This document shows, one piece after another, positions 1-44,283 of a DNA stretch of 44,283 bases (within the stretch, counting starts at the first letter, position 1; every line of letters begins with the position of its first letter). The position numbers and the translations under genes are program-made. The stretch is from Desulfuromonadales bacterium. Its GTDB lineage: Bacteria > Desulfobacterota > Desulfuromonadia > Desulfuromonadales > JAHYIW01. The notes beneath the pieces are model-generated. The model was not told where the DNA came from. It saw nothing but the letters and a program-made list of their open reading frames with translations, and did no database searches. The stretch spans positions 1 through 44,283 of the forward strand of contig JARGFI010000003.1 in assembly GCA_029210745.1 (NCBI GenBank). The letters run 5' to 3'.

Positions 1-677
1 CCTCCTTTAGTGGATTATTTTGTCCCGCTAGCCGGGATGGATAGGGTGTTTGCTTTGAATGGGACAGGCTCTATCTACTTTGGATTGCCTATTTTGTTGG
101 CGCTGGAGCTGGCTTGATGGTCATCGGCAGTGTCGCCGGGATCGCCAAGAAAAGCATGGGTGAATACGCTTTTATCGCCGTCGCCGTGATGGCTGTCGGC
201 AACGCATCGGGACGAATTGTCGCCGGCATTCTCTCGGACAAAATTGGCCGGGTGAACACGTTGATGATCATGCTGGTTTTTCAGGCGTTGTTGATGTTTT
301 CGGCAATCTGGGTTGTCGGCGGAAATAACGGTGGCGCGATTCTGGTAACGTTACTGGCGACCTTCATGGGCTTCAATTACGGAACCAATTTATCGCTCTT
401 CCCCTCCTTCGCCAAAGATTACTGGGGCGCTACCCATTACGGGATGAACTACGGTATCCTGTTTTCGGCCTGGGGGATCGGGGCGTTTGTCCTGGTCAAG
501 CTCTCCGCAGCAATCACCGTTAAAACTGGCGGCGTTGCCACTTCTTTTGCTGCCGCCGGAATCTTGCTGCTGATCGGCGCGATGATCGCCAGAACGTTGA
601 CCCCCCCGAAGGTTGCCGACGACGTTGTCGTCCCGGTTACCGAAGCGGAACTCGCTGTCGAACAGGCGCGCAATTAA
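1..677 (+). CDS. OFA-type MFS transporter, C-terminal part (5' end outside window, frame broken near base 70)
   Basis: This is the C-terminal half of a major facilitator superfamily permease, probably of the oxalate:formate/monocarboxylate antiporter (OFA) type, acting in the inner membrane. The clean frame runs from base 45 to 677. It shows the helix-loop pattern YLLWIAYFVGAGAGLMVIGS, then AGIAKKSMGE, the MFS loop motif GRIVAGILSDKIGR, and several further hydrophobic segments. A TAG at 42-44 blocks this frame upstream. A different frame (1-117) is open upstream and carries residues that could be the preceding loop (NGTGSIY), so a frameshift between about 65 and 75 is likely. It may be real or a sequencing error. 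The substrate cannot be told from this fragment. Confidence 0.75.
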
Positions 678-732
678 ACATATATCGACTCAGTCGATCA
701 GCTCCACCCCATAGTGTTACACCTCTGTTGTT

Positions 733-759
733 CGGCCCCTTTCGAGGGGCCGTTTTTTT
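733..759 (+). terminator. Rho-independent terminator after the MFS gene
   Basis: A perfect stem CGGCCCC (733-739) / GGGGCCG (746-752) closes a short TTTCGA-type loop and is followed by seven T (753-759). It ends the transporter transcript before the M16 protease gene. Confidence 0.9.
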
Positions 760-854
760 ATTTTGCCACATATCAATTTTTTTACTGACATTGTCGGTGT
801 ACACGGTAAACTTCACTTTTGCTGAAATTACACACACTGTGAGGTTTTTAAAGA

Positions 855-3800
855 ATGACATCTTTATCTGTTGGTGACTGTTACGCCGGTTTTCACGTCG
901 ATTCAAATCATGATTTGAAAGAAATTAATGCCCGTCTGTGGCGTCTCACCCATGGGGTGACCGGGGCTCGTCTGAGCTATCTTGAGACGTCCGATCCGAA
1001 CAATCTTTTTGCGGTCGGCTTTCGTACTCCGCCCGCAGACTCGACCGGCGTTGCACATATCCTCGAACACACGGTTCTGTGTGGATCGCAAAATTTTCCG
1101 GTGCGCGATCCGTTTTTTGCGATGCTCAAGCGCAGTCTCAATACGTTCATGAATGCGATGACCTCCAGTGACTGGACGCTCTATCCGTTTTCCAGCATGA
1201 ATCGCAAAGATTACGACAATCTGCTCTCAATTTACCTTGACGCGACTTTTTTTCCACTGTTGCGGGAAGAAGACTTTTGTCAGGAAGGGCACCGTCTTGA
1301 ATTTACGGTAGCCGACGATCCGCACTCCGCGCTGACATACAAAGGGGTGGTTTACAACGAGATGAAAGGGGCAATGGCTGATCCGGCTTCGCTGGTCAGT
1401 CGCCGTCTGCATCGTCACCTTTTTCCGACGACGGCCTATCGGCACAACTCCGGGGGCGAACCGAGTGACATTCCCGCCCTGACGCATGCGGCCCTGAAGG
1501 GATTCCACGCTGAATATTATCATCCGAGCAATGCCTGGTTTTTCCTGTACGGGAGTTTTCCGTTGGAAGAACAACTGGCGATGATTGAAGGGCGCGTGCT
1601 CACACATTTCGGCGCGCGCAAGGTCAACAGCCAGATCGCGAGTGAACAGCGTTTGTCGGCACCGGTGCGCGTCAACGAAACCTTTCCACTCCCTGCGGGG
1701 GAAGCAGACGAGCGCAAAACGATTGTGCAGATCGGCTGGCTGACCTGCGATATTGAGGACCGTTTCGAATGTTTCTCCCTTGGCGTTCTTGCCAGTCTGC
1801 TGTTGGGTAATTCGGCTGCGCCGCTCTATCGGGCGTTGATTGAATCGGGACTCGGGAGCGGACTGGCTCCGGGGATCGGCTACCACGATGATTATCGCAG
1901 TACCTACTTTGCAGCCGGTTTGCAGGGGACGCATGTTGACAGTACCGAGGCGATTGAGCAGCTGATTATCCAGACGCTGGAAGAGGTTGTGGCGCAGGGG
2001 TTCACCCCGGAGCGGATCGAGGGCGTATTGCACCGACTGGAATTTTCGCAACGCGAGGTCAGTGGCGACCATTATCCTTACCCTCTGGCGCTGTTGATGC
2101 GGCTTTTCGGCTCGTGGCTGCATTGTGATGACCCGCTGTCCCCGTTGCAGCTTGAAGATTGTTTCCGCGCCTTGCGTGACCGGCTGGCGCAAGAGGATTA
2201 CTTTGCAGACCTGATTCGCCGCCAGTTGCTCAACAACCCTCATCGTGTCACCCTGACGCTGCGCCCCGATCCGGAACAGCAGTCGCGGGAGGATCGGGCT
2301 TTGGCTGAGAAATTAAGCGCGGTGCGGGCCAGCTTCAGAGCCGAAGATTGTGACGCGCTGGTCAGGCGAGCCGCAGAGCTCCAACGGGGGCAGGAACAGG
2401 AAGAGAACCTGGATTGTCTGCCGACCTTGGCCCTCGCCGACATCCCGGCTGAGGAAATCGCTGTTCCCTATCTGCGCTGTGATTACCGTGATCGACCAAT
2501 TTACCGTTTTAACCAGCCGACCAACGGGATCGGCTATTTTGCCGCTCATTTCACCACCGACGGCTTGCCGGATGAGCTGCGGCCATGGGTGCCATTGAGT
2601 TGTGCGTTGCTTAACCAGATTGGCGCGGCCGGTTACGACTATCAGCAGATGGCAACGCGGATCGAAGCGGGCACTGGTGGGGTTGGAGCAGGGACAGATG
2701 TTCTGGTGGCCCCTGCGTCGTTGACTCATTTCGACGGACTGGTTGCGGTGCGCGGAAAGGCTTTGACGCGTAATCAACAGACGCTGTACGAGATTATGCG
2801 CGACCTGCTGACGGCCCCTGATTTTACCAACCTGGAGCGATTGGCAACGATCATTGGTCAAATGAAAACCGGTTTGGAAAATTCGATCCCTGGTTCCGGT
2901 CACAGTTACGCGGCACGTTCTGCCGCGGCTGGTCTTTTTGCCGCGGGACGTCTGCGCGAGGAATGGGCGGGGATCAGTTTTTTTCAGCGGCTCAAACAAT
3001 TGGCGGCGCTGCCGACGGCGGATCTGGCTGAACCGGCGCGCATGTTGGCGGAGACCGCTGCACGGCTTTTCTGCCGCGCAAACCTGACGGCTGCCGTGAC
3101 TTGCGAGGAAGCAAACTTTTCCGTTGTTGAGACTCCATTGCAAGAATTCATTGCAGCGTTCCCCCCCGGCACACCGCACGCGGCGACGCTCACGCCGTTC
3201 AATGCCGCGTCGCTACGGGTCGGGTGGGTGGCTCCAGTTCCGGTCAGTTATGTTGCCCGGGTATTTCCCGCAGTTCCGTATGTGCATCCCGATGCCGCGC
3301 CGTTGCAAGTTTTGGCCAAACTGATGCGGGCCGGTTATCTGCATCGGGAAATTCGTGAAAAGGGGGGTGCCTACGGGGGGATGGCGGGGTACAACGCCGA
3401 AGGGGGGACCTTTTCACTCCTTTCCTATCGCGATCCGCACGTGCAGCGTACCCTTGATGTTTACGATGCTGCGGCCCGCTGGGCGGCGCGCGGTGATTTT
3501 GATGACGCCGCTGTCAAAGAGGCGATCATCGCCGTATTCGCTGATCTTGACCGCCCGCTCTCGCCGGGCGGACGGGGGGCGCGGGAGTTTGCCAACCAAT
3601 GTCAGGGGCTGACCTGTGAACTGCGCCAGCAGATGCGCGCCGCCATTCTTGACGTCGATCATGAGCATCTCGTTGCCGTGGCTGAACACTATCTGGTTGC
3701 CGGACGGGAGCACAGCGCGGTGGCAGTGGTTGCCAGCGAGGAACTGTTGCAAACGGCCAATACGACCTTGGCTGAAAAGCTCGAAATCAGACCTGTCTGA
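855..3800 (+). CDS. M16C metallopeptidase, presequence-protease (PreP)-like
   Basis: Zinc metalloprotease of the insulinase/pitrilysin family, subfamily M16C, which degrades unfolded peptides inside a closed two-half chamber. The inverted zinc motif HILEH is at residues 68-72 (H68, E71, H72), and the distal zinc ligand is probably E169 in VVYNEMKGAM. The length of 981 residues fits full-length PreP-like proteins with four M16 domains. The start ATG is preceded by GAGG ten bases upstream. It stands alone between a terminator and the nadC promoter. The family is certain; the physiological substrate is unknown. Confidence 0.93.
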   Translation: MTSLSVGDCYAGFHVDSNHDLKEINARLWRLTHGVTGARLSYLETSDPNNLFAVGFRTPPADSTGVAHILEHTVLCGSQNFPVRDPFFAMLKRSLNTFMNAMTSSDWTLYPFSSMNRKDYDNLLSIYLDATFFPLLREEDFCQEGHRLEFTVADDPHSALTYKGVVYNEMKGAMADPASLVSRRLHRHLFPTTAYRHNSGGEPSDIPALTHAALKGFHAEYYHPSNAWFFLYGSFPLEEQLAMIEGRVLTHFGARKVNSQIASEQRLSAPVRVNETFPLPAGEADERKTIVQIGWLTCDIEDRFECFSLGVLASLLLGNSAAPLYRALIESGLGSGLAPGIGYHDDYRSTYFAAGLQGTHVDSTEAIEQLIIQTLEEVVAQGFTPERIEGVLHRLEFSQREVSGDHYPYPLALLMRLFGSWLHCDDPLSPLQLEDCFRALRDRLAQEDYFADLIRRQLLNNPHRVTLTLRPDPEQQSREDRALAEKLSAVRASFRAEDCDALVRRAAELQRGQEQEENLDCLPTLALADIPAEEIAVPYLRCDYRDRPIYRFNQPTNGIGYFAAHFTTDGLPDELRPWVPLSCALLNQIGAAGYDYQQMATRIEAGTGGVGAGTDVLVAPASLTHFDGLVAVRGKALTRNQQTLYEIMRDLLTAPDFTNLERLATIIGQMKTGLENSIPGSGHSYAARSAAAGLFAAGRLREEWAGISFFQRLKQLAALPTADLAEPARMLAETAARLFCRANLTAAVTCEEANFSVVETPLQEFIAAFPPGTPHAATLTPFNAASLRVGWVAPVPVSYVARVFPAVPYVHPDAAPLQVLAKLMRAGYLHREIREKGGAYGGMAGYNAEGGTFSLLSYRDPHVQRTLDVYDAAARWAARGDFDDAAVKEAIIAVFADLDRPLSPGGRGAREFANQCQGLTCELRQQMRAAILDVDHEHLVAVAEHYLVAGREHSAVAVVASEELLQTANTTLAEKLEIRPV

Positions 3801-3844
3801 CGACCGGACGCAGGAGTTGACTTTGTTTCCGCACGGCTTTTGTG

Positions 3845-3874
3845 TTGCGACGAATGTTCCCTCTATGCTATAAA
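3845..3874 (+). promoter_or_regulatory. Candidate sigma70 promoter for nadC
   Basis: TTGCGA (3845-3850), 18-bp spacer, TATAAA (3869-3874), placed about 30 bp before the nadC ATG at 3908. The match is visible by eye only; the start site is not verified. Confidence 0.45.
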
Positions 3875-3907
3875 AATTACTCATGATTTTCATATTCAGA
3901 GGGAAAA

Positions 3908-4732
3908 ATGACACTTGTTGACCAGATTATTCGTAATGCTTTGCACGAGGATATCGGTGGTGGTGACCTGACCACAATCGCGACGATTCCCCCCGCGACA
4001 CAAACGCGCGCTGAACTGGTGGCGAAGGACGATTTTACTCTTGCCGGAATCGATGTTGCAGGGAAGGTTTTCAAAGCATTAAATAGCGCTATCGACTATG
4101 AGCCATTGACCCGCGATGGCCATCAAGTGCGCCGGGGGGATGTTCTGGCCTGGATCAGGGGGGATGCCGCATCAATTTTGCAGGGGGAGCGCGTTGCCCT
4201 GAACCTGTTGCAGCGAATGTGCGGAGCCGCAACGCTGACGCGCCGCTTCGTTGACGCGGTGGCCGGGACCAAAGCGGCGATTGTCGATACCCGAAAAACG
4301 ACCCCGGGATTGCGTGTCCTTGAAAAATACGCGGTACGGATGGGGGGTGGGCGCAATCATCGGACGGCTCTTTACGACGGCATTCTGATCAAGGAAAATC
4401 ATATCGCCGCTGCGGGGGGCATCGAAGCGGCATTGCAGCGGGCGAAAGATTATGCTCCACATACATTCAAGATCGAGATTGAAACACGAGACCTGGATGA
4501 AGTTCGACAGGCCCTTGATGGTGGAGCAGATATTATTCTGCTCGACAATATGGATCTGGCGACGTTGCGACAGGCGGTAGAGCTGGTTGCCGGACGCGCC
4601 CTGACGGAAGCTTCGGGGGGCGTCAATCTTGAGACAGTACGTGATATCGCCGAGACCGGCGTCGATTTTATTTCGGTGGGGGCCTTGACGCACTCCTATC
4701 GAGCCGTCGACATTTCCCTGCTTTTCGATTGA
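3908..4732 (+). CDS. nadC: Quinolinate phosphoribosyltransferase (nicotinate-nucleotide pyrophosphorylase)
   Basis: Converts quinolinate and PRPP to nicotinate mononucleotide, CO2 and pyrophosphate in de novo NAD synthesis; cytosolic. The 274-residue length is typical. The hallmark active-site stretches are DTRKTTPG (127-134), GGGRNHR (146-152) and IKENH (161-165), with the C-terminal barrel motifs EASGGVN and ISVGALTHS. The ATG has an AGAGGG ribosome-binding site. Its stop overlaps the region where birA begins, so the two are probably co-transcribed. Confidence 0.97.
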   Translation: MTLVDQIIRNALHEDIGGGDLTTIATIPPATQTRAELVAKDDFTLAGIDVAGKVFKALNSAIDYEPLTRDGHQVRRGDVLAWIRGDAASILQGERVALNLLQRMCGAATLTRRFVDAVAGTKAAIVDTRKTTPGLRVLEKYAVRMGGGRNHRTALYDGILIKENHIAAAGGIEAALQRAKDYAPHTFKIEIETRDLDEVRQALDGGADIILLDNMDLATLRQAVELVAGRALTEASGGVNLETVRDIAETGVDFISVGALTHSYRAVDISLLFD

Positions 4733-4743
4733 ATCGGCCAACG

Positions 4744-5730
4744 ATGGCGCGCGGCGATCTTTCCGGCAAGATTCTTAAACTTTTTCGTGAACAGCCTGCG
4801 GGGTTTGTTTCGGGGGCACTATTAAGCCGTGAACTGGGGGTGACGCGCGCGGCGATCTGGAAGCAGGTTGAGCGTTTGCGTCAGCGCGGCTACCAGATTG
4901 AAGCGGTGAGCTCGAAGGGGTATCAGCTCCTGGAAACGCCAGATTTATTCGTCGCTGATGAACTGGCGGCTGATCTCGGCAACACCCGTATCGGGCGGCA
5001 GCTGGTTTGTTTTGAGGATACCGATTCGACCAATGTCCAGGCTCGGCGCCTGGCGGAAGACGGATGCGCGGACGGCACGGTGGTGATTGCTGATCGTCAG
5101 ACTGCCGGTCGCGGGCGCCTTGGCCGAGGATGGGTTTCCCCGGCCGGGGTGAATTTTTATGGTTCGATTGTTCTGCGCCCGCCGATCCCGGCGGTTGAAG
5201 CAAGTCAGCTGACTTTTTTGTCGGCGGTTGCCACGCGTGAAGCGATTGCCGCCTGCGGGGCGCTTTTGCCAACCATGAAATGGCCGAACGACATTCTGCT
5301 CCTGGGCCGAAAAGTCGCCGGACTGCTCAACGAACTGGATGCCGAGACCGAGCGGGTCAACTTTGTCATCCTCGGTATCGGGGTGAATCTCAACATGACC
5401 GCAGACCAGTTCCCTGCCGATTTACGTTATCCGGCAACATCTGTATTGCTGGAGACCGGAACCCCGGTTTTGCGACTGACTTTCGCCCGTCGATTGCTGC
5501 AAAGGCTTGATCACTGGTATCAGCACTACCTGCAGGACGGATTTGAGCCGGTATTGCGCGCCTGGGAGGAGGGCTGCGATCTGGTCGGGAGTGAGGTTGA
5601 AGTTGATTGTCGTGGTATTTTGCGGCGTGGCACCGTCACTGGCCTGGACAGTGACGGTGCGTTGCTGCTGCGGACGGCAGCAAGTCCACGGGAACGCATC
5701 CTTGCCGGTGATGTCCGGCGCTTGTCGTGA
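4744..5730 (+). CDS. birA: Bifunctional biotin-protein ligase / biotin operon repressor
   Basis: Activates biotin to biotinyl-AMP and attaches it to carrier proteins; the N-terminal winged helix (about residues 5-62, LGVTRAAIWKQVERL) suggests that it also binds DNA as a repressor. The catalytic loop GRGRLG lies at residues 122-127 and KWPND near 180. The C-terminal SH3-like domain follows, giving about 328 residues. I prefer ATG 4744; a TTG at 4729 overlapping the nadC stop would add five residues, and neither has a clear ribosome-binding site, which suggests translational coupling to nadC. No biotin synthesis genes are nearby, so any regulated target is elsewhere. Confidence 0.95.
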   Translation: MARGDLSGKILKLFREQPAGFVSGALLSRELGVTRAAIWKQVERLRQRGYQIEAVSSKGYQLLETPDLFVADELAADLGNTRIGRQLVCFEDTDSTNVQARRLAEDGCADGTVVIADRQTAGRGRLGRGWVSPAGVNFYGSIVLRPPIPAVEASQLTFLSAVATREAIAACGALLPTMKWPNDILLLGRKVAGLLNELDAETERVNFVILGIGVNLNMTADQFPADLRYPATSVLLETGTPVLRLTFARRLLQRLDHWYQHYLQDGFEPVLRAWEEGCDLVGSEVEVDCRGILRRGTVTGLDSDGALLLRTAASPRERILAGDVRRLS

Positions 5731-5784
5731 GATGGAATATCTTTCGAAACAACGTTGAACGAATCATTCGCGGAGTGAAGAAGC

Positions 5785-6576
5785 GTGCTGCTGGTTATTG
5801 ATGTCGGGAACACCCATACCGTCCTCGGTGTCTATCGTGATGATGAGCTGCTTCACCGCTGGCGGGTGACGAGCGATGTTTCGCGTACGGTTGACGAATA
5901 TGCGGCCCTTTGTCACCAACTTTTCCAACTGTCGGCTCTGCCCTTTGCTGCTTTGAACGGGGTGGTTATTTCCAGTGTTGTTCCCCCGCTGGTGAACACG
6001 CTGGAAACGCTCTGTCGTCGTTATCTCAACTGTTCCCCGTGTGTGGTTGGCGCCGGCATTGAGACCGGCATGCCAATCCATTATGATGACCCGGGTCAGG
6101 TCGGCGCCGATCGGCTGGTGAATGCCGTTGCCGCCTATGAAAAATATCGCCGCTCCCTGATTGTCGTCGATCTTGGCACCGCGACGACGTTCGACTGTAT
6201 CTCTGCGGACGGTTGCTTTGAGGGGGGGGCCATTGCTCCCGGTCTCGGTATTTCAGCCGAGGCCCTTTTTTCTCGAACCCGCCAGTTACCACGGGTTGAA
6301 TTCAAGAGTCCGCCGCAGGTGATCGGCAAAAATACTGAACATAGCGTGCAGTCGGGGATTTTTTACGGCTATGTCGGTCTGGTGGACGGCATCGTTGAAC
6401 GCATGCAGCGGGAGTTACCTGATGAACCGTTGACGGTGGCGACCGGCGGTCTGGCCGCAGTGATTGCCGCCGCATCACGAACGATCAGCGTGACTGATGT
6501 AGATCTGACGCTGGACGGGTTGCGAATTATTTATCAGAGGAACAAACAGCGTTTTGACACCGTTAACGTCGAATGA
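5785..6576 (+). CDS. coaX: Type III pantothenate kinase
   Basis: Phosphorylates pantothenate in the first step of coenzyme A synthesis. It belongs to the ASKHA fold: phosphate-1 motif DVGNTH (6-11), GADR (107-110), DLGTATTFD (129-137) and EGGAIAPG (146-153). At 263 residues it is of standard length. The start is GTG at 5785, with GGAG nine bases upstream. It follows birA after 54 bp in the same direction, so a nadC-birA-coaX cofactor operon is likely. Confidence 0.95.
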   Translation: MLLVIDVGNTHTVLGVYRDDELLHRWRVTSDVSRTVDEYAALCHQLFQLSALPFAALNGVVISSVVPPLVNTLETLCRRYLNCSPCVVGAGIETGMPIHYDDPGQVGADRLVNAVAAYEKYRRSLIVVDLGTATTFDCISADGCFEGGAIAPGLGISAEALFSRTRQLPRVEFKSPPQVIGKNTEHSVQSGIFYGYVGLVDGIVERMQRELPDEPLTVATGGLAAVIAAASRTISVTDVDLTLDGLRIIYQRNKQRFDTVNVE

Positions 6577-6700
6577 TAGAATCGTTGACGGTTCATGACC
6601 GGAAGAAGATCAGCGTTCAGTTGTAATGTGAAGCAAGGAGCGGATCCATCTCATTTTCTCTATTGAATGTCCCTTGCGGGATGCAATGAAAGGAGCGAGC

Positions 6701-8776
6701 ATGGCAAAGATCGAGACGTCTCATATCAGGAACCTTGGTATTGTCGGGCAAGGTGACGCGGGGAAAACATCGTTGACCGAGGCAATTCTGTTCAATACCG
6801 GCATGACTGACCGCCTGGGGCATGTCGATGACGGGACTTCGACGATGGATTTTGAACCGGAAGAGGTGAAGCGGCAGATCACGATCAGTTCGAGCCTGCA
6901 TCACTGTAACTGGAAGGATCATGATCTGCATATCGTTGATACCCCCGGTTATACGAACTTTCTCCATGATACCCGAAATTGTCTGCGCATCCTGGGGGGT
7001 GCGGTTTTGGTTGTCTCGGCGGTTGACGGCGTCAAGGCCCAGACGTCAACCCTCTGGAAATGGGCGGAGGAGTTTGAAGTCCCGCGGATGGTTTTTATTA
7101 ACAAGCTCGATCGCGAACGCTCCGATTATCTGAAAACCGTTGATGATATAGAAAAAACGCTCAGCACCCGGGCCGTGGCAGTCAATATGCCGATAGGACA
7201 GGAAAGCGATTTTCAGGGGATTATTGACCTGATTTCGATGCAGGCCCGCATTTTTCAATTCGACGAAAAGGGGACTTACGAAGAAACGGAAATCCCTGCG
7301 GAATATCGTGATGAAGCTGAGCGGCTACGGACCATTCTGGTTGAAGCCGCAGCGGAGTCAGATGATGCGCTGATGGAGAAATATCTTGAGGAAGAAACGC
7401 TTTCCACCGATGAAGTTCTGCAAGGATTGCGTGAAGGAACGCTGACCCAGGTATTTACTCCGGTGGTGTGCGGCAGCGCTACGGCGAATATTGGTATCCG
7501 TCAATTGCTCAATTATATCGTTTGTTGTTTGCCTTCACCGCTTGACAAGGGCACGCAGATCGGGATCAATCCCAAAACGCAGGAGGCGGTGCAGCGTGAG
7601 CCCGATGCGAACGAACCTTTTTCGGCGATGGTGTTCAAGACAATTAGTGATCCCTATACGGGGAAACTGACCCTTTTCAGGATCTACTCAGGGACGTTGA
7701 AGTCCGATTCCGTCGTTTATAATCCCAACCGGGAATGCACGGAGCGGATTTCCCAGCTTTTCCTGATGGAGGGGAAGAAGCAAAAACCGGTCAGCGAAGC
7801 GTTCGCAGGGGATATCGTGGCGGTTGCCAAGCTCAAGGAAACCGCCACGGGGGATACCCTGTGCGACGGAGGAAAACCGATCGTTTTTGCCAGTCCGATG
7901 GCACTCAAGCCGGTGATTTCCTTTGCTCTGGAAGCCAGAAGTAAAGGGGACGAAGAGAAGATCATGAGTTCACTCCAGCGGTTGATGGAGGAAGACCCGA
8001 CCTTGCAGGTGCAACGCGACGAGGAAACAAAAGAAATGATCCTTTCGGGGATGGGGCAGGTGCATGTCGAAGTCGCCATTGAGAAATTGAAACGTAAGTT
8101 TGGTGTCGATGTCATTCTCAAGGAACCGAAGGTCCCTTACCGGGAAACGTTGAAAAAGTCGGTCGAACAACACTATCGACATAAAAAGCAGTCAGGCGGT
8201 CGTGGCCAGTTTGCGGATGTCCATATCCGGGTTGAACCGCTACCGCGGGGGGGTGGTTACGAATTTGTTGACAAAGTTGTCGGCGGAGTTGTGCCGCGGC
8301 AATACATTCCGGCTGTCGATAAGGGGGTTCAGGAAACGTTGCGCAAGGGGATGCTGGCCGGTTATCCGGTTCAGGATGTTCGCGTAACCCTCTACGACGG
8401 TCAGCACCACTCGGTCGATTCCTCCGAGATGGCCTTCAAAATCGCCGGTTCAATGGCTTTTAAACGGGCCTCGGAGAGTGCCGGACCGGTGCTTCTGGAG
8501 CCGATCATGCAGATGGAGATTACCGTTCCCGATGAGTGCGTCGGGGATGTTATCGGAGACATGAATTCCCGGCGAGGCAAGGTTCTCGGCGTCGATCCGC
8601 AGGGGAGCAATCAGGTCGTTGGCGTTCAGGTGCCGATGGCAGAAGTGCTTAAATATGCGCCGGAGCTGCGTTCCATGACTTCTGACCGTGGACTTTTCAG
8701 TATGGAGTTTTCACACTACGAGGAAGTCCCTTCGCATCTGACTGCGAAGTTAATTGCGGAATTAAATCAGGAATAA
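6701..8776 (+). CDS. Elongation factor G-like GTPase (EF-G paralogue type)
   Basis: A translational GTPase of the EF-G family with all domains: G domain, domain II around residues 300-390, and domains III-V to the end (691 residues). Its motifs are the P-loop GQGDAGKT (16-23), DTPG (80-83) and NKLD (134-137). It departs from canonical EF-G in the P-loop (usually AHIDAGKT) and in switch I (RQITI instead of RGITI), which marks the 'EF-G-like/FusA2' group rather than the main translocase. The start was chosen at ATG 6701 because AAGGAG lies six bases before it; an upstream in-frame ATG at 6674 lacks this. It is not linked to rpsL/rpsG/tuf here, in keeping with a secondary EF-G. Its role is unproven. 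Confidence 0.85.
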   Translation: MAKIETSHIRNLGIVGQGDAGKTSLTEAILFNTGMTDRLGHVDDGTSTMDFEPEEVKRQITISSSLHHCNWKDHDLHIVDTPGYTNFLHDTRNCLRILGGAVLVVSAVDGVKAQTSTLWKWAEEFEVPRMVFINKLDRERSDYLKTVDDIEKTLSTRAVAVNMPIGQESDFQGIIDLISMQARIFQFDEKGTYEETEIPAEYRDEAERLRTILVEAAAESDDALMEKYLEEETLSTDEVLQGLREGTLTQVFTPVVCGSATANIGIRQLLNYIVCCLPSPLDKGTQIGINPKTQEAVQREPDANEPFSAMVFKTISDPYTGKLTLFRIYSGTLKSDSVVYNPNRECTERISQLFLMEGKKQKPVSEAFAGDIVAVAKLKETATGDTLCDGGKPIVFASPMALKPVISFALEARSKGDEEKIMSSLQRLMEEDPTLQVQRDEETKEMILSGMGQVHVEVAIEKLKRKFGVDVILKEPKVPYRETLKKSVEQHYRHKKQSGGRGQFADVHIRVEPLPRGGGYEFVDKVVGGVVPRQYIPAVDKGVQETLRKGMLAGYPVQDVRVTLYDGQHHSVDSSEMAFKIAGSMAFKRASESAGPVLLEPIMQMEITVPDECVGDVIGDMNSRRGKVLGVDPQGSNQVVGVQVPMAEVLKYAPELRSMTSDRGLFSMEFSHYEEVPSHLTAKLIAELNQE

Positions 8777-8785
8777 CGATGAGCT

Positions 8786-8823
8786 GAGAGCCGGGCCGTC
8801 TTGACGGTTCGGCCTCTCCTTTT
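8786..8823 (+). terminator. Weak intrinsic terminator or attenuator
   Basis: Long stem GAGAG-CCGGGCCG (8786-8798) pairing with CGGTTCGG-C-CTCTC (8805-8818), with one bulged C and a TCTTGA loop, followed by only four T. It lies between the EF-G-like gene and the SPOR gene and probably reduces read-through. Confidence 0.6.
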
Positions 8824-8836
8824 ACAGAGGTTGGCC

Positions 8837-9820
8837 ATGAAATTTCCGAGTCTCAAGAAAAAGCCTGCTGACGGGAAGACGCCAGAAAAAAAATCGCAGC
8901 AGACAAAAGCGTCCAGGGGCGCTGGCGGCAAAGGGTCTCAGACACGATTGCTGGTATTGTTGCTCCTGCTGGTTGTCCTCGGCGTCGGTGCCAGTTTTTA
9001 CCTTGGAATTATTCCGGGGATGCCAGAACCTGCGCAACAGGCTCCTTTGACGCAGCAGGTCAAACGGCAGGCGATTGTCAAGCCGGAAAGTTCGTCAGTC
9101 CAAAAGCAGGCGATACCCAGACCGCCTGAGTCAACGCAAAAGCCGGTGGCTGTCGTCAAACCGGTGCCGACGGCGGAGACAAAAAAGGTTGTTGAAGAGC
9201 AGGTTCCAGTGCAACCGGTGGCCGCTGTTGCGTCGAAACCGACGGTTCAAAAAACGGTTGCCGCAACGACAGCAGTGTCTTCGGTCAAACCACAGCCGGT
9301 CACCACGGTGTTGCCGGTCAAGTCTGCTGACAAACCCGCTGTCAAGAAGCAGAAGTTGGGGCATTATACCGTGCAGGTCGGCACCTTCTTGCTCCCCGAC
9401 TCGGTGAAAAAAGCACGTAATGTCATTCGCAAACTTGGTTTTGACCCGGTTGTGACCGAGGTCCGCCAGGCGGTCAACATGACACGTCTGCGGGCTGACG
9501 TTTATCCGGATAAGGCGGCTGCGGTTGCGCGGGTCAAGCAGCTTAAATCTGTCGCGCCAGACTCATTTTATCTCCAGGTTGGTGCGGAATATCACGTTTA
9601 TGTCGGCAGCTTCTTCAACATCGATACCGGACGACGCTTCGCCGATCATCTCTACACGCGGGGAATCCTGCTAGAAGAGGAAGAGGTCTCGATTGTAAAA
9701 ACGTTGAAGCAGGTGAGCTTTGGCCAGTTTGTCGAGAAAAAAGAAGCTGATCAGGCTGCGGCCAAAGCCCGCAAGAAAGGGCTTGATGCGCAGGTCAGTA
9801 AACTTGGCAGTTACCGGTAA
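8837..9820 (+). CDS. SPOR-domain membrane protein with two SPOR-like repeats
   Basis: Single-pass inner-membrane protein (327 residues). It has a basic cytoplasmic N-terminus (1-37), one transmembrane segment (38-58), a long Pro/Val/Lys-rich linker (60-175), then a SPOR-like repeat starting HYTVQVGTF and a second one starting YHVYVGSFF. SPOR domains bind denuded peptidoglycan at septa, so a role in cell division or wall remodelling is likely but inferred. The start ATG 8837 has CAGAGG six bases upstream; a TTG in frame at 8801 falls inside the preceding hairpin and is rejected. The second repeat is divergent. Confidence 0.8.
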   Translation: MKFPSLKKKPADGKTPEKKSQQTKASRGAGGKGSQTRLLVLLLLLVVLGVGASFYLGIIPGMPEPAQQAPLTQQVKRQAIVKPESSSVQKQAIPRPPESTQKPVAVVKPVPTAETKKVVEEQVPVQPVAAVASKPTVQKTVAATTAVSSVKPQPVTTVLPVKSADKPAVKKQKLGHYTVQVGTFLLPDSVKKARNVIRKLGFDPVVTEVRQAVNMTRLRADVYPDKAAAVARVKQLKSVAPDSFYLQVGAEYHVYVGSFFNIDTGRRFADHLYTRGILLEEEEVSIVKTLKQVSFGQFVEKKEADQAAAKARKKGLDAQVSKLGSYR

Positions 9821-9835
9821 GCAAGCGGTGAACTG

Positions 9836-10846
9836 GTGATACAAGGCTCTTCTTCAGCCGGAATCAGGGTGCCGCAGGGGGTGGCTCGTGTGGTCGCCGG
9901 GAGTGTCTCACGTCAGGTGCGCCTGCAGGCCGCCCGGGCAGAACTCGATTTGCATGGCCGCGATCTGCTCCTTGCCTTGCTCCTTCTTTGGCAGGGGAAT
10001 GATCCCGAGGTTAAGGTGGAGGCGGGGAAAACTCTGCGCCACTTACCCGAAGACGAGATTCTCGCTGCGATTGTCGCCGAGCCAGCTCTGCATCCCCGGC
10101 TGCTGCTTCTTTTGGCCCGTTTTCGCTGGCGCTCGGTGGCGATCCTTGACGCACTCCTCACCCACACGCAATTACCCCCCGCCCTGCTTGAAGCGGTCTG
10201 TTTACAGGCTCCGCAGGAGATTATTGCGCTGCTTGAAAAACACGAATTGTTTTTTACATACCCCGAGCTGATCGAAAAGGTGCTTGAAAATCCGTCGCTT
10301 GACGATGCTCAGCGTAAACGTTATTCAGAATCAGAGATCCCAAAAATCGACGCAAATGATGACAACGATGCTGCTGACAATGAGCCGACCCCCGTCACTG
10401 CGAGTGAGGGGGAGCCGACTGAGGATGAAAAACTTTCCAAATATCAGCAGGCCCTGACCATGAAAATTGCCGAGAAGATCAAGATGGCACTGACCGGTGA
10501 CAAGGAGTGGCGGGCGATTTTTCTCAAAGACTCAAATAAATTGGTATGTTCTGCTGCGATTAAAAATCCCCGGATCACTGATAGTGAGGTGTTGGCCGTC
10601 GCTCGTCTGAAAACGTCAAATGAAGAGCTCATTCGCTTGATCACCATGGGGAAAGATTGGGTCAAAAACCCGGAAATTAAAAAAGCATTGGTTGTTCACC
10701 CGCGTACTCCGTTGCCAAAAGCACTCAAATATATGGACGTATTGACGCTTAAAGATTTGAAGCAGTTGGCGAAGAGTAAAGGTGTTTCTCAAGCACTGGT
10801 CAACGCGGCACGAAAAAAAGTCGCGGATATCGCCAGGAAAATGTGA
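9836..10846 (+). CDS. Conserved-looking hypothetical protein, helical, two-part
   Basis: Not recognised by name. The 336-residue protein has an N-terminal helical, Leu-rich half (about 1-165) that resembles HEAT-like scaffolds. A strongly acidic low-complexity linker follows (about 170-205, rich in D, N, E, P and T). The well-structured C-terminal part (about 210-336) contains KEWRAIFLKDSNKLV, AAIKNPRITDSEV and VVHPRTPLPKALKYM. There is no signal peptide or membrane segment, so it is probably cytosolic. The start is GTG 9836, 15 bases after the SPOR gene, and it is followed six bases later by the MOSC gene. It may therefore share that transcript. Confidence 0.7.
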   Translation: MIQGSSSAGIRVPQGVARVVAGSVSRQVRLQAARAELDLHGRDLLLALLLLWQGNDPEVKVEAGKTLRHLPEDEILAAIVAEPALHPRLLLLLARFRWRSVAILDALLTHTQLPPALLEAVCLQAPQEIIALLEKHELFFTYPELIEKVLENPSLDDAQRKRYSESEIPKIDANDDNDAADNEPTPVTASEGEPTEDEKLSKYQQALTMKIAEKIKMALTGDKEWRAIFLKDSNKLVCSAAIKNPRITDSEVLAVARLKTSNEELIRLITMGKDWVKNPEIKKALVVHPRTPLPKALKYMDVLTLKDLKQLAKSKGVSQALVNAARKKVADIARKM

Positions 10847-10852
10847 GCTTTC

Positions 10853-11326
10853 ATGGAAAACGTTTCAGGCAGGATCGTCGCCGTTTGTCGCAGTGCGGCC
10901 AAAGGGGAAAGAAAAAAGTCTATCCCGGTGGGCGAGCTGGTCGTTGAACACGGACTGGCCAACGATGGTCACGCCGGTCCCGGTCATCGCCAGATCAGTC
11001 TGCTGGCACAGGAAAGTATCGACAAGATGTGTGCTGCCGGACTGGATGTCCATGCCGGAGATTTTGCTGAAAATATCACCACCCGTGGTATTGAGCTGCC
11101 GGTGTTGCCGATCGGCACACGATTGGCGCTGGGTGACAAGGCGGTTGTCGAGGTGACCCAGATTGGCAAGGAATGTCACCAGCGTTGCGCAATCTATCAT
11201 CAGGCTGGCGACTGCGTCATGCCACGTGAAGGAATTTTTGCGCGGGTTGTCGTCGGCGGTGCAATACGTGCGGGAGATCGGGTGGCGCCGATTGCTGACC
11301 CTGTAAGCGTGGATCGGTCAGCATGA
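10853..11326 (+). CDS. MOSC domain protein
   Basis: A stand-alone MOSC (molybdenum cofactor sulfurase C-terminal) domain of 157 residues, with the pattern GLANDGHAGPGHRQISLL and the conserved Cys region GKECHQRCAIY (near 104-114). MOSC domains are thought to carry sulfur or bind molybdopterin cofactors. Its stop overlaps the start of the MogA-type gene by four bases (ATGA), so the two are translationally coupled, which supports a shared molybdenum cofactor role. The exact reaction is unknown. Confidence 0.88.
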   Translation: MENVSGRIVAVCRSAAKGERKKSIPVGELVVEHGLANDGHAGPGHRQISLLAQESIDKMCAAGLDVHAGDFAENITTRGIELPVLPIGTRLALGDKAVVEVTQIGKECHQRCAIYHQAGDCVMPREGIFARVVVGGAIRAGDRVAPIADPVSVDRSA

Positions 11327-11808
11327 TTCGCATTGGCGTTCTGACCTTGTCTGACAAAGGTTCACGTGGTGAGCGGGTTGATGAAAGCGGACGGATTGCA
11401 CGTGAGCTCCTCGCGCCGGTGGGGGTCGTGAGTCACTATGAACTGCTGCCGGACGATGAGGAGACGATTACCGCGAAGTTGCGGCAGTGGTGTGATGAGG
11501 AACATCTTGATTTGATCGTTACCACCGGGGGGACGGGGCTGACGCCGCGCGATGTAACTCCGCAGGCGACCGCTCCGTTGCTCGATTACGAGGTTGTGGG
11601 GATGGCTGAGGCCATGCGCCATGCGAGTCTGAAGATAACCCCCTATGCAATGATTTCACGAGCCCTGGCGGGGGTTCGCGGCAGTACCCTGATTATCAAC
11701 CTGCCCGGGAGTCCCAAGGGGGTCAGTGAAAACCTCACCGTTGTATTGCCGGTCTTGAAGCACGCGATTGAAAAACTTCAGGGGGCCGAATCAGATTGTG
11801 CCCGTTGA
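11323..11808 (+). CDS. mog: MogA/MoaB-family molybdopterin adenylyltransferase
   Basis: Adenylates molybdopterin before molybdenum insertion; cytosolic. It is a 161-residue MoCF-binding domain with the hallmark TTGGTGLTPRDVT (near residues 67-79) and the C-terminal LPGSPKGVSENL. It overlaps the MOSC gene upstream by four bases and ends six bases before the convergent ZIP transporter. MoaB is an alternative name for similar proteins; sequence alone does not separate the two well. Confidence 0.9.
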   Translation: MIRIGVLTLSDKGSRGERVDESGRIARELLAPVGVVSHYELLPDDEETITAKLRQWCDEEHLDLIVTTGGTGLTPRDVTPQATAPLLDYEVVGMAEAMRHASLKITPYAMISRALAGVRGSTLIINLPGSPKGVSENLTVVLPVLKHAIEKLQGAESDCAR

Positions 11809-11814
11809 CAGAAC

Positions 11815-12585
11815 TCAGGGAGACACCCCTGCCGCCAACGCGACAATGATCCCCCCCAGCAGGGCGATCACCCCCTTGGCCCCTCGCTCCCGGTGAGATT
11901 CCGGAATCAGATCTGATGCGGCAATGTAGATGAATGAACCGGCGGCCACCGACATAAACATACCAAGAACCGTGAGCGGCAGGTGTTTCAAAAACAGGTA
12001 GGCACAGATCGCTCCCAGCGGAGTGGAGAAGGCGACGATTGCGGTAAAGGTCAAAGCCTTTGCTTTGCGATAGCCGTAATGCAGGAGAATGGAAGCAATT
12101 GAGACCCCTGCGGGAAGTTTATGGATGATGATCGCAAGGGTGGAGAGAATCCCGATTTCCAGGTCGATTTCGAAGCCGACACCGATGATCAGGCCGTCAA
12201 GCAGGGAATGCAGACTCATGCCGACCAGTGCAATACCGCCCAGCGGGTGGGGATTGGCGCAATGAGCGTCGTGGCTGTTCGGTTTGTCGATGTCGGAGTG
12301 CAACAGCCCTTCACGGTCAGGGTGCAGTACCAGCATTTGTTCCAGAGCATAAAAGGCGACGAACGTCAACAGAAAGATGTAGTTGGCTGATGTGGTCAGC
12401 GCCGTTGCTTCCGGGAGAATATGGGTGAAACTGACCGCCAGCATAACCCCGGCAGAAAAGGCCAGCAATGCTGGAGTGTTACGGCGACACCACGCTTCTT
12501 TGGTCCAGACCAGGGCGGTGCCGACAAGAAAGGCCAAAGCCGCCAGGATGCTGAAAAAGAGGATGTGTTCCCAAGCTGTAGTCAT
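11815..12585 (-). CDS. ZIP-family metal ion transporter
   Basis: Inner-membrane ZIP (ZupT-like) permease for zinc or related divalent metals, with about eight hydrophobic segments. Metal-site motifs are visible: SFTHILPEA in an early helix, GMSLHSLLDGLIIG, and the signature HKLPAGVSIASILL. A cytoplasmic loop with several His and Asp residues (SDIDKPNSHDAHCANPHP) lies in the middle. A start at ATG 12585 gives 256 residues; GTG 12600 is possible, and neither has a strong ribosome-binding site. It is convergent with the molybdenum genes, so co-regulation with them is not implied. Confidence 0.9.
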   Translation of the reverse strand: MTTAWEHILFFSILAALAFLVGTALVWTKEAWCRRNTPALLAFSAGVMLAVSFTHILPEATALTTSANYIFLLTFVAFYALEQMLVLHPDREGLLHSDIDKPNSHDAHCANPHPLGGIALVGMSLHSLLDGLIIGVGFEIDLEIGILSTLAIIIHKLPAGVSIASILLHYGYRKAKALTFTAIVAFSTPLGAICAYLFLKHLPLTVLGMFMSVAAGSFIYIAASDLIPESHRERGAKGVIALLGGIIVALAAGVSP

Positions 12586-12723
12586 GGCGGTGATGCTCAC
12601 TGGTCAGGTTGATCATGTTGACAGGTTTTTGTGATTGTCGGCTTCTTTTCAGACGGTCGGGATTATGGCATGTTCGCGGACAGATTTCAATCGTTGGATA
12701 GGCTCTAAGAGGGGAGTGTTATT

Positions 12724-13443
12724 ATGTTGGAGGGAAAAAAACGGGTACTTTTGGTCGATGACGTGCAATTGTTTATCGAACTTGAAAAATCATTTTTTCG
12801 GAAGGATGATTTTGATGTTTTCACCGCGAACGACGGTCAGGAGGCCTTGGTCGTAGCGGAGCGTGAACGTCCCGATATCATCTTTATGGATCTTTTTATG
12901 CCGAAGATGAATGGTGACGAGTGCTGCCGCCGCATCAAGGAACATGTCGCATTAAAGTTTATCCCGGTAGTGATGGTCACTCAAGATGGTAATGACCGGG
13001 ATATAGAGCTTTGTCTTCAGGCAAAATGTGACGAAATATTGTTCAAGCCGGTTGATCGCAGTCGCTTTCTGGATTCTGTCGGCAAGTTTCTTCATGTTCC
13101 ACTGCGGCAATCATCACGTTATTCGGGGCATCTGCCGGTTCAATTCTCTTCGTCCAGAACCCCGTTGATGCGTGGTTATTCGCTCAATATCAGCGAGCGG
13201 GGGATGTTCATCGAAGTCGCCCATATCGAACCGGTTGGCGCGGAAATCAGATTAAGTTTTTTACTGGCAATGCTGGCTGCCCCGATCGATTGCAGGGCAC
13301 GCGTTGTCTGGGTGAATTCATCCAGTGAGCGTAAACAATCACATTATCCTGTCGGGATGGGGCTGGAATTTGTTGGTTTGGCAGCTGAGGACCAGTCGGC
13401 AATCAAGGCGTATCTGGGAACGTTGCGCCCCCTTTCAAAATAG
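12724..13443 (+). CDS. Response regulator with C-terminal PilZ (c-di-GMP-binding) domain
   Basis: 239 residues. The receiver domain covers 5-122, with acidic pocket D12/D13, phospho-acceptor D56 and K108. The PilZ domain covers about 127-235, with both c-di-GMP signatures: RQSSR (RxxxR, 128-132) and NISERG (NxSxxG, 155-160). It therefore joins a phosphorelay to cyclic-di-GMP sensing without a DNA-binding or enzymatic output, suggesting an effect by protein contact, for instance on motility or pili. It is orphan here: no kinase is adjacent. A GGGGAG ribosome-binding site precedes ATG 12724. Confidence 0.92.
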   Translation: MLEGKKRVLLVDDVQLFIELEKSFFRKDDFDVFTANDGQEALVVAERERPDIIFMDLFMPKMNGDECCRRIKEHVALKFIPVVMVTQDGNDRDIELCLQAKCDEILFKPVDRSRFLDSVGKFLHVPLRQSSRYSGHLPVQFSSSRTPLMRGYSLNISERGMFIEVAHIEPVGAEIRLSFLLAMLAAPIDCRARVVWVNSSSERKQSHYPVGMGLEFVGLAAEDQSAIKAYLGTLRPLSK

Positions 13444-13528
13444 ATTGGTCGGATGGTTTGTTGCTGAATCCTTGTGCGGCTGACGCGGCCATGGCTGCAA
13501 ATCAATGAATAAGTATCAGGAGGTTGTA

Positions 13529-14719
13529 ATGCGGATCACTCCGGCGACGGAATTAGCCACGCGAATTGAGAAGCTCCAGGGATTCATGGACGGTGCTGAT
13601 GTTGACGCGGTGCTGATGCTGCAAAATGCCGATCTGTTTTATTTTACCGGCACGGTTCAGCAGGGGATTTTGTATGTCCCGGTCAGTGGCGCACCGCTTT
13701 ACCTGGTGCGCAAGGATGCCGCTCGGGCGCGGATGGAGTGTGGTCTGGAGCACGTCGTGCCGCTGAAAAGCCCGCGCGATCTGCCGGGGATTCTCGGCGA
13801 TTTCGGCCTGCCCCTGCCGCAGACTGCCGGGTTGGAGCTCGATGTGTTGCCGGTGGCTCTTTATCAGCGACTGCAGGCCGCATTGCCCGGCTGTGTCTAT
13901 AGCGACGCTACGCCGTTGATCCGCCGGGTACGTGCGGTCAAATCGGATTACGAAATCAACATCATGAAGGACGCGGCCCTGCAGGTCGATCGCGTCTGCC
14001 AGCGGGCCAGGGAAGTGATTCGCGTCGGCATGACCGATCTGGAGCTGGCCGCCGAACTCGAAGCTACAGCGCGTCGGCAGGGGCACCAGGGGATCACCCG
14101 CATGCGCGGGTTTAATTCCGAACTGTTCTACGGTCACATCTTCTCCGGCGCGGACAGTGCCGTTCCCGCCTACATCGACACCCCGCTCGGCGGGCTCGGA
14201 CTCAATCCCTCTTTCGGTCAGGGGTGCAGTTACAAGAAGATTTGCGCCAATGAACCGATCACCATCGATTTTGCCGGGGCTTTCGACGGTTATCTGGTTG
14301 ATCAGACGCGCATCTTCTGTATTGGCGGTTTGCCGGATCAATTGTTGCGGGCCTATGAGGATATGTACCAGATCCAGAATCGATTGAAGGCGATTGCCAG
14401 AACCGGTGCCATCTGGGGGGAAATTTATGATGAATGTTACGCCCTGGCGTGTGAACTTGGCTACAAAGACTATTTTATGGGCTCTGCCGGGGCGCAGGTC
14501 TCGTTTATCGGTCACGGCATCGGAGTGGAGATTGATGAATACCCCTTTATCGCCCGAGGATTCAAGGATCAGGCATTGGAACGCAAGATGACGTTTGCGT
14601 TTGAACCGAAGGCTGTTTTTCCGGGACTGGGCGCGGTCGGCATCGAAAACACCTTCTGGGTGGAAGATGATGGCCTGCGTCATCTGACCTATTCCGACGA
14701 ACAACTGGTGATTCTTTAA
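13529..14719 (+). CDS. M24-family metallopeptidase (Xaa-Pro peptidase-like)
   Basis: Pita-bread metallopeptidase of aminopeptidase P/prolidase type, 396 residues. The N-terminal creatinase-like domain spans about 10-140. The catalytic domain has TIDFAGAFDGYLVDQTR (two Asp ligands), GHGIGVEIDEYP (His), FEPK and GIENTF (two Glu ligands), so the di-metal site looks intact. Start ATG 13529 is supported by CAGGAGG five bases upstream; the in-frame ATG 24 bases earlier is unlikely because that ribosome-binding site would be inside the coding region. It ends at a strong terminator. Confidence 0.9.
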   Translation: MRITPATELATRIEKLQGFMDGADVDAVLMLQNADLFYFTGTVQQGILYVPVSGAPLYLVRKDAARARMECGLEHVVPLKSPRDLPGILGDFGLPLPQTAGLELDVLPVALYQRLQAALPGCVYSDATPLIRRVRAVKSDYEINIMKDAALQVDRVCQRAREVIRVGMTDLELAAELEATARRQGHQGITRMRGFNSELFYGHIFSGADSAVPAYIDTPLGGLGLNPSFGQGCSYKKICANEPITIDFAGAFDGYLVDQTRIFCIGGLPDQLLRAYEDMYQIQNRLKAIARTGAIWGEIYDECYALACELGYKDYFMGSAGAQVSFIGHGIGVEIDEYPFIARGFKDQALERKMTFAFEPKAVFPGLGAVGIENTFWVEDDGLRHLTYSDEQLVIL

Positions 14720-14740
14720 GCAGAGATGAAACGAACAAAA

Positions 14741-14768
14741 AAGCCCCCTCGATTGAGGGGGCTTTTTT
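14741..14768. terminator. Bidirectional terminator between convergent genes
   Basis: Perfect 10-bp stem AAGCCCCCTC / GAGGGGGCTT with a GATT loop, flanked by A-run and T-run, so it can serve both the M24 peptidase gene (plus) and the TraF-type gene (minus). Confidence 0.92.
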
Positions 14769-14786
14769 TAAACCGCAAACAAATCA

Positions 14787-16325
14787 TTAAAAGTCAATGC
14801 TGAGCATCCCGGCAACTTGCAACTCCTTGGGAGCCTTGTCGCCGTCGTATTCAACTTCTTCGGTGGAGTAAACACCGCCAATATCGAGGCGCACTGCCCA
14901 GAGGTTGAGACCAAGCCCCCCCGTGAAATTCATCTCGGCGTCACTTTCGGCCAGGTTTTGATACGCTCCGACGCGCAGGGCAAGGAAACGGAAGGCGTCC
15001 CACTCCAGCCCGACCGACAAGTTCTGGGTCTGGTAGGTGTAGCCGGGGCGAGTCAGCACGGTGTCGTTTTTGGTCAGGTCGTAATCAACTTCGAGGGTCA
15101 GGGTTTCAAACGGCATAAAAGCGATCCCGGCGGTCACCTGGGGGTCAAGGGTAACGTCGGCATAGGTCGCGGTCACCGTCTGACCGTTAGACAGCAGTGT
15201 GGTTTTGGTGAAGCCGTCAAATTCCGGTTTGTTGAGGTTACGTCCGACCAGACCAATGTTGAGCATTGGAAAACGGGCCATCAGTCCAAGATCGACACCG
15301 AAAGAGGTGGTTTCCTTGAAATCATCTTCAGCATCGTCCATGACGCCACCGGAATCTTCATCAAAGACGAGCACCTGGGTGCCGTAAACACGGCCTCTCA
15401 TCAATTTGAAATTCACCCCGGCGGCGAAGTTTTCACCGAAGTTGAAACCGTAGGTAATCGGCACTTCGATGTGGCCGAAGCCGTTCAATTGAACGGTGGT
15501 GGTGTTGTTCGCAAGTTCACCACCGGCTGTTGGATCATTCGCAATGGTGGCAATGTTCGCCAACAACTCGACCGCTTCGTTCAACGTCGCCAGGTCGATT
15601 CCTTCCTGGCGCGCGACATAGTCGAGCGACTGGATCGCTGCTGAATTGTAGCCCGCTGAGAGCAACTGTGCTCCCATGTCGGACGTAATGACGAGCTGTT
15701 GACCATCTCCTGCCTCGGCAGCGATGATATTCGTACTCAGAATGGCAGAATTATAGTCAAGCGTCGAAGCAAAGCCAAGATTTTGAGTGTCGACATTCAG
15801 GACCTGCCCCGCGGCCTGGACAAAACTGTGAACACCAATGCCGAACGACCCAACCCGTAAATTAAGCCCACCGTTGACGCTGGTAGTCACAGCGTTCCCT
15901 TTATCATCCAGTCCGGAAATGCTACTGACCAGGTTAATCAGATCGGCGAGGTCACTGGCCGTTTGTACACCATTATTACTCAGAGCTTGATAGTCGATAG
16001 CCGCCAACTCATCCAGATAGGTGCCAAATTCGTTGGTCAGCCGGTATCCCCCTGCTCCGTTAATCGCCAGACCCCAGTCTTTACGACCGAGGTTGTTGTT
16101 GTCACTGGCAAACTTTTTGCCGTTAGCATCCATTTTGCCGAAGAAACCAAAGGCGGCGGGATTGTAATATTGTGCGGTATTATTGTCGACCGAGGCGACG
16201 TTGGCTCCGCCCATTCCCATGGCGCGGGGTCCAACCATAAAGGTGTCGAGTGCCAGTGCCGGGGTGGCGCACAGGACAATGGCGATGACAAGCATCTGGA
16301 GCGTGAAACGTTTGCTGAAAACCAT
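14787..16325 (-). CDS. TraF_2-type outer-membrane beta-barrel protein
   Basis: Exported protein of 512 residues with a clear signal peptide (about 1-25, cleavage after ALA). The mature N-terminus GPRAMGMGGANVASVDNN followed by QYYNPAAFGFFG is typical of the family annotated as 'conjugal transfer protein TraF', related in design to FadL/OmpP1 barrels. The second half consists of alternating amphipathic beta strands and ends in an aromatic residue (LSIDF), as expected for an outer-membrane barrel. Start ATG 16325 is preceded by GGAGGAGG. Despite the family name there are no conjugation genes around it, so a transport or assembly role in the envelope is more likely. Confidence 0.8.
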   Translation of the reverse strand: MVFSKRFTLQMLVIAIVLCATPALALDTFMVGPRAMGMGGANVASVDNNTAQYYNPAAFGFFGKMDANGKKFASDNNNLGRKDWGLAINGAGGYRLTNEFGTYLDELAAIDYQALSNNGVQTASDLADLINLVSSISGLDDKGNAVTTSVNGGLNLRVGSFGIGVHSFVQAAGQVLNVDTQNLGFASTLDYNSAILSTNIIAAEAGDGQQLVITSDMGAQLLSAGYNSAAIQSLDYVARQEGIDLATLNEAVELLANIATIANDPTAGGELANNTTTVQLNGFGHIEVPITYGFNFGENFAAGVNFKLMRGRVYGTQVLVFDEDSGGVMDDAEDDFKETTSFGVDLGLMARFPMLNIGLVGRNLNKPEFDGFTKTTLLSNGQTVTATYADVTLDPQVTAGIAFMPFETLTLEVDYDLTKNDTVLTRPGYTYQTQNLSVGLEWDAFRFLALRVGAYQNLAESDAEMNFTGGLGLNLWAVRLDIGGVYSTEEVEYDGDKAPKELQVAGMLSIDF

Positions 16326-16405
16326 AAAGCCTCCTCCTTCAAATAAAAACGTTGTGGGGTGAACGACATCCGAAAAGTAATAACATCCGCGAAATATAAC
16401 CGAGA

Positions 16406-17278
16406 TCATGAGGTCTTTTCAAGTTCTTTTTGGGGGGGAATGCGGCCGTCAAGAAAAATATTAATATTTTTTAACCCTGCCAACGCTCCGACCGGTAAGC
16501 TGATATGCGGTGGTGCGACTGAGGGTTCACGCGGGTTGATGCGAACGACCAGAACATCGGGGTGTTCCCCGAGACGTTCACTGAGGAAGCGAATGGTCGG
16601 AATAGCCGTCCCCGCGCCGAGCTCGACGACGACCGTTGGGCGGTTGTGGTTGCGTTGCAAAAAAGAGTCGAAACGTTCCTCCTGGCGGGCGGTTCGGTTT
16701 GAAATCCACGCATAATCGCCAAACATCAAAATATTTGGACGGGCCGTTGTTCTGCAGTGGCGGCAGGCGGGGATGTGTCCGGCCCGCATTGTTTCGGTAT
16801 TGACCGGAATCTCTTCATTGTGCGGCCAGATATTCGATGAGCAGGGAGTGGTACATTGCAGATGATGGATCGAGCCATGGACTTCGAGGATGGTGTCCTC
16901 GGTAAATCCGGCTTTTTGAAATTGGCCGTCCACATTGGAGGTGACAACAAAGGTGTCAAGGTTGAAACGTTGGCTCCAGTCTTTCAGCAGCGCAAAGCCG
17001 TGATGGGGATCAGTCGCGCGATAGAGATTGGTGCGATGACCGTAAAAGCCCCAGCCGAAGGCCGGATCGCGGTTAAAATGTTCCGGGTTGGCGGCGCCGA
17101 TAAAGCTGATACCGAGCTGTTCATACATGGGGTAGGCGTTCCAGAAGCCGTGACTGCCCCGAAAATCAGGCAACCCGGAATCGACCCCCATGCCGGCACC
17201 GGCGGTAACAATGAGTGTGGATGCTTCAGCGAGTGCGGTTGCGATTCTTGCGTAACGATCGTGCAGATCAGTTTGCAT
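16406..17278 (-). CDS. Sir2-family NAD-dependent protein deacylase
   Basis: 290 residues with the sirtuin Rossmann motif GAGMGVDSGLPDFRG (27-41), the TSNVDGQ stretch (canonical TQNIDGL), the catalytic His in LEVHGS and a zinc ribbon CTTPC...CRHC. It removes acyl groups from lysines using NAD; cytosolic. GMGVDSGLPDFRG is a variant of the usual GISxxSGIPDFRG seen in a bacterial subgroup. ATG 17278 has GGGAGG upstream. It is followed by the TraF-type gene 80 bases later and preceded closely by arfB, all on the minus strand. Confidence 0.9.
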   Translation of the reverse strand: MQTDLHDRYARIATALAEASTLIVTAGAGMGVDSGLPDFRGSHGFWNAYPMYEQLGISFIGAANPEHFNRDPAFGWGFYGHRTNLYRATDPHHGFALLKDWSQRFNLDTFVVTSNVDGQFQKAGFTEDTILEVHGSIHHLQCTTPCSSNIWPHNEEIPVNTETMRAGHIPACRHCRTTARPNILMFGDYAWISNRTARQEERFDSFLQRNHNRPTVVVELGAGTAIPTIRFLSERLGEHPDVLVVRINPREPSVAPPHISLPVGALAGLKNINIFLDGRIPPQKELEKTS

Positions 17279-17293
17279 CGAAATCCTCCCGGC

Positions 17294-17710
17294 CTAATCT
17301 TCGCGAACTTTCCCGCGTAACGCCTTGATGTACCCTTTTTTAACTTTTGCGTCTGTTTTACGTGCTTTTGAGGCGTTGGTCGGTCTGGTCGGGCGCCGTT
17401 TTTTTTGTTCCACGGTTACGCTGAGGATCAAGGAACGCAGGCGGTCAAGCGCATCTTCCTTGTTCATTTCCTGACTGCGGCTGGGTTGGGCCTTGATGAT
17501 GATCGTCCCGCTACGGGTGATGCGCTGGTCGTTCAACGCCAGGAGGCGGGCCTTGATGATGTCGGGTAAAGATGATGCGTGAATGTCGAAAAAAAGCACC
17601 ACCGCGCTGGAAACCTTGTTGACGTTCTGCCCTCCCGCACCTTGAGCACGTACCGCTTTGAAGGTAATCTCACTCTCGGGGATGATAAGATCCGGGGTAA
17701 TTTCAAGCAT
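17294..17710 (-). CDS. arfB: Alternative ribosome-rescue factor, ICT1/YaeJ-like peptidyl-tRNA hydrolase
   Basis: Releases nascent chains from ribosomes stalled without a stop codon. It carries the release-factor GGQ motif (AQGAGGQNVNK, near residues 22-32) and a basic C-terminal tail (KARKTDAKVKKGYIKALRGK) that enters the empty mRNA channel; at 138 residues it matches the family length and lacks codon-recognition domains. Start ATG 17710 has AAGGTG before it; the upstream in-frame extension is rejected. It lies 15 bases before the Sir2 gene. Confidence 0.93.
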   Translation of the reverse strand: MLEITPDLIIPESEITFKAVRAQGAGGQNVNKVSSAVVLFFDIHASSLPDIIKARLLALNDQRITRSGTIIIKAQPSRSQEMNKEDALDRLRSLILSVTVEQKKRRPTRPTNASKARKTDAKVKKGYIKALRGKVRED

Positions 17711-17755
17711 CACACACCTTCGGCAGCAGTAGCGCTCCGCTGCTCTAAAGAACAA

Positions 17756-17777
17756 GGGCCGCGCATTGGCACGGCCC
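17756..17777 (-). terminator. Candidate terminator of the coiled-coil protein gene
   Basis: GGGCCG (17756-17761) and CGGCCC (17772-17777) form a 6-bp stem; on the minus strand it is followed by the T-rich TTGTTCTTT. It lies between the coiled-coil gene and arfB. Confidence 0.55.
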
Positions 17778-17813
17778 GAAAGATGTCAACACCGCGCCGA
17801 TTCAGCAGTGAAT

Positions 17814-18218
17814 CTACTTCTGCTGATCTTGCGGTTCTTCGTCTGCGGAATTGGTGGGCGTCGGCTCATCGGTCGACGGTTCTTGCACCGGTTCCGTTTC
17901 GCGCAGCATTTGAATTTCTTCTTCGAGCCTGGCGGCTTCCTGCTTCAGATCGTCGATCCGCTGAAAAATTGCGTTGACCATTTCGTCCTTGAGAATGTTT
18001 TTCTTGTCCGCGGTGCGGGCGTCATCAATGAACTTTCCCAGGTCGGTATGAGCGGCAGTGATTTTTTTATGAATCGAGGCCATGTCGATCTTTTTTTGTA
18101 CGATGTCTTTGTACTGACCGGCACGATGCGTCGCTGATTTGAATGTATTGCGCGTCGCTTCCCATAACTTTTCCGTCGACTCTTTCCACTCTTCTTTGTA
18201 ATCCTTGAAATCGTTCAT
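17814..18218 (-). CDS. Small coiled-coil protein of unknown function
   Basis: 134 residues, not recognised. It is highly charged and helical: residues 1-60 resemble an amphipathic Lys/Glu helix (DFKDYKEEWKESTEKLWEAT), residues 75-110 form a likely coiled coil (IDDLKQEAARLEEEIQMLRE), and the tail (112-134) is acidic and Pro/Thr-rich. There is no signal peptide or transmembrane helix. A strong GGAGG ribosome-binding site precedes ATG 18218. Its own promoter contains an inverted repeat over the -10 box, so expression is probably controlled by a repressor. Confidence 0.75.
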   Translation of the reverse strand: MNDFKDYKEEWKESTEKLWEATRNTFKSATHRAGQYKDIVQKKIDMASIHKKITAAHTDLGKFIDDARTADKKNILKDEMVNAIFQRIDDLKQEAARLEEEIQMLRETEPVQEPSTDEPTPTNSADEEPQDQQK

Positions 18219-18243
18219 TTATTTCCTCCATTTTAGACAACAA

Positions 18244-18280
18244 TGATCCTACATCATAGCAGGATCAGTCGTGCCGTCAA
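18244..18280 (-). promoter_or_regulatory. Promoter with operator-like inverted repeat
   Basis: On the minus strand: TTGACG (18280-18275), 16-bp spacer, TATGAT (18258-18253). The inverted repeat TGATCCT-N10-AGGATCA (18244-18267) is centred on the -10 box, a layout expected for a repressor site controlling the coiled-coil protein gene. Confidence 0.6.
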
Positions 18281-18405
18281 GCACTGAAAAGTAGTGAATC
18301 GAGCGCCGTCCGGTGCTGCTTCTTGCTTGCCCCGTACAGTGTTTTGTTTTAAACTGCCTGCGTTTGCAAGTTTATCCTTCATTTCACTTTTTAAGGAGCG
18401 GGTCA

Positions 18406-19347
18406 ATGGCCGAAGCAGGAAAAACCAGATTTCAAATTAATTTGAGGCATTTTTTACGTGAACGCGATGTCGACCGGAATTTGACCCGGGTTATTTGCGA
18501 GATCGCTGACGCTTCAAAATATATCGTTAATTCAATCCGTACGGGTGATCTCGGCGTGGCCGGGACCTCGAACCTTTATGGTGAGGAACAGTTGGCGCTG
18601 GATGTTCTGTCCGACCGTATTTTGCGCAAGCGGCTGGCGCATTCCGGGGTGGTTGCCAATATTGTGTCTGAGGAACAACCGGAGATTGTGCCGTTGTCTC
18701 CCGATTGCGAAGGGAAGTTCTCGGTGGCCTATGACCCCCTTGACGGCTCTTCGCTGGTTGACGTCAACCTGGCGGTCGGAACAATCGTTTCGATCTATGC
18801 CGGGTGCGATTTGTTGCAGCCGGGATGTAATCAGGCGGCGGCGATGTATATCCTCTACGGTCCGCGCACGACGCTGGTATTGAGTACCGGTGACGGGGTG
18901 CATGAATTCAATATGAATCAATTGATGGAATACACCCTGACACGCGAAAATATTCAGGTCGGTGCGAGCGGCAGTATCTATTCGCCCGGCGGCCAGCGCA
19001 ACAAGTATACGGCGGGGGTGCGGAGCTTTGTCGAGCAACTTGAGGCCCGTGGATCCAAATTGCGCTACAGTGGCGGCTTCGTTCCCGATATCAATCAGGT
19101 ATTGATGAAGGGGAAGGGAATTTTCTTCTATCCTCATTTAAACGACACCCCCGAGGGAAAATTGCGCGTCCTGTTCGAACTGAATCCAATGGCGTTTCTG
19201 ATGGAGCAGGCCGGTGGCGCGGCTTCAAACGGAAAATCGCGGATTCTTGATATGGTTCCGGACAACATCGACATGCGCGCTCCGGTTTTTATCGGCAGCA
19301 AGGATGAAGTGGCTTTGGCGGAGCGGTGTATTGCCGAGCAGGGGTGA
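18406..19347 (+). CDS. fbp: Class I fructose-1,6-bisphosphatase
   Basis: Hydrolyses fructose-1,6-bisphosphate to fructose-6-phosphate in gluconeogenesis; cytosolic. The 313-residue protein shows the metal-binding motif YDPLDGSSLVDVN, the upstream EEQPE, and the substrate-binding stretch KLRYSGGFVPDINQ. Start ATG 18406 is supported by AAGGAG seven bases upstream; further upstream the frame is open but has no ribosome-binding site. A weak promoter-like pair (TTGCCC-N17-TAAACT, 18327-18355) precedes it. hypF follows after 19 bases and may be read from the same transcript, although the functions are unrelated. Confidence 0.95.
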   Translation: MAEAGKTRFQINLRHFLRERDVDRNLTRVICEIADASKYIVNSIRTGDLGVAGTSNLYGEEQLALDVLSDRILRKRLAHSGVVANIVSEEQPEIVPLSPDCEGKFSVAYDPLDGSSLVDVNLAVGTIVSIYAGCDLLQPGCNQAAAMYILYGPRTTLVLSTGDGVHEFNMNQLMEYTLTRENIQVGASGSIYSPGGQRNKYTAGVRSFVEQLEARGSKLRYSGGFVPDINQVLMKGKGIFFYPHLNDTPEGKLRVLFELNPMAFLMEQAGGAASNGKSRILDMVPDNIDMRAPVFIGSKDEVALAERCIAEQG

Positions 19348-19366
19348 CTCTTCCTCCCCCGAAACG

Positions 19367-21637
19367 ATGATTATACGCAAGCAGTTTATTATTTGCGGCA
19401 CTGTACAGGGGGTCGGTTTTCGTCCCTTTGTCTACCGGATTGCGTCTGCACATGCATTGACCGGCTGGGTGTTGAACGACAGTCACGGGGTGACGATCGA
19501 GGTTGAGGGGAGGACCGAGCAGATCGAAGCGTTCGCCGTTGCCCTGGTTGACGAATTGCCCCCCCTGGCGCGCATCGATCGTTGTGATGTGATCGAACAG
19601 GCAGCGACGGGCGAGACCAGGTTTACGATTCGTGCCAGTGAAGATGCCGCTGCGCGTACGGCGGAAATATCCCCGGACACCTTTGTCTGTGCCGATTGTC
19701 TGCACGAACTGTTCAATCCTGCCGACCGCCGTTACTATTATCCCTTCATCAACTGCACCAATTGCGGACCGCGTTTTTCCATTGTCACCGGCGTTCCCTA
19801 CGATCGGGGATTGACGACGATGCGCGATTTTCCGTTGTGCCCGGCGTGTCGCTCTGAATACGAGGATCCCGCTTCACGGCGCTTTCACGCGCAACCGAAT
19901 GCCTGCCCCGTTTGTGGCCCACAATTACGTTTACACAGTGCCGCGGGGGCGGAACTTGCCGAGCCGTTAACCACGACAATCGAGCTGCTCAGGGCGGGAA
20001 AGATCGTCGCGATCAAGGGGCTGGGCGGCTACCATCTGGCGGTTGATGCGGCGAATGATATGGCGGTGGCGGAACTGCGGCGGCGCAAAACGCGTGATCA
20101 AAAACCGCTGGCACTGATGGTTGCCGACCTGTCCGCGGCACACGCCATTGCCCGCCTTGACACGGCTGAAGAGAAGCTTCTTGGCGGGGTTGAACGGCCG
20201 ATCGTCTTGCTGGCGCAACGTGCGGACCATGGTTTGTCGTCGTTGCTGGCGCCGCGTAATAACACCTTTGGTTTGATGCTCCCCTATACCCCGCTGCACC
20301 ATGTGCTGTTCGCCGCCGGGTTTAAAGCTTTGGTGATGACCAGTGCCAATCTCAGCGATGAGCCGATGGCCTACCGTGACGCTGAAGCGCGGGCACGCCT
20401 GGGATCGGTCGCCGATTTTTTTCTGAGTCACAATCGTGACATCCATACGCGTGTCGATGATTCCATCGTCCGCATAATGGCGGGGCGCGCGCTGCTGTTG
20501 CGTCGTTCGCGCGGGTATGTGCCGCGCAGTGTGGTGTTGGCGCAGAGACAACCATCCGTGCTGGCGCTGGGAGCCGAATTGAAAAACACGATTTGCCTGA
20601 CGCGCGGTGACGCGGCGTACCTCAGTCAGCATCTTGGTGATCTGGCCAACGCGGCCGCCTGTGATGGCTTTGAACAGGCGATTGCCGCATTCAAAACCCT
20701 GCTCGCGGTCGAACCGGCCATCGTTGCCCACGATCTCCATCCTGATTACTACAGTACGCGCTTTGCTGAACAACTCGATGGTGTAGAGCGGATTGCGGTG
20801 CAACATCATCATGCTCATCTGGTCAGTTGTATGGCAGAAAACGGGGTCACTGCGCCGACCATGGGCATTGTTTGTGATGGCCTCGGTTACGGCTCCGACG
20901 GTACGCTCTGGGGGGGGGAACTGTTGCTCGGCGATTGCCGCGATTTCCGCCGCCTCGGCTACCTGCGCCCGCTGGCGATGCCTGGCGGCGATGCCGCGAG
21001 CAGAGAACCGCGACGCATGGCGCTGAGTGCGCTGGTTGCTGCCTACGGTGACGACCTCCCCGATTTACCGCTGCTGGGCAGCGCATTTTCCGGCGGAGAA
21101 TTGAAGCTTCTGCTGCAGATGCTGGCACAAGGAATCAACGCTCCGCTCACCTCCAGTTGCGGGCGTTTGTTCGATGCCGTGGCGGGGCTGATTGGTCTGC
21201 GCCAGGTTGTCAGCTACGAGGGGCAGGCAGCACTGGAGCTGGAACAGGCGATCAATGACGCTGAAAACGAAAGCTACAGCTTTGCCATCATCACCACGGA
21301 ATCCGGGATGATTTTTGATTCATTGCCGGTGATCCGCGCCGTGGTCAGCGACGTCCTGGCCAGCACCCCGGCGGGGACGATCAGTGCGCGTTTTCATAAT
21401 GGGCTGGCCGAGCTTTTCGTTGCCGCCTGTGTGCGGGTTCGCGAGGCGCAAGGGGTTAATGGTGTGGCGCTGTCCGGCGGCGTTTTTCAAAACCGCTATC
21501 TGACGGAGCGTGCTGTTGTCTTGCTCGAAGCGGCCGGTTTTGAGGTGTTGACCCATGCGCTGGTGCCACCGAATGACGGCGGGTTGGCGCTCGGACAGGC
21601 GGTGATCGCCGGAGCGGCGCGCGGCGCTTCAGCGTAG
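19367..21637 (+). CDS. hypF: Carbamoyltransferase HypF, [NiFe]-hydrogenase maturation
   Basis: Uses carbamoyl phosphate to make the thiocarbamate on HypE that becomes the cyanide ligands of [NiFe] hydrogenase. At 756 residues it has all four parts in order: acylphosphatase (GTVQGVGFR, 11-19), two C4 zinc fingers (CADC...CTNC and CPAC...CPVC), the YrdC-like domain (200-380), and the Kae1-like domain with HHHAHL and the C-terminal SGGVFQNRYL. Start ATG 19367 avoids a long overlap with fbp. No other hyp or hydrogenase genes are in the window. Its 3' end overlaps the convergent MFS gene by nine bases. Confidence 0.96.
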   Translation: MIIRKQFIICGTVQGVGFRPFVYRIASAHALTGWVLNDSHGVTIEVEGRTEQIEAFAVALVDELPPLARIDRCDVIEQAATGETRFTIRASEDAAARTAEISPDTFVCADCLHELFNPADRRYYYPFINCTNCGPRFSIVTGVPYDRGLTTMRDFPLCPACRSEYEDPASRRFHAQPNACPVCGPQLRLHSAAGAELAEPLTTTIELLRAGKIVAIKGLGGYHLAVDAANDMAVAELRRRKTRDQKPLALMVADLSAAHAIARLDTAEEKLLGGVERPIVLLAQRADHGLSSLLAPRNNTFGLMLPYTPLHHVLFAAGFKALVMTSANLSDEPMAYRDAEARARLGSVADFFLSHNRDIHTRVDDSIVRIMAGRALLLRRSRGYVPRSVVLAQRQPSVLALGAELKNTICLTRGDAAYLSQHLGDLANAAACDGFEQAIAAFKTLLAVEPAIVAHDLHPDYYSTRFAEQLDGVERIAVQHHHAHLVSCMAENGVTAPTMGIVCDGLGYGSDGTLWGGELLLGDCRDFRRLGYLRPLAMPGGDAASREPRRMALSALVAAYGDDLPDLPLLGSAFSGGELKLLLQMLAQGINAPLTSSCGRLFDAVAGLIGLRQVVSYEGQAALELEQAINDAENESYSFAIITTESGMIFDSLPVIRAVVSDVLASTPAGTISARFHNGLAELFVAACVRVREAQGVNGVALSGGVFQNRYLTERAVVLLEAAGFEVLTHALVPPNDGGLALGQAVIAGAARGASA

Positions 21638-22834
21638 TTGCCGACGGAAATCGCGCAACTGGATCAGCAGGAGCGGGGTCAGGCAGCCGCCGATGAGCAG
21701 AAACGCCGTCGCGGTACCGTATCGATCCGCGCCAACACCGACCAGCGGGCCGGTGGCAACAAAGCCGAGGCGGAAAATCAGCGACTTGAGAGACAAGATG
21801 CTGGCCCGGTTATGGCGGCTGCTGTGGCGTTGCAGATGATGACGCAAAAACGGACCTTGCAGACCGCGCATGGCGGTCAACAGATAATAGCCGAGAAAAC
21901 AGAATATTCCGCCGTAAAAGCCGAGGGTAAGATACCCTGCCACGCTTAATCCCCCGCAGAGAAGCGCCAGTTTGCTGTCCCCCAACGAAAAATGAACCCG
22001 TTGACTGAGAAATGAAAAGAGCGCCACGGTGAGGTTTGCTCCGGCCCAGATTGGACCGAACCAGATGAGCGGGGTCCCTGCCTCACGCAGATACGGTTGA
22101 ATCAGCCAGACCGGATAGAAGGAGGCCAGCCCGAAGAGGGTGGTGAGCAACAGGGAAGCGCGCAAAGCCCGGTTGTCATGCAGGGCGTAGCGGATAATTT
22201 CACCTGCCGCGCGCAGATGGTTGGGGTGATGGTGCTCGCTTTTGACCGGCGGTTCCCATAAGGTCAGGGCCACCGCGAACGCCAGCGTCCAGATGCCGAC
22301 TTGAATCAGAAAGGGGAGGGTCGGGGAGAGGGCGTAAACCGCTCCGGCAAAGAGTGCTCCGCAGGCTTCGCCGGTCTGGGCCCAGCTGGCCATGCGTCCG
22401 TCGTGCCGTGCATAGTCCTCTTCCCGCCCGGTCCAGCGCAATGACTCAAAGAGCAGCGCCGTATCGGAACCACTGATAAAGGCGAACGCCGCGCCGAGCA
22501 GAATCTCCGCGACCATCACCAGGGCAAAGGTATCGGCGACAGTGTAGACCGCCCAGCCGCAGATCCCAATGCCGGACGCGATCAGCAGGGCACGGCGGTA
22601 ACCGATGCGATCACTGATGTAGCCGGAGGGGTATTCGAAGAGCAGGGTGGCGAGGGAAAAGATCCCTTGCAGAACCATGATGTCGGTCAGGCTGAGCCCC
22701 ACCCGATCCTGCCAGTAGAGGGTGATAATCGCCATTGGCAGCAGGAACATCTTGAGGAAGGAAAAGCCGTAGAGCTTTCTGATGTTGCCGTCGGCCAAAA
22801 GGTGATCCGGAGAGGGTGTTGGTGTCGCCTTCAC
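21629..22834 (-). CDS. MFS transporter
   Basis: Twelve-helix major facilitator permease in the inner membrane, about 400 residues, with the loop 2-3 motif GYISDRIGYRRALL typical of MFS drug/sugar exporters. I place the start at GTG 22834, which overlaps the ferredoxin stop as GTGA; a TTG at 22864 would overlap the ferredoxin further and also lacks a good ribosome-binding site. The substrate is not predictable. The tight link to a ferredoxin gene may only reflect a shared promoter. Confidence 0.85.
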   Translation of the reverse strand: MKATPTPSPDHLLADGNIRKLYGFSFLKMFLLPMAIITLYWQDRVGLSLTDIMVLQGIFSLATLLFEYPSGYISDRIGYRRALLIASGIGICGWAVYTVADTFALVMVAEILLGAAFAFISGSDTALLFESLRWTGREEDYARHDGRMASWAQTGEACGALFAGAVYALSPTLPFLIQVGIWTLAFAVALTLWEPPVKSEHHHPNHLRAAGEIIRYALHDNRALRASLLLTTLFGLASFYPVWLIQPYLREAGTPLIWFGPIWAGANLTVALFSFLSQRVHFSLGDSKLALLCGGLSVAGYLTLGFYGGIFCFLGYYLLTAMRGLQGPFLRHHLQRHSSRHNRASILSLKSLIFRLGFVATGPLVGVGADRYGTATAFLLIGGCLTPLLLIQLRDFRRQLR

Positions 22835-23025
22835 TCCTGCCAGTAGATACAGGCCGCCGGACAACTGTCCATGGCCTGCTCAATTTTTTCAGCTGACGCT
22901 CCCTGGGGATTATGAACCGTCGATTTTTCGATAGCATGATTCATCGAAAAGACCTCGGGGCAGATCTGCGTGCAGACCTCACAGCCGATGCAATCATCTT
23001 GTTCAACAACGGGAATCCGTGCCAT
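22831..23025 (-). CDS. Small [4Fe-4S] ferredoxin
   Basis: 64-residue cytosolic electron carrier that closely resembles Desulfovibrio-type ferredoxin. The cluster cysteines are C12, C15, C18 and C55 (CIGCEVC ... SCPAAC); extra cysteines at 22 and 59 may form a disulfide or take part in a second cluster. A signature EKSTVHNPQGAS lies between the halves. Start ATG 23025 is preceded by GAAGGAG. A strong promoter with flanking direct repeats lies upstream. The MFS gene follows with overlapping stop and start. Confidence 0.93.
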   Translation of the reverse strand: MARIPVVEQDDCIGCEVCTQICPEVFSMNHAIEKSTVHNPQGASAEKIEQAMDSCPAACIYWQE

Positions 23026-23049
23026 GGAGTACTCCTTCTCTAATTTTGT

Positions 23050-23096
23050 TGCACTATCCGGTGAATTGACTTCTTTGTCAATGCACAATCCGGTGA
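23050..23096 (-). promoter_or_regulatory. Ferredoxin promoter flanked by two operator-like direct repeats
   Basis: Minus-strand promoter TTGACA (23081-23076), 17-bp spacer, GATAGT (23058-23053). A 15-bp direct repeat TGCACWATCCGGTGA occurs at 23050-23064 (over the -10 box) and at 23082-23096 (just upstream of -35), with starts 32 bp apart, i.e. three helical turns. This suggests binding of a regulator dimer to same-face sites. Confidence 0.65.
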
Positions 23097-23131
23097 TCAT
23101 GTGCAGAATTTCCCTTGTCTGTCTGCGCTGA

Positions 23132-23159
23132 TTGACATATAGTGTTTACCGTTTAATAT
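23132..23159 (+). promoter_or_regulatory. Promoter of the actin-like gene
   Basis: TTGACA (23132-23137), 16-bp spacer, TAATAT (23154-23159), ending about 50 bp before GTG 23208. It is divergent from the ferredoxin promoter. Confidence 0.55.
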
Positions 23160-23207
23160 TCTGATTTTACAGCTATTTTTCTGTTTGTGCTGGATACGGG
23201 AGGTACT

Positions 23208-24248
23208 GTGGATATTCTCGGGATCGATATTGGTTTTGGTTTTACCAAGGCAACCAATGGCCGTGATACGCTGATTTACAAGTCGGTTTTCGGCGAGGCG
23301 AAAGAACTGCAATTTCAGGAACAGATCCTTGCCGGCAGCGCCGCGCAGGAACATCTCCAGATCGAAGTTGACGGGGCGTCTTTTTTTGTCGGTGAGCTGG
23401 CGGAGCGCCAGAGTGATGTGCGCTTCTTTACCCTTGACCAGGACCAGTTCGTGACCCAGTTTGCCAAAACCTTGGCCTTGGCGGCGGCTGCCCGCCTGGC
23501 CGGGAGCCACATCCCGGTGAATCTGGTCACCGGCTTGCCGATTGGCCATTACCGGCGGCACAAAAACGATCTCGCCAAAATCTTGCAGGGTAATCACGCC
23601 ATCGCCTTGATCGATGAAAATGGACAGCGGCAGGAAAAGACGATCAATATCAACAAGGTGCGCGTTATTCCCCAGCCGTTCGGTTCGCTGTTTAATCTGA
23701 TGCTCAACGATCTTGGTGAGTTGGGTGACAAACGGCTGGTGCATGAAAAAATTGGCGTGATCGATGTCGGGTTTCGTACTTCGGACTACACCGTTTCGGA
23801 CAAAATGCGTTATTCCGAGCGGGGTAGCCGGACGACCGACTCCGGGATTTCCCGTGCCTTTAATGTGATTGCCGGGAAGATTCGCGAAAAAAGTGGGGTC
23901 AACGTCGAACTTTACCGCCTTTACAACGCAGTCGAAACCGGTTCGATCAAGATTCGCGGGCAGGAGTACGAACTGACCAATCTGGTCGATCAGGTCTTCA
24001 AACAACTGGCCAATACCGTGGCCAGCGAGGTTGATCGATTGTGGGCAGATGATTGGGACATCGACGCGATTGTGATTACCGGTGGTGGTGGAGCGGTGCT
24101 GGCCAAATATCTCCAGCCGTTGATTCACGGACAGCTCCTCCAGTCTGACGTCATGCTTGAGGATTCACGACTGAACAATGTGGCGGGTTACTGGAAATTC
24201 GGCAAACATCTTTGGGAGCGTGGTCTTGGTGCCGTTGTTGCCTCTTGA
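23208..24248 (+). CDS. ParM/StbA-like actin family ATPase
   Basis: 346-residue actin/Hsp70-fold ATPase: phosphate-1 motif DIGFGFTK (near 7-14), phosphate-2 GVIDVGFRTSDY (near 180), and adenosine motif VITGGGGAVLA (near 287). ParM-type proteins form filaments that push plasmids apart with a ParR adaptor and parC site. Here no parR-like gene is adjacent: rnr follows. It therefore looks like a chromosomal orphan whose job may be cytoskeletal or regulatory. The start is GTG 23208, with GGAGG four bases upstream; the open frame before it is ignored. An upstream promoter is present at 23132-23159. Confidence 0.82.
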   Translation: MDILGIDIGFGFTKATNGRDTLIYKSVFGEAKELQFQEQILAGSAAQEHLQIEVDGASFFVGELAERQSDVRFFTLDQDQFVTQFAKTLALAAAARLAGSHIPVNLVTGLPIGHYRRHKNDLAKILQGNHAIALIDENGQRQEKTININKVRVIPQPFGSLFNLMLNDLGELGDKRLVHEKIGVIDVGFRTSDYTVSDKMRYSERGSRTTDSGISRAFNVIAGKIREKSGVNVELYRLYNAVETGSIKIRGQEYELTNLVDQVFKQLANTVASEVDRLWADDWDIDAIVITGGGGAVLAKYLQPLIHGQLLQSDVMLEDSRLNNVAGYWKFGKHLWERGLGAVVAS

Positions 24249-24299
24249 ATCCTTGCCCGGAGATAGCTGCACAATGCAGGGGTGTCGGGGACTGATGCG

Positions 24300-26405
24300 A
24301 TGAAGAAAATTACTTCAGATGATATCATGCGTCTTTTTCCTGTCAGTGCCCGACGCTCTCATTCCTTAAAAGACATTCAGCGGATGTTGCGGATTTCAAG
24401 CCGGGAACGGAGTTTTCTTCGTACTGCACTCGACCAGTTGGTCGCCTCCGGGCAACTGGTTCTGCTCGGGAACCGGCGTTACGCGGTGCCCCGTCGTGGT
24501 AAGTGCATTGCGGGGGAGCTGAGCGTGCATCCCGATGGCTTTGGTTTTGTCGCCTCGCCGGGGCGGGACGATATCTACGTCAGTGGCCGCGACCTGCATG
24601 GGGCTATCGATGGTGACCAGGTGAGCGTGGTACTCGGCGGACCGGGCAGATCCGGGCGGTTACGCGGTCGGGTTGACGCGGTCCTCTCCAGAAAGCGTTC
24701 GCAGATTGTGGGCCGCTATTGTGAACAATCGGGGACATATTACGTCATCCCGGATGATCCGCGCATGTCTCAGCCGGTGATGATTGCACCGGACGAGCGC
24801 AAAGTGGCCCATGACGGTCTGGCGGTTGTTGCAGAAATCCTTCCTCCCCTTGCCGGGACCGTTGCTCTGCGCGGAAAGATCATTGAGGTGCTGGGTGATC
24901 CGTCAGATCCCGCCATCGAAATGCTCCGCATCGCCCGCCGTTTTGAGCTGCCGACCGAGTTTCCGGCTGAGGTCATGATGGCCGCCGAACAGATTGCCTC
25001 TGTGGTGAAGGAAGAAGAGCTGGCGGGGCGGCGGGATCTCAGGCATCTTCCTTTGGTGACGATTGACGGAGAATCCGCCAAAGACTTCGATGATGCGGTA
25101 CTGGCGACCCGTGAAGCTGACGGCAGCTGGCGATTATTGGTTGCCATTGCCGATGTCGCTCATTATGTTGACGAGGGGGGAGTGATCGACCTTGAAGCTC
25201 GCCGCCGAGGAACCAGTGCTTATTTTCCCGCGGCCTGCCTGCCGATGTTGCCGGAGGCACTGAGCAACGGCATCTGCTCACTGCAACCGGGGGTTGACCG
25301 TCTGGCGCTGGTCGCCGAAATTTTGCTGTCAGCGAGCGGTGAAACCCTTGCCGCACGTTTTGATGAAGCTGTGATTCGCAGCCATGCGCGCCTGACTTAT
25401 ACCGACGTTTTTGCCTGTTTGTCCGCCGCCGTTGTGCGTGAGGCGGTGGCTCAATTGCGTCCGCAACTCACGCTGATGGCGGAGCTGGCAGGCCGACTGG
25501 AAAGATTGCGGCGGCGCCGTGGCAGCATCGATTTTGATCTGCCCGAAGCTGAAATTATTCTCGATCTGCGCGGTCGTCCCGAACAGATTATACGCAGTGA
25601 GCGGACGATTGCCCATGGCTTGATCGAAGAATTTATGCTGGTTGCCAATGAGGCGGCGGCAAAATTTCTGGTGGATCACCAGTTTGCGGTGCTTTATCGG
25701 GTGCATGAACCGCCCACCATTGCCGCCCTTGACCAGTTTCGGGAGTTTTCTGCCTACCTTAATTACGGACTCGCTGTCGCCGCCGGTGACGTTACCCCGC
25801 TCGCATTGCAGCAGCTGCTGGCCTCGGCAGAAGGTCAGCCTGAAGCACATATTTTGCATCGGGCGCTGTTGCGAGCCATGCGCCAGGCCCGCTACTCACC
25901 AGAACCTCTGGGCCATTTCGGGCTGGCATTATCACATTACTGCCATTTTACCTCTCCGATCAGACGCTATCCTGACCTCTTTATCCATCGTCAGTTGCGC
26001 GCCGCACTGCGCGGCGCAACGTGTCGCTATACAGCAGGGAAAGAGCTGGCACGGCTGGGGGGAGAAACTTCACTGTGTGAGCGACGGGCCATGGAGGCAG
26101 AGCGCGACATGCTGCGGTTGAAGAAATGTCAATTTTTGGCTGAACACACCGGGAATCAGTTTGCGGGGGTGATTTCCAGCGTCCAGCCCTTCGGTTTTTT
26201 TGTCGAGCTTGACACGTTTCTGATCGACGGTCTGGTAAAAATTGCTGATCTGGATGACGATTATTACCTCTACGAGGCGGAGCGTCAACGCCTCGTCGGC
26301 ACCCGCCGTCGGCGCATCTTTGCCCTGGGGGATCCCTGCCGGGTAATGGTTACGCAGGTTGATAGTGATCGCCGCCAGATCGATTTTTCACTGGTGGTCG
26401 ATTGA
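24300..26405 (+). CDS. rnr: Ribonuclease R
   Basis: 3'-to-5' exoribonuclease that digests structured RNA; cytosolic. The 701-residue protein has an N-terminal helix-turn-helix-like segment, cold-shock domains (about 70-230), the RNB domain with catalytic acids in TIDGESAKDFDDAV (around residue 260), HFTSPIRRYPDL further on, and a C-terminal S1 domain (VISSVQPFGFFVELD). ATG 24300 is preferred over GTG 24282; both sit behind G-rich sequence. It follows the actin-like gene after about 50 bases. Confidence 0.95.
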   Translation: MKKITSDDIMRLFPVSARRSHSLKDIQRMLRISSRERSFLRTALDQLVASGQLVLLGNRRYAVPRRGKCIAGELSVHPDGFGFVASPGRDDIYVSGRDLHGAIDGDQVSVVLGGPGRSGRLRGRVDAVLSRKRSQIVGRYCEQSGTYYVIPDDPRMSQPVMIAPDERKVAHDGLAVVAEILPPLAGTVALRGKIIEVLGDPSDPAIEMLRIARRFELPTEFPAEVMMAAEQIASVVKEEELAGRRDLRHLPLVTIDGESAKDFDDAVLATREADGSWRLLVAIADVAHYVDEGGVIDLEARRRGTSAYFPAACLPMLPEALSNGICSLQPGVDRLALVAEILLSASGETLAARFDEAVIRSHARLTYTDVFACLSAAVVREAVAQLRPQLTLMAELAGRLERLRRRRGSIDFDLPEAEIILDLRGRPEQIIRSERTIAHGLIEEFMLVANEAAAKFLVDHQFAVLYRVHEPPTIAALDQFREFSAYLNYGLAVAAGDVTPLALQQLLASAEGQPEAHILHRALLRAMRQARYSPEPLGHFGLALSHYCHFTSPIRRYPDLFIHRQLRAALRGATCRYTAGKELARLGGETSLCERRAMEAERDMLRLKKCQFLAEHTGNQFAGVISSVQPFGFFVELDTFLIDGLVKIADLDDDYYLYEAERQRLVGTRRRRIFALGDPCRVMVTQVDSDRRQIDFSLVVD

Positions 26406-26463
26406 AGAGGGTTGTTGTCAACGCCGCCTGGACGTTCTTTTGTCACCACGCTACCATGGTGAG

Positions 26464-27432
26464 ATGATGCGGATAATTCGAACTTTGGAGAATTTGACCG
26501 GTGCGTTACGCAATCCGGTCATGACGATCGGTAATTTCGACGGCGTTCACCTTGGCCATCGCGAACTCTTTCGACGGGTCGTGACCCGCGCTGCCGAATA
26601 CGACGGTGATGCCGTGGTGCTGACCTTTGATCCGCATCCGCTTAAAATCATCGCCCCGCAACGTGCGCCACGTTTGATCAATACCCGCGACGAGAAAGAA
26701 CGCCTGATCGCCGCGTCGCAGGTTGATGTCTTGCTCGATCTTCCTTTTAACGCCGCATTAAGTGCGTTGACAGCTGAGGAATTCATTTCCCGGGTACTGG
26801 TTGAACAGGTCGGTGTGCGACACATCATCGTCGGTTTTGATTACGCCTTCGGGGCTGGACGCCGCGGCGACATTGAACTGTTATCGCGGCTTGGTGAACA
26901 GTATCGCTTTGGTGTTGAAGTGGTCAAACCGGTCGGGACTGACGATGAAGTTTACAGTTCGACCCGCATCCGGCGGATGGTCGGTGCCGGGCAGGTGGCG
27001 GAGGTTGTTGCCTACCTTGGCCGTCATTATAGTCTGAAGGGAACGGTCGTCGCCGGTGTCGGGCGCGGCAAACAACTCGGTTTTCCGACGGCGAACCTGG
27101 CCACGGAGAAAGAGTTGATCCCGGCCGACGGCGTTTATGCGGTCAAGGTCTGTCTCGACGGGGTGATTCACGATGGCGTCGTCAATATCGGCAGGACGCC
27201 GACTTTTGCCGCCGGTCGTTACACCATTGAGGCGCATCTCTTTGGTCTGGATGCCGATCTCTACGGTAAATCGCTGCGTGTTTATTTTATCGAACGGCTG
27301 CGGGATGAAAAGCGTTTTGCCGATCCGCTGGCCTTGACCCAGGCAATTGCCACCGATGTCGAGCGGGCAAAAGAGCTGTTGCAGGGTGCGCGAATTATTG
27401 AATATCATGAATATCTGGGTTTTGGTCGGTAG
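26464..27432 (+). CDS. ribF: Bifunctional riboflavin kinase / FAD synthetase
   Basis: Makes FMN and then FAD. Residues 15-190 form the adenylyltransferase (GNFDGVHLGH, TFDPHP, YSSTRIR) and residues 195-310 the kinase (GVGRGKQLGFPTANLA, VNIGRTPTF, LRDEKRF). The 322-residue length is standard. Two consecutive ATG codons at 26464 and 26467 follow a weak GGTGAG. It lies between rnr and the pil operon promoter. Confidence 0.95.
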   Translation: MMRIIRTLENLTGALRNPVMTIGNFDGVHLGHRELFRRVVTRAAEYDGDAVVLTFDPHPLKIIAPQRAPRLINTRDEKERLIAASQVDVLLDLPFNAALSALTAEEFISRVLVEQVGVRHIIVGFDYAFGAGRRGDIELLSRLGEQYRFGVEVVKPVGTDDEVYSSTRIRRMVGAGQVAEVVAYLGRHYSLKGTVVAGVGRGKQLGFPTANLATEKELIPADGVYAVKVCLDGVIHDGVVNIGRTPTFAAGRYTIEAHLFGLDADLYGKSLRVYFIERLRDEKRFADPLALTQAIATDVERAKELLQGARIIEYHEYLGFGR

Positions 27433-27461
27433 CAGCGTTCCCCCGGCCCCCTGTCTATTCC

Positions 27462-27490
27462 TTGACAGGTTCGATGCGATTTTATACTAT
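27462..27490 (+). promoter_or_regulatory. Sigma70 promoter of the pilBTCSR operon
   Basis: Perfect -35 TTGACA (27462-27467) with -10 TACTAT (27485-27490) at a 17-bp spacer, or TATACT (27483-27488) at 15 bp. It lies about 55 bp before pilB in the gap after ribF. Confidence 0.7.
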
Positions 27491-27543
27491 GAGCGCCGGA
27501 CTGATGATATCGAATGTTCTAGAATTTCAGGAGATGTGACGGT

Positions 27544-29244
27544 ATGGCCTCCAACCGACTTGGCGAACTGCTGGTTCGCAATGGTCTGATCGACGAAAAA
27601 CAGCTTTTAAAAGGCCTGGAAGAGCAGAAGCTGAACGGTGGTCGCCTCGGTGCCAGCCTGATTAAACTCGGTTATATCAAGGAAGAAGAGCTGGCGGCGT
27701 TTCTGTCACGCCAGTACGGTGTCCCTTCGATCAATCTGAGTGAATTCGAGATCGACCCCGCAGTTATCTCTGTCGTTCCCGCCGCCGTCTCCCAAAAATA
27801 CCAGATTATTCCGATCAACCGTGCCGGTTCAACCCTGATCATCGCCATGAGCGACCCGTCGAATATTTTTGCGATCGACGACATCAAGTTCATGACCGGT
27901 TACAACGTTGAAGTGGTGGTCGCACCGGAAGCGTCAATCAAGGACGCAATTGACAAGTATTACGATCAGAGTGCGTCGTTGGCCAGCGTCATGGACGATC
28001 TCGAAGATATCGACATGGAGGTCATCGAGGGCGATGATGATGTCGATGTCGGTTCGCTGGCGCAAGCGACCGAAGATGCCCCGGTTGTCAAATTATGCAA
28101 CCTGATTCTGACCGACGCGATTAAACGCGGCGCCTCGGATATTCATATCGAGCCGTATGAAAAGTCGTTTCGGGTGCGTTACCGGATCGACGGGATGCTC
28201 TACGAGGTGATGAAGCCGCCGATGAAGCTGAAAAATGCGATCACCTCGCGCATCAAGATCATGGCGGAAATGGATATTGCCGAGCGCCGTCTGCCGCAGG
28301 ACGGGCGGATTAAGATCAAACTCGGTAAAGACAAGGACATGGACTACCGGGTCAGCTGTCTGCCGACCTTGTTCGGTGAAAAAATCTGCTTGCGGTTGCT
28401 CGACAAATCAAACCTGCAACTTGATATGACCAAGCTGGGGTATGAAGCTGCGCCGCTGGAGTGGTTCAAGAAGGAAATCCACAAGCCGTTCGGCATGTGT
28501 CTGGTCACTGGCCCGACCGGGTCGGGAAAGACCGTTTCACTTTATTCCGCCCTGTCGGAGCTGAACAAAGTCTCGGAAAATATATCGACGGCCGAAGATC
28601 CGGTCGAGTTTAACTTTGCCGGAATCAATCAGGTGCAGATGCATGAGGAAATCGGACTCAACTTCGCCTCGGCACTGCGGGCATTTTTGCGCCAGGATCC
28701 GGATATCATCATGATCGGTGAGATCCGCGATTTTGAAACCGCCGAGATCGGGGTCAAGGCGGCCTTGACCGGGCACCTGGTGCTGTCGACCCTGCACACC
28801 AACGATGCACCAAGTACCATCAATCGTCTGCTCAATATGGGGATCGAACCATTTCTGGTCGCTTCCGCCGTCAATCTGATCACCGCACAACGGCTGGGAC
28901 GGCGGACGTGTCAGGAGTGCAAACAACCGGAAGATATCCCCAAGAAAACATTGATCGAAGCAGGTGTGCCCGAGGCCGAGGTTGACAGCTATGTCTCCTA
29001 CAAAGGGACCGGTTGCCCGGTGTGCAACGATACCGGTTGCAAGGGGCGGGTCGGTATCTATCAGGTCATGCCGATGTTTGAGGAAATTAAGGAGATGGTT
29101 CTGGGGGGAGCCAATACCGCCGAGATCAAACAAACCTCGATGAAACTGGGGGTAAAAACGATGCGCCAGTCGGCATTAACCAAGCTTCAGGAAGGTGTCT
29201 TGTCGATTGAAGAAGTCGGGCGCTGCACGGTTGCCGATACCTGA
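27544..29244 (+). CDS. pilB: Type IV pilus extension ATPase PilB
   Basis: Cytoplasmic hexameric motor that powers pilin polymerisation. The 566-residue protein has an N-terminal MshEN/GspE_N domain (1-150), Walker A GPTGSGKT (323-330), the Asp box and Walker B region (DPDIIMIGEIRD), the His box TGHLVLSTLHTND, and a zinc tetracysteine (C456, C459, C491, C494). It starts at ATG 27544 after a GGAG. It is first in a same-strand series with pilT, pilC, pilS and pilR. Confidence 0.97.
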   Translation: MASNRLGELLVRNGLIDEKQLLKGLEEQKLNGGRLGASLIKLGYIKEEELAAFLSRQYGVPSINLSEFEIDPAVISVVPAAVSQKYQIIPINRAGSTLIIAMSDPSNIFAIDDIKFMTGYNVEVVVAPEASIKDAIDKYYDQSASLASVMDDLEDIDMEVIEGDDDVDVGSLAQATEDAPVVKLCNLILTDAIKRGASDIHIEPYEKSFRVRYRIDGMLYEVMKPPMKLKNAITSRIKIMAEMDIAERRLPQDGRIKIKLGKDKDMDYRVSCLPTLFGEKICLRLLDKSNLQLDMTKLGYEAAPLEWFKKEIHKPFGMCLVTGPTGSGKTVSLYSALSELNKVSENISTAEDPVEFNFAGINQVQMHEEIGLNFASALRAFLRQDPDIIMIGEIRDFETAEIGVKAALTGHLVLSTLHTNDAPSTINRLLNMGIEPFLVASAVNLITAQRLGRRTCQECKQPEDIPKKTLIEAGVPEAEVDSYVSYKGTGCPVCNDTGCKGRVGIYQVMPMFEEIKEMVLGGANTAEIKQTSMKLGVKTMRQSALTKLQEGVLSIEEVGRCTVADT

Positions 29245-29291
29245 GCCATTACCCCGTGAAATCGTCCTCAACCACTTAAGGCTGGAATTAA

Positions 29292-30401
29292 ATGGCAACA
29301 ATTCATCAATTACTCAAAACAATGGTTGAGCAGGGGTCTTCCGACCTGCATATTACCACCGGGTCTCCGCCGCAAATTCGTATCAACGGTCACATGACCC
29401 CGCTCAAGTTGCCGCCATTGACGGGGAATGATACCAAGAATCTCTGCTACAGCATCCTTACCGATGATCAGAAGCGTCGCTTTGAAGAAGAGAATGAGCT
29501 TGATTTCTCCTTCGGTGTCAAGGGGTTGGCTCGGTTTCGGGGGAATCTTTTTCGTCAGCGCGGCGCCGTCGGCGGGGTGTTCCGGCTGATTCCGTTTAAA
29601 ATCCTGACCTTCGACGAACTGGGTTTGCCGCCGGTGGTCAAGGCGATTACCAGTAAGCCCCGGGGGCTGGTGCTGGTCACCGGGCCGACCGGGAGTGGCA
29701 AGTCGACCACCCTGGCGGCGATGATCGATGCGATCAATGCAGAGCGCCACGAACACATCATTACCATCGAAGATCCCATTGAGTTTATTCATCCACACAA
29801 AAAGTGCCTGGTCAACCAGCGCGAAGTGGGGGGGGATACGGTTTCTTTCAAGCGGGCATTGAAGGCGATTCTGCGTCAGGATCCCGACGTGGTTCTGGTC
29901 GGCGAATTGCGCGATCTGGAAACGATCGAAGCGGCGTTGACTATTGCCGAAACCGGACACCTGTGTTTTGCGACCCTGCATACCAACTCTTGCGCACAAA
30001 CCATCAACCGGATGGTTGACGTTTTCCCCACCAACCAGCAGCAACAGGTGCGTACCCAGCTTGCATTTGTTCTCGAAGGGGTCCTGTCACAAACCCTGGT
30101 TCCCAAGGTTGGCGGCAGAGGGCGGGCATTGGCGCTCGAAGTCATGGTGCCGAATGTGGCGATCCGGGCCTTGATTCGCGAAGACAAGATCCATCAGATC
30201 TATTCGCAGATGCAGATGGGACAAGATAAATATGGTATGCAGACGATGAATCAGCAACTTTTCATGTTGCTGCATAAAAAAGAGATTACGCTCGAAACAG
30301 CCATGTCACGTTCCAGCGATATGGACGAACTGAAACAGATGATTGCCAACCCGGCGGCGCACCTCAAGAGATACGCCACCCAGCCACCACCGAAGCGTTG
30401 A
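29292..30401 (+). CDS. pilT: Type IV pilus retraction ATPase PilT
   Basis: Cytoplasmic motor that depolymerises the pilus. The 369-residue length and the absence of the GspE_N domain and zinc cysteines separate it from PilB. Walker A is GPTGSGKS (131-138), followed by TIEDPIEF, the Walker B stretch DVVLVGELRD and the His box TGHLCFATLHTN. It sits 47 bases after pilB and 11 before pilC. Several PilT paralogues exist in Geobacter relatives; this is the one linked to pilB-pilC. Confidence 0.96.
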   Translation: MATIHQLLKTMVEQGSSDLHITTGSPPQIRINGHMTPLKLPPLTGNDTKNLCYSILTDDQKRRFEEENELDFSFGVKGLARFRGNLFRQRGAVGGVFRLIPFKILTFDELGLPPVVKAITSKPRGLVLVTGPTGSGKSTTLAAMIDAINAERHEHIITIEDPIEFIHPHKKCLVNQREVGGDTVSFKRALKAILRQDPDVVLVGELRDLETIEAALTIAETGHLCFATLHTNSCAQTINRMVDVFPTNQQQQVRTQLAFVLEGVLSQTLVPKVGGRGRALALEVMVPNVAIRALIREDKIHQIYSQMQMGQDKYGMQTMNQQLFMLLHKKEITLETAMSRSSDMDELKQMIANPAAHLKRYATQPPPKR

Positions 30402-30412
30402 TTTGAGGAACC

Positions 30413-31630
30413 ATGGCCAAATATTCGTGGGAAGCAAAAGACAAAAAGGGTAAAGTTTACAAGGGCGAGGTTGAGGCACCGAATGAGGATGTCGTCCGTG
30501 CCCAGGTGAAAGCCCAGGGGTTGTTGGTCACCGCCGTCAAGGAACGCGGCAAGGGGATGGATATTGAGATCAAAATCCCCGGCTTTGAGCCCAAAGTCAC
30601 CACCCGCGACCTTGTCATCTTTACCCGTCAGTTCAGCACCATGATCGATGCCGGTTTGCCGCTGGTGCAATGCCTGGATATTCTGTCGAGTCAGCAGGAG
30701 AATAAAACCTTCAAGAAAATGCTGACCCAGATCAAGGAAGATGTTGAATCCGGCTCCACCTTTGCCGATGCGCTGAAAAAACACCCCAAAGGATTTGATG
30801 AGCTCTACGTCAACCTGATTGCCGCAGGCGAGGTCGGCGGTATTCTGGATACCATTCTCAACCGCCTGGCGGCGTATATCGAAAAAGCGCAGAAACTGAA
30901 GAAACAGGTCAAAAGCGCCATGACCTACCCGATTACCATTATCAGTATCGCGGCGCTGGTTATCATTGTCATCATGGTTTTTGTCATCCCCGCCTTCGAA
31001 AAAATGTTTGCGGATTTCGGTGGGTCATTGCCGATGCCGACCCAGATCGTCATTGCCATGAGTCGTTTTATTACCAGTTATATCCTGGTGATCATCGGCG
31101 CCATTTTCGCTTTTATTACCCTTGTTAAACGCATTTATGCCACCAAAAAGGGGCGGGAGATCATGGACGACTGGTTCCTCAAACTCCCGGTCTTTGGTGA
31201 ACTGATCCGCAAGGTTTCAGTCGCCAAGTTTACCCGGACCCTGGGGACAATGATTTCCAGTGGCGTGCCGATCCTTGATGGTCTGGAAATTGTCGCCAAG
31301 ACCGCCGGCAACAAAACCGTGGAAAAAGCGATCTATGTCGTCCGGCAGAGCATCAGCGAGGGGAAGACCATTTCCGAGCCACTCACCAAATCAGGGGTCT
31401 TCCCGTCGATGGTGTGTCAGATGATCGCCGTCGGTGAACAGTCTGGATCGATCGATACCATGCTCAATAAAATTGCCGATTTCTATGATGACGAGGTTGA
31501 TGATGCCGTCGGCAACCTGACGGCAATGATGGAGCCAATGCTCATGGCCTTTCTCGGCACAACTGTCGGTGGCCTGGTTATCGCCATGTATCTGCCAATT
31601 TTCAAACTTGCCGGAGCCGCAGGCGGCTAA
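30413..31630 (+). CDS. pilC: Type IV pilus inner-membrane platform protein PilC
   Basis: Anchors the PilB/PilT motor and passes pilins into the growing fibre. The 405-residue protein has a short N-terminal beta part, then two T2SSF domains (about 68-195 and 272-395) and three transmembrane segments near 175, 225 and 380. Motifs FTRQFSTMIDAGLPLVQ and the repeat KFTRTLGTMISSGVPILDG mark the two domains. GAGGA precedes the ATG. It ends nine bases before pilS. Confidence 0.96.
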   Translation: MAKYSWEAKDKKGKVYKGEVEAPNEDVVRAQVKAQGLLVTAVKERGKGMDIEIKIPGFEPKVTTRDLVIFTRQFSTMIDAGLPLVQCLDILSSQQENKTFKKMLTQIKEDVESGSTFADALKKHPKGFDELYVNLIAAGEVGGILDTILNRLAAYIEKAQKLKKQVKSAMTYPITIISIAALVIIVIMVFVIPAFEKMFADFGGSLPMPTQIVIAMSRFITSYILVIIGAIFAFITLVKRIYATKKGREIMDDWFLKLPVFGELIRKVSVAKFTRTLGTMISSGVPILDGLEIVAKTAGNKTVEKAIYVVRQSISEGKTISEPLTKSGVFPSMVCQMIAVGEQSGSIDTMLNKIADFYDDEVDDAVGNLTAMMEPMLMAFLGTTVGGLVIAMYLPIFKLAGAAGG

Positions 31631-31639
31631 GGCTTTTGC

Positions 31640-33256
31640 ATGACGGCACAGCAAGACCAGAATGCGGCCCTGACCCGCGTCCGGCAGTTTCAGTGGCTGC
31701 TGCTGTTCAGAATTACCGTCATTCTGATTTTTTTAGGGGGGACTTTCCTGTTTTTTTTTCGGGAAGGTCTGCTCTGGACCTCGCCGCACCTTTTTCCACT
31801 CTATGGGCTGGCCCTTTTTTCCTTCATTCACGCCCTGCTTTCCTCGGTTTTTTTACGCCGTACGCGTCGTTTCAGGCTCTTTGTGCAGCTGCAAGTTGTC
31901 TGGGATCTTGTCTTCGTCGCATTTCTTATCCATTTTTCGGGGGGGATAAACAGCTTTTTTTCGTTCGCCTATATCCTGCTGATCGTCAGCTACAGTTTTT
32001 TTCTTGATCGCAGAGAACTGCTGCTGTGCGCTTCCGGTGCCTCCATCCTTTACGGGAGTATGCTGGATCTGCAATATTACGGCTACCTCGATTTCTTGCA
32101 GGCGACGCCCGCCAGTTCAATCCCGTTATCCGAAGTTGTCTATGCGGTATTCCTCAACGTTTCGGCCTACTACATCACCGCTCTGCTGGGTGGCGCCCTG
32201 GTTTCCCGTTTAAACCGCAGTGAAAGCGCCCTTGAAAAAAAAGAGATCGACTACAAAGAACTCGAACGGCTCAACCGCAGTATTCTTTACAGTATCAGCA
32301 GCGGTTTGATGTTGATTAACAACGCCGGGCGCATACGGCTGCTGAATGCCGCCGCCGAACGGATCACCGGCTACCAGCTCAAAGAGGTCTACGATACGCT
32401 TTTGGTCGACCTTTTTCCTGAATTTGAGGCGTTTGACGGAGGTTTTAAACTGGTTAAGCGTGGCGAATGCCGGATACTGTCGAAAAGTTGTCAGGAAATC
32501 TGGCTGGGTTACAATTCGACCCTCATCAAACATCCGCAAGAAGGTCATTTAAGCCTGTTGATCGCGTTTCAGGATCTGACCGAGTTGAAACTTTCGGAGG
32601 AAAGACTCCAGCAGTCGGCGCGGATGGTCGCCGTCGGGCAGTTGGCGGCAGGGCTTGCCCACGAAATCCGCAACCCGCTGGCATCGATCAGCGGGACGAT
32701 TCAACTGCTCCTTGAAAACCGGTCGATCCCGGCAACAGATATGCGGCTGATGGAATTGACGATGCGTGAAGTGCGCCGCCTCAACACGTTGCTCACCGAT
32801 TTTCTGGTTTATGCCCGGCCCGCCCCGTTGCGGTGTTCAGCGGTCAGCGGCGAGCAGATTGTCGAATCGCTGTTGCTGCTGGTCGATGCTGACGAGCGTT
32901 TCAGGGAGATTAAGATCGACTGTTCGTCCGTTTCCCACGAGACATTTTCGCTGGATAAGGAAAAGATTTGTCAGGCTCTGTGGAACTTGCTGCTCAATGC
33001 GGCGGCTGCGTTGCACTATCGCGGCACCATTGCCATCACCTTCGATCCCGGCAAGGCGCAGATCAGAGTCGAAGATAACGGCCCCGGTATCCCCCCGGAA
33101 ATCAAACAGCGAATCTTCGAGCCGTTCTTTACCACCAAAGATGCCGGGACCGGGCTGGGGTTGGCGACCGTTTTCACAATCATGCAGGCACATCATGGGC
33201 AGATCACCGTTGCTGGTCGCCCCGGCGGCGGTACCCGCATGATTATGGAATTTTGA
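31640..33256 (+). CDS. pilS: Sensor histidine kinase PilS
   Basis: Inner-membrane sensor of the PilS-PilR pair that controls pilin expression. The 538-residue protein has six hydrophobic segments (about 18-190), a PAS domain (210-310), HisKA with H341 in LAHEIRNPL, and an ATPase domain with DNGPGIPP and GTGLGLATV. In other species the PilS membrane part senses pilin in the membrane. pilR follows after 24 bases. Confidence 0.93.
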
Positions 33257-33280
33257 CTAACGGCTAAAGTGGAGTTCACC

Positions 33281-34669
33281 ATGACTCAGGATAAACGAAA
33301 TTTTCAACTGCTGGTTGTCGATGACGACTCCAGTCTCAGAGAGTTTTTGACCATTATGCTGGAGCGCGAAGGCTACCGGGTGACGGCTGCAACCGACGCA
33401 CTAACCGCGTTGAAGGTGCTGCGCTCCGGCCGTTTCGATTTGATTCTCAGTGACATCAAGATGCCGGGGATGAGTGGCGTTGAACTGCTCGATGTGGTCA
33501 CAGCAGAAGCCCCGGAGACGATCGTGGTGATGATGACCGCTTTTTCCTCGACCGAAGACGCCGTTGATGCCATGAAGCGGGGCGCCTATGACTACATCGT
33601 CAAACCGTGCGATAACGATGAATTGCGCCTGGTTATCAGCAACGCACTCGAACGTAAAGCCCTTAAACAGGAGAATGTACGGCTCAAGAAAGAGTTGAAC
33701 AAACTCCAGTCGTTTTCCGGCCTGGTCGGCAAAAGCAAGGCAATGCGTGCGGTTTATGAGCTGATTGACAAAGTCGCTGACAACCGGGTTTCAGTGCTGA
33801 TCACCGGCGAGAGTGGCACCGGCAAAGAAATCGTCGCGCGGGCCATTCATCAACAAAGTTCGAGAAAAAATAACCCGTTCATTGCTGTAAACTGTGGCGC
33901 GATTCCTGAAAATTTGCTCGAAAGCGAACTGTTCGGTTACGAAAAAGGGGCGTTCACCGGTGCCGAGCGGCAGAAATCCGGATTGATGGAAGAGGCTGAA
34001 GGCGGCACCCTGTTCCTTGACGAAATCGGCGAACTGCCGCAACTGATGCAGGTCAAACTGCTGCGGGTGCTGCAAGAGAGCGAGGTTCGCCGGGTCGGGG
34101 GGAGCCGCTCGGTCAAGCTGGATTTTCGTTTATTGACCGCCACCAACAAGAATCTGACCGATGAGGTTGCCGCCGGACGTTTTCGTGAAGATCTTTATTA
34201 TCGGCTCAATGTCATCGAGCTGCGTCTGCCCCCGTTAAGAGATAAAAAAGAGGATGTTCCGCAACTGATCAAATATTTTTGTGCGCGTAGAAACGCCGAG
34301 GATGTCGTCGTCGCAGAAGATGCCTTGCGCTGCCTGACCGCTTATCATTGGCCGGGGAATGTCCGTGAGCTGGAAAATGTGGTTGAGCGCTGCCTGGTAT
34401 TGGGGCAAACGAACGTTATCGAGAAAAGCTGCCTGCCGGTCGAGTTGGTAAGCCCCTGTGCCTCTCCGGAGGTGGCGGTCCATTTGCCTGCCGACCCCTT
34501 CGATCTCGATGCCTATTTGCTCACGATTGAAAAATCGTTACTGTTGGCCGCGTTGCAGGAAGCGGGTGGGGTCAGAAAAAAAGCCGCCGCACGCCTCGGC
34601 ATGACCTTCCGCTCGATCCGTTACCGACTGGCCAAGTTTGATCTGGACCGGGAAGAGGAGGCGGAGTGA
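33281..34669 (+). CDS. pilR: Sigma54-dependent response regulator PilR
   Basis: 462-residue activator: receiver domain (8-122, phospho-acceptor D58), AAA+ domain with GESGTGKE (176-183), the sigma54-contacting loop GAFTGA (223-228) and Walker B FLDEIGE, and a Fis-type HTH at 420-455 ([19 protein letters not shown]). Start ATG 33281 has GTGGAG upstream. It should act on the -24/-12 promoter in front of pilA. Its last 54 codons are part of a 192-bp direct repeat copied after a toxin-antitoxin insert, yet this copy is intact and in frame. Confidence 0.95.
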
Positions 34670-34697
34670 ATTGTGACGTTTTGTGTTTCAAAGGTGA
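34506..34697 (+). repeat. 192-bp direct repeat, copy 1 (pilR 3' end plus 28 bp)
   Basis: Identical to 35745-35936 except at five positions (187/192). It covers codons 409-462 of pilR, the stop, and the following 28 bp. Four of the five differences are silent third-position changes; the fifth changes Ala to Val near the C-terminus. Confidence 0.97.
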
Positions 34698-34701
34698 TAA
34701 A

Positions 34702-34951
34702 TGATAATAAATAGTTTTTGTAACTATTCACCTGTCCACCCAAAGGTCGTCATCCCCGAGCGATCCTGTCGGGGATCTCAACGTTCAACCCTGAAACCCC
34801 TGGATTCCGGCTAAACCCCTGCCGGAATGGCGCGCGATTTTTCGCGGCTAAAAGCCGCTCCCACAAAAGTGCTGAACAGTTTACAAAAGTTTTATCACGG
34901 TGAGCAGAATAGTTACAGTTTTTCTTCGTTTTCTTTGTGGTGAGAAAAATC
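34702..34951 (+). repeat. Intergenic homology block, copy 1 (interrupted by the MITE-like element)
   Basis: TGATAATAAATAGTTTTT (34702-34719) matches 36054-36071 at 16 of 18 positions, and GTTTTTCTTCGT...TGGTGAGAAAAATC (34918-34951) matches 36066-36098. In copy 1 the two halves are separated by the 197-bp MITE-like element; in copy 2 they are continuous. Confidence 0.75.
34720..34916. mobile_element. MITE-like element with terminal inverted repeats and hairpin-rich core
   Basis: 197 bp, non-coding. It starts GTAACTATTC and ends GAATAGTTAC (perfect 10-bp terminal inverted repeats). It is flanked by the 7-bp direct repeat AGTTTTT at 34713-34719 and 34917-34923, as expected for a target-site duplication. 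The core contains four successive hairpins: TCCCCGA/TCGGGGA, ATTCCGGC/GCCGGAAT, CGCGA/TCGCG and GCGGCT/AGCCGC, like REP-type elements. Together with the repeats it fills the 317-bp gap between pilR and the toxin gene. Confidence 0.65.
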
Positions 34952-34986
34952 GTGCCAGCGCATAAATAACATTTCTTTTAGAGCGG

Positions 34987-35325
34987 TCAATAAGGCTCTT
35001 CTTTCCAGCAAAAACGATTTTTCCCACCGATCCTGATATTTAAAAGAAGTATCGGCTCAGCGGGGTCAGGTGGAACCCAGTAAAGAACAAGGAAATTTCG
35101 GGCGCTGGCATCCAGCACATATTCCCTCACCGTTATCTTTTTGCCTTGGATCGACCTTCGTCTTGCAGGGGCAATCTCGTCAAACGCGGAAATATTCTCT
35201 ACCATTGACCGGTAGCTTTGCTGCAAGCGTTCCACAAAACGAACCGCACCTAATTCAGCATACTCGTCAAGAAATTCTTTCAATCGGCGAGCAAACAAAG
35301 GTGTGGCGACAACCTCCCTGGTCAT
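34987..35325 (-). CDS. RelE/ParE-superfamily toxin
   Basis: 112-residue small toxin of the ParE/RelE fold: helical hairpin at residues 8-45 (FARRLKEFLDEYAELGAVRFVERL), then beta strands with KKITVREYVLDASARNFLVLYW and LLNIRIGGKNRF. It is encoded downstream of the antitoxin with a 4-bp start/stop overlap (35322-35325), the usual order for parDE-type pairs. Its target (gyrase for ParE, ribosome-bound mRNA for RelE) cannot be told from sequence. It lies on the strand opposite to the pil genes, within the duplicated pilR region. Confidence 0.78.
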   Translation of the reverse strand: MTREVVATPLFARRLKEFLDEYAELGAVRFVERLQQSYRSMVENISAFDEIAPARRRSIQGKKITVREYVLDASARNFLVLYWVPPDPAEPILLLNIRIGGKNRFCWKEEPY

Positions 35326-35600
35326 CCTCTTTTCTTCTCAACAACAGCCTTAGCCCGAGCAAAAGCATGATCGAACAGGGCATCAATCTTTGCGGCAGGC
35401 TCACAAACGCCCGTTAACTCATACTCTTCCCATGCCGCAAATGCTTCTGCTTCAAACTGAATATCAGCCTCGGCTGCTTCAATTGCCGGAGCGCCAATCG
35501 CCTCAAGCACGGCTCCCATCGGCCTGCCGATTTTTTTTGATAGAGCTTCCAGCCGCTCGGCAAATTTATCATCCACCCTTAAATTAAGTTGCCTGGTCAT
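35322..35600 (-). CDS. Ribbon-helix-helix antitoxin
   Basis: 92 residues. The N-terminal part (3-45, RQLNLRVDDKFAERLEALSK) fits a ribbon-helix-helix DNA-binding fold. The acidic/Ala-rich C-terminal half (46-90) would wrap the toxin. ATG 35600 follows AAAGGGG. It probably represses its own promoter through the TGCTAGCA repeats 28-45 bp upstream. Confidence 0.78.
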   Translation of the reverse strand: MTRQLNLRVDDKFAERLEALSKKIGRPMGAVLEAIGAPAIEAAEADIQFEAEAFAAWEEYELTGVCEPAAKIDALFDHAFARAKAVVEKKRG

Positions 35601-35627
35601 AACTGTACCCCTTTCGTGTTTTTTAAA

Positions 35628-35656
35628 ATGCTAGCAGTTGCTAGCATACAAGTCAA
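35628..35656 (-). promoter_or_regulatory. Toxin-antitoxin promoter with two TGCTAGCA operator repeats
   Basis: Minus-strand TTGACT (35656-35651), 17-bp spacer, TAGCAT (35633-35628). Two copies of the self-palindromic octamer TGCTAGCA (35629-35636 and 35639-35646), 10 bp apart, cover the -10 box and spacer. That spacing is a helical turn, suited to two antitoxin dimers side by side. Confidence 0.72.
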
Positions 35657-35686
35657 GTCCAGTCATGATTTGTCCAGTCATGATTT
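35657..35686. repeat. Tandem 15-bp repeat next to the toxin-antitoxin promoter
   Basis: GTCCAGTCATGATTT occurs twice without a gap (35657-35671, 35672-35686), directly upstream of the -35 box. It may be a slippage product or an extra regulator site. Confidence 0.85.
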
Positions 35687-35744
35687 GCTGGATAAGGGGA
35701 TGAAGGGCCGCCCAAGGGAATGGAGGGCCGGGGGACAACGTAGG

Positions 35745-35908
35745 TCGATGCCTATTTGCTCACGATTGAAAAATCGTTACTGTTGGCCGCGTTGCAGGAA
35801 GCCGGTGGGGTCAGAAAAAAAGCTGCCGCACGCCTCGGCATGACTTTCCGCTCGATCCGTTATCGACTGGCCAAGTTTGATCTGGACCGGGAAGAGGAGG
35901 TGGAGTGA
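35745..35908 (+). pseudogene. pilR 3'-terminal fragment
   Basis: Encodes the last 54 residues of PilR (the Fis-type helix-turn-helix and tail) in an open frame to the stop at 35906-35908, with a single Ala-to-Val change. It has no start, receiver or AAA+ domain and no evident ribosome-binding site in that frame, so it is a fragment and not a gene. Confidence 0.9.
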
Positions 35909-35936
35909 ATTGTGACGTTTTGTGTTTCAAAGGTGA
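35745..35936 (+). repeat. 192-bp direct repeat, copy 2
   Basis: Second copy of 34506-34697 with five substitutions. Its left edge is abrupt: the bases before it (35687-35744) show no similarity to pilR. Confidence 0.97.
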
Positions 35937-36035
35937 CAAGTTTTGTCTCATGTTTTCACGGTAGCGGGGGAGGGTGTTCGTAAAACGGTTTGCACTATGT
36001 AAAAGACTCTTCCATGCAAGTCAAAAAAATCACCC

Positions 36036-36046
36036 GTCACAATGAC
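36036..36046. promoter_or_regulatory. Candidate upstream activator site (GTCA-N3-TGAC)
   Basis: Perfect inverted repeat GTCACAATGAC about 100-120 bp upstream of the predicted pilA start site, a usual distance for an enhancer-binding protein such as PilR. This rests on position and symmetry only. Confidence 0.35.
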
Positions 36047-36053
36047 AACCCTC

Positions 36054-36098
36054 TGATTATAAATGGTTTTTCTTCGTCCCTTCGTGGTGAGAAAAATC
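36054..36098 (+). repeat. Intergenic homology block, copy 2 (uninterrupted)
   Basis: TGATTATAAATGGTTTTT followed directly by CTTCGTCCCTTCGTGGTGAG and AAAAATC. It matches the two halves at 34702-34719 and 34918-34951. The 117 bp between the 192-bp repeat and this block (35937-36053) have no counterpart after copy 1. Confidence 0.75.
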
Positions 36099-36131
36099 TT
36101 TTTCTTTTGATCGTACGGGTCACTTGCAATT

Positions 36132-36147
36132 TGGTATGTTGCTTGCT
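36132..36147 (+). promoter_or_regulatory. Sigma54 (-24/-12) promoter of pilA
   Basis: TGGTATGTTGCTTGCT: GG (36133-36134) and GC (36145-36146) are separated by exactly 10 bases, and TTGC is canonical. The transcript would start near 36158, leaving a leader of about 97 nt before pilA. It fits with the sigma54 activator PilR encoded just upstream. Confidence 0.82.
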
Positions 36148-36254
36148 GATATGTTGACCGTATATGCAAGGTAATTAAAACCAGGTGTGCCGGCGCAAAA
36201 ATCAAAACATTCTATGTCGTCGGGTTGTTGTTCATTAACGAAAGGAGATTTACC

Positions 36255-36467
36255 ATGTTGAAGAAGTTCAGAAAGAATGAAAAGGGTTTTACCCTGATCG
36301 AGCTGCTGATCGTTGTCGCGATCATCGGTATCCTGGCCGCGATTGCCATCCCGCAGTTCGCATCCTACCGGCAGAAGGCGTTTAACTCGGCTGCCCAGAG
36401 TGACCTGAAGACGATCAAGACCACGGTCGAAGGTTACTACACCGACGAATACTACTACCCCTACTAA
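36255..36467 (+). CDS. pilA: Short type IV pilin PilA (geopilin), highly aromatic
   Basis: Major pilin, 70-residue precursor. The class III leader ends in Lys-Gly before FTLIELL, so PilD cleavage after residue 11 gives a 59-residue mature protein with the N-terminal helix FTLIELLIVVAIIGILAAIA and no globular C-terminal beta domain, as in Geobacter. Mature aromatic residues are F1, F24, Y27, F32, Y50, Y51, Y55, Y56, Y57 and Y59; the tail EGYYTDEYYYPY has six Tyr. AAGGAG lies nine bases before ATG 36255. An in-frame TTG at 36225 could give a longer leader but lacks a ribosome-binding site. It is driven by the sigma54 promoter upstream. Confidence 0.97.
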   Translation: MLKKFRKNEKGFTLIELLIVVAIIGILAAIAIPQFASYRQKAFNSAAQSDLKTIKTTVEGYYTDEYYYPY

Positions 36468-36492
36468 TTGTGACGGCAAAGGAGGATACAAA

Positions 36493-36879
36493 ATGAATAA
36501 GGTGATGATTATCGGTTTGTTGTTTGTTACGACGTTTTTTATGGCGTCGAGCGCTTTTGCTGCCAACTTTGATTCTGCTACCGGCGAGATTACGATCGGT
36601 GGGTCAAACGCTACCCCTACGAAAATTATTGGTCTTTCCAAAGGTGTGATCGTGCGCTATGAAAACCCTGGCACTGCTGCCCCTTCTGCTCAGTGGTATA
36701 CGGTGTCCAGCGTGCACAGTGGTGGTAACGAAGGTTACGCCACAGCCCAAAATCTGACCAATATTATGAAGCAGGCATTTCCTACCGGTTCCACAGCTGC
36801 AGAGATTGCAACTTTTTTGCAGAGCATGCCTGATGCAGAAGCTTCGGTTGCGAACTGGATTGGCTGGTCGACACAATAA
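36493..36879 (+). CDS. Secreted PilA-C/Spc-like pilin partner
   Basis: 128 residues with a Sec signal peptide (1-24, cleavage after AFA). The mature part FDSATGEITIGG...LSKGVIVRYENPG...WYTVSSVHSGGNEGYATA resembles the globular C-terminal pilin domain (PilA-C, or Spc, 'short pilin chaperone') that in Geobacter relatives is encoded separately downstream of the short pilin. It has an extra C-terminal helical tail of about 40 residues (NLTNIMKQAF...VANWIGW). It is 25 bases after pilA with a strong AAAGGAGG and ends at a terminator, so it is co-expressed. I propose that it stabilises PilA before assembly; this is inferred. Confidence 0.75.
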   Translation: MNKVMIIGLLFVTTFFMASSAFAANFDSATGEITIGGSNATPTKIIGLSKGVIVRYENPGTAAPSAQWYTVSSVHSGGNEGYATAQNLTNIMKQAFPTGSTAAEIATFLQSMPDAEASVANWIGWSTQ

Positions 36880-36900
36880 TAAATTCTTGAATATTTTGCT

Positions 36901-36928
36901 AAAAGCCCTTCTTAATGGAGGGCTTTTT
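36901..36928 (+). terminator. Terminator of the pilA-spc transcript
   Basis: Nine-bp perfect stem AAAAGCCCT (36901-36909) / AGGGCTTTT (36919-36927), with the T-run at the end of the stem and further T after it. Confidence 0.88.
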
Positions 36929-36972
36929 AGTTTTTGGGGTTAAGGTGAAAAGGTCAGACGTCCAGGCAATGC

Positions 36973-38844
36973 ATGATTAATTGTTTTGATTCAAAACAGC
37001 CCGGAGTGAAACGTATCTGGGGGATTGCCGCTGTGCTGTTAATGCTACAGTTTGTAAATACCTCATTTATTGCTGCCACCGGAAAGGTCGGAACGCTCTA
37101 TATCGTGTCGTTCTTTACCTTGTTCTGCTGCTGCGTTTTTTTTCAACAATCTCGTCCCATCTTTTTGTCACGCATACATGGTTGGTTGATTGCGCTGTGG
37201 TTGTTTATTGTTGCCGGCTGTTTTTTTGCTGTTAATGTTCCGTGGGCGACTCTCTGGGGCGGGATTGCTGCTGTTTATCTTCTGGTTTTTTTTCTGATCA
37301 CCAACCTGTCTCGGCACCGACCTGATTTCGCCAGGGCTTTTATCGACACCATGCTGTTCTGCGGACTGCTTGCAGCACTCTTGGGCATATATGAGTATGC
37401 ATATTTTCACGTCTGCGGAGCAACGTCGTCATCGCAGATCCCTTACTTGCTCCCTCCTGACAGGGATCCTCGAGTTTCCGGAATGTACGGGCAGTCCAAT
37501 TTGTTCGCACTTTTCTTAGCCTTGACCGCCTTGGCTTACATTTACAGTTATTTGCACGGTTCATTAATGTCCTGGAATCGCTCACGGTGGTTTTCATACC
37601 TGCGGTTTATACCAGTAACCATCGTTTTCCTGACCTTTTTTCTGACGCGTTCCAAGGGCGGATTTTTGTCCCTCTTTCTGACCCTTTGCGGGATGCTTTG
37701 GCTGATTGTCAGTAAACGTTATTTGGCGGATAATCGCCATGCGCGCAAAGAATTTTTTTTGATTTTAGCATCGCTGACAGCCGCCTTTATTCTTTCTCGC
37801 CTTACCTTGATTGCAGGCATTGAAGAAATTGTTGCAACCCGCTCTTTTTCTGATACTGGCACCAACCCATCCGGTCGTTTTGTCTTCTGGACCAGCGCTA
37901 TCCTGATTTTTCTCGATCACCCCTGGCTGGGTGCTGGACTTGATAACTATCGTTTCTTGATGAACAGTTACGGACCGGCAGCGCACGACCTGCTCGGTTT
38001 TGTTGAATTCGAGGCGATGAAGTCGACTTTCTGGGCGCATAATGAACTGTTTCAGCTCCTTGCCGAGGGCGGTATTTTTCTCTTTGGGGGGATTGTCTTT
38101 TTCTTGATCAGGTTTTTCAAGAATATCTGGAAACATTTTATCCGCCCGTCGACGATAACAAACCCGCTGTTTTTCTACTCTCATTTATTTCTTCTCCCGT
38201 TTATCATTCAATCGCAATTTTCCTGGCCCCTCCGTCATCCGGCACTGGGACTGTTGTTCATATCTTTTTCGGCGATACTGGCTGCTCAATATCCTCTTAG
38301 AGCTATAACCCTTCCGCAAATCACGCGCGTCGCTGCTGTCACAGTTTTTATCTGTGCTTTAATAATTACCGGGGTCCTCTTTATGCAGGAAAGGAAGATC
38401 GTCGATTTTAAAAAAGAATTTCAATCAAAAGAACTTGAAACGACGCTCGATGAATTTTCCGCTTTAGCTGAAAACCCTTACAGTTCATATCGAGTGCTCT
38501 ATAATACTATGCCTTATTACGTCATTGCTGCTTTAGCTTCGCCGGAGGATTCCTTCGCACAGCGTATTTTGCCCTATAGTGAAAAATTAGTGCGGCTTGT
38601 CGGAAAGGGTGGACAATGGTATGATCTGGCTCAATTGTATTCACGACTGGGGCGGGAAAAAGACGCCGAGACGGCGATCTGGAAAGCGTATGAGCTGAAG
38701 CCGATGGATCAGACAATCTTTAATTTTTTGCATCATTTGAATGTCATCAAAGCGTCACGCGCCACCGGGCGACCGATTGAATCGTTTTACCCAAAAATGA
38801 TTGAGCCGATTAAAATCAATATGCTGGAGCCTGGCGATGATTGA
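36973..38844 (+). CDS. O-antigen ligase/Wzy-like membrane protein with C-terminal TPR-like part
   Basis: 623-residue polytopic membrane protein with about 11-12 hydrophobic segments (15-470). It has the Wzy_C/O-antigen-ligase core around residues 190-370: FFLTRSKGGFLSLFLTLCG, the large periplasmic loop with FSDTGTNPSGRFVFW and HPWLGAGLDNYRF, and AHNELFQLLAEGG. The soluble helical tail (480-623) resembles TPR repeats. Such enzymes transfer lipid-linked glycans to lipid A or to pilin (PilO/TfpO, PglL). Its position directly after the pilin genes suggests pilin or envelope glycosylation, which is not proven. Confidence 0.82.
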   Translation: MINCFDSKQPGVKRIWGIAAVLLMLQFVNTSFIAATGKVGTLYIVSFFTLFCCCVFFQQSRPIFLSRIHGWLIALWLFIVAGCFFAVNVPWATLWGGIAAVYLLVFFLITNLSRHRPDFARAFIDTMLFCGLLAALLGIYEYAYFHVCGATSSSQIPYLLPPDRDPRVSGMYGQSNLFALFLALTALAYIYSYLHGSLMSWNRSRWFSYLRFIPVTIVFLTFFLTRSKGGFLSLFLTLCGMLWLIVSKRYLADNRHARKEFFLILASLTAAFILSRLTLIAGIEEIVATRSFSDTGTNPSGRFVFWTSAILIFLDHPWLGAGLDNYRFLMNSYGPAAHDLLGFVEFEAMKSTFWAHNELFQLLAEGGIFLFGGIVFFLIRFFKNIWKHFIRPSTITNPLFFYSHLFLLPFIIQSQFSWPLRHPALGLLFISFSAILAAQYPLRAITLPQITRVAAVTVFICALIITGVLFMQERKIVDFKKEFQSKELETTLDEFSALAENPYSSYRVLYNTMPYYVIAALASPEDSFAQRILPYSEKLVRLVGKGGQWYDLAQLYSRLGREKDAETAIWKAYELKPMDQTIFNFLHHLNVIKASRATGRPIESFYPKMIEPIKINMLEPGDD

Positions 38845-39763
38845 TGTTGAATTCAGAAATATTTCCAAAACCTACAACCCGGGGTTGTTCAAGAAGAAAG
38901 TTCTTGCCGTTGACCAACTCAACCTGCGCATCCCTCAGGGGCAGGTTTTCGGTCTGATCGGCCCCAACGGGGCCGGCAAGAGCACCACCATTCGCATGTT
39001 GCTCGGCTTGATTCGCCCCAGCCAGGGCACCATCCTTTTTCGGGGTGCGCCGCTCGATATCACCACCATGCAGCACGAAGTCGGCTATCTGCCGGAAAAT
39101 CCCTATCTTTACGATCACCTTACCCTGCGCGAACTGCTGGCCTTTTGCGGCACCACCTCCGGGCTGAGTCGCACCGTGACGACCCAACGCGGCGATGCGC
39201 TCCTGGAACGGCTTGAGTTGACTGTTGCGGCAAAACGACCGTTGCGCAGTTTTTCCAAGGGGATGCTGCAACGCGCCGGTATCTGCTTTGCGCTGCTCCA
39301 CGATCCGGCGCTGGTGATTCTTGATGAACCGATGTCCGGGCTTGACCCGCTGGGCCGAAAAATGGTTTTTGATCTGGTGATGGAACTCAAAGAACGCGGC
39401 AAAACGATTTTCTTTTGTTCGCACATTCTCAGTGATGTCGAGCGGCTTTGTGATCGCATCGGCATCATGGTGGGTGGCAGGCTGGTGGATGAAATTAGCG
39501 CAGCAGACTTTGCGCAACAATTAAAAGCCACCGTTGCTCTGGAACTGGACGGGTGTTCGGCCGCACTCCGTGACCGGTTAAACCCGCTGGTTGAAGAGAT
39601 TGAGGCCAAGAATGAGCGGCATACGGTCACTCTGTTGCCGGGCAACCTTTATCCGGTGATTGAATTGATCAGGGAGCACGGTGCCACGGTTGTCTCCTGC
39701 CAGTCCGCTCAGGTGCCGCTGGAGAGTCACTTTTTTCGCGTCGTCAAGGGGGTAGCCCAATGA
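38837..39763 (+). CDS. ABC transporter ATP-binding protein
   Basis: NatA/CcmA-type ATPase, 308 residues: Walker [10 protein letters not shown] (42-50), Q-loop region [13 protein letters not shown], signature [11 protein letters not shown], Walker [14 protein letters not shown] and the switch His in FFCSHILSD. Residues 220-308 form a regulatory tail. Start ATG 38837 (GGAG upstream) overlaps the end of the ligase-like gene by eight bases, and its stop overlaps the permease start (ATGA). The substrate is unknown. Confidence 0.93.
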
Positions 39764-40575
39764 GAAACAGTGTCGCGCTCGCCAAAATCACCTTTCTCGA
39801 AGGGATTCGCAACCGTTCCCTCTTCGGGATTGCCCTTTTTTCGCTCTTTATCCTCGGGCTTAATATCGCGATTGCCGGGTTTTTTATGCGCGATATCGGC
39901 AAAGTGTCGGTCGATATGAACATGAGTGCACTGACCTTTGCCGGAATCTTGTTGATTTTTTTCGTCGGTCTGAATCTCATCACCAAAGATATCGATAAAA
40001 AAACCATTCAGCTTGTGTTGTCCAAGCCGATCTCGCGCTTTGAATATATTTTTGGCAAATATATCGGCATCGTCTTTTTTACCCTCTTTTCGCTGACCCT
40101 TCTGCTCGCTATGTCGTGCGTCACCCTGGTGGTGCTGATGCACTTTAACGCCGATTATTTTTTCGATTTCAGCTGGATCAATTATTTCCTGGCCGCGTTT
40201 TTTGTCTTTGTCAAATTTGCCCTGCTGACCGCTATTGTCATTTTTTTCAGTTCGATTGCCACCAGTGCTTTTGTTGCCCTGATTTGCTCGCTCTCTGTTT
40301 ATATCGTTGGTGTGACGATTGAGGACGTGATTTTTTATCTCCGCTCAGAGATTGCCATTCAGGAAAAAGTGGTCTCTGCGTCGCTGGAACGATTCCTTGA
40401 TGTTATTGCTTATCTGATCCCTAATTTCTCCGTTTTTGATCTGACCATGGAGGCCGCACACGGTCTGTTGATTACCCCTGACCGGGTGCTCTGGTCGCTG
40501 CTCTATGCGTCCGTCTATATTGCCCTGCTCCTTCTGGCCGCGGCGGTCATTTTTGCCCGGCGTGAGTTTTTCTGA
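39760..40575 (+). CDS. ABC-2-type transporter permease (NosY-like)
   Basis: 271-residue inner-membrane permease with six hydrophobic segments. It has the NosY/ABC-2 pattern TFLEGIRNRSLFGIALFSL at the N-terminus and TKDIDKKTIQLVLSKPISR before the second membrane group. It forms a transporter with the ATPase encoded immediately upstream (four-base overlap) and is followed by the TPR-like gene with a one-base overlap. Confidence 0.9.
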   Translation: MRNSVALAKITFLEGIRNRSLFGIALFSLFILGLNIAIAGFFMRDIGKVSVDMNMSALTFAGILLIFFVGLNLITKDIDKKTIQLVLSKPISRFEYIFGKYIGIVFFTLFSLTLLLAMSCVTLVVLMHFNADYFFDFSWINYFLAAFFVFVKFALLTAIVIFFSSIATSAFVALICSLSVYIVGVTIEDVIFYLRSEIAIQEKVVSASLERFLDVIAYLIPNFSVFDLTMEAAHGLLITPDRVLWSLLYASVYIALLLLAAAVIFARREFF

Positions 40576-41441
40576 TGACGTTACGTTCCGGCCTGTTGAT
40601 GATCGGCTTGCTGCTGGCGCTGCTCTACCCGTTGAGTCAGTCGATCTGGGGCGAGCGTTACCGGATCCAGTCCGGAACTCCCGCCGGATATGTCATCCCC
40701 TCGCAGTACAGCCGCGTTCTGTCGCTGGGCAATCGTGGCCTGTTGTCCGATCTTCTTTTTCTTAAAGCTGTTTCGTTCTTTGGCGGGCGCTCGATTGCCG
40801 GGCAAAAAATGACAGCAGAGGATTGGAATTATCTGGTCACGAGCATCGAGGTAATCACCGATCTCGATCCATATTTCCTCGATCCGTATTTCCTCGCTGA
40901 AGGGTTGCTGGCCTGGGATGCCGGGCTGCCGCTCAAGGCCAACGAAATTCTGGATAAAGGGATTGAACACCGCCCCGACGACTGGCGCTTGCCGTTTTTT
41001 GTCGGCTTCAATCTCTTCTACTTTGTACAGGATTATCCAGCCGCTGCCGACTACATCATGCGCGCTGCGCAACTGCCGGGAAGTCCCGATTATTTGCAGA
41101 CTCTTGCCGCCCGCCTGGCCTATTACGGGGGCAAATCGATGACGGCGCTCCTGTTCCTGCGCGAGATGATTGAAGAAGCGGATGATCCGCTGCTGCGCAA
41201 GCGACTGGCAAAAAGACTGCTGGCCCTGGAAGGTGCGGTAAAGATCGAGGCAGCGGTGGCAAAATATATCGAAGCTGAGGGGCAGTCACCAAAAACCATG
41301 GCGGCACTGGTCGATAAGGGGTATATTGACGCCTTGCCGGAGGATCCCTACGGTGGCAAATGGGGGCTGTTGCAGAATGGTCGGGTGTTCAGCACCAGCA
41401 AGTTTGCCGATCATGTGATTGAATCTGAACCGGGAAATTGA
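40575..41441 (+). CDS. Membrane-anchored TPR-like protein
   Basis: 288 residues. An N-terminal hydrophobic anchor or signal (6-20, GLLMIGLLLALLYPL) is followed by helical repeat-like segments (80-225: DPYFLAEGLLAWDAG, NEILDKGIEHRPDDWRLPFFVGFN, DYPAAADYIMRAAQLPG). The C-terminal motif LVDKGYIDALPEDPYGGKW is also seen in proteins near type IV pilus genes. It is the last gene of the ABC pair operon. An in-frame 15-bp tandem duplication (40863-40892) repeats LDPYF. The function is unknown; perhaps an accessory of the transporter or pilus. Confidence 0.75.
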   Translation: MTLRSGLLMIGLLLALLYPLSQSIWGERYRIQSGTPAGYVIPSQYSRVLSLGNRGLLSDLLFLKAVSFFGGRSIAGQKMTAEDWNYLVTSIEVITDLDPYFLDPYFLAEGLLAWDAGLPLKANEILDKGIEHRPDDWRLPFFVGFNLFYFVQDYPAAADYIMRAAQLPGSPDYLQTLAARLAYYGGKSMTALLFLREMIEEADDPLLRKRLAKRLLALEGAVKIEAAVAKYIEAEGQSPKTMAALVDKGYIDALPEDPYGGKWGLLQNGRVFSTSKFADHVIESEPGN

Positions 41442-41567
41442 TGCAAACTTTAAATATCTGTGCATATAAAGCATAAATTTGATAGTGTGAGCACTCCAAA
41501 ATAACACCATTGGGCCTGTGGCGATGATCACTGTGCTTCACGATTCGGCAAAAAAGGAAGGTTCCCG

Positions 41568-41963
41568 ATGAACGAGGACATTGATGCGCACGTCAGGCAG
41601 GTGTTGACAGACTTTTCTCATATCTCGTTTGCGCTGTTGTTTGGTTCCCTGGCCACGGGGCGTCAGCACGCCGGGAGTGATCTTGATCTGGCCGTTGCTG
41701 CGGACAAGGCGTTGTCGGCTGATCAACGCATGGCGCTCATCAATGCCCTCGCCGCGCGCTGTGGCCGTCCGGTTGATCTGGTCGATCTGAAGACGGTGAC
41801 CGAACCCTTGCTGGGGCAGATTTTGCGTTATGGCCGGAGGGTTCTGGGAAGTGATACCATGTACGGCCGGTTGATCAGTCATCATCTTTTTGAACAGGCT
41901 GATTTTATGCCTTATCGAAACCGGGTGCTTGCGGAAAGACGACAACGATGGATCGGGAAGTAA
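41568..41963 (+). CDS. MntA-like nucleotidyltransferase (antitoxin of MNT/HEPN type)
   Basis: 131-residue minimal nucleotidyltransferase: GS motif FGSLATG (G26, S27), catalytic D38 and D40 in GSDLDLAV, third acid in PVDLVDL. In MntA-HepT systems this enzyme transfers AMP to the HEPN toxin and silences it. AAGGAAG precedes ATG 41568. It overlaps the next HepT-like gene by 16 bases, as expected for a pair. Confidence 0.88.
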   Translation: MNEDIDAHVRQVLTDFSHISFALLFGSLATGRQHAGSDLDLAVAADKALSADQRMALINALAARCGRPVDLVDLKTVTEPLLGQILRYGRRVLGSDTMYGRLISHHLFEQADFMPYRNRVLAERRQRWIGK

Positions 41964-42283
41964 TCGAACAAAAGCTGGAATCGTTACGTCGTTGCGTGCA
42001 GCGTATTGAATCGAAGTCACCGTCTTCTGCGGCGGAACTTGGCGCCGATCTCGATTTGCAGGATATTATCGCGCTGAATTTGAGCCGAGCCGTTCAGATT
42101 TGTGTGGACATTGGTGCTCACCTGGTTTCCGGGCTCGATGTCCCACCTCCAGGAACCATGGGGGAAACATTCGATTTGCTTGCACAGGTCGATGTGCTGG
42201 ACCGTCGGTTGGCTGAAAATCTAAAAAAAGGCTGCGCGCCCGATTTACAACGAGGGAACGTTGGGCAAAGGGGTTTGATGTGA
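41948..42283 (+). CDS. HepT-like HEPN protein, truncated and missing its active-site motif
   Basis: 111 residues (complete HepT proteins are about 140). The first 100 residues follow the family: REVIEQKLESLRRCVQRIE, DLQDIIALNLSRAVQICVDIGAHL, PGTMGETFDLLAQV. The protein then ends KKGCAPDLQRGNVGQRGLM without the catalytic R-x4-H-x-Y. Another reading frame does not restore that motif nearby, so the 3' end appears replaced by recombination with the next module. It should be inactive as an RNase, though it may still dimerise. Confidence 0.75.
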   Translation: MDREVIEQKLESLRRCVQRIESKSPSSAAELGADLDLQDIIALNLSRAVQICVDIGAHLVSGLDVPPPGTMGETFDLLAQVDVLDRRLAENLKKGCAPDLQRGNVGQRGLM

Positions 42284-42321
42284 ACAAAGAAGACATTAAA
42301 GAGCGAAGTGTGAGGATAAGT

Positions 42322-42729
42322 ATGGATCAGGACATCCGCTGGCAGCAACGCTATCAACAGTTCACAAAAAGCTACAATCTCCTGCTGACAGCACTGGCTA
42401 TCGAAAATCCAAACGACGTTGAGCGTGCCGGCCTTATACAGTTTTTTGAAATGACTCTTGAACTCGGCTGGAAACTGCTCAAGGACTATCAGGAAGCAGA
42501 GGGGTACACCATCACCAGTCCGCGTCACGCAATCAAGCAGGCTTTTCAAAGTGGACTCATAGAACAGGGGCATGACTGGCTCCAGGCATTAGCGGACCGC
42601 AATTTGACCACACATACCTACAATGAAAATACGGCTCGGCAGGTCGAAAAGGATATCCGTGAGAAGTACAGTCCTTTTTTGCGGGAGCTCAACGCGATAT
42701 TCCTTGAGAAATCGCAGGCGACGACATGA
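42322..42729 (+). CDS. HEPN-domain nucleotidyltransferase-substrate-binding protein (HI0074 family)
   Basis: 135 residues, helical bundle: DIRWQQRYQQFTKSYNLLLT, the core GLIQFFEMTLELGWKLLKDY, the SPRHAIKQAFQSGLI segment and RNLTTHTY, which is an intact R-x4-H-x-Y motif (R93, H98, Y100). Start ATG 42322 has GAGGA five bases upstream; an upstream GTG (42280) overlapping the truncated HepT is less likely. It overlaps the next nucleotidyltransferase by four bases. The gene order is reversed compared with the first pair. Confidence 0.85.
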   Translation: MDQDIRWQQRYQQFTKSYNLLLTALAIENPNDVERAGLIQFFEMTLELGWKLLKDYQEAEGYTITSPRHAIKQAFQSGLIEQGHDWLQALADRNLTTHTYNENTARQVEKDIREKYSPFLRELNAIFLEKSQATT

Positions 42730-43049
42730 CGACTTCTGACTGTGGCCTGACAGCGGAGGACATGGCCGTCATCGTTGCCGCCATCAAGTCTTTCCCGGAT
42801 GTCAGGAAGGTCATCCTGTTCGGCTCCCGCGCCAAGGGCAGCTACAGGCCAGGCTCAGACATCGACCTGGCCATCGAAGCCGGTCACAGCGGGCACAGCA
42901 CCGCCATCCGTCTGGCCGCCAAGCTCAACGAAGAATCCTCCTTGCCCTACATGTTCGATGTTGTTGATTTATCCGGTATTGCTGAAGAGTCACTTCTTGA
43001 GCATATCCAGCGAGTCGGAAAGGTGATTTATCAGCGGCAAACAGCTTGA
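42726..43049 (+). CDS. Minimal nucleotidyltransferase (HI0073 family)
   Basis: 107 residues: LFGSRAKGSYRPGSDIDLAI with G33/S34 and catalytic D45 and D47; a third acid lies in MFDVVDL (D78 or D81). It forms the enzymatic partner of the HEPN protein encoded immediately upstream (ATGA overlap). The stop at 43047-43049 is followed in the same frame by a fragment of a third nucleotidyltransferase. Confidence 0.88.
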   Translation: MTTSDCGLTAEDMAVIVAAIKSFPDVRKVILFGSRAKGSYRPGSDIDLAIEAGHSGHSTAIRLAAKLNEESSLPYMFDVVDLSGIAEESLLEHIQRVGKVIYQRQTA

Positions 43050-43202
43050 TTCGATTCCGATGTCAGCGATGTCGATCTGTACATTGTCAGCAAAGAGGGT
43101 TTCGTCCCGGCCAGTTACGCGCAAAACATGCAGCATTACAAAAAGTATTCGCGCCCTCTGAAGGGACTGAAGCAGAGCGTTTCACGCTCAGTCCGTGTTT
43201 GA
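43050..43202 (+). pseudogene. Remnant of a third nucleotidyltransferase
   Basis: The frame opens right after the stop of the preceding gene and reads SDVSDVDLYIVSKEGFVPAS, then MQHYKKYSRPLKGLKQSV. This has the GSxxxxxSDVDLYIV type of catalytic motif, with DVD as the two acids, but there is no start, no GS half and no C-terminal part. It is a relic, perhaps left by recombination between related modules. Confidence 0.7.
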
Positions 43203-43280
43203 GATTGTTTGTCGCAGGCTGGAACAGAGAAGAAAGATTCAAGGATCCGATAGCGACTGAAGACTTTGATCAATTAGTTC

Positions 43281-43304
43281 GTTACCACGCGGGAGCGTGG
43301 GAAC
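43281..43304. repeat. REP-like imperfect palindrome
   Basis: GTTACCACGC-GGGA-GCGTGGGAAC: a 10-bp stem with one mismatch. The variant 'GTTCCCACGC...GCGTGGGAAC' is a widespread intergenic repeat. It lies just before the ABC permease start and might affect its mRNA. Confidence 0.6.
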
Positions 43305-43322
43305 GAGGGTGGTGAGCACCGA

Positions 43323-44144
43323 GTGCAAAAAATAATCATCGAAGCAGGACGTACAGAACGCCACTATTGGCGCGACCTGTGGCGTTATCGAGAACTTTTT
43401 TATTTTCTCGCTTGGCGCGACATTCTGGTGCGTTACAAACAAACCGTGATCGGCGTGGCATGGGCGGTTTTGCGGCCTCTCTTAACGATGATTGTCTTCA
43501 CTGTTATATTTGGAAAACTTGCCAATCTTCCCAGTGAAGGGGCAGCACCCTATGCGATTATGGTCTATGCCGCCATGCTGCCGTGGCAATTCTTTGCCAG
43601 TTCCTTGAGCGATGCGAGCAGTAGCCTGGTCGGCAATGCCAACCTGATTTCAAAAGTATATTTCCCCCGTTTGATTATCCCTGCCAGTTCAGTCATTACC
43701 AGTTTTGTTGATTTTCTGATTTCCTCAACAATCATGCTCGCTATCATGGCCTGGTACCAGTATTGGCCGTCCTGGAGAATCCTGACCCTGCCATTTTTTA
43801 TTGTGATTGTCTTTGCTGCTGCAATGGGTGCGGGGTTGTTGTTGACCGCGTTGAACGTAAAATATCGCGATTTCCGTTACATCGTCCCGTTTATCGTCCA
43901 GTTCGGACTCTACGTCTCACCGGTCGGTTTCTCCAGCAGCATCGTTCCGGAGCAGTATCGCCTGCTCTATTCACTCAATCCCATGGTCGGCGTCATCGAC
44001 GGCTTCCGCTGGGCCATTCTTGGCGGTGAATCAAATATTTATCTGCCAGGATTTCTGCTGTCGTTGGGAGTTGTCGGATGTTTCTTGGTGTGTGGCGTTG
44101 TTTATTTCAGAAAAACCGAGAAGAAATTTGCTGACATCATCTGA
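43323..44144 (+). CDS. ABC-2-type permease for polysaccharide export (Wzm-like)
   Basis: 273 residues, inner membrane, six hydrophobic segments. It matches the O-antigen/capsule export permeases (Wzm, KpsM, RfbA): N-terminal cytoplasmic REWDI-like part YFLAWRDILVRYKQTVIGV, AVLRPLLTMIVFTVIFGKLA, MLPWQFF, NLISKVYFPRLIIPAS, VKYRDFRYIVPF, and LNPMVGVIDGFRWAI at the end. The start is GTG 43323, with GGTGAG upstream. Its ATPase partner (Wzt) is expected downstream, outside the window. Its end is covered by a hairpin. Confidence 0.92.
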   Translation: MQKIIIEAGRTERHYWRDLWRYRELFYFLAWRDILVRYKQTVIGVAWAVLRPLLTMIVFTVIFGKLANLPSEGAAPYAIMVYAAMLPWQFFASSLSDASSSLVGNANLISKVYFPRLIIPASSVITSFVDFLISSTIMLAIMAWYQYWPSWRILTLPFFIVIVFAAAMGAGLLLTALNVKYRDFRYIVPFIVQFGLYVSPVGFSSSIVPEQYRLLYSLNPMVGVIDGFRWAILGGESNIYLPGFLLSLGVVGCFLVCGVVYFRKTEKKFADII

Positions 44145-44167
44145 CCGCGTAGCGGGCAGATGATGTC
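44133..44167 (+). terminator. Hairpin overlapping the stop codon of the Wzm-like gene
   Basis: GACATCATCTG (44133-44143) and CAGATGATGTC (44157-44167) form a perfect 11-bp stem with an inner CCGC/GCGG extension. There is no strong T-run, only GTAAAAAG, so it is a processing or rho-related structure rather than a classic terminator. The rest of the window (44168-44283) is A/T-rich with AACGT-type repeated words and no gene. Confidence 0.6.
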
Positions 44168-44283
44168 GTAAAAAGTAAAACGTTAAATGTGAAAAGTAAG
44201 AAAGAAGACGCTCAAAACGGTGAAACGTAAACCACTTTGTTAAACTTTCGAATTATTTTGACACATTACGTTTAACGTTTACG

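Follow-up and report, generated by a model that had tools for sequence, protein, structure and literature searches.

The gene directly downstream of pilA in a 44,283-nucleotide stretch of a Desulfuromonadales genome (contig JARGFI010000003.1, here called the window) encodes a protein that is well supported as the PilA-C/Spc (GSU1497-like) half of a split type IVa major pilin. With a probability of roughly 0.84, this pilA-C (spc) gene specifies the second half of the pilin, both chains together make up one filament subunit, and the C-terminal tail of 43 residues lies inside the PilA-C domain. The identity was deduced from profile matches to solved PilA-C chains, from the position of the gene and from matches in the same reading frame as the pilin helix in 13 PilA hits from 12 genomes. 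These data bear out the original prediction insofar as it proposed that the missing globular pilin domain is made as a separate Sec-exported protein of the PilA-C/Spc type. The identification is correct and already known for the family, since the split, its origin by gene fission, the structure and the stabilisation of PilA are all published.

The features of the locus are compiled in Table 1. The stop codon of pilA and the ATG of pilA-C are separated by a spacer of 25 nt. By visual inspection, the N-terminus of PilA-C, MNKVMIIGLLFVTTFFMASSAFA, resembles a Sec signal peptide, and a crude script rule for signal peptides was passed by all 31 PilA-C sequences of the alignment described below. The Pfam search detected no N_methyl (pilin leader) match in PilA-C of the window, and neither Pfam nor NCBIfam searches of this protein yielded a model above the cut-off. 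The adjacent PilA, on the other hand, matched the Pfam model N_methyl (1.4e-11) and the short Geobacter pilins in the PDB (9egp_A, 5e-29; 7tgg_A, 1.7e-24; 2m7g and 6vk9, 4.1e-21), with the best match to chain A of the G. metallireducens structure 9EGP.

Table 1. Features of the pilA-pilA-C locus (window coordinates)
Feature	Position	Strand	Description
Candidate sigma-54 (-24/-12) promoter of pilA	36131..36147	+	TTGGTATGTTGCTTGCT, GG-N10-GC; pattern match
pilA (PilA-N)	36255..36467	+	70 aa; 11-residue leader, then FTLIELL..., end YYYPY; without globular domain
Ribosome-binding site of pilA-C	36480..36485	+	AGGAGG; direct sequence reading
pilA-C/spc	36493..36879	+	ATG start, 128 aa; signal peptide and globular half of split pilin
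Probable Sec signal peptide	36493..36561	+	Residues 1-23, cleavage after AFA; assigned by eye; homologue N-termini hydrophobic
Q86-Q128 tail	36748..36876	+	43 residues; normal PilA-C C-terminal part with predicted strand, length-variable stretch and conserved Trp W125
Intrinsic-terminator-like hairpin and T run	36901..36927	+	3' of pilA-C; 11 pairs

Used as a single sequence against the PDB, PilA-C of the window retrieved 9egp_B, the PilA-C chain of G. metallireducens, with an E-value of 1.1e-5. A profile alignment was then compiled from 31 PilA-C sequences, comprising that of the window and 30 homologues with identities of 18-50% to it. This profile matched 9egp_B (4e-20) and 7tgg_a (3.1e-11) over positions 1-118 of 120 as well as 6vk9_D (1.5e-6), a chain without signal peptide, over positions 33-118. 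All three chains bear the name 'Geopilin domain 2 protein'.

The homologue loci were found by searches with either PilA-C or PilA and represent 32 distinct genomes, in which the gene following each short PilA was read. Open reading frames of at least 90 aa with an ATG within 120 nt were accepted, and the first ATG was taken, by which some N-termini may be too long. The only locus dropped was L039, which was left out of the 31-sequence set owing to an unreadable base. Of the 31 sequences, 19 stem from the 20 loci located through PilA alone, the twentieth being L039, and PilA-C was thus not preselected at these 19 loci.

The distribution of both genes was surveyed across the order. Single-sequence searches with PilA-C gave matches in 12 of 98 genomes at E 0.01, whereas the profile gave matches in 67 of 136 genomes at E 0.001, the own genome being included in both counts. 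A single-sequence search of the genome_contigs collection with PilA-C of the window returned no relatives, and a search with the alignment returned four loci. PilA matches at 1e-12 were present in 90 of the 136 genomes (own included), amounting to 131 hits, the best 91 of which (to E 2.1e-16) were classified, with the 40 weaker rows left out. A PilA-C match lay downstream in 57 of these best 91 hits, and in 52 of the 57 split pairs the two matches were 25-85 nt apart; a distance of 289 nt was found in the genome of the L039 locus, and the other four pairs involve the upstream pilin of a tandem. In 13 of the 91 hits, belonging to 12 genomes, a weaker PilA-C match (E 3.4e-10 to 5.5e-5) was located in the open frame of the pilin helix itself. 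Within the same best 91 of 131 hits, 17 long PilA hits lacked a PilA-C match within 600 nt, and four short ones had no PilA-C partner, two of them at contig ends and two being second short pilins in the genus of the window. Conversely, 10 of the 76 PilA-C profile matches were unpaired with any of the best 91 of 131 PilA hits. The linkage of PilA-C to a short pilA on the same strand was seen across the order, the window included.

In the own genome, the profile search revealed one clear PilA-C, namely the gene of the window; another two matches, with E-values of 0.015 and 0.29, began at the signal-peptide end of the profile and covered its positions 1-34 and 1-58 of 120. The second short pilins mentioned above are encoded at L080:162-380 (own genome, contig C99) and at L079 2832-3029 on the minus strand (sister species), and they are 69 and 68% identical to PilA of the window. 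Neither of the two species of the genus that were searched has an adjoining PilA-C match at this second gene, despite downstream sequence being present, and its product may share PilA-C of the window or serve elsewhere. Additionally, tandem short pilins before a single pilA-C were observed in the genomes G038, G015, G068 and G117, where the upstream pilin match is 456-492 nt away from the pilA-C match.

Single-chain pilins of the same order carry the helix and the globular domain on one chain, whereas the window distributes them over two. Three of the four single-chain pilin proteins at loci L081 and L082 were subjected to the profile search, and all three matched PilA-C (in a search of four sequences): L081:1586-2131(-) with 9.6e-12, L082:1313-1900(-) with 6.1e-13 and L082:578-1132(-) with 2.6e-12. 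The C-terminal domains of the first and the third match up to profile position 118-120 and possess a terminal Trp, while the match of L082:1313-1900(-) ends at profile position 98 without an aligned terminal Trp. In general, PilA-C profile matches in fused pilins are weak and often partial. At both loci, the first single-chain pilin is accompanied by an adjacent second one whose C-terminal domain is likewise PilA-C-like (L082:578-1132, minus strand, and L081:851-1213, minus strand, listed from an internal Met); these second genes precede the gene of an ABC-type ATPase, and both genomes have a fused PilA.

In the mechanism that we propose, PilA, with a mature part of about 59 residues, would supply the long helix only. 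PilA-C would be exported by the Sec system, lose its signal peptide and form a small beta-sheet domain packed against PilA. Each pilin subunit would thus consist of two chains, PilA and PilA-C, like the subunits of the PilA-N/PilA-C pili of Geobacter. The tail of 43 residues that starts with QNLTN would be part of this domain, as one strand, a portion of variable length and an end segment that carries the conserved Trp. By analogy with the solved Geobacter structures, a 1:1 packing of both chains and their presence in the filament would be expected, and the literature on GSU1497 suggests that PilA stability would likewise require PilA-C.

The Geobacter proteins provide the closest points of reference. 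PilA-C/Spc of G. metallireducens (9EGP chain B) is the best PDB match of the window protein by sequence, profile and fold, although it is shorter with 113 residues. PilA-C of G. sulfurreducens (GSU1497; 6VK9, 7TGG) likewise consists of a signal peptide and a domain, with 124 residues compared with 128 in the window, and its gene also directly follows a short pilA (PMC5174107). It differs in being reached by the profile only, with no match of the single window sequence at E 10, and in the variable residues that lead from the last common strand to the Trp.

A different role, in which PilA-C/Spc acts mainly in the periplasm as a chaperone ('short pilin chaperone'), stabilising PilA prior to assembly, and is no stoichiometric component of the filament, appears unlikely to us. 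The name Spc was given to the G. metallireducens homologue as a putative chaperone facilitating pilus assembly (PMC10989804), and GSU1497 is cited as essential for stabilising PilA in PMC5174107, both of which would suit such a role. The same applies to the deletion phenotypes reported in PMC2680965: the maximum current reached 8.01 mA without GSU1497 compared with 14.42 mA in the wild type ('two thirds' in the words of the paper), at a fivefold slower pace, whereas it was 1.20 mA without pilA. This milder effect argues somewhat against PilA-C as an obligate half of the subunit, with current being no direct measure of pili. Moreover, PMC9207759 calls it an artefact that an omcS deletion strain has 6.5 nm filaments containing PilA, which also suits a chaperone. 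On the other side, the cryo-EM filaments of two species contain both chains, according to the titles of 6VK9, 7TGG and 9EGP, and the PilA-C matches in single-chain pilins place the domain within the subunit.

The original prediction had further described the C-terminal part of the protein (QNLTN...WSTQ) as a helical extension of about 40 residues beyond the PilA-C-like part, possibly a new interaction module on a shorter core. Tail lengths were counted on the alignment column of Y82, a conserved Tyr/Phe. After this position the window protein has 46 residues, compared with a range of 34-65 and a median of 43 in the 31 rows, and eight of the 30 other rows have a longer tail. Counted from Q86 to the end, the corresponding values are 43 residues, 31-62 and 40. 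A count starting one residue after Y82 gave 45 residues for the window, 47 for PilA-C of G. sulfurreducens (7tgg_a), in which the C-terminal Trp is aligned as well, and 38 for that of G. metallireducens. In none of the 31 rows does the domain stop before the tail stretch. W125 is kept in at least 90% of the rows, and a Trp occurs among the last 14 residues of 30 of the 31 proteins. In the alignment, the stretch corresponds to the C-terminal end of the 30 homologues and, by profile, to that of the 9EGP, 7TGG and 6VK9 chains; the alignment of its loop is approximate, since the homologues share just 18-50% identity with the window protein. Because the tail lengths are ordinary and W125 is conserved, QNLTN...WSTQ represents the normal C-terminal part of PilA-C.

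A single-chain model of PilA-C was built from five sequences and is of low confidence (pLDDT 58.6), which applies to all structural details given here. It contains strands at mature residues 2-4, 9-12, 21-24, 48-51, 57-61 and 68-72, and its sole helix of at least four residues is AAEIATFLQ at mature residues 79-87. A Foldseek search of this model against the PDB ranked 9egp_B first (E 0.023, probability 0.99, TM 0.43-0.47, rmsd 7.8), 7tgg_a third and 6vk9 14th, with no match reaching E 0.001. The helical character attributed to the tail would thus apply to at most nine of its 43 residues, whereas IMKQA is modelled as a strand.

An additional module is very improbable. The nine-residue helix and three tail residues of the window protein that are missing from the nine other rows of alignment A2 could be quoted for it. 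The claim nevertheless fails on the comparison of lengths among relatives: the supposed extension lies within the family range, is two residues shorter than its counterpart in G. sulfurreducens, aligns with the C-terminus of the 9EGP and 7TGG chains, contains the conserved Trp, and is in part a predicted strand. A more limited role is conceivable, with a low probability, for the length-variable residues that separate the last common strand from the terminal Trp (PTGSTAAEIATFLQSMPDAEA in the window protein, which may form a short helix). They would decorate the pilus surface, diversify between species and determine what the filament binds; the same place would then vary in single-chain pilins as well. 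That the gene instead encodes an unrelated small exported protein adjoining pilA by chance has a negligible probability, as the failure of all curated family models to exceed their cut-off is outweighed by the 4e-20 profile match to a solved PilA-C chain, by which this candidate was ruled out, and by the linkage to short pilA genes across the order.

The genetic surroundings were examined as well. The Geobacter pilA gene is under sigma-54 control, and the GG-N10-GC pattern upstream of pilA matched once in the window compared with 0.07 matches expected, with at least one match in seven of 100 shuffles; the pattern was composed after the site had been seen, so this evidence is weak. A terminator scan over 1 kb detected four sites compared with 1.1 expected, two overlapping at the hairpin downstream of pilA-C, which has the most pairs among the four terminator-like sites listed, and two on the opposite strand. 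The position of this hairpin is consistent with a joint pilA-pilA-C transcript. Upstream of pilA, a PilT-family ATPase exceeded its family cut-off, and a PilC/GspF-like protein, a sensor kinase and a sigma-54-type response regulator scored below the curated cut-offs; judging from their position, the latter three are probably PilC, PilS and PilR. An O-antigen-ligase-like protein and an ABC-type ATPase are encoded downstream of pilA-C.

This region also contains a 195-nt direct repeat (34506-34700 and 35745-35939, 97% identical), a duplication of the 3' end of the gene for the sigma-54 regulator. Its copies flank a unit of two minus-strand genes (34987-35325 and 35322-35600), of which the 35322-35600 product has a ribbon-helix-helix match below the cut-off (E 0.029) and is perhaps an antitoxin. 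In the sister species (locus L083), the two-gene unit likewise lies upstream of pilA, and the second repeat copy is represented there by about 69 nt.

The analysis removes the false lead of a new tail module and contributes a further split-pilin pair, which is well supported and comes from a Geobacter relative. The searched genomes of one order indicate that PilA-C together with its tail is a single homologous domain, present also, at weaker scores, in single-chain pilins, which fits the published account of an origin by gene fission.
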